Positions 1 through 64,000 of a DNA stretch of 64,000 nucleotides are shown here, one piece after another; positions within the stretch are counted from its first letter, which is position 1; each line of letters starts with the position of its first letter. The DNA comes from Nitrospirota bacterium (GTDB lineage: Bacteria; Nitrospinota_A; UBA7883; JACRGQ01). Under the pieces are notes generated by a model. The model was not told the DNA's origin. It worked only from the letters and a program-made list of their open reading frames with translations, and ran no database searches. The stretch covers positions 18,353 through 82,352 of the forward strand of contig JAJRYD010000024.1 in NCBI GenBank assembly GCA_024275955.1, written 5' to 3'. The translations under genes were made by a program, and so were the position numbers.

Positions 1-134
1 TGAATAGATGTTACCGCCTGAAAAATTGATACCGCCAATCCTATGATAAGCCCGAAACCGAGCATAGGGGCCGACACTAATATGGTTGTTTCCATCGCTC
101 TTCTCGCAAAGTCGACTATAAATTCTGGTGTCAT
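1..134 (-). CDS. fliQ: Flagellar biosynthesis protein FliQ (5' part, cut by window edge)
   Basis: The 44 visible codons begin MTPEFIVDFARRAMETT and run into a hydrophobic first membrane segment (SAPMLGFGLIIGLAVSIFQAV). This matches the start of FliQ, the roughly 90-residue two-helix subunit of the flagellar type III export gate. The ATG has a good ribosome binding site (AAAGGGG, six bases upstream). The gene lies 15 bp after fliP on the same strand, the usual fliOPQ order. The 3' half lies outside the window. Confidence 0.9.
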   Translation of the reverse strand, partial: MTPEFIVDFARRAMETTILVSAPMLGFGLIIGLAVSIFQAVTSI

Positions 135-149
135 TCTATAACCCCTTTC

Positions 150-899
150 TTACCCAAAGCTCTTAACAAGCGAGCCGACAATTAAGTACCAGCCGTCAAC
201 AAGCACGAAAAGCATAAGCTTAAACGGGAGCGATATCATAATAGGAGGAAGCATAAGCATACCCATGCTCATTAGAACCGATGCTATAACCATGTCTAGA
301 ACCAGAAAAGGAACGTAAATCATAAAGCCTATCTGGAACGCCGTTCTTAATTCGCTTATAATGAAGGCCGGTATTATGATGTGCGAGCCTACCTCTTCGA
401 TGGTCTTAGGCTTTTCTCCGCCAGCCATATTTACAAAAAGCGCTAGGTCTTTTTCTCTTGTCTGCTTTAGCATAAATTTTCTCAACGGCTGTAATGCTGT
501 CGTAAACGCCTCTTCCTGTCCTATCTCATCGTTAAGGAAAGGCTGTAGCGATTCTTCGTTTATCTGCGTAAAGATAGGCGACATTATGAAGAACGTAAGG
601 AATAGTGCTAGGCCTATCAAAAGCTGGTTGGGCGGCATCTGTTGGGTTCCCATAGCTTGCCTAAGGAACGAGAGAACTATTACTATCCTTCCAAAAGAGG
701 TGAGCGTGATAAGTATCGCAGGTGCCAGCGAAAGTACAGTCAGTATAAAAAGTACTTTAAGCGATGTCGCTACCTTTTCGTTATCGGTGGAGTCCTCCAC
801 GCCGATGCTTATGGTCGGTATCCCCTCCGCAAAGAGCGGCGAGGCGTTAAGAAGCGTGAGCGCCGCTACGATAAGCAGAATTGCCGGCAGTTTTTTCAT
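150..899 (-). CDS. fliP: Flagellar biosynthetic protein FliP
   Basis: FliP forms the core ring of the flagellar type III export gate with FliQ and FliR in the inner membrane. The 249-residue product is of normal family length. It has a cleavable-looking signal peptide (residues 1-24), paired hydrophobic segments near 45-75 and 85-115, a periplasmic stretch, and two C-terminal segments. The C-terminus carries the family hallmark ISLPFKLMLFVLVDGW. The ATG overlaps the fliO stop (ATGA) and follows GGAGG, so translation is probably coupled to fliO. Part of the operon fliO-fliP-fliQ. Confidence 0.97.
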   Translation of the reverse strand: MKKLPAILLIVAALTLLNASPLFAEGIPTISIGVEDSTDNEKVATSLKVLFILTVLSLAPAILITLTSFGRIVIVLSFLRQAMGTQQMPPNQLLIGLALFLTFFIMSPIFTQINEESLQPFLNDEIGQEEAFTTALQPLRKFMLKQTREKDLALFVNMAGGEKPKTIEEVGSHIIIPAFIISELRTAFQIGFMIYVPFLVLDMVIASVLMSMGMLMLPPIMISLPFKLMLFVLVDGWYLIVGSLVKSFG

Positions 900-2095
900 A
901 CAGTCGCCTCCTGCATCGCCTTTATTCTGGTCATTATGTCGTTAGACATCGTTTTGGCAAGCTGTTCTCTTGTAAGCTTTGCCTTTTCCTTTTTCTCTTT
1001 TTTTATAGCCTCTTTTTGGGAGAGAGATGCTTTTTCCATCTCTTTTTTACGGCTCTTCATCTCGTTTGCGAACTTTTGGGATATCTTTTCTTTGGCACTC
1101 ACTCCCCATTTTATTCCCGGAATCTTTTTAGCAAGCCCTATAGGCTTTTGCGGAAGCCGGTTGCCGAGCCTTATCTGCTCTATCTTTTCAGGGTCGTCGT
1201 ATTTGGCCAGAAGGTTTATGTTGCTGTTTGTCACCCCAAGTACGAGGATTTCGCCGGCAACCTCTATGATGGTTACGTTTTTCTTTACGCCTATAAAATG
1301 GTTGGAGAGTACTTTCACGTCGTCTTTGCTTCCAAGTCTGCCGTCAACGGAACCTAGATATTTTCTAGCCGCCCATCCGGTAAGAAGCACAAGAGAGAGA
1401 ACTATTGCCAGAGCGCTTACCACCTTGACGACGGAAGAACCGACGGATGGTACGGCAGGTACGGTCGGCTCGGAATATTTTAAGAAACCGGGAATCTCAT
1501 CGCTACCGGCAGTCGAAGCGGTAAGGTTTAGAGGCTCGGCATCGTCCAATATCGTATCTTCAATATTTTTTTCTGCTTTTTTCATAAAAGGGGTCAAAGG
1601 CTTGGGCTCTACAGCTAAAGCTGTTGTCCTGTCTGTCGTGGTTTTTGACGCTTTTGAGGCAGTTTCCGTCAGTTCCTTATCAGTCGCTTCGAGGGAACCA
1701 ACGGCAAAAGAAAATCTGGCGACTAAACTGTTTTCGACAGTATCTAGTGAAAAATCTTTGGAGATATCGGACAGCTTACCTTGAGGGAAAATTCTTATCC
1801 GCAAAGTTCTGCTGTTGTACTGGTAAACCTGTATCTCCTTTACTCCTCCTTCGTTTACTTCTATAGTATTCTTAGAAGGTACTGAAAAAGCATCCTTTAC
1901 CTCTATCTGTATAGATTTCTTCAGGAGAGTCATTTTTGCTTTTGGTGTTTTTTCAAAGTCGAAACGCAGGTTAAATCTGTCGCTTGAGTTCTCTGGAATT
2001 ACTGTGTTGAACCTGTTGAGAGCATACGCGTCGCCGTACCCTGCAAGCATAGCGAGCAATGCCGCCAGCGTCATTATTACCTTTATGTTTCTCAC
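896..2095 (-). CDS. fliO: FliO-type flagellar biosynthesis protein with long periplasmic N-terminal domain
   Basis: FliO helps assemble the FliP ring of the flagellar export gate. The C-terminal half contains one membrane helix (near residues 215-240) followed by a FliO-like cytoplasmic segment (DVKVLSNHFIGVKKN, ILVLGVTNSNI) and a charged coiled-coil tail. Before the helix lie a signal peptide and about 190 residues. The first part resembles an AMIN-like beta domain and the second a low-complexity linker. Enterobacterial FliO is only about 120 residues, so this is a strongly extended form. The start is set at a GTG preceded by AGGAGG with 5-base spacing; an ATG 24 bp upstream lacks such a site. 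Overlaps fliP by four bases. Confidence 0.85.
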   Translation of the reverse strand: MRNIKVIMTLAALLAMLAGYGDAYALNRFNTVIPENSSDRFNLRFDFEKTPKAKMTLLKKSIQIEVKDAFSVPSKNTIEVNEGGVKEIQVYQYNSRTLRIRIFPQGKLSDISKDFSLDTVENSLVARFSFAVGSLEATDKELTETASKASKTTTDRTTALAVEPKPLTPFMKKAEKNIEDTILDDAEPLNLTASTAGSDEIPGFLKYSEPTVPAVPSVGSSVVKVVSALAIVLSLVLLTGWAARKYLGSVDGRLGSKDDVKVLSNHFIGVKKNVTIIEVAGEILVLGVTNSNINLLAKYDDPEKIEQIRLGNRLPQKPIGLAKKIPGIKWGVSAKEKISQKFANEMKSRKKEMEKASLSQKEAIKKEKKEKAKLTREQLAKTMSNDIMTRIKAMQEATV

Positions 2096-2374
2096 GATCT
2101 CCTCCTGCGAAAACGTCAATTATTCATACACACCACCTTGTAAGGCAAGATAGATGCCACCCGCACTGCGGGCTTACTTTTCGGATCTGATAGGCAGACT
2201 TTTTGGGGGATTTTGGGAGGTGTGGCATTGCCACCTGACGGCCACCTTGCTACCGGCGGGCCACGACAACGGAGTAGAGCGAGCAGTCGCCATGCGCGGT
2301 ATGTGCAGTTTTTGAGGAATGTCTACTAGAGGTACAGTTAGAGGGGGATGGCGAGGCGTTAGCCGAGAGCGAAT
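2096..2374. other. Intergenic region upstream of fliO, palindrome-rich
   Basis: No coding sequence supported. It contains short palindromes (CCCGCACTGCGGG near 2160; GGTGTGGCATTGCCACC near 2219) and GC-rich repeat-like DNA, and leads directly into the first copy of the miniature inverted-repeat element. Confidence 0.5.
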
Positions 2375-2623
2375 GGGACTGTTTCCAAAAGAGTTTTTAA
2401 GCGTTTTAAAGGAAAGTTCATTTTCTAACTTCGTAAAAACAGAGGCTTTAGGGTTCCTCTAAAAATAAGTGATTTTCTTCATCGGTTTCGACAATAGCAC
2501 TAAATCCCCATCTATAATTCGACCAACCAAAAGCCAGAACTTCAAAAATAGATTTTTAGAGGCTCCCTTTAGAGGTTGGCGATTTACGGCAAAATCAAAT
2601 TTATGCCATTCGGCAACAGCCCC
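2375..2623 (+). mobile_element. MITE copy A, long variant with internal insertion
   Basis: Begins GGGACTGTTTCC and ends GGCAACAGCCCC, the two ends of the window's miniature inverted-repeat family. Outer parts match copies E and F closely. The middle carries about 120 extra bases after GAGGCTTTAG that partly resemble a second copy of the element's own core (AAAAATAGATTTTTAGAGG), so it may be a nested or partly duplicated element. Flanks are CGAAT and TGAAT, a 5 bp target duplication with one mismatch. No ORF inside. Confidence 0.8.
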
Positions 2624-2735
2624 TGAATGCCTATATCTCCAGCTTTCACTCCTAATTTCTGCTTAAGCCTACAGCCGGTTCGGGGAAGATGGCGGCAACA
2701 GTGTTTCGCCTATTTTGAAAAGATGCGAAACAGAA

Positions 2736-3443
2736 TCAGTCTCCTTCCAGAACTCCTTTGAGAATGGCAAGTTTCTCTTTGAACGGTTCGGCTTCCTCTG
2801 GTTTATTGGTGCTTTCAATTATTTCAATAACCATTTTATAAGATGGCATATCTCTTGGGTTTATCTCAAGCGCTTTTTCAAGTGCCTTGACAGCGCTCTT
2901 TTTTATATTGTTCACCATGCTTCCTTTAGCTATGCAGATGTATCCATCCGCGAAATCTTCTTTAATCTTTACCGCTTTTTTACAAGCACTAACCGCTTCA
3001 CTGCCATACTCTTTTTTATTTGTGGCGATATATGTCTGTCCTATAAGAAGGAAAGCGTCGTAGTTTTCTTTGTCCAGTTCGGTTATCTTTTTAAAAGCTT
3101 CAATAGCCTTCTTAAAGCTTTTGGAATCACGGTACGCTAGGCCAAGAAAGTAATAGTTCTCTTTGTTATCCCAAAATTCATCTTTGAACATCGCGGCAAA
3201 TTTACTGCTTGTGCCTTTAGTTTTATTAGATGAAACCCTCTCCGCCTCAAGGAAATAGGCGATTGCTGTTTCGTATAATTTTGCTTCGTACAGCTCTTTG
3301 CCCAATTCAAAAAGGCTTAAGGCATAATTTTCGGAAATAGCTTTAGGGTCTTCTTCAACTTTAAGAGATATGTTTTCGGCGCTGACAGGCACAGCAAAAA
3401 AGAGTAAAAGAAAAACTGCCGGTATCGTTTTAAAATCGTTCAT
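2736..3443 (-). CDS. Secreted TPR-repeat protein, function unknown
   Basis: The 235-residue product starts with a hydrophobic signal peptide (cleavage near AVPVSA-EN) and then consists largely of tetratricopeptide repeats. Examples are ENYALSLFELGKELYEAKLY, ENYYFLGLAYRDSKSFKKA, ENYDAFLLIGQTYIATNKK, and a last unit containing ALEKALEINPRDMPSYKMV. TPR arrays usually mediate protein-protein contacts. No enzyme domain is present. It stands alone between repeat-rich spacers with no clear operon partner, so its role cannot be inferred. The ribosome binding site is weak (AGAAAG). Confidence 0.8.
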   Translation of the reverse strand: MNDFKTIPAVFLLLFFAVPVSAENISLKVEEDPKAISENYALSLFELGKELYEAKLYETAIAYFLEAERVSSNKTKGTSSKFAAMFKDEFWDNKENYYFLGLAYRDSKSFKKAIEAFKKITELDKENYDAFLLIGQTYIATNKKEYGSEAVSACKKAVKIKEDFADGYICIAKGSMVNNIKKSAVKALEKALEINPRDMPSYKMVIEIIESTNKPEEAEPFKEKLAILKGVLEGD

Positions 3444-3856
3444 ATACTTTCTGTTCTGAATAACCTTAATCTAGTTCGAATTGAAATTAAACACTTAAAG
3501 ACCATACTTCCACTCTTACCGAGTCGCACCCGATATCCGGCTCTATGCTACCATAGACCTATCACTCTAAGCATCGCTATAGCTGGTAGAGACAGGATAA
3601 TCTAGGCGGTAGGCGAATACCGTTTCATTGATATAACAGGCAGTATAGCCGGAGTACTAAAGCAAGGACACTGTGTTAGTTTGAACCATAGGCATTGTTT
3701 TTATCTCATCACGAGGAGCCAACGTAGTTGGCGACGCGCTAGTCCGCCTTGTTACAATAGATTGCCATGAGAATGCTAACGCATTCTTCGCAATGACAAC
3801 CTCGTGAGCGCAAACGGCTTTTTAAAGCTGAGACACTGTCAAAAGCAGGAAACTAG
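3444..3856. other. Non-coding spacer with palindromic repeat
   Basis: No ORF supported. Around 3758-3799 lies an imperfect palindrome of the pattern ATTGCC...GCATTCTTCGCAATGAC with an inner GAATGC-TAAC-GCATTC hairpin. Related AT(T)GC/GCAATGAC palindromes recur near 42713-42750 and 56633-56760, suggesting a dispersed intergenic repeat. Confidence 0.5.
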
Positions 3857-3885
3857 TTGACCGATTCATATTCTGATGGTACAAT
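3857..3885 (+). promoter_or_regulatory. Sigma-70 promoter for rpsU-yqeY-dnaG-rpoD
   Basis: TTGACC and TACAAT hexamers are separated by exactly 17 bases, five of six matches each to the consensus -35 and -10. Transcription would start near 3892, giving a leader of about 84 bases before rpsU. This is the obvious promoter for the macromolecular-synthesis operon. Confidence 0.7.
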
Positions 3886-3975
3886 CCCCCCCTTATTGTC
3901 TGGGGAATCTGTAACTTTAGTCCGGCCGTTTTGGCTGGAATTTGAAATAAAAAGTGCCGAAGGGAGTGATATTTT

Positions 3976-4155
3976 TTGCCCGGTGTAAAGGTAAGAGCAG
4001 AGGAGCCTTTTGAACACGCGCTAAAACGCTTTAAAAAGCAGTGCGAGAAGATAGGTATTCTTTCTGAAATTAGAAGACGCGAGCATTACGAAAAACCGTC
4101 TGTTCGCAAAAAGAAAAAGCAGATAGCCGCCAAGAAAAAATACGGCAGATACTAG
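3976..4155 (+). CDS. rpsU: 30S ribosomal protein S21
   Basis: A 59-codon gene starting with TTG. The product begins [19 protein letters not shown] and continues with [20 protein letters not shown] and a very basic tail ([16 protein letters not shown]). This is the complete S21 pattern, including the conserved [12 protein letters not shown] core. S21 sits on the 30S platform and aids initiation. The TTG is preceded by AGGGAG at suitable spacing. Position at the head of yqeY-dnaG-rpoD is the classic macromolecular-synthesis operon arrangement. Confidence 0.95.
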
Positions 4156-4163
4156 TAAATTGG

Positions 4164-4196
4164 GAAGCTCTCCGCAATAAGCTACGGGGAAGCTTC
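4164..4196 (+). terminator. Stem-loop after rpsU (attenuator or processing site)
   Basis: GAAGCT pairs with AGCTTC, extended by CTCCG against CGGGG with one bulged A. No immediate T-run follows, so it is more likely a partial attenuator or an RNA-processing hairpin between rpsU and the downstream genes than a full terminator. Confidence 0.4.
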
Positions 4197-4295
4197 TAAT
4201 CTGTATGGAACTGTTTTTATTATAAATTCGCTAGCGAACCACCAGCGATAAGCGGCGGTGGGTTGAGCTTGCGGTTGCATTTTCGAGGGCTTACA

Positions 4296-4751
4296 TTGTC
4301 TATACGGGAAATAATAAATGACGATCTCAAAACTGCCATGAAAGGCGGGGATGAGATCGGCAAGTCCGTTTTGCGGATGATAAAGTCGGAAGTCAAAAAC
4401 CGCGAAGTGGAAAAGGGTGCCAGCGGTGAGCTGGATGATGCCGCTATAATCTCTGTCATCGCTTCCGGGGTGAAAAAAAGGAAAGAGTCTATCCGCCTTT
4501 TTGAAGATGCCGGCCGGCAGGAGCTGGCCGACAAGGAAAAATCCGAAATTGAATTTCTATCAAAATATCTCCCAAAACAGCTTACCGAAGAAGAAATTGC
4601 TGGGAAAGTAGAAACGGCGATAGAAAAGCTTGGCGCCACAGGTATGAAACAGATGGGAGAGGTTATGAAATCGCTTAAAAGTGAACTGGGGCAGAGTGCC
4701 GATGGTTCGCTGATGAGTAAAATCGTAAAGAAAAAGCTAGCCGCTTTGTAA
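4296..4751 (+). CDS. yqeY: GatB/YqeY-domain protein
   Basis: The 151-residue product (SIREIINDDLKTAMKGGDE, VLRMIKSEVKNREVEKG, ending MSKIVKKKLAAL) is a full-length YqeY-type protein. It shares the helical tail domain of the tRNA amidotransferase GatB; the family may bind tRNA but its exact role is unsettled. The start is placed at a TTG seven bases after GAGGG, which gives the usual family length. A TTG 33 bp upstream would add 11 atypical residues. It lies between rpsU and dnaG, a common arrangement. Confidence 0.88.
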   Translation: MSIREIINDDLKTAMKGGDEIGKSVLRMIKSEVKNREVEKGASGELDDAAIISVIASGVKKRKESIRLFEDAGRQELADKEKSEIEFLSKYLPKQLTEEEIAGKVETAIEKLGATGMKQMGEVMKSLKSELGQSADGSLMSKIVKKKLAAL

Positions 4752-4871
4752 GAACTGCCGAAAACCTATTCAAGCCTTATTCGTAAAAAATTAACAACCC
4801 TCCCAGCCCTTCTCTGTACTACACTTGTGGTCTTGAAATATCCTATTACTTGTTAATAAATGGGGAAATTT

Positions 4872-6590
4872 ATGTCTGGCCGTTACCCGCAGGATTTAAT
4901 CGACAGGGTAAGAGAAAGTGTTGATATCGTTGAGCTTATATCTTCTCATATAGAGCTGAAAAGAGGCGGCCAAAACTATGTAGGCCTTTGCCCTTTTCAC
5001 AAGGAGAAGACTCCCTCTTTTAGCGTAAACCGTTCTAAGCAGATTTTTCACTGCTTCGGGTGTGGCGAGGGCGGTAATGTTTTCGGCTTTCTTATGAAGT
5101 ATGAGAACCTATCTTTCCCGGAATCTATCTCTAGTATCGCACAGAGAGGCGGGGTACAGCTTCCAAAGTTTTCTAACGAGCCGGCGGAAGATATATCGGG
5201 GCTTTACAAAATAGACGGCGACGCGGCAGATTTTTTTTGTAGCCATCTTAGGCGGGCGCCTAAAGAGAGCTACGTTAAAAAATATATCGAAAAAAGAGGG
5301 TTAAAACCGGAAACGGTAAACGCCTTTCGCCTCGGCTTTGCCCCGGATAGCTGGGATGCCTGCTTAAAGTCATTAAAAGGCGATATCAAAGATATCGAGA
5401 AAACAGGCATTGTCAAACGGGCCTCTAATGGGAACCTTATTGACACTTTCCGCAACCGGCTTATTTTCCCTGTGATTGATGAAAAGAACAGGGTACTTGC
5501 TTTTGGCGGCAGGTCGCTTGATGATAGCGATAAGAAATCCCCAAAATATCTTAATAGCCAAGAAAGCACTCTCTACCGCAAAGGGCGCATTTTTTACGGG
5601 CTAAACCTTTCTGCTGGCGAGATAAGGAAGAAGGGTGAGGCACTGCTTGTCGAAGGTTATATGGACCTTATTATGCTTTACCAAGCTGGGGTAAGGAATG
5701 TAGTAGCTACCTCCGGTACAGCTTTTACGGAGTACCAATGCCGCAACCTTAGGCGATACACATCCAACTTTGTTATGGTGTTCGATGGCGATAACGCCGG
5801 CAGAAAAGCGGCCGAAAGGGCGACCAAGATTGCTCTAGGGCAAGGTATCCGTCCAAAGATAGTGATGCTTCCTTCCGGCGAAGACCCTGACGATATTATA
5901 AGGAACGGCGGGGTATCTGCGTTTTTAGAGCTGGTTGCCGAGGCGAGGCCGTATATAAGCTATCTTATTGAAATTACATGCAAAAACTTCGATATCTCAA
6001 CAGCCGAGGGGAAGGCCGATGCGGCCAAATCTATTTTGCCCGACATTGCCAAAATCGTTGACCCTATCGAGCGTTCCGGCGCGGTGGAGATTCTCTCCGG
6101 GAAAATAGCGATTCCTGTAGGGAGGCTGGAAAGCCGTTTACCCCGTCTAAAGGGAGAAACCTTTCGCCCCCCTGCAACAGTGAGAAGCGATACCGATGCC
6201 CACCCAACCGAGAAGGTTCTTGTAAGAATTATTTTAGACCGCCCCGTAAAGGTAGCCGACAAGCTTGGTAGGATAAAACCGGAAGATTTTATTTCGCCGC
6301 TTTACAGAAAGCTCTTTACCGCCCTTATGGAGGAGGTAGGCAAAGGTGCAGATGACCCACTGCGGTTGCTGGCAAAATTCGAGAAAACCGAATACGAAGA
6401 GCCGTTGCGAAAGCTGGCGATAGCGCCGAACCTGTACGATGAGGAATGCTGGGAGCAGTGTGTGGCCGATTTTGTGAAGAATGTCAACGCGCGTGGGCGG
6501 GCGGAGAAAGTAAGCAAGATGAAAAAGGCGGCCGAAAGCTCTAGCAGAGAAGAGTATCTGAGCCAACAAAAAAACTTTAAAGAGAGATAG
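4872..6590 (+). CDS. dnaG: DNA primase DnaG
   Basis: DnaG synthesises RNA primers at the replication fork. The N-terminal zinc-binding domain has C40, H43, C61 and C64 (CPFHKEKTPSF; HCFGCGEGGNV). The central TOPRIM catalytic region shows LLVEGYMDLI and MVFDGDNAGRKAA. The C-terminal helicase-interaction part is short, consistent with 572 residues. The start is the ATG preceded by GGGGA at 5-6 base spacing; an in-frame ATG four codons upstream has no such site. Followed 74 bp later by rpoD. Confidence 0.97.
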   Translation: MSGRYPQDLIDRVRESVDIVELISSHIELKRGGQNYVGLCPFHKEKTPSFSVNRSKQIFHCFGCGEGGNVFGFLMKYENLSFPESISSIAQRGGVQLPKFSNEPAEDISGLYKIDGDAADFFCSHLRRAPKESYVKKYIEKRGLKPETVNAFRLGFAPDSWDACLKSLKGDIKDIEKTGIVKRASNGNLIDTFRNRLIFPVIDEKNRVLAFGGRSLDDSDKKSPKYLNSQESTLYRKGRIFYGLNLSAGEIRKKGEALLVEGYMDLIMLYQAGVRNVVATSGTAFTEYQCRNLRRYTSNFVMVFDGDNAGRKAAERATKIALGQGIRPKIVMLPSGEDPDDIIRNGGVSAFLELVAEARPYISYLIEITCKNFDISTAEGKADAAKSILPDIAKIVDPIERSGAVEILSGKIAIPVGRLESRLPRLKGETFRPPATVRSDTDAHPTEKVLVRIILDRPVKVADKLGRIKPEDFISPLYRKLFTALMEEVGKGADDPLRLLAKFEKTEYEEPLRKLAIAPNLYDEECWEQCVADFVKNVNARGRAEKVSKMKKAAESSSREEYLSQQKNFKER

Positions 6591-6664
6591 TAATTGTGAT
6601 AGACTCACGGTTTGCGTTTATATTCAAGAGGAATCGGATTTTTGTTTGAAGGAGCCTGTTTTCA

Positions 6665-8344
6665 ATGAAATACAAGCGGACTAGGTCGTTGCCGGAAGTG
6701 ATAGAGCTTATAGAATTAGGTAAGAAAAATGGAGAAGTGACGAATGAGGAATTCTCCGGTATATTGAAAGACAATAAAAAATTCCCCAAAAAGAAGAGGG
6801 AAAAAATAGCCGAGATACTGGAAGAGGAAAAGATAAAATTCACTCTCGAAGTAAAAAAGAAAGCCAAGAAAGCTAAAACCGTAGCCAAGCCTCGGGATGA
6901 AGTCTCTCTCTCATCTGAAGACCCTGTAAGAATGTACCTCAAGGAGATGGGAAGCATACCTTTGCTTACACGCGAGGGAGAGGTTGATATCGCCAAAAGG
7001 ATAGAGGCGGCCCAGCTTGAGGTTATCGACGCGATGCTGGAGATACCGCTTACCGTCGAAGAGGTGGTTAGAAAGGTTGACGAGCTCAAAGCGGGAGAAA
7101 TCACAATCCAGTCGCTTGTTACATGGAGCGATGTCGAAGATGCCGCCGAGAACAGCTCTTCCACCAAGGCGCAAAAGGAGATTGTGCGCATTAAAAAGTC
7201 GATAACCAAACTGACTTCCGCTATGCAGCTCTGGCGCGAGACAAGCAAAAAGATGAAACTTAAAAAAATCAAGGTGGCGGAAAAGGCGAAGCTCGAAAAG
7301 AAGGCGGTAAAGCAGGCTGGATCGTTGAGGGATAAGTTTCTTGATATGAACCTGAACCAGAACCAGATTGAAGATATTGTCGAGAAGATAGGCATCTGCA
7401 ACAAAGAGTGTATCAAGGTCAAAAAAGAGATGAAGAAGATTGATAAAAAGCTTGAGAGTGCCGCAAAAAGAAAAGAGACAGCGGCATCTAAAGCGAAGCT
7501 CAAAAAGCGGCAGGACGAACTAAAGTCGGCACTAAAAGCTGTAGAAAAAGTTGTTATAGTCAGCAGTGACGACCTTGCTTCAATCAAGAAAAAAGTAGAT
7601 ATAGGCCGTATAAAGGATAGAAAGGCTAAAAAAGAGCTGGCAGAAGCGAACCTTAGGCTGGTAGTTTCTATAGCCAAAAAGTACACCAACAGGGGGCTTC
7701 AGTTTCTCGACCTTATACAAGAGGGGAACATCGGCCTTATGAAGGCGGTAGAAAAGTTTGAATACCGGCGTGGGTACAAATTCTCGACATACGCCACATG
7801 GTGGATACGACAGGCTATTACAAGGGCGATTGCCGATCAGGCACGCACCATCCGCATACCTGTGCATATGATAGAGACGATAAACAAGCTGATACGGACA
7901 TCAAGACAGCTGGTGCAGGAGCTTGGACGTGAGCCAAAGCCGGATGAAATAGCCGAAAAGATGGGGATGCGTGTAAGTAAGGTCAGAAACGTGCTGAAAA
8001 TCGCCAAAGAGCCGATATCGCTCGAAACACCTATAGGCGAAGACGAAGATTCGCATCTGGGTGATTTTATAGAAGACAAAAAAATGATTTCGCCGGTGGA
8101 GGCGATAGTGAAAATGGGACTAAAAGAGCAGACCGCGAAAGTTCTCATGAGCCTTGCTCCGCGTGAAGAGATGGTTTTAAGAAAAAGATTTGGCATAGGG
8201 ATGAACTCGGAGTGTACTCTTGAGGAGGTCGGACAGGATTTTGAGGTTACGCGCGAGAGAATAAGGCAGATAGAGGCAAAAGCATTAAGAAAACTGCGCC
8301 ACCCAAGCCGGAGTAAACGGCTTAAAAGCTTTCTCGAAAGCTAG
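6665..8344 (+). CDS. rpoD: RNA polymerase primary sigma factor RpoD (sigma-70)
   Basis: The 559-residue protein has all regions of a primary sigma factor. These are a short, lysine-rich region 1.1, region 1.2 ([21 protein letters not shown]) and a long charged non-conserved insert. Region 2 follows ([39 protein letters not shown]), then region 3, and region 4 with the -35 binding helix ([20 protein letters not shown]). AAGGAG precedes the ATG. As the last protein gene of the rpsU-yqeY-dnaG-rpoD operon it is followed closely by tRNA-Met. The canonical -10/-35 hexamers seen elsewhere in the window fit this sigma factor. Confidence 0.98.
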
Positions 8345-8376
8345 CCTTGTCTCCCCGAATATAGTCTTTATAAGGG

Positions 8377-8453
8377 GGGCCCATAGCTCAGTTGGTTAGA
8401 GCCCTCGGCTCATAACCGAGTTGTCTCAGGTTCGAATCCTGATGGGCCCACCA
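8377..8453 (+). tRNA. tRNA-Met (anticodon CAT), elongator type
   Basis: A 77-base cloverleaf with the CCA end encoded. The acceptor stem GGGCCCA pairs with TGGGCCC. The D arm is GCTCAGTTGGTTAGAGC, the anticodon stem CTCGG/CCGAG holds loop CTCATAA, and the T arm contains GGTTCGAATCC. The perfect acceptor pairing, with no 1:72 mismatch, argues against initiator tRNA. A lysidine-modified tRNA-Ile(CAT) cannot be excluded from sequence alone. Confidence 0.93.
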
Positions 8454-8580
8454 TTTAACGGAAACTCCGCAAAGCCAGACAAGGAAGTAGAGCTTTTTGC
8501 GAAGGAGCGTATGTATAAGTAGATGACTGAGTTTAAAAGTAATAACTGATGAAGTCTGGCGAAGCGGAGTTTCCGTTAAA
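8454..8580 (+). repeat. Long inverted repeat abutting the tRNA 3' end
   Basis: Starting at the base after the tRNA CCA, a 17-base arm (TTTAACGGAAACTCCGC) plus GCCAGAC is repeated in exact inverted orientation at 8554-8580. The two blocks of 17 and 7 paired bases are separated by a 3-base mismatch, around a loop of about 73 bases with no convincing ORF. It could act as a transcription terminator, encode a structured RNA, or be a miniature element inserted at the tRNA end. Confidence 0.8.
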
Positions 8581-8728
8581 TCTAAAGCACCTCTTTTAAA
8601 GAAGTTGTAGAATTCGGTTCCCCAGTTTTATGCTAGACTCTTTTGGAGGTAGCCCCCTTGTAGGCCAGCTATCGGCTGTTAAGCAGAGTCTCCAGCCGTT
8701 TGACTGCTGTTCTATCGGCATTTCCTCT

Positions 8729-9520
8729 TTATTTTAGGCGTAGCTGAATGTTTAGATGAAGTGCCCTGTTGTAGTGGTAGAGCGCGTTTTTATAGTCGGC
8801 TTTCTGTTCGTACACTTTTCCGATAAGGTGCAGGTTTTGTCCTGTGAGAAGAGGCATCTCAAGCTTTTTATCTATAGCGAGAGCTTTTTTTAGGTACAAA
8901 AGCGCCTTGTCTGGTTCGCCGGTCTTAAGGTATAGCGAGCCGAGGTTTGAATAGGCTGTCGATTTCAGCTGTTCCGTCTTGCCGTTCTTTACAGCGTCAA
9001 AGAATTTTTTTTCCGCTTCTTCGTTTTTGTCGTCTTGCATAAGTATTAGGGCGGTAATGTTATCTAGCTCCGATCTTTCGTTTTCGTCTTTCGGGTTTGT
9101 CATGCTGTCGGCAATATTTTTTGCATCTTCCAGCCTTCTTTTTACTAGAAGCAGTGATATTTTGTTAAGCTTTGAGCGGAAGAGAATATCGTCGTAACCT
9201 TCTATTTCCGCTGTCAGCTTGGCATTGTCGATGTATGAGCTAGCTTTCGGCAGGTCGTTTTGGAGTAGTGCTATTGTTCCAAGCCGGTTGTATGTTTTTG
9301 CAATCGCTTTTCTTCCGTCAAGTTTTTGGTAGATGGCAAGAACAGTTTTAAATCTTCTTGTCGCTCTTTCTAGGTTTCCTTTTCTAAGTTCGCTCTCCGC
9401 CCTTTCAAACGCCTTCTCTCCTGCCGTTGGGTATGAGCTGGTAAATTCCTTAGTTTTAGATGTAGCGCATCCGGTTATGAACAGCAACATAACAACGGCA
9501 GGCAGGACAAATATCTTCAT
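8729..9520 (-). CDS. TPR-repeat lipoprotein linked to the Mla operon
   Basis: The 263-residue protein starts with a lipoprotein signal peptide ending in the lipobox FITGC and continues as tetratricopeptide repeats (AYSNLGSLYLKTGEPDKALL, NALYHYNRALHLNIQLRL). It overlaps the end of mlaD by four bases (ATGA), so it is translationally coupled to the Mla transporter. It may be an outer-membrane-anchored accessory that docks the MlaD complex, but that is inference from position. It is not the short MlaA or the periplasmic MlaC, neither of which appears here. Confidence 0.8.
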   Translation of the reverse strand: MKIFVLPAVVMLLFITGCATSKTKEFTSSYPTAGEKAFERAESELRKGNLERATRRFKTVLAIYQKLDGRKAIAKTYNRLGTIALLQNDLPKASSYIDNAKLTAEIEGYDDILFRSKLNKISLLLVKRRLEDAKNIADSMTNPKDENERSELDNITALILMQDDKNEEAEKKFFDAVKNGKTEQLKSTAYSNLGSLYLKTGEPDKALLYLKKALAIDKKLEMPLLTGQNLHLIGKVYEQKADYKNALYHYNRALHLNIQLRLK

Positions 9521-10623
9521 CGGCCGTTACCGCTGTTATAGGGTGATGCCCTACCGGGAGAACCTAACAGAGGATGTTGCTCCTCGGCTGGAACAAGGTT
9601 TTTTACAGGCCACGCGGTTTTCATAGATTGTATAATCATCAGCGTTTCGCTTAACAGCAGTTCCACGTCTTCCAGTATCATAGGTATTTGGGGGGCGACA
9701 GCCTTTATCTCTTTAGCCGTCTCTCCCACCGTTTCCACTGTTTTCTCTATGGTCGGCCCGATGTTTGACAGCATCTTCATCGTTTTATTCATATTTTCCA
9801 ATAGGGTCAAAAGCAGTTTTTGCATTTTGTTAATGTCTAGTTCTTTCGAGGTGGCGTTCACGCGGCCGGAAATTTCGGCAATATTCCCAAAAAGTTCCTT
9901 CGTGCTTTCGACCGTGGCAGGTATATGCTCCGCCGCCTTTTCTACTTCCATTGATATTCTGTTGGCGCGTTCCACAATTTCCTGAAGTCTTTTATACAGC
10001 TCCGCCTTATCGCTGGATAGAAACATTCCGGCAGAAGAATCGCCTTTTTTTATGGCAGTGATGATGGAAGAGAGATCGTTTATGGAAGCGTTAAGTTTTT
10101 TATGGGGGAAGCTGTTGACTATCTCGGTAAGCTTTATGAACGCCTTCTCCGCGGAGTTGATGAGCGGGGATATTCTGTCCATAAGGGTATCTACCTCGAG
10201 CTGTGAAGATTCGAGCGGAATGGTACTTCCGCTTTCTATTATCGGCTGATTTTTGGAACCGCCGATTATGGAGAACTCTTTTTTACCAAATACCGCCAGC
10301 GCGCCCATCGCCATCGACGCGTCTTTGTGTATGCGTGGGTGGTAGGCTTCTTCTATCTTCATGGTCAGTTCTATATTGTCATCTTCGTTAAGCTTTATAT
10401 CGGTTATCATTCCTACTTTTATTCCAGAAAAATACACGTTCGCGCTTCTTTCTATTCCATCTGCCGAAGATACGATGGTTTTAAGATAGAAATAGTCTGC
10501 GAAAATCCTTTCTTTCTGGGCCCACACCGCAAACATGGCGGAAAGAAGCAGTATAGGGACAAGTACAAACATCCAGATAAGCAGTTTCTTCTGCGGCGGC
10601 GTTAGCTTATGTACATAGTGCAT
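9517..10623 (-). CDS. mlaD: MlaD/MCE-domain lipid transport protein
   Basis: Mla systems move phospholipids between the inner and outer membranes; MlaD is the periplasmic MCE-ring subunit. A single N-terminal membrane anchor (residues 14-35) precedes an MCE domain with its signature region (YLKTIVSSADGIERSANVYF, GIKVGMITDIKL, FGKKEFSIIGG). The remainder to residue 368 is helical and coiled-coil-like, much longer than E. coli MlaD (183 residues). It lies 3 bp after the ATPase gene and overlaps the downstream lipoprotein gene. Confidence 0.9.
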   Translation of the reverse strand: MHYVHKLTPPQKKLLIWMFVLVPILLLSAMFAVWAQKERIFADYFYLKTIVSSADGIERSANVYFSGIKVGMITDIKLNEDDNIELTMKIEEAYHPRIHKDASMAMGALAVFGKKEFSIIGGSKNQPIIESGSTIPLESSQLEVDTLMDRISPLINSAEKAFIKLTEIVNSFPHKKLNASINDLSSIITAIKKGDSSAGMFLSSDKAELYKRLQEIVERANRISMEVEKAAEHIPATVESTKELFGNIAEISGRVNATSKELDINKMQKLLLTLLENMNKTMKMLSNIGPTIEKTVETVGETAKEIKAVAPQIPMILEDVELLLSETLMIIQSMKTAWPVKNLVPAEEQHPLLGSPGRASPYNSGNGR

Positions 10624-10626
10624 TAT

Positions 10627-11403
10627 TTATTCCGCGGTCCTTTCTCGGCTGAAAAACTTGGTCAGGCCAGCATCTTGTTCGTTTGAGTAGTCTCTAAGTG
10701 ATTTTAGGTATTGTATGATTATAGGAGATTGAGACTCCAGAGCATCGGCGAATTTGACAAGCTTGCTATCGAGAAAAATATAAAGACTGTTAGCGCAGGC
10801 GGCGGCAAGAGCCGGAGAGCTTGTAGTGATTAGAATGGTGGTCTTTTCTTTTTGGAGATCTCTTATATAGCCTGCTACTTTAACGAAACCATCGGGGTCT
10901 AGGTCGCCGGCGGTCGGCTCGTGAATAAAGAGCAGTTTTGGTTTTTGAATAATCGCTCGCGCCATCTGCACAAGGCGGGTATCGTTCCGCGAGAGATCGC
11001 TCGGAAATTTTTCCGATATTTTTTCCAGCCCGAACCTTATGAGGGTGGGGCGTATTTTTTCGACCATTTCGCCGTAAGCGGTGCCGCTATGGTACATGAG
11101 AGGTAGGCCTATATTTCCGGCAACGGTAAGGTTGTCGAGCAAAGATGGGCCTTTGGGTACATAGCCTATTTTCCGCAGTATCTTTGCCTGTCCCTGTTTT
11201 TTTACCGCGAGGATATTCTCGCCTTCAATAATTACTTCTCCGCTTGTAACCGGAATTAGGCCGAGGCATATTTTGATTATTACCGATTTCCCGGAGTTGT
11301 GAGGGCCTAGTATGACAGCGGTATCGCCGGCAGGCAGATGAAAGTTTATTCCGCCTGCCTTAACCGAGAAAAGATCGAAAGAAACTGATTTTAGCTTTAT
11401 CAT
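10627..11403 (-). CDS. mlaF: MlaF-like ABC ATPase with degenerate catalytic motifs
   Basis: A 258-residue ABC ATPase that would power the MlaE/MlaD transporter. Walker A is intact (GPHNSGKS, residues 33-40). Other motifs are not: the Q-loop glutamine position reads K84 (VPKGPSLL), and the signature LSGGQ is LSRND (137-141). The Walker B aspartate is H161 (LLFIHEPTAG) although the catalytic glutamate E162 remains, and the H-loop histidine is serine (ITTSSPAL). The reading frame is otherwise clean and of normal length. It overlaps mlaE by four bases. It may bind nucleotide but hydrolyse it poorly; this is inference. Confidence 0.85.
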   Translation of the reverse strand: MIKLKSVSFDLFSVKAGGINFHLPAGDTAVILGPHNSGKSVIIKICLGLIPVTSGEVIIEGENILAVKKQGQAKILRKIGYVPKGPSLLDNLTVAGNIGLPLMYHSGTAYGEMVEKIRPTLIRFGLEKISEKFPSDLSRNDTRLVQMARAIIQKPKLLFIHEPTAGDLDPDGFVKVAGYIRDLQKEKTTILITTSSPALAAACANSLYIFLDSKLVKFADALESQSPIIIQYLKSLRDYSNEQDAGLTKFFSRERTAE

Positions 11404-12266
11404 GCCAGCAGGTAATAGGTTATCGACATTATCATGTTGAACTTGTAACAGAGCAGGTAGGAGTTTACCAGCGCCGCCGATGTCTGCTGAGGCAGTTCCG
11501 TAGATGATTTCTCTACGCTAAGCCCGTGGTAAATGCAGACAAGCGCTATGGTAAGCCCTAGTAACGCGCTTTTGATGCCGCAGAGGAGCAGGTCGGTAAG
11601 AGTGAGCGAAGCTACGAAATCTATAAGTAATGATTCAATACTTACATTTTCACGAAAAATAGAAATCGCCATCGCCGAGGCTAGGGTGACAAGCACGAAG
11701 TAGAAGCTTAATGCGACGTTGGAAATGGTAAGGCCCAGTATTCTCGGCATATGGAAATACTTTACGATGCTTATCCCCATCGAGTCGAGAATCTCGTCGT
11801 GGTGTTTGAGCCTCATAGTTCCAAGCTCTATGGTTATGGCAGATGCCGACCGCGCTATAAGTATAAGTGTTGTCAGTAGCGGAGCCAGCTCTCTTATGAT
11901 GACCGAAACCAGAAGCTCCATCATCATCTTGTCGGTTGCGAACGCGCTGGAAAAGGAGATGAGCTGTATCATCAGCACGCCGCCCACCATAGCGGAAATA
12001 CTTCCGACAACGAAAAAGGCATCAACCCCGGAAAAAATTATCTGGTGCGTGAGTATGTTTTTTACAAACTTCCATTGACTGCCTTTTATCTGTATAGCGG
12101 CGGCGGCAAAACCTATAAAAATACTGAGTAGCTGAAGATAAAACCGCCCCACGGCAATCAGACCAGCGGCAACTTGTTCTAGCAGTCCGTCGGTACCTTC
12201 ACTGGGAAAATCTTTCCTTGCCGTCGGCAGTTGTTCTATATGTTCGCCGCTAATGTTAAGTGGCAC
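11400..12266 (-). CDS. mlaE: MlaE-family lipid transport permease
   Basis: The 288-residue permease has the MlaE/TTG domain with five to six hydrophobic segments. Family motifs include VVGSISAMVGGVLMIQL, IIRELAPLLTTLILIARSAS and an EIL-containing loop (RLKHHDEILDSMGISIVKY). The first 60 residues form a poorly conserved cytoplasmic N-terminus before the first helix. First gene of mlaE-mlaF-mlaD-lipoprotein on this strand, each overlapping or nearly touching the next. Confidence 0.92.
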   Translation of the reverse strand: MPLNISGEHIEQLPTARKDFPSEGTDGLLEQVAAGLIAVGRFYLQLLSIFIGFAAAAIQIKGSQWKFVKNILTHQIIFSGVDAFFVVGSISAMVGGVLMIQLISFSSAFATDKMMMELLVSVIIRELAPLLTTLILIARSASAITIELGTMRLKHHDEILDSMGISIVKYFHMPRILGLTISNVALSFYFVLVTLASAMAISIFRENVSIESLLIDFVASLTLTDLLLCGIKSALLGLTIALVCIYHGLSVEKSSTELPQQTSAALVNSYLLCYKFNMIMSITYYLLA

Positions 12267-12374
12267 CTAAAGCCCCTCTTTTTTTCTAACGCCAGAATTA
12301 TACTTCAATTACCTGACTGCAGGTAAGCTAAAACCGCACAATATCTATCTAGAAGTTTAGGCGGGGCTGTCTTG

Positions 12375-13394
12375 CTATTTTATATTAATTTCCCAGCGTG
12401 TGAGCCGGCTCGCGAGCCTAATGTTAAGCCCTTTCTTACCGACAGCTATCGGGTGCTGGTCTTTCTCTACCTCTACCACGGCATCTTTTCTATCGTGATT
12501 GCACCATATCTTTTTTACTTTCGCAGGGGTTAGAGCGGCGGAGATATATTTTTGCGGGTCTTCAGACCACTCGATGATGTCTATCTTTTCTCCGTCCAGC
12601 TCGTCCATTATTCGTCTTACTCTCTCGCCGGCCGGGCCGATGCAGGAACCTTTTGCGTCGATTTTTTCATTTTTGCTTACAACCGCTATTTTGGACTGGC
12701 CGGCAGTATCTCTGGCAATTCCTCTAATAACTACATGCCCATCGTTTATTTCCGGTATCTCCCTTACAAAAAGCGCGCCAAGCAGTAACGGGTGCGTACG
12801 CGAAAGTATATAGATAGGCTCTTTGCCATGCCTCGTGACATCAATTACCACAGCCTGAACCACCGAATCCATTTCCAGCTTTTCCCTGAACAGCTGTTCC
12901 TTTCGCGGAAGAACCGCCCGTTTTAATCCTGCTTTACAGAGGATATCTCCGTAGCTGTTTTCTCCCTTTACCTCCACTGCTACCATTTTCCACTTCTGTA
13001 GTTCCATCTTGTCTTTGATATGGTCTGCCGCTATTTCGTCCATGCTTTTTTTCATCGTTCGGCGTACAACCATCGCCGCCAGACGGCCGATGTTAGGATA
13101 GTCAAAAGGTATAGCAACTTCGTCGCCGGTTTTTATCTCGCGGTTTTTCTCTCTCGCTTCGTCGATGGCAATTTCGGTTGAAGGGTCGTTCACCTCTTCC
13201 TGCGCCCTTTTCATCTGAAAAAGTAAAAAACTTTTTGCCTCTATGTCAAAAACTGCCTTAAGGTTTTTCTCTCCCGTTTTTAAGCGGGCGGCAATGCTAA
13301 TGCCGGATTCAAGCGCGTTTACTATCTGAGAGCTTTCTACGCCTCTAGCGGAAGCTATTTCATTAAACAGTTCTTCTATATTTTCTTGGCTCAC
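12375..13394 (-). CDS. nusA: Transcription termination/antitermination factor NusA
   Basis: NusA binds RNA polymerase and RNA to control pausing, termination and antitermination. The 339-residue product has the N-terminal polymerase-binding domain, an S1 domain (about 135-200) and two KH domains (DAKGSCIGPAGERVRRI; HPIAVGKKGLNIRLASRLT). It stops right after KH2, so it lacks the acidic C-terminal repeats of E. coli NusA, as in many other bacteria. It overlaps rimP by four bases. infB is not next but about 11 kb away on the same strand. Confidence 0.95.
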   Translation of the reverse strand: MSQENIEELFNEIASARGVESSQIVNALESGISIAARLKTGEKNLKAVFDIEAKSFLLFQMKRAQEEVNDPSTEIAIDEAREKNREIKTGDEVAIPFDYPNIGRLAAMVVRRTMKKSMDEIAADHIKDKMELQKWKMVAVEVKGENSYGDILCKAGLKRAVLPRKEQLFREKLEMDSVVQAVVIDVTRHGKEPIYILSRTHPLLLGALFVREIPEINDGHVVIRGIARDTAGQSKIAVVSKNEKIDAKGSCIGPAGERVRRIMDELDGEKIDIIEWSEDPQKYISAALTPAKVKKIWCNHDRKDAVVEVEKDQHPIAVGKKGLNIRLASRLTRWEINIK

Positions 13395-13858
13395 TCTTCA
13401 AACTCCAGTTTTGCTTTTGCGACATCATCAAATAAGAAGCGGTAGCTTATACCATTTTCGGCTTCGGTAATGACAAAATTTTCCGGTCCATCCCCTTTTT
13501 TCAGCCTCCCTATAACCTGTCTAGGGCCGTCGAACGCTTTGCGAAACGTTATTTTTACCAGCCGGCCACAGCTTTTTTGGAAATGGAGAGGTTTTTTTAA
13601 GGTTCTCGTAAGCCCCGGCGACGATACTTCCAGCGAATAGGCTCCATGAATTATATCTTCCATCTCAAGGATATCTCCAAGATACCGGCTGACGGTTGCG
13701 CATTCTTCGTGCCTTATTCCGCCGTCTTTGTCTAGATATACCTTAAGCATATTTTTGCCGCCCCCTTTAAAAAACTCGATATCGTAAATAGAAATCGACT
13801 CTTTTTTTAAAAGAGGCTCAAGCAGTGCCGCTATCCTTTTTGCCGTGCTGTCATTCAT
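13391..13858 (-). CDS. rimP: Ribosome maturation factor RimP
   Basis: RimP assists maturation of the 30S subunit. The 155-residue product shows the family features: IYDIEFFKGGGKNMLKVYLD, a CATVSRYLGDILE helix, and the conserved YSLEVSSPGLTRTLKKPLHF. It sits immediately upstream of nusA with a four-base overlap, the near-universal rimP-nusA pairing, and 30 bp after the PilO-like gene. Confidence 0.95.
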   Translation of the reverse strand: MNDSTAKRIAALLEPLLKKESISIYDIEFFKGGGKNMLKVYLDKDGGIRHEECATVSRYLGDILEMEDIIHGAYSLEVSSPGLTRTLKKPLHFQKSCGRLVKITFRKAFDGPRQVIGRLKKGDGPENFVITEAENGISYRFLFDDVAKAKLEFEE

Positions 13859-13888
13859 CGTAAGTTTTAGATTTAATTTTAAGTAGGT

Positions 13889-14509
13889 TTATGGCAGGTA
13901 CCGAAGACCAGAAAGAAGGAGCCTCACTGAAAGGGTTTCCGGCTTGTCGTCGGGATAGCTTTCCTTTAGCGAATTTATTTTGGCCTCGCGGATTATTACC
14001 GCTTTTTCATTGTTTTCAATGTTCCGCATAAATACTGTCAGCTGTGAAAGAGTGCCGCCAAACGACACCTTTATATTTACTCTCTCGAAGCCTTTTAGCC
14101 TGTCAACTTTTTCGACCTTTGTTGATGTAATGGTAAGGCCGGCAGTGGTCGCTATGTTTCTTGTAAGCGCTATCAGCTTACCGGCCGCTATGTCGGAAGT
14201 CTGGCCGTCAAAACATCTAGCGACCATCATGTTGAACTTGGACGAGAGTAACGTATTCCTCATGCTACTCTCGCTAGAGCTGTCGACCACCGATTTATAG
14301 CGCTGAACCCGCTTTGCCACGCTTGCGATTTCCTTTTTCAGTTCCGTGTTGTGAATGTAAGCTGGCTCTATAATAAAAAAGTAGGCGAGAATCGCTCCGG
14401 CAATCACGCTTCCATAGATGAGGAACTTTCTGTCCCTCTCAGACGCAGAGGCGAAACTTTTGGAGAGTATCTGAGAAATTCCAGAGATATACTTGCTCTC
14501 TTCGCTCAT
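13889..14509 (-). CDS. PilO/GspM-like pilus or secretion assembly protein
   Basis: The 206-residue protein has a short cytoplasmic N-terminus, one membrane helix (residues 28-48), a coiled coil (50-85) and a small ferredoxin-like periplasmic domain (KVSFGGTLSQLTVFMRNIEN, EAKINSLK). That is the architecture of PilO of type IV pili and GspM of type II secretion. It overlaps the PilMN-like gene by four bases. No PilP, PilQ, ATPase or pilin gene is visible, so pilus and secretion roles cannot be separated. Confidence 0.7.
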   Translation of the reverse strand: MSEESKYISGISQILSKSFASASERDRKFLIYGSVIAGAILAYFFIIEPAYIHNTELKKEIASVAKRVQRYKSVVDSSSESSMRNTLLSSKFNMMVARCFDGQTSDIAAGKLIALTRNIATTAGLTITSTKVEKVDRLKGFERVNIKVSFGGTLSQLTVFMRNIENNEKAVIIREAKINSLKESYPDDKPETLSVRLLLSGLRYLP

Positions 14510-15918
14510 TCCCTGAACATTCCTATTTTAAATTTTTCCTTGCTTCCGGCAGCTTTAACAGGCCCGATCATTTTTACATCTTTGAACATAGCGGTACTCT
14601 CAAGGGTATTGAGCAGAGATGTAGCTTTGCTGGAAATCCCAGACAGCGCTATCTCTTTACCCCTTATGTCGATTTCGACAAGGTGCGTATTGCGTGGCAG
14701 TGCCGATGTAAGGGTGGAAAGCAGAGATAGGTTCAACGCCGAAGATTCAAAAAAACCGGAAAAAGAGCTTGAGTACCGCTGAAGCTCCTCCACTTTTATC
14801 AGTACCTTTTCCGTCTCCGATGCTTCAGATTTTAACGCGGCAAGCTCGTCGCCAAGACGGTTAAGCATATTTTGCTTTACTCCTACCACGGTGCCGGCCC
14901 AGATTGCCAGAAGCAGAATAAAAACAGCCGTAGCGAGAGCGACGTTTCTTTTAACTCCGCTAACGGAAGAACTTCTTAAATGCCGCGGGATGAAGTTGAA
15001 GCCGGTTCTTTTACCGCTATAGCTCTCTATGCCGGTAAGCTTAGAGACGAAACTAAAGCTGTTGTCGGTTTGGCTTTTTGGCAGTTTTTCGATATTCGAA
15101 GATTCAAAGATGGAACTTGCGGATAGCTGTTTTGCCGTTCGGCTTGCTAAAAGCCCTCCGCCGGCGATGTAAACCGCTTTGAGAAAATCGGAAAGCGAGT
15201 TGATGCCGGCTACGAGCCGTATCTGTCCTATCTCGGACAAAAGCTGTTCCGTAATTATATTGGCGGAAGATTCCGCCATATGATGCGGCCCTGAAAACAC
15301 TTCTTCGGCTATAGGTATGGTGAACCTCTTAAAACGGGAATAAAGAAGGCAGGTTCCATCTACGATGCTCATTTCAAAACCGTCGGGGGTTATTTCGATG
15401 AAAGTTCTTTTGGCGGCGCATCCGGCTGTCGGAAAAAGCGATGCCGCGGAGGAGATAGAGATAATTTCCGGCGACAATCCGGCATTGATAGCGCTCTCAT
15501 AATATTTGTCAAAATCTTCCGCCCTCAGGCCGGCTATATTCAGCCTATAGTTAGCTTCGTCGCTGTCTGTAACGCAGTAGTCGTAACAAAGTTTCTCGGC
15601 AGGTATCGGGAAAATCCGCATCACCTCAAACTCCATCATCTTTTTAAGAGTTTCGGTGTTAGTAGCCGGAATTTCCAATGAAGTGATCTGGGCAACTATA
15701 CGGGGAAGGAGAATTACGACAGAAGTTTCGCCCCCCGAAACATTTTCTATCTCTTGTCTTACTCTTTGGGCTGTTTCCGGCTGTAGAAAACTGCCGGTTA
15801 CGGTAACCGTTTTTATATGGTTGTTGTTGCTCCATCTTTCAGAGAAAATGGAGACAGAGCAGAGCTGTTCCTTAAGGTCTACAATGGCCAGATTGTGCAT
15901 ACCGCCCAAGTCTAACAT
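14506..15918 (-). CDS. PilM-PilN-type fused assembly protein (GspL-like)
   Basis: The 470-residue protein joins two parts. The N-terminal, actin-fold PilM-like region (about 1-300) includes VVILLPRIVAQ and MMEFEVMRIFPIPAEKLCYDY. The PilN-like region has a membrane helix (NVALATAVFILLLAIWAGTVV, near 330-350), a coiled coil and a periplasmic domain ending DVKMIGPVKAAG. GspL has the same fused layout. It is transcribed with the PilO-like gene and rimP-nusA. Start uncertain: ATG at the given end, or an ATG 18 bp further in; neither has a strong ribosome binding site. Confidence 0.7.
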   Translation of the reverse strand: MLDLGGMHNLAIVDLKEQLCSVSIFSERWSNNNHIKTVTVTGSFLQPETAQRVRQEIENVSGGETSVVILLPRIVAQITSLEIPATNTETLKKMMEFEVMRIFPIPAEKLCYDYCVTDSDEANYRLNIAGLRAEDFDKYYESAINAGLSPEIISISSAASLFPTAGCAAKRTFIEITPDGFEMSIVDGTCLLYSRFKRFTIPIAEEVFSGPHHMAESSANIITEQLLSEIGQIRLVAGINSLSDFLKAVYIAGGGLLASRTAKQLSASSIFESSNIEKLPKSQTDNSFSFVSKLTGIESYSGKRTGFNFIPRHLRSSSVSGVKRNVALATAVFILLLAIWAGTVVGVKQNMLNRLGDELAALKSEASETEKVLIKVEELQRYSSSFSGFFESSALNLSLLSTLTSALPRNTHLVEIDIRGKEIALSGISSKATSLLNTLESTAMFKDVKMIGPVKAAGSKEKFKIGMFRE

Positions 15919-16111
15919 GTCTACAGGGCGGTGTGAGAGTGCTTCTTGCTTCTACTTTGCTGAGGCTCTGGAATATTGGGCATAGTTGATGGCGGTGAGG
16001 TGGAACAGGTTATCTTGTACCGGCTCTGGAAGATTTTTTGCCCATAAGCACTGGTTTTGCAGAATACAGTAAAAAAGCACTAATGAATGGTGGAGAAATG
16101 CCGATTAACTG

Positions 16112-19100
16112 TTGATCCGTCATACACTTAATGAGAGGAGTAGAAACCTGTTTTTTAAAGCTTTAGCAACGCTATTTTTAAGCTTTTGCCTTTTGCCCCA
16201 TCTTTCCTATGCTGGCCAGCCGGTAGCTGTAGATAAGATATCTATAGCTATTCTCCACGAGCTGGCCAGAGAAGGCGATATGGAGGCTAGATTTCAGCTT
16301 GGGGAGCTTTATAGCAGTGATGAATATGAAGGCAGAGATATCTGGCAGGCGGCGCAATGGTATGAAATGGCCGCCAAGCAGAACCACAGGAGAGCGCAAT
16401 ATCTGTTGGGGCTGATGTATGAAACCGGAAACGGAGTAATGGAAAGCCAAGAATCTGCCGCCAAATGGTATAAGAAAACCGCGCGGTGGGGGCATCCCGA
16501 AGCTCAGCTTAGAATTGGTATTATGTGTAACGAGGGACGCGGAGTTCCACAGAGCTATTCTCAGGCGGTTATCTGGTTCAAAAGGGCGGCAAGGCAAAAC
16601 ATTGCCGAAGCCCAGTATCTGTTTGCTCTTAAGCTTTTTTCTGGAGAGGGAACTATAGCGAGCCGTGAGATGGCGGCCAAATGGTTTCGAAAGGCGGCTC
16701 TACAGGGGCATTCCGGTGCGCAGGCCCGTTTGGGAGATATGTTCCAAAAAGGATATGTAGAGACAGATTATTCCCTCGCGGAGAAATGGTACCTGAAATC
16801 TGCCGAGCAGGGAGACCCCGAAGGACAGTACCACCTTGCGAAAATGCACAACGATAAAAAATCGGAAAACCCAAGCGAAGAGATAGCTATGAGGTGGTAC
16901 GAAGAAGCCGGAAGGCAAGGCTATGTTAAAGCCCAGTTTGAGCTTGCGGAGTTGCTCCGCAAGAATGGCGAGAAGGCTGAGGCGGCCAAATGGTATCACA
17001 AAGCGGCCGAACTTGGCCACATGGATGCACAGTTTGCCATTGCTCAATATTTAGATAAATCGGGTGATGGCGAAGATGAGGCGGCTGTATGGTACAAAAG
17101 AGCGGCCGAACAGGGGCATATGGAAGCCCAATTTCAAATTGCGAATCATTATGCCAAAGGGCTTGGAGTGGAAGAAGATATCTCTATCGCAGCGGAGTGG
17201 TACATAAAGTCCGCCGTGCAGGGGCATCCAGAGGCTATTTTCATAATTGGCGACTACTATGAAAACGGCAAAGGGGTCGAACGCGACTATCTCACAGCAA
17301 GAGAGTGGTTCGAAAAATCGTCTAGGAACGGCAACAAGGTTGCCAGCTATAGGTTGGCAAGGTTTGCCGATCTTGGTCTTGGCGAGCCGGTTGACCCCCA
17401 AAAGGCGGTAGAGCTATATACAAAGTCGGCCCAAAAAGGCTACGACAAGGCGGAATACAGCCTTGGCAAAAAACTTTTTGACGGCGACGGCATCGAGAGA
17501 GATCTTTCCAGCGCGGCTGAATGGTTTGGCAAAGCCTCTTCAAAAAAACATAGAGAAGCTTCCTACGCGCTTGGGCGTATGTACGAAAATGGTTTTGGGG
17601 TTCAGCGAAATATGGAAAAAGCTATAAAGTTATATAAAACCGCCGGAGAAAAAGGAGACGCAAAAGCGCTTTACGCGCTTGGGGTTATTTACTTTAGCGG
17701 CAACGGTACAAAAAGGGATTTTCGCCAAGCCGCCATCCGGTTCCGGCAAGCGGCCGAACATGGCGATAAAAGAGGCAATGTCTCTCTTGGAAAGATGTAT
17801 CAAGCTGGCCGAGGAGTTCCCAAAGATTATATAGAAGCGGTTGTATGGTACCGCGGAGCGGCAGGAGCCGGCTACCCGGAGTCTGGCATTCCAGGCACTG
17901 ATTATAACGGCAAAGAAGACGGTTTTGCCGAGGCGCAGTATCATATCGCGGAGATATGGTCGGCCGGTCTTTTGCCGGAAGGAATAGATACAACAAGAGC
18001 CGCATGGTGGTATAGAAGAGCGGCAAAGCAAGACTACCTTAAGGCGCAGTTGAAACTGGCAGAATATTATTACAACGGAACAGGGGTGATGCCCGACTAC
18101 GGCGAAGCCTTTAGGTGGTACGCGAAAGCGGCTCGTAACGGGGATGGAAAAGCCGGTTTCCTGCTTGCCGAAATGTATGAGGAAGGGAAGGGAACCTCCC
18201 CGAATATTAAGCAGGCGGTAAGATGGTATGAAATCGTTGCGGATAATGGAAATCTTTCCGCCCAGCTAAGGCTCGCGTCGCTTTTTGAAAATGGCAAAGA
18301 AGGAATAAAGCCGGATTACTCTAAATCTGCCGATTGGTACGAGATGGCCGCCGAACAAGGCGATGTCGGTTCCCAGTTAAAAATCGCGGAGATATACGAG
18401 ACGATGAAAGGAAGGGATCTTAACCTTCTCAAAGCATCGAAGTGGTACATGATAGCCGCCGATAGCGGAAACATGGAAGCCCAGTTTAAGGTAGCCGAGA
18501 TGTATGAAATCGGCGAAGGTCTGCCGGTTGACTCTGCTAAAGCTATAGAGTGGTACACAAGAGTCGCGGAGCAGGGAGACAGGGAAGCGGCGTTAAAGCT
18601 TGGACAACTCTACGAAGACGGTGAACTGGTTATGCTAAACCTTGAAAAGGCGGCTAGATGGTACCGTATGGCGGCAAATCATGGGGATAACATAGCTTCG
18701 ATGAAGCTTGCCAAAATGTACGAAATCGGCAGAGGGGTGGAAAAGGACTTCGCGCAGGCGGCAATCTATTATCGCCCTGTTGCGGATGGCGGCAACAAGG
18801 AAGCGCAGTTCCGGCTGGCCGAAATAATAATGAATGTTCCCAGAGTTGGCGGCACCGCAAGAGAAGCTTTGCGGTACTACCTTAAAGCGGCGGAAAATGG
18901 GCATATGGAGGCGGCCTATAATATGGGCGAAATGTTTATGAACGGTAACGGAGTCGCTAAAGATATTCCGCTCGCTATCGAATGGTTCGAGAGGATAGCT
19001 GACGAGGGCCACGCCGACGCTATGTATAGGGTTGCGAAGATATATTACAACGGTGAAGCGGAAGTAGAAAAAAACTTTCAAAAGGCGGCAAGCTGGTATG

Positions 19101-19498
19101 CCAAAGCTGCCGAAGCCGGCAGCAAAAAGGCGCAGTATTTCATGGCGGTTATCTATTCAAACGGCAGAGGTGTCGAGCAGGATTACAGGCAGGCGGCAGG
19201 CTGGTATAAAAAACTGGCGGCGCAAGGCGACGCAAACGCGCAGTATATGATAGGGCTTATGTATCAGTACGGAGTGGGGGTGCTTACCGATAGATCGAAA
19301 GGGGCCAAATGGCTCTATATGGCAGGCGAGAGATATGTCAAAGAAGGCAAATGGCGTAAAACGCTTGAGATTATAGACGCGATAAAAGTTTTCGACGATT
19401 ATCATCCGCTGGCAAAAAAACTTTACGGTGCGGTTTATCCAAGCGGCAACAAAAAATCTTTCGAGAACCAGACAGCCACGCAAGGTGTGGGCCGGTAG
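16112..19498 (+). CDS. Giant secreted Sel1-like repeat protein (28 repeats)
   Basis: The 1128-residue protein has a signal peptide ending LPHLSYA-GQ and then 28 consecutive Sel1-like repeats of about 36 residues. Each has a G.(A/E)AQ..L..(M/Y)Y..G.GV....AA.WY..AA pattern, for example GHMEAQFQIANHYAKGLGV. Repeat 16 is interrupted by about 18 extra residues; a non-repeat tail follows residue 1050. Sel1 arrays are protein-binding scaffolds in regulation or envelope processes; the partner is unknown. Start is uncertain: the TTG used here lacks a ribosome binding site. A CTG 36 bp downstream follows AGGAG by seven bases and would begin directly at the hydrophobic signal peptide. Confidence 0.85.
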   Translation: MIRHTLNERSRNLFFKALATLFLSFCLLPHLSYAGQPVAVDKISIAILHELAREGDMEARFQLGELYSSDEYEGRDIWQAAQWYEMAAKQNHRRAQYLLGLMYETGNGVMESQESAAKWYKKTARWGHPEAQLRIGIMCNEGRGVPQSYSQAVIWFKRAARQNIAEAQYLFALKLFSGEGTIASREMAAKWFRKAALQGHSGAQARLGDMFQKGYVETDYSLAEKWYLKSAEQGDPEGQYHLAKMHNDKKSENPSEEIAMRWYEEAGRQGYVKAQFELAELLRKNGEKAEAAKWYHKAAELGHMDAQFAIAQYLDKSGDGEDEAAVWYKRAAEQGHMEAQFQIANHYAKGLGVEEDISIAAEWYIKSAVQGHPEAIFIIGDYYENGKGVERDYLTAREWFEKSSRNGNKVASYRLARFADLGLGEPVDPQKAVELYTKSAQKGYDKAEYSLGKKLFDGDGIERDLSSAAEWFGKASSKKHREASYALGRMYENGFGVQRNMEKAIKLYKTAGEKGDAKALYALGVIYFSGNGTKRDFRQAAIRFRQAAEHGDKRGNVSLGKMYQAGRGVPKDYIEAVVWYRGAAGAGYPESGIPGTDYNGKEDGFAEAQYHIAEIWSAGLLPEGIDTTRAAWWYRRAAKQDYLKAQLKLAEYYYNGTGVMPDYGEAFRWYAKAARNGDGKAGFLLAEMYEEGKGTSPNIKQAVRWYEIVADNGNLSAQLRLASLFENGKEGIKPDYSKSADWYEMAAEQGDVGSQLKIAEIYETMKGRDLNLLKASKWYMIAADSGNMEAQFKVAEMYEIGEGLPVDSAKAIEWYTRVAEQGDREAALKLGQLYEDGELVMLNLEKAARWYRMAANHGDNIASMKLAKMYEIGRGVEKDFAQAAIYYRPVADGGNKEAQFRLAEIIMNVPRVGGTAREALRYYLKAAENGHMEAAYNMGEMFMNGNGVAKDIPLAIEWFERIADEGHADAMYRVAKIYYNGEAEVEKNFQKAASWYAKAAEAGSKKAQYFMAVIYSNGRGVEQDYRQAAGWYKKLAAQGDANAQYMIGLMYQYGVGVLTDRSKGAKWLYMAGERYVKEGKWRKTLEIIDAIKVFDDYHPLAKKLYGAVYPSGNKKSFENQTATQGVGR

Positions 19499-19520
19499 TC
19501 GCTACGCTAGCACCTCTTAA

Positions 19521-19651
19521 GGGACTGTTTCCAAAAGAGTTTTTTTTGAGCATTTTAAGGGGAAGTTCATTTTCTAACTTTTTAAAAATAGAGTCTTTAG
19601 AGATTGGTAATTTATAAAAAAATCAAATTTATCTCATTCGGCAACAGCCCC
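19521..19651 (+). mobile_element. MITE copy B with perfect target duplication
   Basis: 131 bp from GGGACTGTTTCC to GGCAACAGCCCC, flanked on both sides by CTTAA (19516-19520 and 19652-19656). Non-coding. More diverged internally than copies E and F, so probably older. It lies just downstream of the Sel1 gene. Confidence 0.9.
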
Positions 19652-19877
19652 CTTAAAACTTCTAGAAAATCTTCCGGTGTACCGCTACCGCCCCGCAGGC
19701 GGAGCGTTTACGGTTTACGGTTTTAACCAGATGCTCGACGCTTTTAATAAAAAAACGAAGGCTTGGGGTGCCGCACATATCCTTTGCTTATTGTGTCGAG
19801 CGTAGCTTTTACTTTTTGTTTTAATTTTTTTCGTTCATTTAGACATTCTACCTTGCTTCCAATAACCGCACAGCAGA
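19652..19877. other. Intergenic spacer downstream of the Sel1 gene and mutS2
   Basis: No gene supported. After the MITE it contains GC-rich repeat-like DNA (CCGCCCCGCAGGCGGAGCG near 19690) and then AT-rich sequence up to the end of the mutS2 C-terminal frame. Confidence 0.4.
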
Positions 19878-21239
19878 TTACCCAAGCTCGACTATCGACG
19901 CTCCGTCGCCGCCTTGCGCCGGCATTGCGGAGCGGAACGATTTTGCATAGCTGGAATCTTTTAGATAACCTTCCAGTTTTGATTTTAATATTCCCTTACC
20001 ATGAACCACTCTAACCTCAGGCGTGCCGAGCAGAAGATGTCTGTCCATAAACGGTTCCAGCTTTGCTACAGCCTCTTCAAAGGTAAAGCCTAGTAGTGCT
20101 ATCTCTGTTTCTATATCTTCGTCTAAGGTTTTTATGGAAACAGTTTTTGGCGGTTTTTTCCTTTTCAAAGGTTCGCCGCCCCGTATGCCGACGAGATTTG
20201 ATTTTGGGAGCGTCATCCTCACGCCGCCGGTCATTACCTCCGCTTTATTATCGCCGCCTACCTTTACAAGCGTTGCCTTTTTATCAAAAGGGATTATCCA
20301 TACAGGCCCGCCCAGCTCGACATCTTCAAGCGGTATAGAGTCCGGCCTTCGTATATCGCGCGTAAGCTCGTTTTCCTTTTTCTTTAGTTCGCTGGCCTTT
20401 TTTGCCATCTCTTTTTTATCGGCCTTTCTTGTTTCATCTAGCATCGAAGATATTTCTTTTCTCGCTTTTATTATCTCTTCCCTTAGCGCTTTTTTCTTTT
20501 CACGCTCCAGCTTTTCCAGCTCCGCGTTAGTTTTGTCCAGCTTCTCCTTTAGGTCCTTTGCGAGCAGGGCCGACTTTGCGCTAAGTTTTTCCTGTTCGAT
20601 GGTCGCCTCATCCATTTTGTCGGCCTTTTGCTGTAGCTCCATCAACGCGTCATGGTAAAGGTCGTTAGACGAGGTAAGCCTCTCTTTAGCTTTCTTTATT
20701 ATCTCCAAAGGTATCCCTACCGATTCCGCCACAGCAAGCGGATAGCTGACACCGGGATGTCCTTTTTCCAGCTTAAAGCTCGGCTTACCGTCTTTGCCAA
20801 AACCCATAGCGCCGTTTACCATATCGCCGTTTTCCTGCGCGGAAACTTTCAGGTCGGGCAGGTGGGTAGATACAAGCACCCTGCACCCTTTTTCTATTAA
20901 CTTTTCGATAACGGTAAAGGCGAGTGCCGAAGCTTGCTGCGGGTCTGTTCCATTAAGTATTTCGTCAATAATTATCAAATCTTCTTTTTCCGCTAAGGTA
21001 AGCGCGTCCTTAATTCCTGTAAGTTGAGCGGAGAAAGTAGACTGACCATCCTCTATCGACTGTTCGTCGCCTATTATAGCGAAAATATTTTTTGCGAAAG
21101 GCAAAGCACTCTCTGCCGAAAGCGGAGGAAAAATCCCACACGACGGGAGGACAAACGCAAGGCCAAGCGACTTGAGTAAAACCGTTTTACCGCCGGCGTT
21201 GGGACCGGAAATTAGAAGGGAGCGTTCTTTGCTTTCCAT
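19878..21239 (-). CDS. mutS2: MutS2 C-terminal part: ATPase and Smr nuclease domain
   Basis: This frame starts just before Walker A (LLISGPNAGGKTVLLKSLGL) and holds the MutS-type ATPase (IIGDEQSIEDGQSTFSAQL; LIIIDEILNGTDPQQASAL; VLVSTHLPDLK). A long coiled coil follows, then a C-terminal Smr domain with VRVVHGKGILKSKLEGYL. MutS2 acts on branched DNA or collided ribosomes rather than in mismatch repair. Its ATG overlaps the stop of the upstream mutS2 frame by one base (TAATG). The two products together total 779 residues, the normal length of one MutS2 chain. The simplest reading is a frameshifted single gene. Confidence 0.9.
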   Translation of the reverse strand: MESKERSLLISGPNAGGKTVLLKSLGLAFVLPSCGIFPPLSAESALPFAKNIFAIIGDEQSIEDGQSTFSAQLTGIKDALTLAEKEDLIIIDEILNGTDPQQASALAFTVIEKLIEKGCRVLVSTHLPDLKVSAQENGDMVNGAMGFGKDGKPSFKLEKGHPGVSYPLAVAESVGIPLEIIKKAKERLTSSNDLYHDALMELQQKADKMDEATIEQEKLSAKSALLAKDLKEKLDKTNAELEKLEREKKKALREEIIKARKEISSMLDETRKADKKEMAKKASELKKKENELTRDIRRPDSIPLEDVELGGPVWIIPFDKKATLVKVGGDNKAEVMTGGVRMTLPKSNLVGIRGGEPLKRKKPPKTVSIKTLDEDIETEIALLGFTFEEAVAKLEPFMDRHLLLGTPEVRVVHGKGILKSKLEGYLKDSSYAKSFRSAMPAQGGDGASIVELG

Positions 21240-22219
21240 TATAAGTTCATTTGGGCGGGGCTTTCGTCCATAATAAGCATAAGCGGGTTTTTTAAGCCAA
21301 AAATAGACAGCGGGCCGTCTGTTGAAAAGCTTGGCCGGTTGCCATTGATGTTTATAGAAAACAGGGCTTTAGCGTTGATAGAATCCAGCTTCCCTATAAT
21401 TATGTAGTTTTGCTCTATCTGTTTTCTGTTTTCGCGTAGCTTTGTCGCTGTTTCCCGCAAGAGTCTTCGTACCTCCTCTTCACGTTCGCTTATCGCCTCT
21501 CTTAAACTGTTGTTCGGTTTTATAAGCTCTTGCGGCTCCATAAACGCCGTATGTTCTGAGCCGGATATATTGTGGATTATTCCGGGAAAAATATTTTTGT
21601 ATTCCGCCTTTACAGGTATTACTATTCTGTCATTCCTTACCGATATGTACGATTCCTGTAAAATATCTTTCACGTCGTCCCGCAAAAGAAGTGCTTCGGC
21701 CTTTTCGGCTATCTTTTTTTTAAGGGAGTTTATCCTCTCTTCAATCTGCATAAGGTTTGCCGTCGCGGTCGGCTTTACATTTCCATCGCCGTCAAACGTT
21801 GCCTCTAGAAAACCGACAAGCTCCTCAAGCGGTTCGAAACTATCTGTTATTTCCAGAAGGTTTTTGATGTTAGGCAGGCTGGAGGTTTTAAAATTGTTAA
21901 TTCTCTCAAGCTGACGGCCAAAAGATATTATAGATTTTATATCTTCAGGTTCGGGCAGGGTTCCTGTTTCTATTTTTTCTGTTACCTTGCGCGGGTCGTC
22001 TACTTGAGATGGAAAAAGATTCTCTCCAAGCTTTGCGATAGATACCATCTCTTCGGTAAGGTCTAGCTCTTTATCGGCTTCGTGAATAGTTTTAGCGGGG
22101 CGAACCGTTTCGCAGGTTACTGTACCAGCATCGGTTTTGCAGTGAGATGCAAGTTTTTGTCTAATATCATTAAAATCGAGAGACTTAGAGGTACGCTCAA
22201 AAATTTTAGAACTGCTCAT
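21239..22219 (-). CDS. mutS2: MutS2 N-terminal part: core and lever domains
   Basis: 326 residues matching the MutS2 amino half: KSLDFNDIRQKLASHC, the DAGTVTCETVRPAKTI region, the conserved ISVRNDRIVIPVKAEYKN, and the clamp/lever GIIHNISGSEHTAFMEPQ. It ends NPLMLIMDESPAQMNL-stop, about 12 residues before the point where Walker A would follow in an intact protein. Adding one A at the junction (TTA-ATA-ATG instead of TTATAATG) would restore one continuous frame with the expected spacing. Its ATG overlaps the stop of the small ORF upstream (ATGA). Confidence 0.9.
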   Translation of the reverse strand: MSSSKIFERTSKSLDFNDIRQKLASHCKTDAGTVTCETVRPAKTIHEADKELDLTEEMVSIAKLGENLFPSQVDDPRKVTEKIETGTLPEPEDIKSIISFGRQLERINNFKTSSLPNIKNLLEITDSFEPLEELVGFLEATFDGDGNVKPTATANLMQIEERINSLKKKIAEKAEALLLRDDVKDILQESYISVRNDRIVIPVKAEYKNIFPGIIHNISGSEHTAFMEPQELIKPNNSLREAISEREEEVRRLLRETATKLRENRKQIEQNYIIIGKLDSINAKALFSININGNRPSFSTDGPLSIFGLKNPLMLIMDESPAQMNL

Positions 22220-22377
22220 TCTTTTTCAGCTTTCGTTTTATCCTTGATATTCTTTTCGGCTTTCATCCGTTCGCTGTTTTCGCCGAAGGTATAGCGGTTC
22301 GCGAATTTTGTAATCTTCGCGGCTATATAGAAGCCGAGAATCAGCGCGGCGATTATCCAGAAACCTTCAGTGGAGAT
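22216..22377 (-). CDS. Small putative membrane protein between infB and mutS2
   Basis: An open frame of 53 codons reads ISTEGFWIIAALILGFYIAA, then KITKFANRYTFGENSERMK and a lysine/glutamate-rich tail. It has one membrane helix followed by a charged cytoplasmic segment. It fills the gap between the infB stop and the mutS2 start exactly, ending in an ATGA overlap with mutS2. No ATG, GTG or TTG is available. An AGGAG five bases before an ATC codon suggests either a rare ATC start or re-initiation after infB. Function unknown. Confidence 0.45.
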   Translation of the reverse strand: MSTEGFWIIAALILGFYIAAKITKFANRYTFGENSERMKAEKNIKDKTKAEKE

Positions 22378-22379
22378 TG

Positions 22380-24662
22380 CTACTCCTCTCTGGCGACTTC
22401 CTCTTGAGCGAAGTATTCGACGATGTCGCCGAGCTTGAGGTCGTTATATTTTTCAAGCGTGATACCGCACTCAAACCCGCTTTTTACCTCTTTCGCGTCG
22501 TCTTTAAACCTTTTGAGCGATGAGATGGAACCTGTGTAGATAACCACATTGTCGCGTATCAGCCTCGCCTCGACTCCTCTGTGCATCTTCCCTTCGGAAA
22601 CTATACAGCCGGCGATGGTGCCGATTCTTGAGATTTTGAAGGTATTCCTTACTTCGGCTCTGCCGATTATCTTTTCTTCGAATTTAGGTTTGAGCAGTCC
22701 TTTTACGGATGCTGTTATCTCGTCAGTGATTTCATAGATTATGTTGTAAAGCCTCATATCTATTTTGGTTTTTTCCGCAAGCTGTTTAGCCTTTGTAGTT
22801 GGTCTTACGCTAAATCCTACGACAATGGCATCCGACGCGTCGGCTAGAGATACATCCGATTCGGTGATACCGCCCACGCCGCAGTGGATAACACGCACAC
22901 GCACCTCTTCAAGCTCCTGCTTGGAAAGAAGCTCCCTTACCGCGTCAACAGAGCCTTGAGTATCGGCTTTTATTACTATCTTAAGCTCCGCCATCTGACC
23001 GTCAGAGATCTTTTCGACAACATTTTCAAGGCGTGTATGCTGGTTGGTCAGTCTCTTTTCACGGCTTGAGCCTTCTCGGCTTTGGCTTATCTGCCTTGCT
23101 TTTCTATCGCTCTCCACGACGGTTACTACTTCGCCGGGGTCGGCAACGTCGCTCGCGCCTAATAGTTCCAGAGGGATAGAAGGGCCGGCGCTTGCTACCT
23201 TTTCACCTTTTTCGTTTATTATCGCCCGTACTCTTCCGTGGGTGGTGCCGACGACAAAAGGATCGCCAACTTTTAGGGTGCCTTTGTTTACTATGATGGA
23301 ATGTACCGGCCCGCGGTTTTTATCTAGTTTGGATTCGATTACGGTTGCCGTGGCTTTAAGGTTTGGGTCTGCGTGCAGTTCGAGAACCTCGGCCTGTAGC
23401 TGTACCATTTCCAGCAAGGTATCTATCCCTTCGCCTGATTTCGCGGAAACATTGCAGAAAATCGTATCGCCGCCCCATTCTTCCGGCGCGAGACCATACT
23501 TAGAGAGTTCCTGTTTTATTTTTTCCGGATCGGCTCCAGGCTTGTCAATCTTGTTGACGGCAACAACTATCATAACGTCCGCCGCTTTGGCATGGTTTAT
23601 CGCCTCTACTGTTTGCGGCATAACGCCGTCATCTGCCGCTACTACGAGTATAACAAGGTCGGTACTTTGCGCTCCGCGCGCGCGAAGCGCGGTAAAAGCT
23701 TCGTGGCCCGGCGTATCGAGAAAAGTTATGGTGCCGGTTGATGTATGCACGGAGTAAGCGCCGATATGCTGTGTAATGCCGCCAGCTTCGGTCGCCGCTA
23801 CTTCGGTTTTCCGAATGCGGTCGAGTAGGGAGGTCTTGCCGTGATCGACATGTCCCATTACCGTTACTATAGGTGGACGGACAGGCAGATGGGAAAGGTC
23901 TTCTGTACTTTTCTCTTCCTCGGTTTCTGCCTCCTCCTTCATTTGAACCATATAGCCAAGCTCTTCGGCAACCTGCTTGGCAAGGTCTATGCCGATATTC
24001 TGGTTTACTGTAACTGGCACGCCTTTAACAAAAAGGTTTCTTATAATTTCGTTTACCGGAAGGTTAAGGCCTTCCGAAAGTTCCTTTACGGTTATCACTT
24101 CGTCAATGGTAATAACCTTGGAGTCGGCTTCTTTTTTCAGCCTTTCTTCTTCCTCTATCTCTCTTTCAATATCTTTTAGTTCTCCAGCCTCTTTTCTTTC
24201 AGACTTTTCCTTAGCCTTTCTTTCCGTTCTTTCCGTTCTCTTTTTGGCTAGCGCTTTGGTCTTTTGTTTATCTCCTTCCACCTTCTTTTCGGCCCGTTTT
24301 TTTCTATCTGTTTCGACATGTTTTTCGGCCTCTTCGGTTTTATCTGGAGCAGGCTTTGGCTTTGCATCCGCTGTTCCTGCTTCTACAGCCTTTGCCGGCC
24401 CCGGCTTCTTTTCGGCTTTTTTGGGCACAGCTTTCTTGGCTGTTGTTTTTTTAGCTACCGGCTTTTTGGGCGCAGTTTTTTTTGTTTTGGCACTATCTTC
24501 ATGCTTGACAGCTTTGCCGGAAAACTTGGCTTTTATCGCAGGAATATGCTCGTCCTCAACCCGGGAAGAGGCTGTCTTGCCGGTAACTTTAAGTTTTTTT
24601 AGTTCAGCAATAATTTCGGTGCTTTTTACGCCCATCTTTTTGGCCAGTTCGCTAATTCTCAT
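22380..24662 (-). CDS. infB: Translation initiation factor IF-2
   Basis: IF-2 is the GTPase that places initiator tRNA on the ribosome. The 760-residue product begins with the IF2N helix-turn-helix segment (MRISELAKKMGVKSTEIIAE) and a long lysine/alanine/proline-rich linker (about 60-180). A second IF2N segment follows, then the G domain (MGHVDHGKTSLLDRI; FLDTPGHEAFTALRARGAQ; NKIDKPGADP) and domains II-IV. It is separated from nusA by 9 kb of other genes, although these two normally share an operon. Confidence 0.98.
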   Translation of the reverse strand: MRISELAKKMGVKSTEIIAELKKLKVTGKTASSRVEDEHIPAIKAKFSGKAVKHEDSAKTKKTAPKKPVAKKTTAKKAVPKKAEKKPGPAKAVEAGTADAKPKPAPDKTEEAEKHVETDRKKRAEKKVEGDKQKTKALAKKRTERTERKAKEKSERKEAGELKDIEREIEEEERLKKEADSKVITIDEVITVKELSEGLNLPVNEIIRNLFVKGVPVTVNQNIGIDLAKQVAEELGYMVQMKEEAETEEEKSTEDLSHLPVRPPIVTVMGHVDHGKTSLLDRIRKTEVAATEAGGITQHIGAYSVHTSTGTITFLDTPGHEAFTALRARGAQSTDLVILVVAADDGVMPQTVEAINHAKAADVMIVVAVNKIDKPGADPEKIKQELSKYGLAPEEWGGDTIFCNVSAKSGEGIDTLLEMVQLQAEVLELHADPNLKATATVIESKLDKNRGPVHSIIVNKGTLKVGDPFVVGTTHGRVRAIINEKGEKVASAGPSIPLELLGASDVADPGEVVTVVESDRKARQISQSREGSSREKRLTNQHTRLENVVEKISDGQMAELKIVIKADTQGSVDAVRELLSKQELEEVRVRVIHCGVGGITESDVSLADASDAIVVGFSVRPTTKAKQLAEKTKIDMRLYNIIYEITDEITASVKGLLKPKFEEKIIGRAEVRNTFKISRIGTIAGCIVSEGKMHRGVEARLIRDNVVIYTGSISSLKRFKDDAKEVKSGFECGITLEKYNDLKLGDIVEYFAQEEVAREE

Positions 24663-24689
24663 TTAATGTTCCTTTTCTTTAAGCGGTAA

Positions 24690-24717
24690 ACTATAACACA
24701 GTGCAGGCTCCTTTAAA
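24690..24717 (-). promoter_or_regulatory. Candidate sigma-70 promoter for infB
   Basis: On the minus strand TTTAAA and TATAGT lie 16 bases apart, with the -10 about 28 bases before the infB ATG. Four and five matches to consensus. The infB start is preceded by AAAGGAAC. Confidence 0.45.
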
Positions 24718-24784
24718 GCATTTTGCGTCTGCTATTTGATATTGTCCGGTTTGCGCCGGCAGGCGAACCGCTTTTGAAGCCACC

Positions 24785-25237
24785 TCAAAGGGTGGTATCT
24801 GTCTTAAAGCGGTAAGCTTTCTCTACCGCCATCTGGTCGCATAGCTCGTTTTCTGCGTGGCCTGCATGCCCCCGAACCCATTTCCACTCGACCTTATGAG
24901 GCGCGGAGAATTTTTTTAGATCTTCCCAAAGCTCCCTATTTTTAACAGGTTTTTTAGCCGAGTTTCTCCAGCCTTTGCGTATCCACCCGTCTATCCACTC
25001 TGTCATCCCTTTTACAAGGTATTGAGAATCGGTGGTTATGGTTATATGCGAAAGTTTTTTTATCTTTTTCAATCCCTCAATCGCCGCCATAAGCTCCATC
25101 ATGTTGTTTGTGGTCAGCTTTGCCCCCCCAGAGATTCTAATTTCGGGCATGTTTTCCGGCCTTATAATTGTTCCCCATCCGCCGGGGCCGGGATTGCCAA
25201 GACAGGAGCCGTCGCAGAAGATATCTACTTTGTTCAT
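24785..25237 (-). CDS. rnhA: Ribonuclease HI
   Basis: RNase HI cleaves the RNA strand of RNA-DNA hybrids. The 150-residue protein has the complete family pattern: VDIFCDGSCLGNPGPGGWG with the first catalytic aspartate, TTNNMMELMAAIEGL with the glutamate, ITTDSQYLVKGM with the second aspartate, and VRGHAGHAENELCDQMA with the last. Normal length. It is followed on the same strand by infB, 122 bp away. Confidence 0.97.
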   Translation of the reverse strand: MNKVDIFCDGSCLGNPGPGGWGTIIRPENMPEIRISGGAKLTTNNMMELMAAIEGLKKIKKLSHITITTDSQYLVKGMTEWIDGWIRKGWRNSAKKPVKNRELWEDLKKFSAPHKVEWKWVRGHAGHAENELCDQMAVEKAYRFKTDTTL

Positions 25238-25270
25238 CAGTTCTATATTGTAGAGAAAAACAGGCGTAAT

Positions 25271-26023
25271 TTAAAAGTCGAAATCTACCTGCCAGCTCAC
25301 TAGGTTTTCCCTTATAGCGGTGCCTTCAAAGCCGGCTGGTGTGACGGTTGAATCGTTATATCGTATGTAGGCTATGGTAAGCGCGGCATTTTCCGTGAAC
25401 GACCACGAAAAGCCGACGCTTGTCGCGCCGTACAGGCTTTCTGTAGCCATGTAATCTATTCCGACCCATAGTTTTTCGTTTATTTTTGGAAGTCTGGTAT
25501 CGAACCCGAGCATTATTCCATTGTTATCTCTGTTGCCATTCTTGTCCTTAAGGATATTGCCGTTGCCGAAAAAGTAGCCAAAGGTAGCTCGGCCTATGAA
25601 TGAGAAGGTTTTGGCAACCCCAAGGTAGACTATGTTGAAGTTGGTAACATTAACTTCGGAGCCAAAGTCGTAGCCCCCAAAGAAAAACGCAGGCATCGCT
25701 TCGTTGATGGAGCCTTCTGGTATGACAATCTTTCCGTTAAAAGATAGAGGCTCGTTCATCGGTTCTCTTACATCAATACCTGCTTCTACCTGCAGTACCC
25801 CAGCGTCAAGAAAACCGGCACTTAAGCCGTATGTGGTAGGTGCCGCATTGCCGCCCTTGCTTTTCGGTAGGAACATTGTGGTGTTGTTGTCGATGTCGAG
25901 GTGGAAAGTTCCAAACGGCTGTGCGTCGGAAGCTGGTATTCTTATTATATTGGAAGGGGTAGCTATAGCAGTGCCGGCAAAAACGAAAACTCCTATAAAA
26001 ACAAGCGAAAAAAACTTTTTCAT
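25271..26023 (-). CDS. Predicted outer-membrane beta-barrel protein
   Basis: A 250-residue protein with a signal peptide (cleavage near TAIA-TP) and a series of alternating amphipathic strands rich in glycine and aromatics (FNIVYLGVAKTFSFIGRATF, VGIDYMATESLYGATSVGFS). The last residues are VSWQVDFDF with a terminal phenylalanine, as expected for barrel insertion by the Bam machinery. No specific family recognised. AAAGGGG precedes the ATG. It lies downstream of the phosphate regulatory operon on the same strand but has its own upstream spacer, so a link to phosphate is possible but not shown. Confidence 0.7.
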   Translation of the reverse strand: MKKFFSLVFIGVFVFAGTAIATPSNIIRIPASDAQPFGTFHLDIDNNTTMFLPKSKGGNAAPTTYGLSAGFLDAGVLQVEAGIDVREPMNEPLSFNGKIVIPEGSINEAMPAFFFGGYDFGSEVNVTNFNIVYLGVAKTFSFIGRATFGYFFGNGNILKDKNGNRDNNGIMLGFDTRLPKINEKLWVGIDYMATESLYGATSVGFSWSFTENAALTIAYIRYNDSTVTPAGFEGTAIRENLVSWQVDFDF

Positions 26024-26080
26024 TATCTTTACCCCTTTAAATCGGTTTCAGCGTACTCCCAAGCCAAATAATCCTTAAGC

Positions 26081-26127
26081 ACTGAACATCGGATAGCTAA
26101 TCAAATTGATTGAAATAACTGTTCAGT
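26081..26127. promoter_or_regulatory. Operator-like inverted repeat upstream of the barrel gene
   Basis: ACTGAACA (26081-26088) and its exact reverse complement TGTTCAGT (26120-26127) are separated by 31 bases, in the 236 bp spacer upstream of the beta-barrel gene. It could be a regulator site or an RNA hairpin. No regulator can be assigned. Confidence 0.35.
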
Positions 26128-26259
26128 ATTCTAATATGTTTTATTCTGTTTTATTCGAGCATAAATGTCAAACGAAATCAATAACCAAGCAGAAGTGATA
26201 CAGCCTCAAAACTCTAATTGATAAGGCACCTAATAGGTTTGTATTCAAAGAGTTCAAGG

Positions 26260-27375
26260 CTAGATAGGGATAATAAAGCTTATCGCGGTGCCTTTGCCGA
26301 GTTTGCTTTTTATATTGATTGAGCCGTTATGGGCCATAACGATATGTTTTACTATCGAGAGACCGAGGCCGGTTCCGCCAAGTTCTCTCGATCTGGCCCT
26401 GTCGACCCTGTAAAACCGTTCCATCAGGCGAGGCACCGATTTCTCTGGTATCCCTTCTCCGGTATCTTGCACTACAAATTCGGCAAAAACGGTGCCTTCT
26501 CTGGCATCTTCCGGCAACAGCGGTTTATTGCTGAGCGGTTTATAATCGGAGTTGTCTATATTCTCTAGTGACAGCTCCAGCGGTCGGTATAATATCTCCA
26601 CGCTTTTGCCTTGCGGGGTATGCTTTATCGAGTTGTCCACGAGGTTTACCATCACCTGCGTCAGCCTGTCTCTGTCGCCTTTTAGTATTATGGTGTTTGC
26701 TTCTACTTTTGCGCTTAGAGTTACTCCTTTTACCTTGGCTGAGTGCGAAAAGGTTTCTACCACGCTTTTCATAAGCTCTTGCGGGTCGATTTCTGTTATT
26801 TTTAGTTTTTCATCTCCCAATTCTATATTTGAGAGTGCCAGCAGGTCTTCAATAAGGCGGTTTAGTCTTCCTGAATGCTTATGTATAGTTTTGAGAAATT
26901 TTTCTGCTACTTTAGGTTCATTTATCGCGCCGTCTATAAGAGTTTCTACAAAACCGTTGATGGCGGTAAGCGGTGTCTTGAGTTCGTGAGAAACATTGGC
27001 TACAAAATCGACCCTCATTCTTTCTATCTTTTTTTGCATCGAAATATCGTGGATGATAATCAGATATTTTTCGTCTCGGCCGGTCTCGTTTAGAGATGTT
27101 ATAGTCGCTGTTACCGACATATGCCTCACCTCCATGCCGCCGCCTATTTCTATTTCGCCGTTAGCGGCTTTTCCGGTTTTAACTATACGTTCAAAAATAT
27201 CTAGAAAGCCGGGGTGCCGTATCAGTTCTGCCGCAGGTTTTTTCTTTATTTTTGTCTCGGCAGAAATCTGGAAAATATTTTTAAAAGAAGTGTTGCACAA
27301 AAGAAACCGTTTTTCCGTGTCAAGTATAGCTACTCCGTCGGTCAGCTCGTCGAGAAACGATTTGCCAAGATTCAT
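26260..27375 (-). CDS. phoR: PhoR-type sensor histidine kinase without membrane segments
   Basis: Sensor kinase paired with PhoB. The 371-residue protein has a PAS domain (about 10-110), a dimerisation/phosphoacceptor domain with H130 (VANVSHELKTPLTAING), and an ATPase domain (MVNLVDNSIKHTP; VQDTGEGIP; GGTGLGLSIVKHI). An insert of about 35 residues follows the N box. Unlike classical PhoR there is no transmembrane helix, so it would be cytoplasmic and probably receives its signal through the PhoU and NptA products of the same operon. Its ATG overlaps the phoB stop (ATGA). Confidence 0.88.
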   Translation of the reverse strand: MNLGKSFLDELTDGVAILDTEKRFLLCNTSFKNIFQISAETKIKKKPAAELIRHPGFLDIFERIVKTGKAANGEIEIGGGMEVRHMSVTATITSLNETGRDEKYLIIIHDISMQKKIERMRVDFVANVSHELKTPLTAINGFVETLIDGAINEPKVAEKFLKTIHKHSGRLNRLIEDLLALSNIELGDEKLKITEIDPQELMKSVVETFSHSAKVKGVTLSAKVEANTIILKGDRDRLTQVMVNLVDNSIKHTPQGKSVEILYRPLELSLENIDNSDYKPLSNKPLLPEDAREGTVFAEFVVQDTGEGIPEKSVPRLMERFYRVDRARSRELGGTGLGLSIVKHIVMAHNGSINIKSKLGKGTAISFIIPI

Positions 27376-28067
27376 CTTTCAGGCTCGAATATGTAGCCAA
27401 AGCCTCTTACCGTTTTTATATATTCCGGCTGTTTGGCATCTTTTTCTATCAACGCCCTTAACCTTCTTATATGCACATCTACAGTTCTTGGCTGTACAAA
27501 AGCTTCGCCTTCCCATACATGGTCGAGCAGTTCGTCACGCGAATACGCCTTGCCGGGGTGCTGTACGAGAAAAGATAGAATTTTAAACTCGTACGGCGAG
27601 AGATGTACCTTCCTGCCTTTCACCTTAACCGTAACGGAGTTAAAATCTATAAAAAGCTCTTTGTATCTAAAACTCCTATCGGCCTTCGGCTCGCTTTTCC
27701 CCGTTCTCCTCAGCACAGCTTTAACGCGCGATACCATCTCTTTCACGCTAAAAGGTTTCGAGACATAGTCATCAGCCCCCAGTTCAAGGCCCAGCACCCT
27801 GTCTGTTTCGGATGTTTTGGCAGAGAGGATTATTACAGGTATGTCGCTCATATTCGGGTCGGCTTTTATCTGTTTTAAAAATTCCATTCCCTGAATGCCG
27901 GGCAACATCAGGTCGAGTATCACAAGGATAGGCTTTTTAGATTTTATCCGCGCGAAAGCATCTTCACCGCTGTTTACCGCTTTTGTAGAATAACCGTCTT
28001 TTTTAAGATTGTACTCCAGCAGTTCGCAGATGTCGGATTCGTCCTCCACTATGAGGATATAGCCCAT
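27372..28067 (-). CDS. phoB: PhoB-type response regulator
   Basis: An OmpR/PhoB-family transcription factor: receiver domain with acidic pocket E8-D9, phosphorylation site D52 (LVILDLMLPG) and K101-type lysine (YVSKPFSVKE). It is followed by a winged-helix DNA-binding domain (LSPYEFKILSFLVQHPGKAYS; RTVDVHIRRLRALIEKD; VRGFGYIFEP). The ATG chosen follows AAGGGG by five bases. A GTG two codons upstream overlaps the phoU stop but has poor spacing. It probably binds the TTAACA repeats upstream of nptA, making the operon self-regulated. Confidence 0.93.
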   Translation of the reverse strand: MGYILIVEDESDICELLEYNLKKDGYSTKAVNSGEDAFARIKSKKPILVILDLMLPGIQGMEFLKQIKADPNMSDIPVIILSAKTSETDRVLGLELGADDYVSKPFSVKEMVSRVKAVLRRTGKSEPKADRSFRYKELFIDFNSVTVKVKGRKVHLSPYEFKILSFLVQHPGKAYSRDELLDHVWEGEAFVQPRTVDVHIRRLRALIEKDAKQPEYIKTVRGFGYIFEPER

Positions 28068-28069
28068 CG

Positions 28070-28735
28070 TCACCCCTTATAAATATCAACTTCGGTATGC
28101 CGGACTATTTTACCATCTACCATATATAACACCATCTCGGCGATACCTTCGGAGTGGTCCGCTATCCTTTCGATATATTTGGAGACTGACATTATACCTG
28201 TAGCGGCGGGGATTTTTTCCGGGCTGTTTTTCATAAGCGACAGCAGTTCGTTTACAATCTGATTGCAAAGGGAATCGACAATATCGTCCTCGGCCCTTAC
28301 CTCTTGGGCAAGGCCCGCATCTCTTTCGACAAACGCATCGAGACTTTTCTTTAGCATCATTATTGCTGTCTCCGCCATTTTGGAAATATCTATATGAACT
28401 TCCAGTTTCTTCTCGGTAGATATTTCCAAAACCCTCTCCGAGATATTTACGGCGGTATCGCCCACTGTCTCAAGAGTGTCGATTATCTTTATGGCGGTTG
28501 TAACGAATCTAAGGTCTCTCCCTCGCGGTTTCCTTTGGGCAAGGTAGGTAAGGCAAGCCTCTTCTATCTCTACTTCCATTTTGTTTACCTTGTGGTCATC
28601 TTCTATCACGCTTCGGGCTATGTCGATATCGTAACTGCTTAAAGCTGAAATAGATTTTGCGACCTGTTCCTCCACAAGGCCTCCAAGCCTAAGGACAGAT
28701 TCCTTAAGCCTTTGAAGTTCGTTTCCGTTTTTCAT
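28070..28735 (-). CDS. phoU: Phosphate signalling protein PhoU
   Basis: PhoU couples phosphate transporter state to PhoR activity. The 221-residue protein consists of two three-helix PhoU repeats with the metal-binding style motifs (ITTAIKIIDTLETVGDTAVNI and SVSKYIERIADHSEGIAEMV). Full length. It begins eight bases after nptA and meets phoB, so the operon runs nptA-phoU-phoB-phoR. Confidence 0.95.
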   Translation of the reverse strand: MKNGNELQRLKESVLRLGGLVEEQVAKSISALSSYDIDIARSVIEDDHKVNKMEVEIEEACLTYLAQRKPRGRDLRFVTTAIKIIDTLETVGDTAVNISERVLEISTEKKLEVHIDISKMAETAIMMLKKSLDAFVERDAGLAQEVRAEDDIVDSLCNQIVNELLSLMKNSPEKIPAATGIMSVSKYIERIADHSEGIAEMVLYMVDGKIVRHTEVDIYKG

Positions 28736-28743
28736 TCTTTCCT

Positions 28744-30426
28744 TTACGCTTTTTCTTCGGCTACCGCTTCGGCTATGTTTAGGGCATGGTCTTTTACACG
28801 TCTGTAGTCATTAAGCATATCTGTGAAAATCATCGTAATAAGAGGCTCTTTACGCAGGTCGGAAATCCTCGCGATATGCTGTTCACGCAGTTGTCTTACT
28901 TTGTGAGTAAGTGTCTGGGAATGCGTATCGGCTTTTACAAGAATATCTCTGTTTCTTTTGCCGCACCCATCGTTTATCAGCTTGATGTAGGCAAGAATAT
29001 CTGCGTGAAGCTTTTCGATGTCGTTCCTTTCCTCTTCGGGTAGCTGGAGGTTGGAGTTTTCAAGCCTTAGGTGCAGTTTTAATATTTTTTCGATGTAGTC
29101 GCTTATAGATTCGTACTCATCGGCCATCCGCAACTGCCGTCTGCCAAAGGAGGTAACATCGTGAGAGTGGGCCGAAGCTAACAGCTCTGTGAGGAATATT
29201 GAAATCTCGTTTTGCATTATGTCGAGAGATTTTTCGCCTTCAAAAACCTTCTCGGCGGCACCCCTCTCTACTTTTTTCGCTCCTACGGCGCTACTAAGGT
29301 TATCCATCATTGCTTCCGTTGTCTTTCCCATTTTTTGAATTTCGGCATAAGAGTTATTAAGGGCGACGGATGGTGTCTCCAGCATTGCTGTATTGAGGTG
29401 GGTGAGATGGCGGTCTTCCGTAGCCTTTGCCGGTACCAGCTTTAGCAAAAGCTTTTCCATCTGCTTTATGAACGGTATAAAGAGAATGGTATTGGTAACG
29501 TTGAACCCTGTGTGGACAGTCGCTATTCCAAGTATTACATAAGGAAAACTCTCGACCCCGTCTTTAAGCGCCATCATCCCGGGGTCGAGACCTAGAAAGC
29601 TTTTTACAATAGATATGTAAACAGGGAAAAGAGCGGTAATCCATAATACGCCGAGAAGATTGAAAATTATATGGCCATATGCCGCGCGTTTCGCGTTTGT
29701 AGAAGCGCCTATAGATGCCAGCCAGGCGGTGATGGTGGTGCCGATATTTTCGCCAAGCACCAGCGCGGCGGCCGACTCGAACTCTATCACGCCGGTAGAG
29801 GCAAGCCCCATCGTTATGGCAAGCGTGGCGGAGGAGGACTGAACTATAAAGGTAAGCATACAGCCGATAAACGCAAGCTTTAGAACCCCAAAGTAGGTAC
29901 CGGCCTCAAACATATGGAACCATGTCACAAATTCCGGCAGACTGCGCATAGGCTTGAATCCGTTTTTCATAAGCTCAAGACCAAAAAAGACCATGCCGAC
30001 TCCCATTACCGTCATCGCGAGAAACTTCACTTTTTCGTTTTTCGAGAAAAGATAGAAAAAGGAGGCGATACCAAGCATCGGCAAGCCGTATTTCCCGATT
30101 TTTAAAACAAGAATCCAGCCGGTAATGGTGGTGCCTATATTCGCTCCAAATATTACCCCGATAGCTTGTAAAAGTGTCATCACCCCGCTGTTTACAAGGC
30201 CTACCACCATTACAGTGGTGATGGAGCTGGACTGGACTATACATGTGAACAAAACGCCGACAGTAAGCGCCACAAACCTGTTGTTGGTAACGGCGCCTAT
30301 AAGGCTTCGTAAACGCTCCCCCGCGATGGTCTGCATTCCGTCGGAAAGAAACCTCATCCCAAGCAAAAATATGCCGAGACCGCCTACCGCCTTGAAAGCC
30401 ATCTTGGAAACCAATTCCATATCCAT
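28744..30426 (-). CDS. nptA: Na+/phosphate cotransporter (NptA/NptII type) with C-terminal PhoU-like domain
   Basis: Sodium-coupled phosphate importer. The membrane part (about 1-330) holds the two inverted repeat motifs with QSSS (FTCIVQSSSITTVM and TFIVQSSSATLAITM) and GANIGTT/GENIGTT signatures. The remaining 220 residues form a PhoU-like helical domain. The ATG follows GAGGA by nine bases; a TTG three codons upstream touches the site directly and is less likely. No pstSCAB genes are seen in the window, so this is the visible phosphate importer of the cluster. Confidence 0.92.
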   Translation of the reverse strand: MDMELVSKMAFKAVGGLGIFLLGMRFLSDGMQTIAGERLRSLIGAVTNNRFVALTVGVLFTCIVQSSSITTVMVVGLVNSGVMTLLQAIGVIFGANIGTTITGWILVLKIGKYGLPMLGIASFFYLFSKNEKVKFLAMTVMGVGMVFFGLELMKNGFKPMRSLPEFVTWFHMFEAGTYFGVLKLAFIGCMLTFIVQSSSATLAITMGLASTGVIEFESAAALVLGENIGTTITAWLASIGASTNAKRAAYGHIIFNLLGVLWITALFPVYISIVKSFLGLDPGMMALKDGVESFPYVILGIATVHTGFNVTNTILFIPFIKQMEKLLLKLVPAKATEDRHLTHLNTAMLETPSVALNNSYAEIQKMGKTTEAMMDNLSSAVGAKKVERGAAEKVFEGEKSLDIMQNEISIFLTELLASAHSHDVTSFGRRQLRMADEYESISDYIEKILKLHLRLENSNLQLPEEERNDIEKLHADILAYIKLINDGCGKRNRDILVKADTHSQTLTHKVRQLREQHIARISDLRKEPLITMIFTDMLNDYRRVKDHALNIAEAVAEEKA

Positions 30427-30499
30427 CAAAAACAATCCTCTAAAAAAGTATGTTAAATCTCTTTGCTTCAGCCAATCAGGAGAAAGCCTACAGAAACGA

Positions 30500-30538
30500 T
30501 GTTAACCGTTTGTGAACCGAATATTAAGATTATGTTAA
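30500..30538 (-). promoter_or_regulatory. Pho box: four TTAACA-like repeats at 11 bp period
   Basis: On the minus strand the hexamers TTAACA, TTAATA, TTCACA and TTAACA occur at 30538-30533, 30527-30522, 30516-30511 and 30505-30500, each exactly 11 bp apart. This is the direct-repeat design recognised by PhoB/PhoP-type regulators. The array ends 74 bp before the nptA start codon, so it most likely controls nptA-phoU-phoB-phoR. Confidence 0.75.
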
Positions 30539-30561
30539 GACTACACTAACGGCGTGGGGTT

Positions 30562-30666
30562 GGGCAGTAGCTGGGTTGCCTTTAGCTTCGCTGACGCTTG
30601 CAGAAACTCATTTTATCTGAAAAACTGATGTAACTTGTTTTGACATACCCGCACCCGCTCTGCATA
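30562..30666 (-). repeat. Dispersed repeat R3, copy 1 (MITE-free site)
   Basis: About 87 bp here (30580-30666) match, in reverse orientation, the DNA at 41556-41642, including GAGTTTCTGC and GCGAAGCTAAAGGCAAC. At the second locus the same sequence is interrupted after CTAAA by MITE copy E. This copy is therefore the uninterrupted version. Confidence 0.8.
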
Positions 30667-30864
30667 CTTTTTGTTTTAATCAAAGATGGTAGAAGCTTTG
30701 GATTGATTAAAATAGTCGAACCTGAAAAAGCTGTTTATTGTTTAAACGATTATAAAAACCTTTCCCTTTTTAAGAAGGGAAGGCGGCGTGAGCCTGTCGA
30801 ACTCCGGAAGGATTACCAATAAGAACCACCCCCGCCCTTCGGGCGACCCCCTCCTTCCGCTTCG

Positions 30865-30950
30865 CTAAGGAGGAGTTTTTTGCAAAGAACCCTTGAGTTC
30901 AATAACCATCTTTTCGATTGCTTCTTCATTTTTCTTGCGATTTCCAAAGA
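30865..30950 (-). pseudogene. Possible gene remnant cut by MITE copy C
   Basis: On the minus strand an open stretch reads FGNRKKNEEAIEKMVIELKG followed by SLQKTPP-stop. It has protein-like composition with an amphipathic helix. It begins at the edge of MITE copy C. Crossing the element and using one copy of the AAAGA duplication leads to a stop after five more codons. It may be the tail of a lost gene; the family is not recognised. Confidence 0.3.
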
Positions 30951-31079
30951 GGGACTGTTTCCAAAAGAGTTTTTTGAGCAGTTTAAGGAAAAGTTTATTT
31001 TCTAACTTCTTTAAAATAGAACCGTTAGAGAGTGGCAAGTTGTAGCAAAATCAAGATTGTCTTATTCGGCAACAGCCCC
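30951..31079 (+). mobile_element. MITE copy C with perfect target duplication
   Basis: 129 bp from GGGACTGTTTCC to GGCAACAGCCCC, flanked on both sides by AAAGA (30946-30950 and 31080-31084). Internally diverged from copies E and F but colinear throughout. Confidence 0.9.
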
Positions 31080-31198
31080 AAAGAGTAAAAACCGATATTA
31101 AGCTTTATTCGCAGTATGAAGCAACTTTATCAGGGACGACTAAAATAGGTTGGTACCTCGTTTTCGCACGTTCAATTAAGATCGCTCGCAATGGGAGG

Positions 31199-31409
31199 TT
31201 GCCGGGGAGTTTTATTTTCCGCTTGCGGTGGAACAGGTGGTTATCGCCTGCGGGTCATTCGTAGCATAGCTTTTCCCAGCTACCCCTGCAATCCACAGGC
31301 AAGAGGTGCCTGTGCCACTAAAGCTATGAGCGCCTCGCCGGTAGGCGATAGCGGTGTGTGCTTGGCAAAAGGGCGTGAGTTTTTTAGATATTTATCTACC
31401 GTGTGGCGA
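31199..31409. repeat. REP-type intergenic repeat R2, copy 1
   Basis: About 150 bp (31199-31350) match 43272-43420 closely. The block contains two palindromes in opposite orientation: GCGGTGGAACAGGTGG...CGCCTGCGGG and CCACAGGC-AAGAGGT-GCCTGTG (31293-31318). The following 85 bp match 33160-33245 (CGCCTCGCCGGTAGGCGA, then GGCAAAAGGGCGTGAG). This is a typical extragenic paired-palindrome arrangement. The 3' end of queC runs up to it. Confidence 0.75.
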
Positions 31410-32096
31410 CTACCGCCTCCCGTGCAACGGGTCGTCTAGGCCGGCTTCTTCAAACCCCTTTTTCCTAAGCAGGCAAGAATCGCAAAGACCGCACGGCGTA
31501 TCGTTTGCCGGCGAGTAACAGCTATGCGTAAAAGAAAAATCGACCCCAAGCTTTGTGCCGAGCTTAAAAATCTGCCCTTTGGTCTTATCTATAAGCGGGG
31601 TGCGGATTTTTATCTTACCTTTGCCTTCCACGCCGATTTTTGTGGCGAGGTTTGCCATTTTCTCGAAAGAGTCTATATACTCCGGCCTACAATCTGGGTA
31701 TCCGCTAAAATCGACGGCGTTCACCCCTATAAAAATATCTCCGGTACCTATACTCTCCGCCCAGCCAAGCGCCAACGAAAGAAAAATGGTATTGCGGGCC
31801 GGAACGTAAGTAACAGGTATGCCGTTAAAAATCTCGTCCATCGAGCGTCCATGGGGAACCGGCACGCCGCCAGTAAGAGCCGACTGCGATATAGAGCCAA
31901 GATTTATCTTAAGCAGTTTATGCTCCGCCACCTTAAAGTTACCTGCCTGCCTTGCCGATGTTATCAGCTCTGTGTCGTTGCGTTGTCCGTAGTCGATAGT
32001 AAGGGCATAAATCTCGTAACCTTCCTTTACCGCTATCGCAAGCGTGGTGGCGCTATCTGCCCCGCCGGATAAAAGAACTACAGCTTTTTTACTCAT
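31410..32096 (-). CDS. queC: 7-cyano-7-deazaguanine synthase QueC
   Basis: QueC converts 7-carboxy-7-deazaguanine to preQ0 in queuosine synthesis using ATP and ammonia. The 228-residue protein has the PP-loop (VVLLSGGADSATTLAIA), NTIFLSLALGWAESIG, FIGVNAVDFSGYPDCRPEYI, and the zinc site (HSCYSPANDTPCGLCDSCLLR). Complete. The last few residues (PLHGRR) are encoded in a repeat region, so the natural tail may have been altered. No other queuosine gene lies nearby and no preQ1 riboswitch is evident upstream. Confidence 0.96.
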   Translation of the reverse strand: MSKKAVVLLSGGADSATTLAIAVKEGYEIYALTIDYGQRNDTELITSARQAGNFKVAEHKLLKINLGSISQSALTGGVPVPHGRSMDEIFNGIPVTYVPARNTIFLSLALGWAESIGTGDIFIGVNAVDFSGYPDCRPEYIDSFEKMANLATKIGVEGKGKIKIRTPLIDKTKGQIFKLGTKLGVDFSFTHSCYSPANDTPCGLCDSCLLRKKGFEEAGLDDPLHGRR

Positions 32097-32300
32097 CGTG
32101 TGGCGATTTTACATTGTTTTGGGAGGAAGGGGAGAGGGAAAAGAGGGAGTCCCCAGAGGCAAGCCTGTGGAATTATCTCTTTCGGGCTATTAGAAATGGA
32201 AACCTAAAGGTTCTCACGCCTACCATGCTATCAAATTTTTCCACTTCACTGGAAATTAGAAACTAAAACCTGTGCATAGAGATTTCCCGTTTCACGGGAA

Positions 32301-32327
32301 CCACAGGCGGTAGCCGCCTGCGTCACC
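32301..32327. repeat. REP-like palindrome near the RAYT gene
   Basis: CCACAGGCGG-TAG-CCGCCTGCG followed by TCACC. Same CACAGGC/GCCTG(T)G stem as the palindromes beside the RAYT gene. It lies in the roughly 320 bp non-coding stretch between the ends of queC and the RAYT gene, which also contains a TTTCCCGTTTCACGGGAA palindrome and no ORF. Confidence 0.55.
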
Positions 32328-32370
32328 AAGGATATAATATATCACCAAAGAATCTATTTACCGCCATGCG

Positions 32371-32398
32371 GTGGCACAGGCATCTTTTGCCTGTGTAC
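32371..32398 (+). repeat. REP-like palindrome at the 3' side of the RAYT gene
   Basis: GTGG followed by CACAGGC-ATCTTTT-GCCTGTG, a 7 bp stem. A GTGG head before the stem is shared with the other copies. A second small hairpin (TGTCC-ACAAG-GGACA) follows directly, ending 11 bases before the RAYT stop codon. Confidence 0.65.
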
Positions 32399-32420
32399 TG
32401 TCCACAAGGGACAGTACAAA

Positions 32421-32912
32421 CTAATATCTAGCTTCCATAATTACCAGCCAGTTGTAATCTTCCGGCCTTTCAACCAGAGCAGACTTTACCGGATTATTTT
32501 GAATATATTCACACTTTTCTCGCCACTCATCCTCATCCATGATGATGCGATCAAACGATTCATCCTGCCAAAAAGCTCCTCTTCTGTTTAACAAAAGATT
32601 TACCTTTCTTGCCGATACCCCTTTCAGAACCCTCAAGATTTCTCCAAGAGAAAAGTAATCGCCGTTATCTTTCGGAAGAGGACTGGAAATAAGATGGACA
32701 TGATCCGGCATTACTACTGCGACGGAGAGTTCGTACTTCCTTCCATGATCATATTTTATGGTTTTTAGAACTTCATCCCTTCCCTTAGCTGGCAAACTTA
32801 CCTTCCCTTTTGTTCTAAAGGTAACGAAATACGATGAACCACCCATTTGCCAGTGAGGCAGGTTTCTTTTTGTTATCTGTAGATTTCTGGAATTGATTTC
32901 AGGTTTCCCCAC
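32421..32912 (-). CDS. REP-associated tyrosine transposase (RAYT)
   Basis: A 163-residue Y1 HUH single-strand transposase of the TnpA-REP group. The metal-binding HUH motif is HVH at residues 71-73 (VVMPDHVHLISS). The catalytic tyrosine is Y136 within CEYIQNNPVKSALV, the RAYT variant of the active-site helix. The N-terminal NLPHWQMGGSSYFVTFR is also typical. It is flanked on both sides by REP-like palindromes, as these domesticated transposases usually are. They cut and rejoin REP sequences and are thought to spread them. Confidence 0.93.
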   Translation of the reverse strand: MGKPEINSRNLQITKRNLPHWQMGGSSYFVTFRTKGKVSLPAKGRDEVLKTIKYDHGRKYELSVAVVMPDHVHLISSPLPKDNGDYFSLGEILRVLKGVSARKVNLLLNRRGAFWQDESFDRIIMDEDEWREKCEYIQNNPVKSALVERPEDYNWLVIMEARY

Positions 32913-32937
32913 GATTGGATAATAGCATGCTTGTTAA

Positions 32938-32965
32938 CCCACAGGCGAGAGGCGCCTGTGCCACC
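32938..32965 (-). repeat. REP-like palindrome at the 5' side of the RAYT gene
   Basis: CCCACAGGCG-AGAGG-CGCCTGTG followed by CCACC; read on the minus strand it is GGTGG then the stem CACAGGCG/CGCCTGTG. It lies 26 bp before the RAYT start codon. Inverted relative to the palindrome on the other side of the gene. Confidence 0.65.
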
Positions 32966-32994
32966 AAGAGAGATTGTTTTGCTACGCTCATAAT

Positions 32995-33123
32995 GGGGCT
33001 GTTGCCCAATGAGATAAATTTGATTTTCCTACAAATTACCAATTCCTAAAGGCTCCATTTTTAAGAAGTTAGAAAATGAACTTCTCCTTAAAATGCTCAA
33101 AAAACTCTTTTGGAAACAGCCCC
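32995..33123 (-). mobile_element. MITE copy D, inverted orientation
   Basis: 129 bp read on the plus strand from GGGGCTGTTGCC to GGAAACAGCCCC, so the element is reversed relative to copies A-C. Perfect 5 bp target duplication ATAAT (32990-32994 and 33124-33128). It has the best-matched terminal repeats in the window (one mismatch in 12). Confidence 0.92.
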
Positions 33124-33159
33124 ATAATGAGAAACAGTGGGCTACATCGCGCAACTAAC

Positions 33160-33250
33160 GCCTCGCCGATAGGCGACAGCAGTGCGCTTGGCAAAAGGGT
33201 GTGAGCTTTTTAATTTATCTACCGCGTGGCGACTGCCGGTTCCACACCAT
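33160..33250. repeat. Intergenic repeat segment shared with the queC flank
   Basis: CGCCTCGCCGATAGGCGA, then GGCAAAAGGGTGTGAG and TTTATCTACCGCGTGGCGAC match 31333-31410 with small changes. A short palindrome CCACACCATGTGG follows. No coding capacity. Confidence 0.65.
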
Positions 33251-33270
33251 GTGGTGGCCAGCTCCATGCC

Positions 33271-34020
33271 CTAGCGTGGGTGAACGACTACTACCTTGCT
33301 TCTTGTGCCTTTGGTTCGTTCTACTTTTAGTTTCAGTTTTTTAATCGTATCAAAAGTATGTTGGGGGAAGCTGTCAGCCTTACCGGCATGTTCCATCGCT
33401 TCTAGTAGCGAGACGATGGTAACAAGGTCGCACCCTACATCTACATCGGTAACTTCTTCCAGTATTTTAAGGCTCTCACCGGCCTCTTTTGCTTCTCTTG
33501 CAAAGTTCGAAAGCTCCGCCCCTTGGCTAAAAATTTTTGTGTAATTGAATTTAAGGCCGGATTTCAGGCCGATAAGGTATATCCCCCCCTCTCCCGAAGG
33601 GCCGAGAACAACCCCGCCGTTAGCGGAGAGAGCAGAAAAAGCGGAATCTATATGCCTTGCCGTAAGTGCAGGCGAGTCACTGCCTATCATCACGCTAGCG
33701 GTAGCGCCGTTGCCCAAGTCGTAGTGAAAGGAGGCGTTTATCCTCTCTACAAAATCGCCCGGATGCTGTGGGACAGCTACAACTTTCTTACCAGCAAGAT
33801 GCTCATTGGCAAAACTTAGCATCTCTGCCTTTTGCTCGAACGGTGTGTAGTTTAGTATCACCCTATCGGCGGCAGTTTTACCTGCGGCGGTAAGAGTATC
33901 TTTTAAAAAAGCGCCGTAGAGCAGGCAGATGTCGTCTTCGTTCAGCGGGGAGCTTTCCAAAAGCCGTTTCTTTACCATCCCCTTAACCGGAGCTTTGGCA
34001 AAAACTATAAGGGAGTTCAT
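33271..34020 (-). CDS. DUF2064 / TIGR04282-type GT-A glycosyltransferase-like protein
   Basis: The 249-residue product has the nucleotidyl/glycosyl-transferase fold of the CofC-like DUF2064 family. It starts LIVFAKAPVKGMVKKRLL, has the acidic VMIGSDSPALTARHIDSAF segment, then GVVLGPSGEGGIYLIGLK and a C-terminal EVTDVDVGCDLVTIVSLLE. Substrate unknown; such genes often accompany glycosyltransferase or phosphonate clusters, not seen here. It abuts alaS with no gap, so it is probably co-transcribed downstream of it. Confidence 0.85.
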   Translation of the reverse strand: MNSLIVFAKAPVKGMVKKRLLESSPLNEDDICLLYGAFLKDTLTAAGKTAADRVILNYTPFEQKAEMLSFANEHLAGKKVVAVPQHPGDFVERINASFHYDLGNGATASVMIGSDSPALTARHIDSAFSALSANGGVVLGPSGEGGIYLIGLKSGLKFNYTKIFSQGAELSNFAREAKEAGESLKILEEVTDVDVGCDLVTIVSLLEAMEHAGKADSFPQHTFDTIKKLKLKVERTKGTRSKVVVVHPR

Positions 34021-36675
34021 CTAACCAGAGTTTACCCCCAGCTGATTTTTAACGCTTTTAAAAACCGACTTTAAAGCCTCGCCGACTTTAGACGGATCGG
34101 AACCGCCGGCCTGCGCCATATCCGGCCTTCCGCCGCCGCCGCCGCCAACTATTACTGCCGCCGACTTAGCTATTTTGCCGGCATGCAGTTTTTTAGTGAG
34201 GTCTTTGGTAACGCCTGCTATAAGGATAACTTTTCCATCGTCTGCTGTGGCGGCCAGCACGACACCAGAACCGATTTTAACTTTTGTTTCGTCTACCACA
34301 GCGCGGAGCGTGTCGGCATCGGCGCCATCCAGCTTTAGCGCTATCACCTTTATGCCGTCAACCTCCTCTTCCTCTATAGAAGAGCGGTCGCCGCCGCGCG
34401 CTTTTTCGCTTTTAAGTTTTTTTACGCTCTTTTCAAGCTCCTTGCTATGCGAAAGAAGCTTTTCGACTTTTTGCGGAGCTGTCTCTATACCGCATTTTAA
34501 AAGCGATGCTATAAGCTTAAGTTCGGCTTCCTGCTTTTGCACATATTCAAAAGCACCCTCGCCGGTAACAGCCTCCAGCCTGCGGATACCTGCCGCTACG
34601 CCGGTTTCGGAGAGTATTTTTAAAAGCCCTATCTCCCCTGTACTGCCGGCGTGCGTTCCTCCGCAAAGCTCTTTAGAAAACCCGGGGATATTTACCACCC
34701 GAACCTTCGCTCCGTACTTCTCGCCAAAAAGGGCGGTGGCGCCACCGTCCATCGCGCTCTCCGTATCCATCTCTTTTGTGCCGACCGTTATATTCTCCCG
34801 TACTTTTTCGTTTACGATACGCTCAAGTTCAAGCAGTTCCTCGTGCGTGGTAGCTGTGTAATGAGAAAAATCGAAACGAAGCTTATCCGGCCCGACAGCA
34901 GAGCCAGACTGCTTTACATGCTCTCCCAGCACCATTCGTAAAGCAGACTGTAGGAGGTGGGTGGCGGTATGGTTTCTTCTGGTAGCTTCTCTTTTCTCTG
35001 CATCGACTTTCGCCGCTACTTTCTGTGCTTTGCTTATCTCCCCTTCGATAACTTTGACATGATGGGAGATAAGGTTTGGGAGCGGTTTTTGGCTATCAGT
35101 TACCACGGCTCTGCCTGTCTCGGAAGCGATGGAGCCTTTGTCGCCAGCCTGCCCGCCAGACTCGCCGTAAAACGGGGTTTTGGTCAAAACTATTTCGCCG
35201 CTCTCTCCTTTGGAGATTTTGTCTGCACTTTTGCCATCAACGATTATCGAGACGATTTGCGAATCGGCAAAAAGCGTTTCATATCCTAAAAACTCCGTTT
35301 TTTCGTTTTCGAGCGATTTATATACTTCCGGCAGTTCCAGCTTGCCTATTTTGCTTGAACTGCGGGCGAGCTTTCTCTGTTTTTCAAGAGCAGTGTCGTA
35401 GTCTACCCAGCTTATCGAAAGAGATGCGTCGGCGGCTATATCGCCTGCCAAATCTTTTGGGAACCCGTATCGGTCTTGAAGAATAAATATCTTTTCGCCG
35501 TTTATCTCCGTAGAGCGGTCTGCTTTAACGTTTTCTATCTCATCGTTTAAAATCTTAAGGCCGGCGGAAAGAGTCCTACTGAACCGTTTTTCCTCTACCT
35601 CTATTATGCGGGCCATACTGCCCTCCGCTTCGGTAAGCTCCGGGTACGACTCGCGGAAAATATCTATAACCGAACCGACCACCTTGTAAAGGAACGGCTC
35701 TTTGGCGCCCAGCATATTGCCGTGGCGCATCGCCCTTCGCATTATCCGGCGCAGTACATAGCCTCTATCGTCGTTCGACGGGAGTATCCCCTCTGTAATA
35801 AGAAACGCCGCTGTCCGTATATGGTCGCCTATTACTCTTAAAGAAATATCGTCCCCGGCTGTAATGCCGTAACCTTTGCCCAGCACATCTTCGGCCCTCG
35901 CTATTACCGGGCGTATAAGGTCTGTATCAAAGTTAGACGGCACGCCCTGAATTACCGACGCAAGCCTTTCAAGCCCCATGCCGGTATCTATAGACGGGTT
36001 CGGGAGCGGTTCCAGTTTGCCGGTTTCGTCGCGGTTGTACTGCATGAAAACTAGGTTCCATATCTCTTCGTATCGGCCGCAGTCGCACGCCGGCGAGCAG
36101 GCCGGCTTGCCGCACCCGATAGCTTCGCCGTGGTCTACAAATATCTCGGAGCACGGCCCGCACGGGCCTACAGCCCCCATAGACCAAAAATTTTCAGCCT
36201 CCCCAAGCGGTATCACGCGCTCTGCCTGAATGCCGGTAAGCTGTGGCCATAGCTTACCGGCTTCGTCATCTTTTTCAAAAACGGTTACCCAAAGCTTTTC
36301 TTTAGGTATTTTCATGGTATGGGTAAGAAACTCCCAGCCGTACTCTATGGCGTTTTCCTTAAAATAATCGCCGAACGAAAAGTTGCCTAGCATTTCGAAA
36401 AAGGTGTTGTGGCGGTTTGTACGGCCGACCGCTTCTAGGTCGTTATGCTTACCGGAAACTCTTAGACATTTCTGACAGGAAACAGCGCGATTGTAATCAC
36501 GGCTCTCTTTTCCCAGAAAAGTATCTTTAAACGGCACCATTCCGGCGTTGGTGAAAAGGAGCGTTGGGTCGGCTGACGGCACAAGATTGGAGCTACGCAC
36601 CTTACGGTGGTCTTTCCCCGCGAAGTATTCCATAAACGCTTCGCGAATTTCTCTTCCACTCATCCCCTTAGACAT
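34021..36675 (-). CDS. alaS: Alanyl-tRNA synthetase
   Basis: The 884-residue enzyme charges tRNA-Ala. It contains the class II catalytic core (SSNLVPSADPTLLFTNAGMV; FFEMLGNFSFGDYFKE; NPSIDTGMGLERLASVIQG) and the editing domain (RNHTATHLLQSALR; CGGTHAGSTGEIGLLKI). The C-terminal DHHA1 domain is glycine-rich (VIVGGGGGGRPDMAQAGG). Complete and of normal length. No T-box leader is visible upstream. Confidence 0.98.
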   Translation of the reverse strand: MSKGMSGREIREAFMEYFAGKDHRKVRSSNLVPSADPTLLFTNAGMVPFKDTFLGKESRDYNRAVSCQKCLRVSGKHNDLEAVGRTNRHNTFFEMLGNFSFGDYFKENAIEYGWEFLTHTMKIPKEKLWVTVFEKDDEAGKLWPQLTGIQAERVIPLGEAENFWSMGAVGPCGPCSEIFVDHGEAIGCGKPACSPACDCGRYEEIWNLVFMQYNRDETGKLEPLPNPSIDTGMGLERLASVIQGVPSNFDTDLIRPVIARAEDVLGKGYGITAGDDISLRVIGDHIRTAAFLITEGILPSNDDRGYVLRRIMRRAMRHGNMLGAKEPFLYKVVGSVIDIFRESYPELTEAEGSMARIIEVEEKRFSRTLSAGLKILNDEIENVKADRSTEINGEKIFILQDRYGFPKDLAGDIAADASLSISWVDYDTALEKQRKLARSSSKIGKLELPEVYKSLENEKTEFLGYETLFADSQIVSIIVDGKSADKISKGESGEIVLTKTPFYGESGGQAGDKGSIASETGRAVVTDSQKPLPNLISHHVKVIEGEISKAQKVAAKVDAEKREATRRNHTATHLLQSALRMVLGEHVKQSGSAVGPDKLRFDFSHYTATTHEELLELERIVNEKVRENITVGTKEMDTESAMDGGATALFGEKYGAKVRVVNIPGFSKELCGGTHAGSTGEIGLLKILSETGVAAGIRRLEAVTGEGAFEYVQKQEAELKLIASLLKCGIETAPQKVEKLLSHSKELEKSVKKLKSEKARGGDRSSIEEEEVDGIKVIALKLDGADADTLRAVVDETKVKIGSGVVLAATADDGKVILIAGVTKDLTKKLHAGKIAKSAAVIVGGGGGGRPDMAQAGGSDPSKVGEALKSVFKSVKNQLGVNSG

Positions 36676-36737
36676 GCCAGACAGACTACCAAAAAACTAA
36701 AAAAACGTGAAGAAATTAAGCTAACGCTAACTTTTTA

Positions 36738-37139
36738 CTATCCTAACCACAATTTAAAAACCTTCACCATGACCAAGACATTCAGTAGGTTGATAATGAC
36801 TATAGTGGCGCGCATAAGAACATATCCTCTCAGAAACTTTGATGTTGCCCTTGATTTTAATTTTAAAAACTTTTCCTCAAAAATTTTAACTCTGTCCATA
36901 TAGGATAAGGCATCTGCTTCATCTTTATAGCTAACTACCGAAGTAATCAGAACCAGCAATGCTCCAAAAACAGACCACACCAAAGCTTCACTTGGGCTAA
37001 GTTCTACTTTAAAAATAGCATACAAAAAAGCACCTTCTATCATTGCTATGGTCTGGAACCTGCTCCACTTTAGGCGGTCCTGATAACGGTAGAACTCGCA
37101 ATCTTGCTTGTAAATTTCCCTTAAATTATCATCAGACAT
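36738..37139 (-). CDS. Small integral membrane protein, function unknown
   Basis: The 133-residue protein has a charged N-terminus, two central hydrophobic segments (about 30-48 and 53-70), a charged loop and a C-terminal hydrophobic helix (IVIINLLNVLVMVKVFKLWL). The topology is clear but no family was recognised. It stands alone between alaS and the divergent murI. The ATG follows TGGAGGGAAG, a good ribosome binding site. Confidence 0.7.
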   Translation of the reverse strand: MSDDNLREIYKQDCEFYRYQDRLKWSRFQTIAMIEGAFLYAIFKVELSPSEALVWSVFGALLVLITSVVSYKDEADALSYMDRVKIFEEKFLKLKSRATSKFLRGYVLMRATIVIINLLNVLVMVKVFKLWLG

Positions 37140-37194
37140 CTTCCCTCCAACGTAAAGCTGATTTATTGTTTTTCAGATTGAATGAAAAAACCTA

Positions 37195-38034
37195 ATGCCT
37201 AATAATAGTCGAATGCGCGATAATGCCGGTAAAGAAAAAGAAAAGCCGATAGGTATATTCGATTCCGGCATCGGCGGGCTTACCGTTCTGCACGCCATCG
37301 GTCAGCTTTTACCAAAAGAAGAGCTTGTTTACCTCGGCGATACGGCGCGCGTACCATACGGCACAAAATCGGCCGAAACGGTAATAAGGTACTCGATGGA
37401 AAACAGCCGGTTCCTTCTATCCAAAGGGGTGAAGGCTATTGTAGTAGCCTGCAACTCTGCATCTGCAACCAGCATACTAGAGCTTAGAAAGCGGTTCCCC
37501 GACATACCTTTTATCGGCGTAATAGAAGCTGGGGTGGAAGAGGCTATGCAGGTAACGAAGTCCGGCAATGTCGGCGTTATAGGCACTAGTGCCACGATAG
37601 AGTCTGGCCGATACAAAAAGCTACTGCTTGAAAAAGGCGCTAAAAGCGTGGTCGGCTCTGCCTGTCCGCTTTTTGTGCCTCTTGCCGAAGAAGGCTGGAT
37701 AGACAACAGCATCGCCGAAGATACGGCAAAGATATATCTAAAACCTTTCGGCGGTGGGGTAGTCGACACTCTCATACTTGGATGCACGCACTACCCACTT
37801 TTGCAAAAGACGATAGCAAAAGTATGCGGCGATAGGGTATCGCTTGTGAACTCTGCCGAGGCGGTAGCCAAAAAGCTAAAAAACCTGCTGGAGTCTGAAA
37901 ACCTGCTGAATGAAAAGGGAAACGGCAGACGAAAGTATTTCGTTACCGACTCGCCGATAAGAGCCGAAAAGGTAGGGAGTAGGTTTTTGGGCGAGAACAT
38001 AGCCCCAAGCCTTGAACTGGCAGAGCTGGATTAA
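37195..38034 (+). CDS. murI: Glutamate racemase MurI
   Basis: MurI makes D-glutamate for peptidoglycan. The 279-residue protein has both catalytic cysteine regions: IVVACNSASATS and LILGCTHYPLL, together with the N-terminal IGIFDSGIGGLTVLHAI and YLGDTARVPYGTKS. Full length. The first 14 residues are poorly conserved and an ATG 18 bp downstream is an alternative start; neither has a strong ribosome binding site. Confidence 0.96.
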   Translation: MPNNSRMRDNAGKEKEKPIGIFDSGIGGLTVLHAIGQLLPKEELVYLGDTARVPYGTKSAETVIRYSMENSRFLLSKGVKAIVVACNSASATSILELRKRFPDIPFIGVIEAGVEEAMQVTKSGNVGVIGTSATIESGRYKKLLLEKGAKSVVGSACPLFVPLAEEGWIDNSIAEDTAKIYLKPFGGGVVDTLILGCTHYPLLQKTIAKVCGDRVSLVNSAEAVAKKLKNLLESENLLNEKGNGRRKYFVTDSPIRAEKVGSRFLGENIAPSLELAELD

Positions 38035-38328
38035 TGCAAAAGCATGTCCGAAACAGCTAAAACTTTATCAGCAATGCCGATTTTCAGTTAAAATATTCTT
38101 CATGGACTGCGCCTATTTATGTAATGTTTCGATGCATATAAAGGTAAAATGTTGCAATTCCTGAGATTTTTAGTAGTCATTTGCTTAAATAGATTGGTAG
38201 AATGCCTCCTATCGTGCTTTAAGAATAATGCTGCCGGATGGTAGCAGTACCACTACCGGCACTGTATCTTGTGGGACTATATAGGCAGGTTCGACCTGCT
38301 TTTGTGGAATTAACTTAAAGGGAGGCTT
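38035..38328 (+). other. Spacer after murI with small hairpin
   Basis: No ORF supported. The only clear structure is GCAGGT-TCG-ACCTGC (38285-38299) followed by TTTT, about 30 bp before the next start codon. It resembles a weak intrinsic terminator or leader hairpin. Confidence 0.4.
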
Positions 38329-39174
38329 ATGTTAAAACAATTTTCAATAGCGGTAGTTCTTTCACTATTTTTCTTTGCACCAGCTTCTTACGCAAAAAGC
38401 AAAAGCATTTTGGCCGGCAAGAAGCCTGTCAAGGTTGCGATACTCGCTATCGCTACCTATAACGCGGTTACCAGTGGCGAGGGGATTGGCGAGCTGGAAT
38501 CGATAGGACAGGTTGCAGAAGCCGGTTCGGACGATAAATCGCTTGCGGAGGCGATTGATTTCCCCGCTTTTAGCGATTTTGTGATGAAAAGGTACAAGGA
38601 AGAGCTTTCCAAGGTCAAGAAATGGGAAGTCGTCTCCGCTTCGGAAATAGGCAATCAGGAGGCTATAGATTCATTCAGGAAAAACCTTGCTGAAGCAATA
38701 AAGAAGATTCCCGGTTCGGATTCGAAAGTATTCGGACTGAACCCGGACAGGTGGTCTTCCGCCGCCAACCTTCCGGTTGTTCCATTAGGGTCGGCTTTGT
38801 GCAAGTTGTGCGGCAACTATCAAAAGGCTCTGGTGGAGGCGGTCGCCAAGTACTGTAACGATGCTGGCGTGGACGGGGCATGGGTGATGACAATCTTCGC
38901 AGGTTACGGCACAAAGGGGATAAGCAAATTCTTCAGCAAGGTAACAATGGGTTCTGGAAGTGGAACCGCGATTGTACACCCTCTCTACCTGCTGGTAGAC
39001 AAAGACGGCAACCTTGCCTTCAAATCCAAGAACAACGAGAAGTACCGCTCGGAGGAATCTTTTGGAATGATCGGCGGCAAGAAAAAACTGGACAAGGAAA
39101 TGGAAAAATATATTCTGGACGCCATCAATGTCAGCGCGGAAGATGTTGCCAAGAGGGTGAAGAAAAAAATCTAA
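38329..39174 (+). CDS. Secreted protein of unknown function
   Basis: A 281-residue protein with a signal peptide (cleavage near ASYA-KS) and no further membrane segment. Conserved-looking stretches are KPVKVAILAIATYNAVTSGE, LCKLCGNYQKALVEAVAKYC with three cysteines, and GVDGAWVMTIFAGYGTKGIS. The gene has a strong ribosome binding site (AAGGGAGG before ATG) and is followed by a hairpin terminator, so it appears to be a single-gene unit. No family recognised; likely periplasmic or lipoprotein-free envelope protein. Confidence 0.8.
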   Translation: MLKQFSIAVVLSLFFFAPASYAKSKSILAGKKPVKVAILAIATYNAVTSGEGIGELESIGQVAEAGSDDKSLAEAIDFPAFSDFVMKRYKEELSKVKKWEVVSASEIGNQEAIDSFRKNLAEAIKKIPGSDSKVFGLNPDRWSSAANLPVVPLGSALCKLCGNYQKALVEAVAKYCNDAGVDGAWVMTIFAGYGTKGISKFFSKVTMGSGSGTAIVHPLYLLVDKDGNLAFKSKNNEKYRSEESFGMIGGKKKLDKEMEKYILDAINVSAEDVAKRVKKKI

Positions 39175-39188
39175 TCACCTTGCCTCTG

Positions 39189-39209
39189 CCCGGAGCTGAT
39201 TGCTCCGGG
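39189..39209 (+). terminator. Hairpin terminator after the secreted protein
   Basis: CCCGGAGC-TGATT-GCTCCGGG, an 8 bp perfect stem 15 bases after the stop codon, flanked by GCC/GGGC. Followed by a CTTTCCC stretch rather than a clean T-run. Confidence 0.55.
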
Positions 39210-39300
39210 TGGGCTTTCCCATGTTAGAATCAACAATGTAGAAACCTTTTGCTCCCTTTTAATCTTAAAATGGTTATAATCACCAGCTTGGAAAAGATAA

Positions 39301-40497
39301 ATGACTGAACCGAGATTTAAGCACACCCTTACCGAACTTAGCGGAAAGCTCCGTTGTCTTACCGTTCCTATTCCGGCTTCCCGTTCCGTCACCCTGCTTG
39401 TGCTTGTAAAGGTTGGCAGTAGATACGAAACTAAAAAGCATAACGGCATATCGCACTTTATGGAGCATATGTTCTTTAAAGGGGCCAAAAGGTATCCCGA
39501 CACTATGGCTGTAGCTGGCGCTATCGACGGCGCGGGGGGAAGTTTTAACGCTTTTACCGGAGAAGAGTCTGTCGGCTACTACGTCAAAATTTCCTCTGCA
39601 AGAAAAGAGATAGCTTACGACGTGCTTTCCGACATGCTCCTTAACTCGAAGTTTGACACAGAGGAGATAGGACGCGAGCGGGGCGTGATAATAGAAGAGA
39701 TAAGAATGTACCACGACGATCCTATGAGCCAAGTACATCTCGATTTTAACAGCCTCTTCTTTGGCGACCAGCCTCTCGGGTGGGATATAGCAGGGCCAGA
39801 AAAAAATATTACAGCTATAACCCGCGACGATTTTCTCGAGCATCACTCAGCCTACTATCACGGCGCCAACTGCGTCGTTACCTGCGCTGGCGATATAACC
39901 CAAAAGGAACATGAGGAACTTTCGGCAAAATACTTCACCTTTAGCGGAAATAAGGAGGAGGCAAAGCCGGAGCCTCATAAAAAAATAGAAACCAAAAAGG
40001 TATACCTGCGGAACAAAAATACCGAGCAGGCGCACTTCATATTCGGATTCCCGTCCTGCGAGGCGGAACACGAAGACCTGCCGGCGCTTAAAGTTTTAAA
40101 CAACGTGCTGGGCGGGGCTATGAGTTCCCGTCTTTTTTACCAGATACGGGAGAGAAGAGGCCTTGCCTACTACATAAGCTCCGGTATCTCTACATACGGC
40201 GATACCGGCATCATACAGGTAAGCGCCGGAGTAAACCTTAGCAAGGTAGAAGAAGCACTGACATGCGCTCTTGCCGAAATAGAAAAAATAAGAAACGAAC
40301 CGATTACAAAAGAGGAAATTACAAGAACAAAGCAGAACATACTGGGCCATACCGACCTCGCGCTGGAAGATTCGCGAAGGGTCGCCACCTTTTACGGCAT
40401 GAGAGAAACGCTCTACGGCAAAATTAAAACACCGGAAGATATAGAGACAGAGGTAAATAGCGTAACAATAGAACAGACATTTGAGGTGGCAAAATAA
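39301..40497 (+). CDS. M16-family zinc protease, interrupted near the C-terminus by an in-frame stop
   Basis: Processing-peptidase-like M16 protease with inverted zinc motif HxxEH at H52, E55, H56 (GISHFMEHMFFKG), a downstream glutamate region (IIEEIRMYHDDP), and the second-half signature (YQIRERRGLAYYISSG). The frame ends at TAA, but the next 28 codons continue in the same frame to a TAG at 40582-40584. They read YFKPEGMKLSLIGPFDD then QKIFEKAFNLS, the normal C-terminus of this family. One nonsense change has therefore removed the last strand. The truncated protein may still fold. Confidence 0.9.
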   Translation: MTEPRFKHTLTELSGKLRCLTVPIPASRSVTLLVLVKVGSRYETKKHNGISHFMEHMFFKGAKRYPDTMAVAGAIDGAGGSFNAFTGEESVGYYVKISSARKEIAYDVLSDMLLNSKFDTEEIGRERGVIIEEIRMYHDDPMSQVHLDFNSLFFGDQPLGWDIAGPEKNITAITRDDFLEHHSAYYHGANCVVTCAGDITQKEHEELSAKYFTFSGNKEEAKPEPHKKIETKKVYLRNKNTEQAHFIFGFPSCEAEHEDLPALKVLNNVLGGAMSSRLFYQIRERRGLAYYISSGISTYGDTGIIQVSAGVNLSKVEEALTCALAEIEKIRNEPITKEEITRTKQNILGHTDLALEDSRRVATFYGMRETLYGKIKTPEDIETEVNSVTIEQTFEVAK

Positions 40498-40676
40498 TAC
40501 TTCAAGCCGGAGGGGATGAAACTGTCATTGATAGGGCCCTTTGACGACCAAAAAATATTTGAAAAAGCCTTTAATCTAAGCTAGTTCCGTACCAAAGGCT
40601 GTAAACGCTACCGAAGTTTCGTATAATTACGGCAAGAAAATTACCTACACCGTTTAAGGACTAAGGAGAAACCGAC

Positions 40677-41414
40677 ATGCAAAACTTTAGAACCGCCGCA
40701 ATCGTTCTTACAACCGTTCTTTCCTCCATGTTGATATATGGGTGCTCCACAAAAGGGGCTATCGAATCGCGGGAGCTTACAACCTCCGTAAAGATGTCGG
40801 AAACTATATTTCTAGAGCCTGTAGAGCCGGAGCAGAAGGTTATATGGGTACATGTTCGCAATACTTCCGACAAGCAGGACTTCGACCCCGTAAAAATGGA
40901 AGAGGCTATGACCAAAGAGTTTGAGCGGCGGGGCTACAGAGTAACCGACTCGCCAAAGGCGGCCCATTACCGCTTGCAGGCGAACCTCCTTTACGCCGAC
41001 CACGAGAAACAAGGGCTTACCGAGGAAGGGATAATGCTTGGCGGTTTTGGCGGAGCGATACTTGGCGGAGAGGTAGGCGGTGATAGTCTCTCTAAAACCG
41101 GCGCGCAGGTGATAGGCGCGGTAGTCGGTGCGGCTGTCGGCGGAATTGCTGGAGCGGCGATACATGTTGATAAATATATGCTGGTTGTAGATGTACAGAT
41201 TGCCGAAAGAAAAAAAGAAGGAGTGAGCAACTATCAGTCGGGAGAGTCAACCTCGGGAAAAGTCACCAAAGAACAGTCGACATCATCAAGCGGAGAGTTT
41301 ATCAACTACCGGACAAGGGTGGTTGGGATAGCAAAAAAAACCAATCTTAAGTGGGAAGAGGCACAGCCGATACTGCTGGAGAAGTTTACTTACTCGCTTG
41401 CCGGAATCTTCTAG
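40677..41414 (+). CDS. TraT-like outer-membrane lipoprotein
   Basis: A 245-residue lipoprotein (lipobox LIYGC) matching plasmid TraT. Shared patterns include TTSVKMSETIFLEPVEPEQ, VRNTSDKQDF, a long glycine/alanine-rich hydrophobic region (GAQVIGAVVGAAVGGIAGA), VVDVQIAERKKEGVS, and YRTRVVGIAKKTNLKWEEA. TraT is known from F-type plasmids for surface exclusion and serum resistance, but no conjugation genes are present here, so this is a chromosomal homologue of uncertain role. A TATAAT box lies near 40621 and AAGGAG precedes the ATG. A hairpin terminator follows. Confidence 0.88.
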   Translation: MQNFRTAAIVLTTVLSSMLIYGCSTKGAIESRELTTSVKMSETIFLEPVEPEQKVIWVHVRNTSDKQDFDPVKMEEAMTKEFERRGYRVTDSPKAAHYRLQANLLYADHEKQGLTEEGIMLGGFGGAILGGEVGGDSLSKTGAQVIGAVVGAAVGGIAGAAIHVDKYMLVVDVQIAERKKEGVSNYQSGESTSGKVTKEQSTSSSGEFINYRTRVVGIAKKTNLKWEEAQPILLEKFTYSLAGIF

Positions 41415-41436
41415 CCACGCAGTGAGTGGAGGCGGC

Positions 41437-41460
41437 TCCCCGCAGGTAAATCTGCGGGGA
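41437..41460 (+). terminator. Hairpin after the TraT-like gene
   Basis: TCCCCGCAG-GTAAAT-CTGCGGGGA, a 9 bp perfect stem with a 6-base loop, 23 bases after the stop codon. No T-run, but strong enough to act as a terminator or to protect the mRNA end. Confidence 0.55.
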
Positions 41461-41555
41461 ATTACAAGTGTCATCGCAAAAGAGCCGTTAGCCTACTGTC
41501 GCAATCTATTCCACTGCCAGAGGTTAGCTCTGCCGCCTTTGGGCAAAGTTTAAAA

Positions 41556-41642
41556 GTATGCGGAGCGGGTGCTGGTATATCAAAACGAGTTACATCAGTT
41601 TTTCAAATAAAATGAGTTTCTGCGAGTGTCAGCGAAGCTAAA
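41556..41642 (+). repeat. Dispersed repeat R3, copy 2 (occupied by MITE copy E)
   Basis: Near-identical to the reverse complement of 30580-30666. The shared sequence runs through GCGAAGCTAAA and resumes as CTAAAGGCAAC at 41773, with MITE copy E in between. A decayed third piece (GAGTTTCTGTGAGCGGAGC) is visible near 61630. Confidence 0.8.
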
Positions 41643-41772
41643 GGGACTGTTTCCAAAAGAGTTTTTAAGCGTTTTAAAGGAGAAGTTCATTTTCTAACTT
41701 CGTAAAAACAGAGGCTTTAGAGATTGGCGATTTACAGCAAAATCAAATTTATGCCATTCGGCAACAGCCCCC
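41643..41772 (+). mobile_element. MITE copy E, inserted in repeat R3 with CTAAA duplication
   Basis: Element AGGGACTGTTTCC...GGCAACAGCCCC flanked by CTAAA at 41638-41642 and 41773-41777. The uninterrupted R3 copy at 30562-30666 has a single CTAAA at this point, showing the insertion site directly. Differs from copy F at only two positions apart from the extra 5' base. Confidence 0.95.
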
Positions 41773-41887
41773 TAAAGGCAACGGAGCTAATCGCGATAAG
41801 CATGCTGTGCCAACCTGCTTTTTGTTATGATATCAAAATGAAATTTACTTTCTCCAAGGAGCGCTTCCATGCGCTGTATGGCGTGTA

Positions 41888-42541
41888 ATGGCGCTTGCTG
41901 AATGTCGGGTATGCGGAGCGATGTCGCCCGTTTTTTTTGAAGACAAAAGAAAATTCTACAAATGCCGTAACTGCTTTCTTATATTTACCGATGAGTTCGC
42001 GGGCGAAGCGGAGGCAGAGGCGCACTATAAAAAACAGCAGGCGGAAACCGACGCGTCGTTCTGGAAGGAACAGGTTGATGCATTGCTTACCATTTCTGCC
42101 AAGTATGTTCCACGCCCAAAAAAGATTCTTGATTTTGGCGCAGGTTCCGGCGAAATAACAAAAGAGATTAGGAGCCGTGGGCTAGACTGCACTTCGCTCG
42201 AACCTATGGAAGACGGTTTTTTAAAAGACCAAAGCTTCGGGGAAAAGTTCGACATTATTTTTGCGGTAGAGGTTATAGAGCATATCCAGAACCTTTGGGA
42301 AGAGCTAAGGGAGATGGAAGAGGTTCTCTCCCCCGGCGGGGTGATGGTTTTTAGCACCATACTTACCGATAAATTTGTATACGAGGCGAATAGTGTCGAT
42401 GTTTTTAGAGAATGGTTTTACAAGGACGACCAGACGCATGTCTCGTTTTTTTGCAACGAGACGATGTCTTATATCGCCAATATGCTGGGGTACGAAGCGT
42501 ATACTTTCGGCCAGAACGTCATAGTGCTTAAAAGCCGATAG
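41888..42541 (+). CDS. Zinc-ribbon SAM-dependent methyltransferase
   Basis: The 217-residue protein begins with a four-cysteine zinc ribbon (CRVCGAMSP...CRNC, residues 6-29), then a class I methyltransferase domain. The latter has the SAM-binding ILDFGAGSGEITKEI, an acidic loop (SLEPMEDGF), and VEVIEHIQNLWEELREMEEV followed by LSPGGVMVFST. This layout is common in methyltransferases acting on surface sugars or small lipids; the substrate cannot be told. It stands alone between repeats. Confidence 0.83.
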   Translation: MALAECRVCGAMSPVFFEDKRKFYKCRNCFLIFTDEFAGEAEAEAHYKKQQAETDASFWKEQVDALLTISAKYVPRPKKILDFGAGSGEITKEIRSRGLDCTSLEPMEDGFLKDQSFGEKFDIIFAVEVIEHIQNLWEELREMEEVLSPGGVMVFSTILTDKFVYEANSVDVFREWFYKDDQTHVSFFCNETMSYIANMLGYEAYTFGQNVIVLKSR

Positions 42542-42617
42542 CGGCTACCTGCAAGCACCGCCTACCGCCAATGCCGTTGACCTGATTGATTATGCACCGT
42601 CTCTTACAGTATCTTCT

Positions 42618-43257
42618 TTACCTCTCTTTCTGATTTACTCCTGCTCCGAACCAGATTCCGATTCCGATCTCGATGCTACTGAGGAAAATTGTTTCGGTAT
42701 CGTAAATGATGTCATTGCGCAGAAGAGCGAAGCCCGACAGGATTGCTTTTGTTGTCCCCCTCGCCGAAATAACCTATCGTGCCGATCTGGTTGACCCAAA
42801 ATCCAAAAAGCATAGCCTCAAGTACGATACCGATCGTTTGGTATTCGTAGTTAGCTTGGTCACTTGTAAAGACACTGTGTTTGCCGAATTCTATCCCCGC
42901 CGCTTTTGTATCGGATACATAGGCGAGAATCTGGACAGACTGGTGGCTGTTAGAATTTTTCATTCCGGAAAAATCGTAGCTCGATTTGGTGAAGCCGCCG
43001 CCCGCCATAACGCGGGTGACGATTGTCATCTCATCTTTTTCAGGTTCCGCGCCAGCTGTGCCGATTAGCGGGTAGAGAATAACAGCAATTATAACGGCCG
43101 CACAGATGGTAAAATATGGCTCGCATCGGAGGTTTTGAAAAGGTCGCTCGAATATTTTTACTGATATTTCGCCGCGCCCATATTGACGCAATCCTATCGC
43201 TATAGCCTCGTTTCTGCAAAGCGGCCCGTTGCACGGGGTCTGCCGGTTGTCATGCAC
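42618..43257 (-). pseudogene. Disrupted outer-membrane beta-barrel-like gene
   Basis: On the minus strand one frame encodes a hydrophobic export signal (ICAAVIIAVILYPLIGTAGA) and barrel-like strands ending QIGTIGYFGEGDNKSNP. It then enters repeat DNA and stops. About 30 bases further, another frame continues in the same style (IYDTETIFLSSIEIGIGIWF, then GAGVNQKER-stop at 42618). The join contains a short palindromic repeat (GCGCAATGACATCA end) also seen elsewhere between genes. The pattern suggests a small barrel gene broken by insertion of that repeat. The start codon is uncertain. Confidence 0.45.
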
Positions 43258-43271
43258 CCAGCACTGCAGGT

Positions 43272-43420
43272 TTGCCGGAGGTTATTTTCCACTTGCGGTG
43301 GAACAGGCGGCTATCACCTGCGGGTCATTCGTAGCATAGCTTTTCCCTGCTACCCCTGTAATCCACAGGCAAGAGGTGCCTGTGCCACTAAAGCTATCAG
43401 AGCCTCGGCGGTAGTCGCCA
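43272..43420. repeat. REP-type intergenic repeat R2, copy 2
   Basis: About 149 bp colinear with 31199-31350, including GTCATTCGTAGCATAGC and the palindrome CCACAGGC-AAGAGGT-GCCTGTG (43363-43388). It carries the same paired opposite palindromes as copy 1 and ends 11 bp before MITE copy F. Confidence 0.75.
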
Positions 43421-43431
43421 CATGTTAGCAA

Positions 43432-43560
43432 AGGACTGTTTCCAAAAGAGTTTTTAAGCGTTTTAAAGGAGAAGTTCATTTTCTAACTTCGTAAAAACAG
43501 AGGCTTTAGAGATTGGCGATTTACAGCAAAACCAAATTTATGCCATTCGGCAACAGCCCC
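43432..43560 (+). mobile_element. MITE copy F with perfect target duplication
   Basis: 129 bp, AGGACTGTTTCC to GGCAACAGCCCC, flanked by AGCAA (43427-43431 and 43561-43565). Two base differences from copy E over the whole length, so the two moved recently or share a recent source. Confidence 0.93.
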
Positions 43561-43626
43561 AGCAAAGGTTTTGGATGTTCTAGAAGTTTTCTTTTACGTC
43601 TGCGAGAGGCAAACCCGCAATGCCGG

Positions 43627-44880
43627 CTATTCGTACCTTAGAGCTTCCGCAGGGTCGAGGCGGGAGGCGTTCCATGCCGGGTAGATGGCGGATAGAAGCG
43701 TTATTAAAACCGAACATACCGAAACAAGGACAAAGTCCGAAATGTTCATCTCTACCGCCAGCGTGGCGGCTGGGTAGATATCGGCAGGGAGTCTTATGAA
43801 CTGGTATCTATCTAGAAGCAGGCAGAAGATGTAGCCGAATATGTTGCCGGCCAGAGTGCCGACCAATCCGATTATCGCCCCTTCCATAAAAAATATCCGT
43901 AGTATGTTGTTTTTTGTCGCTCCCATCGTTCTTAATATCGCTATGTCCCGCCCCTTTTCCATCACCACCATTATCATCGTGCTTACTATGTTGAAGGCGG
44001 CTACAAGTATGATGAGCGCCAGTATGACGAATATTCCTATCTTCTCCAGCTTTAGCGCGACGAAAAGCGATTCGTTCATCTCCATCCAGTCTCTCGCGTA
44101 GTATGGCGGGCCTAATGTTTCGGTTAGTTCTTTCGCGGTAATGTTCGCGGTATATAGGTCGTTCACCTTTACCTCTACGCCGGTTATTTTTCCCTCCATC
44201 TCAAAGAAATCTTGCGCCGCTTTTATAGATATAATCGCCATCCCTGAGTCGTACTCGTACATGCCGGAATGAAAAAGCCCGACTATACGAAATTTTTTTA
44301 GCTTTGGAATACTTCCCATCGCCGTCTGCCGCCCCTGCGGCGAGAGCAGGTTTACATTTTCTCCAACGTTTATTCCGAGGTGAGCGGCAAGCTCGTCCCC
44401 CAGTATTATCCCATCTCTTTCAAACTCGCCGTCCTTGAAGGTTCTCAAGAGGTCGTCTATGGAGCCGGAGGTAATGTACTGCCCCACTTTGGTAACAGCC
44501 CCCTCTTTTGCGGGGTCGACCCCCCTTATTATAGCCCCTGTAGACCGGATGCTGGACGATACCAGCACCTCTTTGTAAATGTAGTTTGCCGCCGCCAGCA
44601 CGTCTGGGTGCTGTTTTACCTTGTCGACGATATTTTCCGACTCCAGCGCCCTGCCGCCGACCTTTAGGATAACAATATGCGAGTAGGTGCCGAGTATCTT
44701 GTCGCGCAGTTCGTTTTGCATGCCGGTCATTACCGAAAGAACAACGATGAGAGCCATCACGCCTAGCGCGACCCCGCCGATAGATATCCATGTTATAAGA
44801 GAGATGAAAGTTTGCTTGCGTTTTGCCATCAAGTAACGCAGGCCGATGAAAATCTCGAACTTCAAATTATACGCTCCCAA
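43627..44880 (-). CDS. LolC/LolE-type lipoprotein-releasing ABC permease
   Basis: Inner-membrane permease that extracts lipoproteins for transport to the outer membrane. The 417-residue protein has an N-terminal helix after FEIFIGLRYLMAKRKQTFIS, a large periplasmic MacB-type domain (about 45-265), and three C-terminal helices of the FtsX fold. The last region includes RDIAILRTMGATKNNILRIF and YPAWNASRLDPAEALRYE. A single permease gene could serve as a homodimer (LolF-like). No lolD ATPase is adjacent within the window. Confidence 0.92.
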   Translation of the reverse strand: MGAYNLKFEIFIGLRYLMAKRKQTFISLITWISIGGVALGVMALIVVLSVMTGMQNELRDKILGTYSHIVILKVGGRALESENIVDKVKQHPDVLAAANYIYKEVLVSSSIRSTGAIIRGVDPAKEGAVTKVGQYITSGSIDDLLRTFKDGEFERDGIILGDELAAHLGINVGENVNLLSPQGRQTAMGSIPKLKKFRIVGLFHSGMYEYDSGMAIISIKAAQDFFEMEGKITGVEVKVNDLYTANITAKELTETLGPPYYARDWMEMNESLFVALKLEKIGIFVILALIILVAAFNIVSTMIMVVMEKGRDIAILRTMGATKNNILRIFFMEGAIIGLVGTLAGNIFGYIFCLLLDRYQFIRLPADIYPAATLAVEMNISDFVLVSVCSVLITLLSAIYPAWNASRLDPAEALRYE

Positions 44881-44963
44881 ATTCTATTGCAATCACAGCC
44901 ATACATAATACCTTCAATAAGGCTTTTTGGGGCAATGATGTGGGAGAAGCTGTTTTTTCGTGC

Positions 44964-45080
44964 CTAGCTGTTGTGCGACCCGTCGCAAAAAGGCTGGTTT
45001 TTCGTTTTGAAGCATCTGCATATCTGATATGTTTTCTTTTTGTCGAGCGTAATCTCTTCGGGGCCTTTTCTAGGTTCCAT
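44964..45080 (-). CDS. Mini CDGSH iron-sulphur domain protein
   Basis: A 38-codon ORF, MEPRKGPEEITLDKKK then TYQICRCFKTKNQPFCDGSH and NS-stop. The pattern C-x-C-x8-C-x3-H with PFCDGSH is the complete CDGSH [2Fe-2S] cluster signature. The family is normally 40-80 residues, so this is one of the smallest possible forms. The ribosome binding site is weak. It lies in a spacer between lolC/E and tpx, and may assist redox or iron handling; the neighbour Tpx is also redox-related. The perfect signature makes chance unlikely. Confidence 0.75.
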   Translation of the reverse strand: MEPRKGPEEITLDKKKTYQICRCFKTKNQPFCDGSHNS

Positions 45081-45234
45081 AACTCGGCATTGTAAATGAT
45101 TTGGGGCTTTTCGGCGAACGCAAGGCGGTCTGGGGGAGCGGGGGGATTATTCTGCTGTATCCGTATTTGGTAATTTTGGTTTGCCGGTTTGGCTGGCGGT
45201 TGGTGCCGATTAGTACGGGGTAGAGCCTGAGAGC

Positions 45235-45264
45235 CTGCCCCCTATTTCAGCTGATAGGGGGCAG
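45235..45264 (-). terminator. Hairpin downstream of tpx
   Basis: CTGCCCCCTAT-8 bases-ATAGGGGGCAG, an 11 bp perfect stem located 18 bp beyond the tpx stop codon. No T-run on either strand. Probably terminates or stabilises the tpx transcript. Confidence 0.55.
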
Positions 45265-45281
45265 ACAAAAATCTTTGGGGG

Positions 45282-45779
45282 TTAATTGAGCGCCGCTAAC
45301 GCCTTGCCGTAATCTGGTTCCTGCGTTATTTCCGGCACCTGCTCCGTGTAGATAACCTTACCTTCCTCATCCAGAACAACCACTGCCCGTGAGCATAGCC
45401 CTGCCAAAACTGAATCGGTAATCTCAACACCGTAGTCCTGAGCGAAAGAGCCTCTGAATGTCGAGGCCGCTTCGGCATTTTCTATTCCTTCGGAGCCGCA
45501 GAAGCGTTTAAGAGCGAAAGGAAGGTCTGCCGAGACATTAACGATAACGGCATTGCCGGCCTTGCCCGCTTCTTCGTTAAATTTTCTTACGGAACTCGCG
45601 CAGACAGGTGTATCAAGGCTTGGGAAGATATTTAAAATGATCTTTTTCCCTGACAAAGTAGAGAGAGAAATTTCAGATAGGTCGGTCTTTACCAATTTAA
45701 AGTCTTTTGCCTTTGTGCCGACCGCTGGCAGTTCTCCGCAGGTGTTAATCGGGTTTTCCTTAAAAGTAATTGATGCCAT
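45282..45779 (-). CDS. tpx: Thiol peroxidase Tpx
   Basis: Atypical 2-Cys peroxiredoxin reducing lipid and hydrogen peroxides. The 165-residue protein has the peroxidatic C60 in FPSLDTPVCASSVRKFN and the resolving C94 (ALKRFCGSEGIENA), with DSVLAGLCSRAVVVLDEEGK downstream. Full length. AGGAGG precedes the ATG. It forms a single-gene unit downstream of argG on the same strand. Confidence 0.96.
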   Translation of the reverse strand: MASITFKENPINTCGELPAVGTKAKDFKLVKTDLSEISLSTLSGKKIILNIFPSLDTPVCASSVRKFNEEAGKAGNAVIVNVSADLPFALKRFCGSEGIENAEAASTFRGSFAQDYGVEITDSVLAGLCSRAVVVLDEEGKVIYTEQVPEITQEPDYGKALAALN

Positions 45780-45870
45780 ATTTGCCTCCTGTTAGATGTT
45801 TGGTTAGGCCCGTATTCTATCAGAAATTACGATTATCTGTCCGGTAGCAGAGCTTACTGTAATTGGGCGG

Positions 45871-47064
45871 CTATTTGCCGAGCAGATTTTGGATTTTAAG
45901 TCTAAGGCTGTTTAGCCGTATAAAGCCGGTAGCGTCTGACTGGTCGTAGTCGCCGTCTTCCTCGAAACTTGCGATATCTTCGCGGTAGAGCGATCTTTCG
46001 GCTTTACGCCCCAGCAGGGTCACATTTCCTTTGTAGAGCTTTAGCCGCGCAACGCCTGTTACAGGCCTCGCCGCGTCGTCGAACAGTTTTTGCATAAGCT
46101 CCCGCTCCGGCGCGAACCAGAAACCGTTATAAACAAGTTTCGCGTACCTCGGCATAATGTCCAGCCGTATAGAAAGCACTTCGGCATCGACAGTTATAGA
46201 TTCAACCGCTTTTCTCGCTTCGTGGAGTATAGTTCCGCCCGGCGTTTCGTACACCCCGCGCGATTTCATGCCGGTAAACCTGTTTTCCACTATATCGGCT
46301 CGGCCTATTCCGTTTTCTCCGCCAAGCCTGTTCAGCCTGTCCAAGAGGTCGTACGGCGAAAGCTTTTCGCCGTCTATCGAGACAGGGTTTCCATACTCGT
46401 ATCCTATTTCTATTATGGTAGCTTTATCCGGAGCTTTTTCTGGCGATACGGAAAGCAGGAACATATTTTCTTTCGGCTCGTTCCACGGGTTTTCGAGTAT
46501 TCCGCCTTCAAACGATATATGCAAAAGGTTGCGGTCGCTTGAGTACGGTTTGTCGGCCGTTACCGGCACAGGTATGTTCTGTTTTTCGGCAAATGCTATC
46601 AGCTCTCTGCGTGACTGCAAGCCCCACTCGCGCCACGGAGCGACCACCTTTAGCTCCGGCGCAAGAGCAGCGAAGGCGAGTTCGAACCGTATCTGGTCGT
46701 TCCCTTTACCTGTAGCTCCGTGCGAAACTGCTTCGGCTCCTTCTGCTTTGGCTATCCGTACCTGCTCTTTAGCGATAAGCGGGCGGGCTATCGAGGTGCC
46801 TAGCAGGTACCGCTCTTCATATATTGCTCCGGCTCGAAGCATAGGGAAAATGAAATCAGAGGCGAACTCTGCCTTAAGGTCGCTTACGAAACAGTTTATA
46901 GCTCCGGTATTTTTCGCCTTTTCTGGCAATCCCCCAAGCTCTTCCTTTTGGCCTATATCTGCGGCATACGCTATTACATCGTAGCCGCGCTCTACCTCAA
47001 GCCATTTAAGTATCACGGATGTGTCTAGCCCGCCGGAGTAGGCGAGAACGATTTTTTTACTCAT
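45871..47064 (-). CDS. argG: Argininosuccinate synthase
   Basis: Joins citrulline and aspartate in arginine synthesis using ATP. The 397-residue enzyme begins [19 protein letters not shown] with the ATP pyrophosphatase P-loop, and has [36 protein letters not shown] and [20 protein letters not shown]. Normal length. Last of the run argD-argF-argG, two bases after argF. Confidence 0.97.
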
Positions 47065-47066
47065 TG

Positions 47067-47987
47067 CTAATTTTCATCTCCCATCGTCATTTTCATTATC
47101 GCTTTTTGCGCATGGAGCTTAAACTCGGCCTGATCCCAGACGATCGACCGCGGGCCGTCTATAACCGAAGCGGTGATCTCTTCACCTCGGTGTGCCGGCA
47201 GACAGTGCATTGCCACGCAATCGCTTTTTGCGACCGCCATTATAGCGTCGTTAACGGTATAGCCAGCAAAAGCTTCTATCCTTCTTCCGGCTTCTTCTTC
47301 CTGCCCCATGCTTGTCCAGACATCGGTGTATATCGCATCGGCCTCTTTTGCCGCTTCTTTTGGATCGCTTCCAACGGTAATCTTACCGCCGGTTTCCTTT
47401 ATAATTGTTGTTGCTGTTTCCAGCACGTCGTTTTCCGGGCGGTATCCTTCCGGCGAAGCTACATGCATATCTATGCCTAGCATCGCGGCTCCTATTATCA
47501 GAGAGTTGGCGACGTTATTCCCATCGCCTATGTAGGTTAATTTCATATCTTCCAAATTACCTTTTTTCTCGAGGAGTGCGGCAAAATCTGCAACCGCTTG
47601 GCATGGATGAAACTTGTCGGTAAGAGCGTTTATTACAGGTACCGTGGCGGCATCGGCCAGCTCTTCAATGACACTTTGATCCCCAGCGCGTACTACCATT
47701 CCATCTATATATCTGGAAAGCACTTTTGCCGTATCGGAAAGCGACTCCCCGCGCGAAATTTGTATATCGCCGGGGTTTAGGGAAATAGCTTTTCCGCCAA
47801 ACTGGTGTATGCCTACTTCAAACGCCACACGGGTTCTTGTAGAAGCTTTCGCAAAGAGAATGCCGATGCTCTTGCCGGCAAGCGGTGTCTCGCCGTATGG
47901 GTACGCCTTTAGGCGCAACGACTCGTTTAACAAGCCCCGCAGGTCGTCGGGCGTGAAGTTGTCGAGCCTTAGGAAATTTCTCGGCAT
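47067..47987 (-). CDS. argF: Ornithine carbamoyltransferase
   Basis: Converts ornithine and carbamoyl phosphate to citrulline. The 306-residue enzyme contains the carbamoyl phosphate site ([16 protein letters not shown]), [36 protein letters not shown] and the ornithine motif [14 protein letters not shown]. Its start overlaps the end of argD by 19 bp, supporting one operon. Confidence 0.97.
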
Positions 47988-49162
47988 AAGACCTTCTTCA
48001 AAATATTTATCCCACGTTTCATCTCCTGTAGCTTTACGTTAAGCGGCGGCAGGAAACGCAGTACCGTATCTTGTACGCAGTTTATTATAAGACCTTCTTT
48101 CAGGCACTCGGCGACTATGTTTCCGCCCGCCTTCTTAAGTTCTATTCCTATCATCAAACCGCTTACCCGTATTTCCTTTATATCATCAAACTCTTTTTTT
48201 AAGCTTTCAAGCTCCCGCTTCACCTCCCGCGAAACGAAGTTCGCGTGCTTTAAAAGCTTTTTGTCTTTAACAGTTTTAATTACCGCTAGCGCCGCCGCGC
48301 ATGCCAACGGCCCCCCGCCGAATGTAGAGGCGTGAGTGCCAGGCCCAAACGCCGATATTACTTCAGGCTTTGCCAGCATAGCGCCGATAGGAAAGCCACC
48401 TCCAAGCCCTTTGGCTAATGTCATTATGTCGGGAGTAACTCCGGCATGCTGGCATGCGAACCATCTTCCGGTTCTGCCCATCCCGCATTGAACTTCGTCG
48501 AATATAAGGAGTACCCTCTCTTTGTCGCAGAGTTTTCGCAAGCCTTTAAGATAGTTGCGAGATGCTATGTTTATTCCGCCCTCACCCTGCACAGGCTCCA
48601 CTATTATCGCGGCGGTTTTTTTAGTTACAGCTTTTTTGAGTGCTGTAAGGTTGCCGAACGGAACATGCTTAAAAGCGGGCAAGAGAGGTGCGAAACCTTT
48701 GTGGTATTTAGCCTGTCCCGTTGCGGAAAGTGCTCCGTATGTCCGCCCATGAAACGAGTTTTCCATCGCTATAATTTCTGTCCGTCCGTTTTTAAGGTCG
48801 CTCTGGTATTTGCGTGAAAGTTTCAAGGCAGATTCCACCGCCTCGGCCCCAGAATTTACAAACAACGCTTGGGATGGGAAAGATAGCTTTACCAGCTCTT
48901 TTGCAAGTTCGCCCTGCGGGATGGTGTAAAAAAGGTTGGAGGTATGGATAAGCTTAGTAGCTTGCGCCGATATAGCTTTTGCCACCACCGCAGGTGAATG
49001 GCCAAGGATGTTTACCGCCAAACCGGCAAGAAGGTCGAGGTAGGCTTTCCCTTGCGCATCTACAGCTTTACAGCCTTTCCCCTCTACGATGGTTATAGGG
49101 TAGCGGCCGTAGTTGTGCGCGACGAATTTCTCGTAAAGTTTGAATATTTCCTTGTTTTTCAT
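47969..49162 (-). CDS. argD: Acetylornithine aminotransferase
   Basis: PLP enzyme of arginine synthesis. The 397-residue protein shows the class III aminotransferase layout: LDLLAGLAVNILGHSPAVV, FVNSGAEAVESALKLSRKY, NSFHGRTYGALSATGQAKYH, the cofactor aspartate in LLIFDEVQCGMGRTG, and the Schiff-base lysine in DIMTLAKGLGGGFPIGAM. First gene of argD-argF-argG. The GNAT gene transcribed divergently across the spacer may supply N-acetylglutamate. Confidence 0.95.
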   Translation of the reverse strand: MKNKEIFKLYEKFVAHNYGRYPITIVEGKGCKAVDAQGKAYLDLLAGLAVNILGHSPAVVAKAISAQATKLIHTSNLFYTIPQGELAKELVKLSFPSQALFVNSGAEAVESALKLSRKYQSDLKNGRTEIIAMENSFHGRTYGALSATGQAKYHKGFAPLLPAFKHVPFGNLTALKKAVTKKTAAIIVEPVQGEGGINIASRNYLKGLRKLCDKERVLLIFDEVQCGMGRTGRWFACQHAGVTPDIMTLAKGLGGGFPIGAMLAKPEVISAFGPGTHASTFGGGPLACAAALAVIKTVKDKKLLKHANFVSREVKRELESLKKEFDDIKEIRVSGLMIGIELKKAGGNIVAECLKEGLIINCVQDTVLRFLPPLNVKLQEMKRGINILKKVLCREIS

Positions 49163-49655
49163 CCGAACATACTACCGTAAGTTTCGCAAATAGAGGCAGT
49201 AAAAGTACAGAAGCAGGTAGCAGATGAAACAGGGATAAACCGTATGATAGTTGTCTGATTTTTAAAGTATCTCTGCTGGCAGACTGGTGAGTGCTTCCGC
49301 ATTGCCGGTTTGCCTATCGTAAGTGCCTTACCGAAGGCAACAACGGCGCATGAACCTAATAGCTGTGGTAAGCAGGTAAAGCATATCTATCGCCAGCGGG
49401 AACCGGCTTCACGCTCTGCGTGGCCCGCATTGCGGGTCTGCTTTTCACAGGTGGTTGACAAGCTCTTTCTCTCTCTTCATCTGTTGTTATTACCGTAAGT
49501 GCCTTGCCGGAGGCAACAACGGCGCATGAACCTAATAGCTGTGGTAAGCAGGTAAAGCATATCTATCGCCAGCGGGAACCGGCTTCACGCTCTGCGTGGT
49601 GGTTAGAGGTTGCGGAAAGGCTGGTTATCAGCAATGATGTGGGCGAGGAAAAAAG
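49163..49655. other. Divergent spacer between argD and the GNAT gene
   Basis: 493 bp without a supported ORF. It is dominated by a 106 bp direct repeat (49318-49423 and 49494-49599) and a GCCCGCATTGCGGGTC palindrome at 49423-49438. Promoters for argD and the acetyltransferase must lie here, but none stands out. Confidence 0.5.
49318..49599 (+). repeat. 106 bp direct repeat, two copies 176 bp apart
   Basis: The segments 49318-49423 and 49494-49599 both run from CGTAAGTGCCTT through AGCTGTGGTAAGCAGGTAAA to CACGCTCTGCGTGG. They differ at only three positions (TTACCGAAGG against TTGCCGGAGG). The unit contains no ORF; its end has the palindrome CACGCTCTGCGTG. The 70 bp between the copies is different sequence. 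Confidence 0.92.
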
Positions 49656-50105
49656 ATGATAAGAGAAGCGATAATAGCGGATGCTGTACGGATAAAAGAG
49701 CTTATCGGCGTATATGCCGACAAGGAGGAGATGCTCCACCGTCCGCTTAACGATATTTACGAAGGTATACGCAACTTTTTCGTTTACGAAAAGGATGGAA
49801 AGGTTATCGGCACCGCCGCGCTTAATGTCGTATGGGAAGATATAGCAGAGGTGCGCTCGCTGGCGGTTGATAAGGCTTGTGGAAAATTTGGAGTAGGCAA
49901 AGGGCTGGTCGATAAATGCTTAGAAACAGCAAGACAGCTTGGCGTGAAAGAGGTTTTTGTTCTTACCTATGTGCCGGAATATTTTATTAAGCTTGGGTTT
50001 AAAGAGATAGAAAAGCATACGCTCCCGCATAAGATATGGGGAGACTGCATCCGGTGCCACAAGTTTCCAGACTGCGATGAAACGGCGGTAGCTATCACCA
50101 TCTAG
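49656..50105 (+). CDS. argA: GNAT acetyltransferase, probable short N-acetylglutamate synthase
   Basis: A 149-residue GNAT-family enzyme. It has the family core: VIGTAALNVVWEDIAEVRSL, the acetyl-CoA loop KFGVGKGLVDKCLETARQLG, and FVLTYVPEYFIKLGFKEIEK. This matches the short ArgA-type acetyltransferases that lack the kinase-like domain. The C-terminal part has a CIRCHKFPDC cysteine cluster, also seen in such enzymes. Position opposite argD supports a role in the first step of arginine synthesis, but the substrate is inferred. Six bases before nadC. Confidence 0.75.
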   Translation: MIREAIIADAVRIKELIGVYADKEEMLHRPLNDIYEGIRNFFVYEKDGKVIGTAALNVVWEDIAEVRSLAVDKACGKFGVGKGLVDKCLETARQLGVKEVFVLTYVPEYFIKLGFKEIEKHTLPHKIWGDCIRCHKFPDCDETAVAITI

Positions 50106-50111
50106 GCTTTT

Positions 50112-50963
50112 ATGGCGACAATACCTAAAGCGATTTTTGAAAAGATTAAGAAAGATATAAGACGGGCGCTTAAAGAGGACTGCCCTTCAGGAGATATCAC
50201 ATCTTCATCCTGCATATCACCCAAAGCTGTGTCGTCTGCTTTTGTAATAGCAAAAGGGGATATGGTGATATCCGGCCTACAGGTTTTTAGAGAAGTTATG
50301 CTGGCTGTGGATGCGAAAACAATGGTAGCTTTGCTTGCTAAAGACGGTGATAGAGTGAAAAAAGGAGGAAAGGTTCTCCGGCTAAAAGGGAGAAGCGTCT
50401 CTCTTTTAAAGGGTGAGCGTGTGGCGCTTAATTACCTGCAGAGGATGTGCGGTGTGGCGACTCTTACCGCGCTGTTTGTAAAAGAGGTAAGAGGCACCAA
50501 AGCTAAGATATTCGATACCCGTAAAACGACACCGCTACTAAGAGATATAGAAAAATATGCCGTTACCTGCGGCGGCGGTTTTAATCACCGTATCTCTTTA
50601 TCTGATATGCCGTTGATAAAGGAAAACCATATAACAGCCGCTGGCGGTATAGCCAACGCTGTTAAACAGGTTAAAAGAAAAACAGACAAAGCGGTAATGC
50701 TGGAGGCGCGGAACCGTTTAGAGGTTTTGGCCGGACTAAAGGCAGGGGCCGAACTGCTTTTGCTCGACAATATGGTTCCGGCCGAGGTGCGTAAAATGGT
50801 AGCTCTTATTAAAGGGAGGGCGGTTGTGGAACTGTCTGGAGGCGTTAGCCTTAAGAGCGTGAAGAGGTATGCCTCTACTGGCGTTGACAGAATATCTATA
50901 GGCGCGCTTACCCATTCCGCTCCTGCGTCCGATCTTTCACTTTTGTTTAGCTTGGAAAAATAG
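50112..50963 (+). CDS. nadC: Nicotinate-nucleotide pyrophosphorylase (quinolinate phosphoribosyltransferase)
   Basis: NadC makes nicotinate mononucleotide from quinolinate and PRPP in NAD synthesis. The 283-residue enzyme has EDCPSGDITSSSCISPK, GERVALNYLQRMCGVATLT, KIFDTRKTTPLLRDIEKYAV, the substrate-binding CGGGFNHRISLSDMPLIKEN, and the C-terminal VVELSGGVSLKSVKRYASTG. Complete. It ends overlapping the convergent DUF115 gene by 17 bp. Confidence 0.96.
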   Translation: MATIPKAIFEKIKKDIRRALKEDCPSGDITSSSCISPKAVSSAFVIAKGDMVISGLQVFREVMLAVDAKTMVALLAKDGDRVKKGGKVLRLKGRSVSLLKGERVALNYLQRMCGVATLTALFVKEVRGTKAKIFDTRKTTPLLRDIEKYAVTCGGGFNHRISLSDMPLIKENHITAAGGIANAVKQVKRKTDKAVMLEARNRLEVLAGLKAGAELLLLDNMVPAEVRKMVALIKGRAVVELSGGVSLKSVKRYASTGVDRISIGALTHSAPASDLSLLFSLEK

Positions 50964-52419
50964 TTTTTTCCAGCTTTTCGGCAAGCTCTCTGTCTTCCTT
51001 TTCCTGCTCTAGGTGGAAATCGAAATCTATGTTTTTTTCGCCATAAAAATATCCGGCAATCTCGGCAGTGGAAGCAAGGTTCACCGCTCCGTTTACCACA
51101 GCTCCAGAGGAGTTTATGTTAAAAAATCGTTTTTCTGGGTGGGCCGAAATGGTCTCCTCGAAGTTTTTGAGGTAGCCAAGCAGGTTCGCGTGGGTGACGC
51201 CGCTTTTACCGTTGTATAGTTCCACTTTAAGGTTGTCATTGCTGTTTACCATAGAGCTTGCGGCGGTTCCGCTAAAAATCTCCTCCGGCGATGCGTGCGA
51301 AAGCATCTGCATAGTTTTAATGTTGTACGGCCTGCCATCAGGAAAAGAGAAATCCTGCCCTATAAATCCTATCGGATCGGCGCCGGCTTTTGCCAAAAGC
51401 TCAAGAGCAAAACAGGAAACGGAACCGCCGGCGTTCACCATTCCTTTTTCCTTTACCAATTGCTCCGCGCTTTTGAAAATGGAGTGTCCTTCCTTTATGA
51501 CTACCATCCGTCTGTTTTTATGCTCATCAACGATCAACGGGTGGGTGGTAGGCGCGAAAATAAGCGGTATGCCTCTGTTTTCATTCCCGAAGTGGATAAC
51601 CGATAGCGGTTGCGGGTCTACCGAGATTACCGCGTCGATTTTTATTCCATTGTTCAAAAGCGGGTGGATGGCGGTGTCTGCCGCCAGTATGAAAGCCGAC
51701 TCCTTAAGAAGGTTAAGGAGTGGGAGGTTTTTGTCGAGAGACGGCCCCGCGCCGACAACTATTGCTGGCCGTCCTTTTAGCCTGTTAAATACCAAAGATA
51801 CACCAGGCGCCGATGCCACAGCTTTAAGGTTTGAACGGATATTCATTTCGTCCCGCGTGCCTAGCACACTTTTGAACCTTCTCTCGCTAAGGAGTATCTC
51901 AAAGGCTGTTCTAAGCCGGTCAAACTGTTTTGGGATATTGCGGTACGAAGGATGGTGTATCGCTACCGCCCAGTCGTCTTCGTTTCCTAGCAGTTGCGCC
52001 AGCGTTGTTGAAATGCCTATGTCGTCAATGCCGGTTACAAGGGTAAATCGTTTCTGGCTGAGGAGTTCCCTCAAGTCGCGATGGTGGAAGGCGGCCGAGA
52101 TGATATCTCTATTTGCCTCAATCACTACTACCTGCTCAAGGTTAGGGTGGGCGGAGAGCATCGATTCTATATGGTAGGCAAGCCCGAGGCCGTAAATTAG
52201 GGCTTTTCTCTTTTTTCCGACTTTAACAGACTTGGCGAACTTATCTCCCTCTGCTTTAGGGTCTACGCTAGTGGCAAGCTGGCGGCCGTTTATCTTTACG
52301 GTTATTAGGCCGCTTGATGTCTCTTCTGCCGGTGGCGGTTCTGGCAGTGTTTGTAGGATTTCGGGGGCAAAGGTATGGAGCTTTTTTGCCGTGTCGCTGT
52401 TTTTTTCAAAGAACCCCAT
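50947..52419 (-). CDS. DUF115 / Maf-type motility accessory factor
   Basis: A 490-residue protein with the DUF115 (6-hydroxymethylpterin pyrophosphokinase-like) domain. Key stretches are KALIYGLGLAYHIESMLSA, LEQVVVIEANRDIISAAF, PAIVVGAGPSLDKNLPLLNL, FILAADTAIHPLLNNGI, and VISVDPQPLSVIHFGN. Members near flagellar genes (Maf/PseE) attach nonulosonic acids to flagellin. The window has a flagellin gene about 9 kb away, so flagellin glycosylation is possible, though no sugar-synthesis genes are visible. Confidence 0.82.
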   Translation of the reverse strand: MGFFEKNSDTAKKLHTFAPEILQTLPEPPPAEETSSGLITVKINGRQLATSVDPKAEGDKFAKSVKVGKKRKALIYGLGLAYHIESMLSAHPNLEQVVVIEANRDIISAAFHHRDLRELLSQKRFTLVTGIDDIGISTTLAQLLGNEDDWAVAIHHPSYRNIPKQFDRLRTAFEILLSERRFKSVLGTRDEMNIRSNLKAVASAPGVSLVFNRLKGRPAIVVGAGPSLDKNLPLLNLLKESAFILAADTAIHPLLNNGIKIDAVISVDPQPLSVIHFGNENRGIPLIFAPTTHPLIVDEHKNRRMVVIKEGHSIFKSAEQLVKEKGMVNAGGSVSCFALELLAKAGADPIGFIGQDFSFPDGRPYNIKTMQMLSHASPEEIFSGTAASSMVNSNDNLKVELYNGKSGVTHANLLGYLKNFEETISAHPEKRFFNINSSGAVVNGAVNLASTAEIAGYFYGEKNIDFDFHLEQEKEDRELAEKLEKTIFPS

Positions 52420-52543
52420 TAGTTAAAGATTTTGTCATTATAACCCTCTACTAGTCAAACTGTGAAGTTTAGACAGTTCATCGAGGCTAACGCGTCTTGG
52501 CGGTGGTTGATTCTGGCGCTGGCGGCATGATAGGGTTAACGCT

Positions 52544-53167
52544 ATGATAGTAAAGTTAAATAAAATAGAGGTAGAAATCGACACCAGCGGTTTTGCGACG
52601 GCTGGCGACCTTTTGGAGAGCCTCAAAAGCAACCACCTTAATCCAGCAGATTTTATAACATCAATTTCGCTTAACGGCGAGACAGTTCCAGAAGAAAAAC
52701 AGGAAAAGCTTATAACAAAGCAGTTATCGGAGGTAGAGCTGTTCGAGGTCGATACCGACAACCCTAGAGATCTTTCGGTACGCACCTTAGCGAAAATGGA
52801 CGAGCTTGTCGACTCGCTTACCGTAATGCTTGAGGAGAGCGCGGACAAATTTCGCGTTGAAGACGAAAAAATCGCGAACCAGTATTTTATCAACTGCGTG
52901 GAGGCATTGCATACATTTGCCGATGTAATAGTAAAGGTTAAAGTTCTTAACTCTATTGACTACACTGATATCATCTACAACTCTGAGCCGGTTTCTATAA
53001 AGGAAGAGGCTCTGCAAAAAGTATTCAGCTCTCTCCATGAAGCGCAGAAGTCCAAAGACTGGATAAGCTTGGCAGATTTGGTCGAATACGAACTGCTTCC
53101 GGTTATTCTGGAGTGGAAAGAGATATTTCCTATTATTTCCGATACGGTCAAATCGAGGAATAACTAA
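52544..53167 (+). CDS. Conserved-looking protein of unknown function with N-terminal beta-grasp-like segment
   Basis: 207 residues, soluble, no signal peptide. The first 70 residues (MIVKLNKIEVEIDTSGFAT, then ISLNGETVPEEKQEKLITKQ) look like a small ubiquitin/ThiS-style beta-grasp fold. The remainder is helical and acidic (ADKFRVEDEKIANQYFINCV; WISLADLVEYELLPVILEWK). No catalytic motif. It lies just after the divergent DUF115 gene and before the TIGR03546/03545 pair, 101 bp from it. A link to motility is possible from the neighbour but unproven. Confidence 0.75.
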   Translation: MIVKLNKIEVEIDTSGFATAGDLLESLKSNHLNPADFITSISLNGETVPEEKQEKLITKQLSEVELFEVDTDNPRDLSVRTLAKMDELVDSLTVMLEESADKFRVEDEKIANQYFINCVEALHTFADVIVKVKVLNSIDYTDIIYNSEPVSIKEEALQKVFSSLHEAQKSKDWISLADLVEYELLPVILEWKEIFPIISDTVKSRNN

Positions 53168-53268
53168 TAGGCTGTTTTTTTATCGGCCTGAAAACCGGCA
53201 TAAAGCAGGTAGAATAAACGTAAAACCGTTAGAGCCTAAAAAAAGCATAAACTTTTAAAGGGGGTTTC

Positions 53269-53793
53269 TTGTTTCCTGGTATTGAGCCTTTTAGTAAGTT
53301 TATCAAAATTCTGCATTCAGACGCGTCGCCGCAACAGATAGCTGGCGGGGCCGCCTTCGGGATGATACTTGGGCTTACCCCGCTATGGAACATACATAAC
53401 CTCGTCATCCTTTTGCTTGTCATGGTAATAAGGGTAAATCTGGGGATGGCGTCGATTTCATTCATAATTTTTTCGATACTGGCGTTTCCGCTCGATTTTC
53501 TTTCTCACAAGATAGGGCTGGAAGTTCTTAACAACCTTTCGCTACGGCAGTTCTGGACAGACCTTTACAATATCCCGACCATGACATGGACCCGTTTTAA
53601 CAACTCAATCGTAATGGGCAGTCTTATACTATCTCTTATCTTTTTTATTCCGGTTTGGGTCGGTATGTTCACATTCGTAAAAGGTTATAGAGGAAGCTTA
53701 AAAGAAAAGATAGACAACCTTAGGGTGGTAAAAGCGATAACAGCGTCGAGCGTTTACAAATGGTATCAGCGCGTAAGAGACTGGACAGGCTAG
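53269..53793 (+). CDS. TIGR03546-family membrane protein
   Basis: The 174-residue protein has an N-terminal amphipathic part (FSKFIKILHSDASPQQIAGG), two hydrophobic segments (GMILGLTPLWNIHNLVILL; IIFSILAFPLDFL) and a third near the end (LILSLIFFIPVWVGMF). I recognise it as the small partner in the TIGR03546/TIGR03545 gene pair of outer-membrane bacteria. The start is a TTG five bases after AAAGGGGG. It ends three bases before the partner gene. Confidence 0.82.
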   Translation: MFPGIEPFSKFIKILHSDASPQQIAGGAAFGMILGLTPLWNIHNLVILLLVMVIRVNLGMASISFIIFSILAFPLDFLSHKIGLEVLNNLSLRQFWTDLYNIPTMTWTRFNNSIVMGSLILSLIFFIPVWVGMFTFVKGYRGSLKEKIDNLRVVKAITASSVYKWYQRVRDWTG

Positions 53794-53796
53794 ACG

Positions 53797-55806
53797 ATGC
53801 GTTGGAAAGTTTTAATAGGCGTGATAACACTGGTTGCCGGCAGTGTCGTTTTTTCTATTATGTACCTCGATAGCTTTGTAAAAGGCAAAATAGAGGATAT
53901 AGGTAGCGGAGTCGTCGGCGCGAAGGTATCGCTTGAGTCTCTTGATATAAGTTTGAAGAAGCAGTCGGTAACTTTTTTGGGGCTTGAAGTTGCCGACCCT
54001 AAAGCCCCGATGACCAATATACTAGAGCTGAAATCGGCGAGTTTCGATTTTTCATTGCCTGACGCTCTTATGGGGCATATTTTTATCGAAAATATATTAG
54101 TCGATACGCCGATGTTTGGAACGAAAAGAAAAACATCCGGCGCACTGCCCAAAAAAGCAAAGCCGAAAGAACAGCCAAAAGGAAAGGTGGCAAAGGCTGT
54201 AGATAAGGCGGCGGCAAAGGCTAAGCAAAAGGCACTAGAGGCTACAGGTAAGGCTGTGGCAAAGGAAAAACAAAAGGTAAAGCAGGAGTTTTCTGCCGAT
54301 ATAGATTGGAAGCGGTATCTGCCGGATATCGACCCTTCTAAAGGGGTAGACCCCAAGCAGTTTGTAAACAAGGAGAGCATGTCGTCGCTAAAGGAGCTTG
54401 ATGAGCTTTCTAAGTTTGCCAAAGGAAGGGATAGGTACTGGGCCGAAAGGTATAAGTCGCTTGAAGAAGAGTTTAATTCACTTAAAAAAACCCCTAACAT
54501 TAATCAACCTAAGCTTATCATCGCCTACAGGGATAAGGTAAACGCGTTTCGAGAAAAGATAGATGCCGCGCAAAAAGAGTTCAACGCCGATGTCGATAAG
54601 ATTAATTCAGCCGGCAAAATAATAGAAAACCTGAGAAACCAAGATATCAGCAAGCTTGTACAACTGCCTCAGCTTGGAGGTGGAGCGCTTGGCGGGATAA
54701 GCCAGAAACTTTTTGAAGACCTTTACAGAAAAAACATGGAAAAAGCATACGCGGTTTTTGAACAGTATAAAACTAAGCTGGTAGCGCTCAAGGGCAAGGA
54801 AAAGGAAGATGAAAAGAAGAGGATGAAAGGGGTTACGGTACATTATCCGCTAAAGACCCCCCTCCCTCTTTTCTATCTGAAAAAGGCTACGTTCAAAACA
54901 TCAGCCGAGCAAAAGCGTGGCAACTGGTTTAGAGGAACTCTTACCGAAGTCTCCTCCGATCCTAAACTTACAGGCAAGCCGGCAATCTTCGATATGGAAG
55001 GCGGTTCGCAGGATTTTCCCAACGCCTATTTTACGATAAAGGGCAAGGCCGACATGACTGCTAAGAGAGATATTTTTGATATAAAGATGGTCGGCAACGG
55101 CATATCGACTGCGATGGCGGCAAACGCGCTCGGGCCGGATTCTCCCATCGCTATGACCGGCGGTTCGGTGATATTCAGTTCTGACTTGAACCTTACGGGA
55201 AATCTGATTAAAAGCGGTTTCCTAGTTAAGCTCGACAAGATAAAAATGTCGGCCCGCGATGAAGGGCTTAAAGGGGTCGATGCTACGGTTAAGAAGATTC
55301 TCAATAAGTCTCTCGAAGGGGTTAGCTACATAAACCTGAAAGGCGATGCCAAAGGCACCATAGAAAACCTAACAGTCAGCATCACAAGCGATCTTGATAA
55401 AATTTTAAAGTCGGTTTTCGATAAAATGCTTTTTGAAGCGAGAAAGGCTATAGAAAAACAGATTCGGGATGAACTAAATAGGGAGATAGATAAACGCCTG
55501 CCGGGCCTTAGGGCTATGCTTACCGACGATAAGGGGAACCTTAAAAATCTTGATAACCTAAGCGGGACTATTACCAATAGGCTTGATGCCGAAAAAAAGA
55601 AGCTGGAAAAAAGAGCGCGGGATGAAATTAAGAAACAGCAAGATAGAGTGAGAGCCGAAATAGAAAAGAAAAAGAAAGAGCTTGAAAAAAAGAAAAAAGA
55701 GGCCGAAGCGAAAGTGAAAGCCGAAGTAGAAAAGAAAAAGAAAGAGCAGGAAAATAGACTAAGAAAAGAAGCCGAAAAAAAACTTAGGCAACTGCTGAAG
55801 TTCTAG
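53797..55806 (+). CDS. TIGR03545-family large envelope protein
   Basis: A 669-residue protein with one N-terminal membrane helix (VLIGVITLVAGSVVFSIMYL), then an AsmA-like start (VGAKVSLESLDISLKKQSVT) and a lysine/alanine-rich linker. A central globular region follows, ending in a very charged coiled coil (about residues 590-669). The family is uncharacterised and occurs only with an outer membrane, next to TIGR03546. AsmA-like features hint at envelope lipid or protein transport, but no function is established. The terminal coiled coil is nearly pure K/E/R/A. Confidence 0.82.
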   Translation: MRWKVLIGVITLVAGSVVFSIMYLDSFVKGKIEDIGSGVVGAKVSLESLDISLKKQSVTFLGLEVADPKAPMTNILELKSASFDFSLPDALMGHIFIENILVDTPMFGTKRKTSGALPKKAKPKEQPKGKVAKAVDKAAAKAKQKALEATGKAVAKEKQKVKQEFSADIDWKRYLPDIDPSKGVDPKQFVNKESMSSLKELDELSKFAKGRDRYWAERYKSLEEEFNSLKKTPNINQPKLIIAYRDKVNAFREKIDAAQKEFNADVDKINSAGKIIENLRNQDISKLVQLPQLGGGALGGISQKLFEDLYRKNMEKAYAVFEQYKTKLVALKGKEKEDEKKRMKGVTVHYPLKTPLPLFYLKKATFKTSAEQKRGNWFRGTLTEVSSDPKLTGKPAIFDMEGGSQDFPNAYFTIKGKADMTAKRDIFDIKMVGNGISTAMAANALGPDSPIAMTGGSVIFSSDLNLTGNLIKSGFLVKLDKIKMSARDEGLKGVDATVKKILNKSLEGVSYINLKGDAKGTIENLTVSITSDLDKILKSVFDKMLFEARKAIEKQIRDELNREIDKRLPGLRAMLTDDKGNLKNLDNLSGTITNRLDAEKKKLEKRARDEIKKQQDRVRAEIEKKKKELEKKKKEAEAKVKAEVEKKKKEQENRLRKEAEKKLRQLLKF

Positions 55807-55828
55807 GGATTTTTTTTGGATTTCCCCG

Positions 55829-56572
55829 TTAGCCGCCAGCTCTAGCTTTTTTAAATATCTCGTGAAAGATTACAGAGGCGGCCGCCGATACATTTAGAGA
55901 GCCGACGTTGCCTGTTATTTTTATCGACACCGTTTCATCACAGCTCTTTTTCACTAGCGGCCTTACCCCTTTTCCTTCCGAGCCTACTACGATAGCAAGT
56001 GGAAAGAGCGGATTGAACTTCGATATCTCTATGTCGCCGTCCGCTTCCGCCGCCACCACATGGAAGCCGAGTTTCTTAAGCTCTTTTATAGATTGGGCTA
56101 TGTTGGTCACTCTGCAAAAGTCAAGATACTCGCTAGCTCCTGCCGATGTTTTTACCACTGTGGAGCTTATATCGGCACTTCTATCTTTTGGGAAAACCGC
56201 TCCGGCAATGCCAAAGCTCTCCGCGGAGCGGAGTATCGCCCCAAAATTATGCGGGTCGGCTATCGAGTCCATTATAACTATTACAGTCTTTCCATTTCTC
56301 GACGTTATCCGTTCGGCGAATGTTTTCAGGTCGAATATCTTCGGCGGGCTTACCTCCGCCGATATTCCCTGATGGTTTCCGTCGTCGGTCATTTTTGAGA
56401 GGGTATGTCTGTCAACTTCCTTTAAGCGAATATTTTTTTTTCTGGCGATTGAGAGTATTTCGTCCAGTCGATTTTTAGAGCCTTTAAGGTAATGTATCAG
56501 CGAAACCTTGCGCCTGCCGGCACGCAAAACTTCCATAACAGGATGCTTGCCAAAAATAATATGTGAAGGCAT
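55829..56572 (-). CDS. rlmB: 23S rRNA 2'-O-ribose methyltransferase RlmB (SpoU family)
   Basis: RlmB methylates G2251 of 23S rRNA. The 247-residue protein has the N-terminal substrate-binding domain (IIFGKHPVMEVLRAGRRKVS) and the knotted SPOUT catalytic domain: VIMDSIADPHNFGAILRSAE, LAIVVGSEGKGVRPLVKKSC, and IKITGNVGSLNVSAAASVIF. Convergent with the TIGR03545 gene. Confidence 0.93.
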   Translation of the reverse strand: MPSHIIFGKHPVMEVLRAGRRKVSLIHYLKGSKNRLDEILSIARKKNIRLKEVDRHTLSKMTDDGNHQGISAEVSPPKIFDLKTFAERITSRNGKTVIVIMDSIADPHNFGAILRSAESFGIAGAVFPKDRSADISSTVVKTSAGASEYLDFCRVTNIAQSIKELKKLGFHVVAAEADGDIEISKFNPLFPLAIVVGSEGKGVRPLVKKSCDETVSIKITGNVGSLNVSAAASVIFHEIFKKARAGG

Positions 56573-56632
56573 TTTAGCTAAAAAACTAATCCATTACGGT
56601 TATTATCAGGTGAGGCGGGGAAGTTTCTGCCG

Positions 56633-56760
56633 TTGTCATTGCGAGCATGGCGAAGCAGTCTCTTGTAGGCGCAGAGTTCATTCTTCGAGATTGCCGCCAC
56701 CACGCTTCGCTCGTGGCAGGCTGTCGCTTTGCTTCTCGTGGCAACAGTGAACATTATATT
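56633..56760. repeat. Palindromic intergenic repeat between rlmB and cysS
   Basis: Two related units, GTCATTGCGAGCATGGCGAA and GAGATTGCCGCCACCACG...CGTGGCAGG, include the hairpin CCACG-CTTCGCT-CGTGG. They resemble the ATTGC/GCAATGAC palindromes near 3758 and 42713. No gene in this 236 bp spacer. Confidence 0.5.
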
Positions 56761-56808
56761 TTTTAAGATAATCATTTTCTATGAATCTCGTAAGAAATAT
56801 CTGTCGCA

Positions 56809-58275
56809 CTAGACACTTTGCGCACCATTTCCCATCGCACTAGATACTCTGGTCATCATAACCCATGTTGTTTCGTTAGGGCTGTCTTTAAGCAGTACAC
56901 CGTTTTTTCTTAAGTCGTCACGAATTTTATCGGCTGTAACGTAATCTTTGTCTGCTTTGGCTGTATTGCGCTTCTCAATCTGCTCTTCTACATGTTCACG
57001 AGTGGTGCCACGTTCGGCAAGCCGTTTATCTTTTACGCTTTCCAGATATTCGGCAGGGTCACGGTAAAGTATTCCAAGTACGCTTGCGATTTCGTCAAGC
57101 GCGGATAAAAGCGACGCAAGGTTTTTGATATGGCCGCTATTTTCCTTTTTAAATTTATCGCAACAAACGTTAATCGAGGTTATCACTTCATTCAAAAGCG
57201 CGACAGTCATCGCGCCGTTAAAATCATCTTTTAAAGTATCTAGAAATCTTTCCATCAGCTTGTCATCGGCTTTAGCAGTTTCGCCGTCCGGCAACAGTTT
57301 GCTTGCCCTCAATTTCGTAGCATAGAACCTGTCGAGAGTTCTCTCCGCTTCTGCCAAGTATTCGTCGGCAAAATCTATAGGCGAGCGGTAGTGGGTTGAC
57401 ACTAGGTAGAGCCTCACCGCTTCAGGGTCGAACTTTGCTATAACATCTTTAATAGTAAAGAAATTGCCGAGCGATTTGCTCATCTTCTCTTTGTTGATAT
57501 TTACGAATCCGTTGTGCATCCAGTAGTTTACAGGGGCGCATCCGCAGGCGCCTTGCGACTGCGCTATCTCGTTTTCGTGGTGCGGAAAGACAAGGTCTTT
57601 GCCGCCGCCATGTATATCGAAATTATTTCCAAGCAGTTCGCGCGACATGGCGGAGCATTCTATATGCCACCCAGGCCGTCCCTCGCCCCACGGCGATTCC
57701 CACTTCGGCTCGCCATCTTTTGCTTTTTTCCAAAGGGCAAAGTCTAATGGGTCTCTTTTATCTTCGTTTATGTTTACCCTCGCGCCTTCTTCAAGGTCGT
57801 CTATATTTTTCTTCGATAGCTTTCCGTATTGTGGGAACGACCTTACGGAGTAGAAAATGTCGCCTTTAGATTCGTAAGCAAGCCCCTTGTCGACAAGCTC
57901 TTCTATCAGCTTTAGCATCTGCGAGATATACTGAGTGGCGCGTGGCTCGTGGGTAGGTTTTTTAAGGTTTAACGCTCCCATATCTTCGTAAAAAGTTTTT
58001 ATGTTTTCTTCCACCAGCTCATCGCACGATATATTTCTCTCATTCGCTCTGTTGATTATCTTGTCGTCTACATCTGTGAAGTTGCGCACATAGGTAACTT
58101 TGTAGCCGAGCGTTTCAAGAGAACGGTAGATAAAGTCGAACGCCACTCCGGCTCTTGCATGTCCCATGTGGCATCTGTCGTAAACGGTTACGCCGCAGAC
58201 GTACATCTTCACTTCGCCTTTTGCTATCGGTTTGAATTCTTCTTTTTCTCCTGTCAGCGTGTTGAATATCTTCAC
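56809..58275 (-). CDS. cysS: Cysteinyl-tRNA synthetase
   Basis: Class I synthetase of 488 residues. The HIGH motif is HMGHARAGVAFD with zinc ligands starting at VCGVTVYDRC. The KMSKS motif is KEKMSKSLGNFFTIKDVI, and WHIECSAMSRELLG supplies more zinc ligands. The C-terminal anticodon region includes AKADKDYVTADKIRDDLRKN. It starts with GTG overlapping the gltX stop (GTGA), preceded by GGAG. Third gene of ispF-gltX-cysS. Confidence 0.97.
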   Translation of the reverse strand: MKIFNTLTGEKEEFKPIAKGEVKMYVCGVTVYDRCHMGHARAGVAFDFIYRSLETLGYKVTYVRNFTDVDDKIINRANERNISCDELVEENIKTFYEDMGALNLKKPTHEPRATQYISQMLKLIEELVDKGLAYESKGDIFYSVRSFPQYGKLSKKNIDDLEEGARVNINEDKRDPLDFALWKKAKDGEPKWESPWGEGRPGWHIECSAMSRELLGNNFDIHGGGKDLVFPHHENEIAQSQGACGCAPVNYWMHNGFVNINKEKMSKSLGNFFTIKDVIAKFDPEAVRLYLVSTHYRSPIDFADEYLAEAERTLDRFYATKLRASKLLPDGETAKADDKLMERFLDTLKDDFNGAMTVALLNEVITSINVCCDKFKKENSGHIKNLASLLSALDEIASVLGILYRDPAEYLESVKDKRLAERGTTREHVEEQIEKRNTAKADKDYVTADKIRDDLRKNGVLLKDSPNETTWVMMTRVSSAMGNGAQSV

Positions 58276-59690
58276 TTAATGAACTCCAAAAATTTTTTTA
58301 GTCTTTCTGTTCTCTCGTTTGGCGTAAACCAGTTGTAAATATTTTTCAGTTCCGGCCCGTGTAACGCTCCGGTAAGGGCGGCCCTTAACGGCATGTAAAG
58401 ATTTTTTCCTTTTGCTCCGGTTTTGGCAAAAACTTCGGCCGTGAAATCTTCAAACTGTTCTATGGCGCATAACAAAACCGCCGCCTCGGCTACTTTTGCC
58501 GCAGGGAATCCGGCAACAGCCTTTTTAAGTTCGGCGGTAAGGTTTTGTTCAAAAAATATTTTAAGCTCTCTATCAATATCTTTAAAAGTTTCTATATTTT
58601 CTTTGATAGTTTCCACAAGAGAGAGCTGTTTCTCTTTTGTTAGGTTTTCAAACTTTTTAGAGTAGATTTTTATAAAAGGTTTTCCTTTGACGATAAGTTT
58701 TTCAGGGGTCAGTTTTTTTATCTTTATTCCGTTGAGCCATTTAAGTTTTCCCAAGTCGTACTGCGCGCCTCTTAATGCTATACGGTCGATAGAAAACTTC
58801 GTTACCATCTCATTTCTTTTCATCTCTTCGCTTTTATCTTTTGGGCTCCAGCCTATAAGCGCCAGAAAGTTGAATACCGATTCCGGCAGATATCCGTTTT
58901 CTATAAGCTCCGAGATAGAGGAGCCGGTATCCCTTTTCGAAAGTTTTTTTCCTTCCATCGAAAAGATAAGCGGCAGATGGGCATATTGTGGGGGGCTGTA
59001 TCCAAGTGCCTGCATAATCATTATCTGTTTTGGAGTGTTGCTCATATGATCTTCTCCCCTCAGCACATGGGATATCTTCATCATCGCGTCGTCCACCGCG
59101 GCGGCAAGATTGTAAGTAACCGTTTGGTCGGAGCGTAGTACTATAAAATCGCCGATTAACTTTAAATCGGTTTCCACTTTTCCTCTTAGCATATCGTGAT
59201 GCTCCAGCCTCTCGCCGCTAACCGCAAACCTTAATGAGTACGGCTCACTCTCCGCTCGTCTTTTTGTCTCGTCTCTCTCCAGTTCTCTGCATCTGCCGGA
59301 ATAGAGAGGGGGGAGCGATTTTCTGGTAGCCTCTTTGCGGTCTTTTTCGAGCTGTTCTTTGGAGCAAAAGCAGGGGTATATAAGCCGTTGGGCGTAAAGC
59401 TGGTCTATTACCTTGCTATAGAGAGCGGAATGCTGCGACTGGAAGAAAGGGCCTTCATCCCACTTTATTCCTATCCATCCAAGCTCTTCTATCATCAGGT
59501 CGGCGAATTCCATTTTGCTTCTCTTTGTGTCGGTATCTTCCATTCGGAGAATAAGCTTGCCGCCTTTTTTTTTGGCAAAAAGGTAATTGAAGATGGCGAT
59601 ACGCATATTGCCCGCGTGCATAAGGCCGGTGGGCGAAGGAGCAAACCTTACCCGTATATCTTCCCTCTCGCCTTCAGAATATTTTTCCAT
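58272..59690 (-). CDS. gltX: Glutamyl-tRNA synthetase
   Basis: Class I synthetase of 472 residues: VRFAPSPTGLMHAGNMRIAI replaces the HIGH region in the usual GltX form, FCSKEQLEKDRKEA is present, and the KMSKS equivalent is GKKLSKRDTGSSIS. The C-terminal anticodon-binding domain is complete. One copy only is visible; whether it is discriminating for tRNA-Glu or also serves tRNA-Gln cannot be told here. Five bases after ispF and overlapping cysS. Confidence 0.95.
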   Translation of the reverse strand: MEKYSEGEREDIRVRFAPSPTGLMHAGNMRIAIFNYLFAKKKGGKLILRMEDTDTKRSKMEFADLMIEELGWIGIKWDEGPFFQSQHSALYSKVIDQLYAQRLIYPCFCSKEQLEKDRKEATRKSLPPLYSGRCRELERDETKRRAESEPYSLRFAVSGERLEHHDMLRGKVETDLKLIGDFIVLRSDQTVTYNLAAAVDDAMMKISHVLRGEDHMSNTPKQIMIMQALGYSPPQYAHLPLIFSMEGKKLSKRDTGSSISELIENGYLPESVFNFLALIGWSPKDKSEEMKRNEMVTKFSIDRIALRGAQYDLGKLKWLNGIKIKKLTPEKLIVKGKPFIKIYSKKFENLTKEKQLSLVETIKENIETFKDIDRELKIFFEQNLTAELKKAVAGFPAAKVAEAAVLLCAIEQFEDFTAEVFAKTGAKGKNLYMPLRAALTGALHGPELKNIYNWFTPNERTERLKKFLEFIK

Positions 59691-59695
59691 CTCTT

Positions 59696-60175
59696 TTAAG
59701 CGCTCTTTTCGATTAAAAGGACTACCGCCTGCGCCGCAATCCCTTCTTTTCTCCCTGTGTAACCGAGTTTTTCGGTAGTGGTAGCTTTTACGCTAACTTT
59801 ATCTGTCTCCACCCTCAAGGTTTTTGCTATTGTTTCGGCCATCTCTTTTTTGTATGGCGATAGTTTCGGCTCTTCGGCTATAACGGTGCTGTCGAGATTG
59901 CCGACAACGTATCCTTTTTCGTTTATCATCCGCATAACTTTTTCAAGAAGTTTTATAGATGATATCCCTTTGTACCTGTCGTCTGTGGGGGGGAAATATT
60001 CGCCTATATCGCCAAGCGATAAAGCTCCGAGAAGCGCATCGCAAATAGCATGCAAAAGGACATCGGCATCGCTATGCCCTAAAAGCCCCTTTTCATGGCG
60101 GATTTTGACGCCGCCAAGAAAAAGCTCCCCGCCGTCCACGAATCTATGAACATCAAACCCTGTTCCTATTCTCAT
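59696..60175 (-). CDS. ispF: 2-C-methyl-D-erythritol 2,4-cyclodiphosphate synthase
   Basis: IspF catalyses the cyclisation step of the MEP isoprenoid pathway. The 159-residue enzyme has the metal-site start MRIGTGFDVHRF, then LLGHSDADVLLHAICDALLG, DIGEYFPPTDDRYKGISSI, NLDSTVIAEEPKLSPYKKEM, and the end VSVKATTTEKLGYTGRKEGI. Complete. Its 5' end is duplicated about 1.1 kb upstream as the beginning of the haem membrane protein gene. Confidence 0.97.
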   Translation of the reverse strand: MRIGTGFDVHRFVDGGELFLGGVKIRHEKGLLGHSDADVLLHAICDALLGALSLGDIGEYFPPTDDRYKGISSIKLLEKVMRMINEKGYVVGNLDSTVIAEEPKLSPYKKEMAETIAKTLRVETDKVSVKATTTEKLGYTGRKEGIAAQAVVLLIEKSA

Positions 60176-60180
60176 ATCAG
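60071..60180 (-). repeat. Duplicated ispF 5' region (source copy)
   Basis: The first roughly 105 bp of ispF and a few bases before its start codon match 61190-61300 at roughly three quarters of positions, in the same orientation. Shared blocks include GATTTTGA, TTTTCATG and CATATC at the start codon. Confidence 0.8.
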
Positions 60181-60261
60181 CACATCATATCTGGAAACTG
60201 TTCGACTTGCCAATGGTTAAGAAACCGCGCGGTAGTTGCTGGTTTTAACTTTTATGTTTAG

Positions 60262-61293
60262 CTACACTCCCCATCGCCAGAAAGAGATAACAAGAAGCAC
60301 TATGAATACCAGCAGAAGATTTATATAGGCGATTGCGTAGAAGATTTTTTGATAAGTTCCAAGCGGCGGTTTTCCCTCTGCGTCGTATCTGCCGACTGTT
60401 TTAGCCCGCTCCAGCAGTTTTGGGCCGTGCGGCGCGCGTGCTATGGAGCTGGTTAAATCTTCTCCCGCTCGGTGTTTGAAATGTCCTCCACCTTTCCATT
60501 TTGCAAGCGTTGTCACGTCGTACACTTTGCACAAATAGGCTATATATGCCGGCCTGTCTGATTTTCCATCGAACGCGGAAAGGGTCTCAGGGTCGAACAG
60601 CCCACGCTTGGGATGCACTGGGTCTTTTCTTTCTACGCAAAGTTTTGGGCCGAGGAACCGCACTACAAACAGCGCGAAGGAAACCATGATTATATAAAAG
60701 CTGATTTTTGCCAAGAGGAGGTTTCCCCATGCCGTTTCGGTAAGGATGCTAAAGCTTTTGACGCGGGAAAGAAGCATTGTAATGCCGCTTAATCCGACAA
60801 CCACCATGCTGACGGCGCCCATCCTTACTTCCGCGCGCGGCAATCCCTTAGAGGCGTACGCGGGGCGCAGTATTATATGCACATAAATAATAGTTCCAAA
60901 CCAGATGAACGAAGCGAGTATATGAAAATAGCCAACGAGCGATCTTGAAAGAGGCCCTAACGAAAGTAACGGCCCTGCGTTACTGTCGATAGGCCAGAGA
61001 TAACCGCCAGAGGAAAACTTTTCCCCCGTTTCGGATAGCTTCCCCGTTTCTTCGTCAAGATGGCATACGGCGCATTTTTGTTCGGTTTGTTCGGCATATT
61101 CCTGTGTCGCCTCCGCTATGGTTGCCGAGCAGAGAAACGCCAGAGTAAAAACGGCGATAAAAGCTAAACGGAGAAACAGATAGGAGCCACTATGCCCCAA
61201 AAGCCGCTTTTCATGACGGATTTTGATACTGCCGTTTAAAAACCGGCTCCAGTCGATGAACCTGTGAATGTCAAATATTGTTCCTGTTTTCAT
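60262..61293 (-). CDS. Multi-domain haem membrane protein (CXXCH, CopD-like helices, cytochrome b5-like domain) with IspF-derived leader
   Basis: The frame encodes 343 residues in four parts. First is a 38-residue leader (MKTGTIFDIHRFIDWSRFLN, KIRHEKRLLGHSG) homologous to the start of IspF. Next come a signal-like helix (LAFIAVFTLAFLCSATIAEA) and a c-type haem site C74-AVC77-H78. Three CopD-like membrane helices follow (about 115-220). Then a cytochrome b5-like domain (AFDGKSDRPAYIAYLCKVYD; WKGGGHFKHRAGEDL; ARAPHGPKLLERAKTVG) and a last helix. It is probably a redox protein of the inner membrane. The native start is not obvious; no ATG, GTG or TTG precedes the signal helix apart from the IspF-like one. 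Confidence 0.82.
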   Translation of the reverse strand: MKTGTIFDIHRFIDWSRFLNGSIKIRHEKRLLGHSGSYLFLRLAFIAVFTLAFLCSATIAEATQEYAEQTEQKCAVCHLDEETGKLSETGEKFSSGGYLWPIDSNAGPLLSLGPLSRSLVGYFHILASFIWFGTIIYVHIILRPAYASKGLPRAEVRMGAVSMVVVGLSGITMLLSRVKSFSILTETAWGNLLLAKISFYIIMVSFALFVVRFLGPKLCVERKDPVHPKRGLFDPETLSAFDGKSDRPAYIAYLCKVYDVTTLAKWKGGGHFKHRAGEDLTSSIARAPHGPKLLERAKTVGRYDAEGKPPLGTYQKIFYAIAYINLLLVFIVLLVISFWRWGV

Positions 61294-61300
61294 ATCGGGT
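61190..61300 (-). repeat. Duplicated ispF 5' region (copy heading the haem protein gene)
   Basis: Second copy of the ispF head, in frame with the haem membrane protein. At protein level GTIFDIHRFID against GTGFDVHRFVD, and IKIRHEKRLLGHS against VKIRHEKGLLGHS. The match stops where the signal-like helix begins. Confidence 0.8.
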
Positions 61301-61457
61301 TATCATAGCATCGGTTGACTGCTTTCCAATGCTCGCGGTCGGCGCATATGTGTGGGAAGCGTATAGCCGCAACGCATAACACAAAGCTTTGCTGGAAGCG
61401 CCCCACCCAAAACGAATTATGCTGGCTTAACATTTAGAATAAGTTTTTTTAGTGTAT
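61294..61457. other. Spacer upstream of the haem protein gene
   Basis: No ORF or clear promoter recognised up to the start of MITE copy G. Confidence 0.35.
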
Positions 61458-61586
61458 AGGTTTGTTGCCAAATCCTGTAAATTTGATTTTATTTAAAATT
61501 GCCAACCACTAAAATATCTATTTTGAAGAAGTTAAAAGATAGGTCTTTCCTTTAAATATTTCGAAAACTGTTTCGGTAACAGCCCC
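61458..61586 (-). mobile_element. MITE copy G, decayed and inverted
   Basis: About 129 bp with the same layout in reverse: AGGTTTGTTGCC at one end, GGTAACAGCCCC at the other, and internal GAAGAAGTTAAAAGATAGG matching the family core. Many differences from the other copies and flanks TGTAT/TGCAC that only partly match, so it is the oldest copy here. Followed by a decayed scrap of repeat R3 (61625-61655). Confidence 0.75.
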
Positions 61587-61759
61587 TGCACGCCAAAATG
61601 AGATTCCAATCTTTTTGAATCAACCAGAGTTTCTGTGAGCGGAGCAAAGCTAAAGACGAGTAGAGCTAAAAGTGAGAGCGATTGGTATGGCGGAAATTTC
61701 AAAAAATCTTCAAGATTATATTTAGCGATTGGCGAAGGTTGCCTGTACCCTCTTTGGTG

Positions 61760-62614
61760 TTAGCCGATTGTGGAGATAAGCCCGCCGATGAGGCTTTCCC
61801 GGCTTTTGATACCGCTTTGGAGTGAGCTAAGCCCTGTCTCTATAAGAGCTTTGTTTGTGGCAAACGATGCTGTTTCCTTTGCGTAGTCAAGCCCTCTTAT
61901 CTGTGTCTCGGCGCTCAAAAGGTTTTCCTTTGAGACCTGTAGGTTACTAACGGCATTTTGGAACCTTCCTTCCAGCGCGCCTACGTTAGCCCTTGTCTCA
62001 ACCAGCTGCGAGATGGCGCTGTCGAACTGTGTAATGGCGTTACGGGCGTTCTCGGTAGTAGACAGGCTTGTGTTTGCCACGCCAAGCGACTGCGTGTCGG
62101 TATTGCGTATAGAGTCTATAGCTATTCTGTTGGCCGGCCCTGCCTCAGTACCTGCCTGTATCTCCACCTTGTTGGCGGCGCTCGGCCCAAGGTCGCCGTT
62201 TAAAGTTTTCTGTCCGTTAAATTCGGAGCTACCGGATATACGGTCTATCTCCTGTTTTATCTGCGTTAGCTCTCTGCCTATAGCGGTTCGTCCATTTTGG
62301 CTTATTGTTCCGTTGCTCGCCTGTAGCGCCAGCTCTCTTCCACGTGATAGAAGGTTGCCTATACTTCCAAGCCCGCCTTCCGCGGTGCGTAAAAGCGCGG
62401 AACCGGCCGAGACGTTTCTGATAGCTTGGTCGGTAGATTTTATCTGTGCCGAAAGCTGTTCGGCTATGGCAAGGCCGGCGGCATTGTCGGCAGATTTATT
62501 GATGCCCTTGCCGGATGAAAGCCTGGAAAGGTTTTCACCGAGCTTCGAGTTCACCTGAATCAGTTTTGAATGTACACCCGAAAGGCTTTTGCCCAAATCT
62601 ACCGATATTGCCAT
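61760..62614 (-). CDS. fliC: Flagellin
   Basis: A 284-residue flagellin made almost only of the conserved D0/D1 domains. The N-terminal part contains LSRLSSGKGINKSADNAAGL and LAIAEQLSAQIKSTDQAIRN. The C-terminal part contains TRANVGALEGRFQNAVSNL and YAKETASFATNKALIETGLS. The variable centre is only about 50 residues, so the filament surface is minimal. The ATG follows AGGAGG. The promoter is a sigma-70 type. The DUF115 gene elsewhere in the window may modify this protein. Confidence 0.95.
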   Translation of the reverse strand: MAISVDLGKSLSGVHSKLIQVNSKLGENLSRLSSGKGINKSADNAAGLAIAEQLSAQIKSTDQAIRNVSAGSALLRTAEGGLGSIGNLLSRGRELALQASNGTISQNGRTAIGRELTQIKQEIDRISGSSEFNGQKTLNGDLGPSAANKVEIQAGTEAGPANRIAIDSIRNTDTQSLGVANTSLSTTENARNAITQFDSAISQLVETRANVGALEGRFQNAVSNLQVSKENLLSAETQIRGLDYAKETASFATNKALIETGLSSLQSGIKSRESLIGGLISTIG

Positions 62615-62633
62615 AACGCCTCCTACGCCGGTA

Positions 62634-62662
62634 ATTATACTCCCTTATCCCAAATTTGTGAA
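62634..62662 (-). promoter_or_regulatory. Sigma-70 promoter of the flagellin gene
   Basis: On the minus strand TTCACA and a perfect TATAAT are separated by exactly 17 bases, with the -10 about 20 bases before the start codon, giving a very short leader holding the AGGAGG site. No sigma-28 (TAAA-N15-GCCGATAA) or sigma-54 (GG-N10-GC) element was found. Confidence 0.7.
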
Positions 62663-62735
62663 CCGGCAGCCTTTTCCAACATGAAATGAGTCTGAAATCG
62701 AGAATTGTGTTCAGTATAGGAGGATGCTGATACAA

Positions 62736-63980
62736 ATGGATGAATTCGAGATTAAGAGATTGAAAGATATAGAGCAATTTCTGGATGGAGCGGTTAAATC
62801 ACACCCTGTGCTGGAATGCGGTAAGGACGAGGTTTATGCGTGGATAGAGCGGACTCTCAGGCGATTCGATTATCTTCGTGTGAGCAAGAAAGCTAAAGGG
62901 GTAGTGCGTAGATATATCGCACAGTTAAGCGGATATTCACGCCAGCAGGTGACACGGTTGATTGCTCAATACCGCCAGACGAATCGATTACACCGCCGTC
63001 ATCGGACAGTCAACGGTTTTAAGAGCAAGTACACGCCTGCCGATATAAAACTTCTGGCAGGGGTCGATAAACTAGTAGACGATGTTTCCGGCACGACAAC
63101 CAAAGCCTACTGCCATCGCATGTACGACCTGTTTAACGATGCAGAATATATCCGCCTAAAAGATATTTCTGTTTCCCACATCTACAACCTGCGTGGCGGC
63201 AAAGTGTATCAACGAATCAGGAAGAAGTTCACCAAAACCGAAGGCGTGAAGATAAGTATAGGCAAACGGTGCAAGCCTTCTACCAATGGTGAGCCGGGTT
63301 ACCTGCGGATTGATTCTGCACATCAGGGCGATATGGACGGTAAAAAGTCAGTTTATCACATCAATGCAGTTGACCAAGAGACCCAGTGGGAAGTCGTAAT
63401 AACCATTGAACAGATAAAAGGAAAGTTCATGATTCCCGCATTAAAATCGGTGCTGGAGCAGATTCCTTTTGTCGTAAAAGGAGTTCATGCAGATAACGGA
63501 AGCGAATATATCAATCATCTTGTAGCAAAACTTTTAAACGAGTTGGCGATAGAGTTGACCAAATCACGGGCTCGCCACTCCAACGACAATGCTTTGGCAG
63601 AGAGCAAGAATAACTCTGTTGTACGCAAAACTTTTGGTTATGTTTACATCCCTAAAAAGTTTGCATCGTTGATGAACAAGTTTAACGAAAAAGATCTGAA
63701 CCCCTGCTTGAACTTTCATCGTCCTTGCCACTTTCCTACTGTTGAGATTGATAGTAAAGGCAAAGAGAGAAAACGGTACCGGCAAGAAGATATGATGACA
63801 CCTTATGAAAAGTTTAAATCAATGCCAAACGCAGAGCAGTATTTGAAAGATGGAATTACCTTCGAGATGTTGGAGGCTGAGGCTATGAAAGAGTCGGATA
63901 TGAAAGCGTGGGAGAAGATGCAAAAGGCTAGAAGCAGGATGTTTGATATAATCTTTGCAGAGCCTACAGAGGCGGCATAA
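62736..63980 (+). CDS. DDE integrase-type (rve) transposase
   Basis: A 414-residue transposase with an N-terminal helix-turn-helix region (GVVRRYIAQLSGYSRQQVTRL), a linker, and an rve catalytic core. The acidic triad is visible as YLRIDSAHQGD, GVHADNGSEYINH and DNALAESKNNSVV. The C-terminus is basic and helical. It is a single complete ORF without frameshift, so probably active. An ATG 12 bp upstream touches AGGAGG directly; the chosen ATG is 12 bases from it. The left end of the element must lie within the 109 bp spacer shared with flagellin. The right end is outside the window. IS family not assigned. Confidence 0.85.
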   Translation: MDEFEIKRLKDIEQFLDGAVKSHPVLECGKDEVYAWIERTLRRFDYLRVSKKAKGVVRRYIAQLSGYSRQQVTRLIAQYRQTNRLHRRHRTVNGFKSKYTPADIKLLAGVDKLVDDVSGTTTKAYCHRMYDLFNDAEYIRLKDISVSHIYNLRGGKVYQRIRKKFTKTEGVKISIGKRCKPSTNGEPGYLRIDSAHQGDMDGKKSVYHINAVDQETQWEVVITIEQIKGKFMIPALKSVLEQIPFVVKGVHADNGSEYINHLVAKLLNELAIELTKSRARHSNDNALAESKNNSVVRKTFGYVYIPKKFASLMNKFNEKDLNPCLNFHRPCHFPTVEIDSKGKERKRYRQEDMMTPYEKFKSMPNAEQYLKDGITFEMLEAEAMKESDMKAWEKMQKARSRMFDIIFAEPTEAA

Positions 63981-64000
63981 ACAGATGAGAATGCAATATC

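Follow-up and report, generated by a model that had tools for sequence, protein, structure and literature searches.

The haem protein gene and its neighbours

We analysed a window of 64,000 nucleotides (bases 18353–82352 of contig 11) from a 2.45-Mb assembly that is 98% complete and comprises 56 contigs. Here, a gene for a haem membrane protein lies between a flagellin gene and ispF. An earlier note placed the haem open reading frame at 60262–61293, with ispF just downstream. The coordinates and the reading frame are correct: the haem frame is at 61293–60262 and ispF at 60175–59696, both on the minus strand. The main features are listed below.

59696–60175, minus strand: ispF, the intact putative donor gene (159 aa; TIGR00151 3.9e-68; Pfam YgbB 7.4e-71)
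60262–61293, minus strand: haem membrane protein gene (343 aa; Pfam CopD 6.5e-10, Cyt-b5 3.2e-5; structure model)
61060–61074, minus strand: CAVCH motif for haem c attachment (residues 74–78, invariant in orthologues)
61108–61188, minus strand: signal-peptide-like helix (residues 36–62) with an A-E-A cleavage-like site, native to the haem gene
61189–61293, minus strand: ispF-derived head, haem codons 1–35 (DNA and protein alignment)
61760–62614, minus strand: flagellin gene (best match, in sister genus G002, is directly upstream of ispF there)

Reading from its N-terminus, the haem protein has a leader and a signal helix, then CxxCH; a membrane part resembling CopD and a cytochrome b5-like domain follow, and a transmembrane helix comes last. 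Both domains score above their Pfam cut-offs (CopD 39.8 bits against 32.1; Cyt-b5 24.3 bits against 23.7) and the b5 domain matches structure 6nzx at 0.9 A. The CxxCH motif follows the signal helix, and C74, C77 and H78 are invariant in 41 sequences. We rejected assignment to the CopD copper homeostasis proteins (NF033808) because the score was 31.6 bits, compared to an equivalog score of 195. The closest known proteins combine CopD (PF05425) with a cytochrome b5-like domain (PF00173) and occur in Nitrospirota, Nitrospinota and Desulfuromonadota; the bodies are 40–55% identical and the CxxCH motif is shared. A literature search on CopD/cytochrome b5 proteins returned nothing useful. Positions 59600–62000 gave no Rfam match and no tandem array was found. 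An IS-type transposase (62724–63980) adjoins the flagellin gene; its rve integrase core scores slightly under the Pfam cut-off.

The haem gene starts with a copy of the ispF 5' end

Codons 1–35 of the haem gene (61293–61189, minus strand) match codons 1–35 of ispF (60175–60071, minus strand), with 21 of the 35 residues identical. At the DNA level, the two genes share a direct repeat of 118 nt without gaps and with 73% identity (60072–60189 and 61190–61307), which spans codon 35 to the −10 box; no other repeat in the area is as strong. The earlier note had described about 110 bp of DNA similarity beginning before the start codon, which agrees well. It had also paired 38 residues of the haem protein with 36 of IspF; the homology stands, but the matched length is 35 residues in each protein. 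The local DNA alignment scored 62, while 500 shuffled sequences had a mean of 11.9, a standard deviation of 1.8 and a maximum of 21. Hence, the similarity is far above chance for DNA, as it is for protein. An assembly error could be suspected in a genome of 56 contigs. However, a 118-bp repeat with 73% identity cannot arise from misjoined identical reads, and the haem gene and ispF are within one 82-kb contig. We regard chance similarity or misassembly as having a negligible probability. When the whole genome was queried with the IspF protein, ispF (E 7e-102) and the haem leader (E 8e-9) were the only matches; no further copies of the leader were found in the genome.

Identity per 15 nt is 13/15 for codons 31–35, then 8/15, then 3–5/15 beyond. 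Hence, similarity stops at codon 35–36. The structure model places the predicted signal helix at residues 35–56, consistent with the claim that similarity ends where this helix begins. Upstream of the ATG, the match is clear up to the −10 box (position −14); above this, the alignment is not significant alone, its score being equalled by 63 of 500 shuffles. Within the leader, similarity is lowest at 61234–61248 (haem codons 16–20). This stretch fits a compensated +1/−1 frameshift relative to ispF, and a gapped alignment here lines up TTTTT.

The leader is homologous to the start of IspF (2-C-methyl-D-erythritol 2,4-cyclodiphosphate synthase, TIGR00151), and the rest of the domain is absent. We take the IspF metal ligands to be D8, H10 and H42 (E. 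coli numbering). The leader retains D8 and H10 and lacks the part bearing H42. With residues 1–35 in place of a whole YgbB domain and its ligands, it is not an IspF. Two glycines conserved in IspF, G6 and G30, are also lost.

Orthologues begin at the signal helix

Orthologues were retrieved with an alignment query, since a query with the single protein gave no matches. The set comprised ~80 loci from Nitrospirota, Nitrospinota, Desulfuromonadota and other phyla, plus relatives from the same class, with N-termini read or aligned. All start a few residues ahead of the signal helix and have an ordinary short signal peptide. The IspF-like leader is in none of the ~80 loci or class relatives, and no ispF was near the haem gene in the orthologue flanks examined. 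The earlier note had proposed this comparison as a check; relatives at the level of family, class, Nitrospirota and Desulfuromonadota do start at the helix. In a phylogenetic tree, the haem protein from the window groups with same-class relatives (support 93/84), which suggests that the gene is probably native rather than recently acquired. At one G002 locus (L010), the match to the haem orthologue continues past an in-frame TAG upstream of the signal helix; this stretch is not homologous to the leader.

The copied segment includes a predicted leaderless promoter

The duplicated DNA extends upstream of the start codon. Promoter-like elements of the two genes are as follows.

60184–60189, minus strand: ispF −10 box TATGAT, 8 nt before the ispF ATG
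60208–60213, minus strand: ispF −35-like box TTGGCA, 18 nt from the −10 box
61302–61307, minus strand: captured −10 box TATGAT, 8 nt before the haem ATG
61324–61329, minus strand: captured −35-like box TTGGAA, 16 nt from the −10 box, identified by layout (alignment insignificant there)

Hence, ispF starts with TTGGCA-N18-TATGAT-N8-ATG and the haem gene with TTGGAA-N16-TATGAT-N8-ATG. In the family, all 8 ispF genes with a readable start have TATCAT or TATGAT 6–10 nt before the start and a TTG-type −35 box 17–18 nt above. The layout TTGnnn-N16–18-TATsAT-N6–10-[AG]TG is therefore common to these 8 genes, the ispF of the window and the haem gene. Its chance occurrence is ~0.001 per shuffled upstream region, for a pattern drawn up after viewing the sequences. 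A looser TTG-TANNNT pattern was found at 3 of 50 open reading frames in the window: the haem gene, ispF and one doubtful frame. The homology of the −35 elements is assigned by layout, because the alignment above the −10 box is insignificant alone. In the family (loci L025–L032 and L044), the leaderless-type ispF promoter is kept though the remaining upstream DNA has diverged.

A TANNNT motif ~10–12 bp before the start marks bacterial leaderless genes (PMC3160421), and this marker has experimental support in Deinococcus (PMC12340547). The haem gene carries such a motif and lacks a Shine-Dalgarno sequence. Hence, the layout is apparently the signature of a leaderless mRNA. The copied piece would thus include the predicted promoter of ispF, which the earlier note had missed and which is new here. 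The −10 box and start are duplicated, and ispF is intact, as in promoter capture; the −35 box is included by layout only. Judged from the sequences compared, we consider the lineage-specific chimeric gene head, with its predicted promoter and start codon, to be real.

Initiation of translation

Two further features bear on where translation begins.

61198–61200, minus strand: TTG codon 32, the sole other in-frame start before CxxCH, in captured DNA
61300–61305, minus strand: in-frame stops TGA and TAA, shortly before the leader ATG

Because of these stops, and because both ATG1 and TTG32 are in captured DNA, translation of the haem gene from a standard start is not possible without the ispF-derived piece. 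The proposal that the duplicated head supplies the start codon is thus borne out for either start. One alternative is that TTG32 is used, so that the ispF-like codons 1–31 are an untranslated relic, serving as promoter and 5' UTR only, ahead of an ordinary signal peptide. TTG32 is in frame, and the n-region before the hydrophobic helix would then be short, as in orthologues. Drift at G6 and G30 also indicates that the leader has not preserved the IspF fold. Against this, TTG32 is preceded by TCATGAAAAGCGGCTT, which has no Shine-Dalgarno sequence. Such a sequence is equally absent at ATG1, but the −10 box before ATG1 is spaced as in leaderless genes. Moreover, the frame is open throughout, and TTG32 also derives from captured DNA. 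We consider use of TTG32 unlikely. The predicted leaderless promoter makes ATG1 the likelier start, in which case the leader would be translated. The open frame was rejected as proof of translation, as 53% of neutral ispF drifts remain open.

An example of the leader peptide is LLGHSGSYLFLR. In the AlphaFold model, residues 1–33 have pLDDT below 50 and residues 35–56 form a helix. The 35-residue leader is thus predicted to be disordered; it is basic and would act as a long n-region.

Source and age of the copy

Residue R26 is common to the leader and the ispF of the same genome, and is not in the other 20 ispF genes compared; all 8 same-family relatives have P at this position. The leader is also closer to its own ispF (21/35) than to other ispF genes compared (10–18/35). 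Taken together, these comparisons indicate that the copy is from the ispF of its own lineage, made after the split from sister genera. Alternatively, the leader could be what is left of another, independent ispF, horizontally acquired for example, that was cut by arrival of the haem gene. The leader and the resident ispF do differ at 14 of 35 residues, more than this ispF differs from that of some relatives (24/35 identical). However, the leader is nearest to the resident ispF and shares R26 with it alone, and the two genes share the TATGAT-N8-ATG start. We consider an independent second ispF quite improbable, and favour the resident ispF as the source.

Codon comparison of the leader with ispF gave a Ka of 0.27 and a Ks of 0.71, so the copy is old. 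As a measure of selection on the leader, the Ka/Ks ratio is confounded by selection on ispF itself. A further possibility is a separate function for the leader, which could, for example, bind IspF or, at the membrane, couple the level of the haem protein to isoprenoid synthesis. The leader does retain DIHR-like, KIRHEK and LLGHS stretches, and Ka/Ks is below 1. However, beyond this confounding by ispF constraint, the leader is predicted to be unstructured and G6 and G30 are lost. A function of this kind is very improbable, and we make no claim for the leader beyond initiation.

Gene order and the proposed origin

In the sister genus G002, the gene order is flagellin-ispF-gltX. The flagellin upstream of ispF in G002 is the most like that in the window (51% identity; the next is 42%). 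In the window, the haem gene stands between the two. Both G002 and G006 have the haem gene beside terB and leuS, names assigned from the sequences themselves. In the genome studied here, terB and leuS are on other contigs, without the haem gene. The changed order means that either the haem gene moved, or ispF and flagellin moved around it. Relocation of the haem gene, which the earlier note did not propose, is the simpler option.

We think it likely that a relocated haem gene gained a promoter, a leaderless start and a 35-residue leader by partial duplication of ispF. In outline, a haem c/cytochrome b5 membrane-protein gene (terB/leuS-linked in two family relatives) would have arrived between flagellin and ispF. 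A duplicated ispF 5' end, its remainder replaced or lost, would have been joined in frame just ahead of the signal helix. This piece would comprise the −35/−10 promoter, an ATG with which the mRNA begins or nearly begins, and codons 1–35; it would drive transcription and provide the start codon. Ribosomes would start at the 5' ATG to make an unstructured basic leader, serving as the long n-region of the export signal. The leader would be cleaved off together with that signal, probably near the AEA/TQ site, and only ATQEYAEQTEQK-type N-termini would be expected for the mature protein.

Relation to known promoter captures

In promoter capture by duplication, a neighbour's promoter is set before another gene, as here; examples are citT (as cited in PMC4718724) and activation of transferred genes (PMC11111574). 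In contrast to these, the piece here adds a start codon and 35 codons, which yields an in-frame chimera. Unlike laboratory captures, this is an old natural state, ~28% diverged, and the reciprocal duplicate is gone. Like the leaderless genes described previously (PMC3160421, PMC12340547), the haem gene has a −10 box 6–10 nt before the start and no Shine-Dalgarno sequence; here, the assignment is a prediction from sequence and the signal was taken from another gene. The principle is known, and a natural, aged, leaderless variant is unusual. A literature search for natural chimeras of the same kind gave nothing relevant. The locus could be a natural, fixed case in which one partial duplication (~140 bp) captured an entire leaderless initiation unit, at the cost of an N-terminal leader, though we hold this with somewhat less than even confidence. 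The promoter and start codon of a leaderless gene form one compact piece, so one duplication can move both the transcription and translation starts. A relocated gene would then be switchable in one step, a small duplication bringing both starts and a basic n-region. If this is true and general, many chimeric heads should be expected in bacteria with leaderless genes, and would form a searchable class. The locus would also be a natural, aged counterpart to an event known mostly as short-lived in the laboratory.

Route of duplication and a nearby repeat

Two routes fit, because heads in direct repeat flank the haem gene. Either the ispF 5' end was duplicated and joined in frame to the haem gene after its relocation, or the segment from the haem gene to the ispF head was duplicated in tandem and the upstream haem copy then lost, as in known promoter captures. 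A simple tandem duplication predicts traces of that lost copy. None were found (score 17, against a shuffle maximum of 18), and neither route is favoured. Eight residues at 61581–61604 match the C-terminal ISFWRWG, but this match was rejected (E 2.9; it overlaps the end of a 124-bp repeat).

This repeat, an interspersed element of ~124 bp at 61463–61586, has terminal inverted repeats GGGGCTGTTGCCGAAA ... TTTGGCAACAGCCCC and resembles a MITE. It lies ~130 bp upstream and may have taken part in the rearrangement; no link to the breakpoints was found. The element has 44 matches in the genome at 70–89%, and the window contains at least 6 more diverged copies (near 33000, 19520, 41642, 43433, 30950 and 2375).
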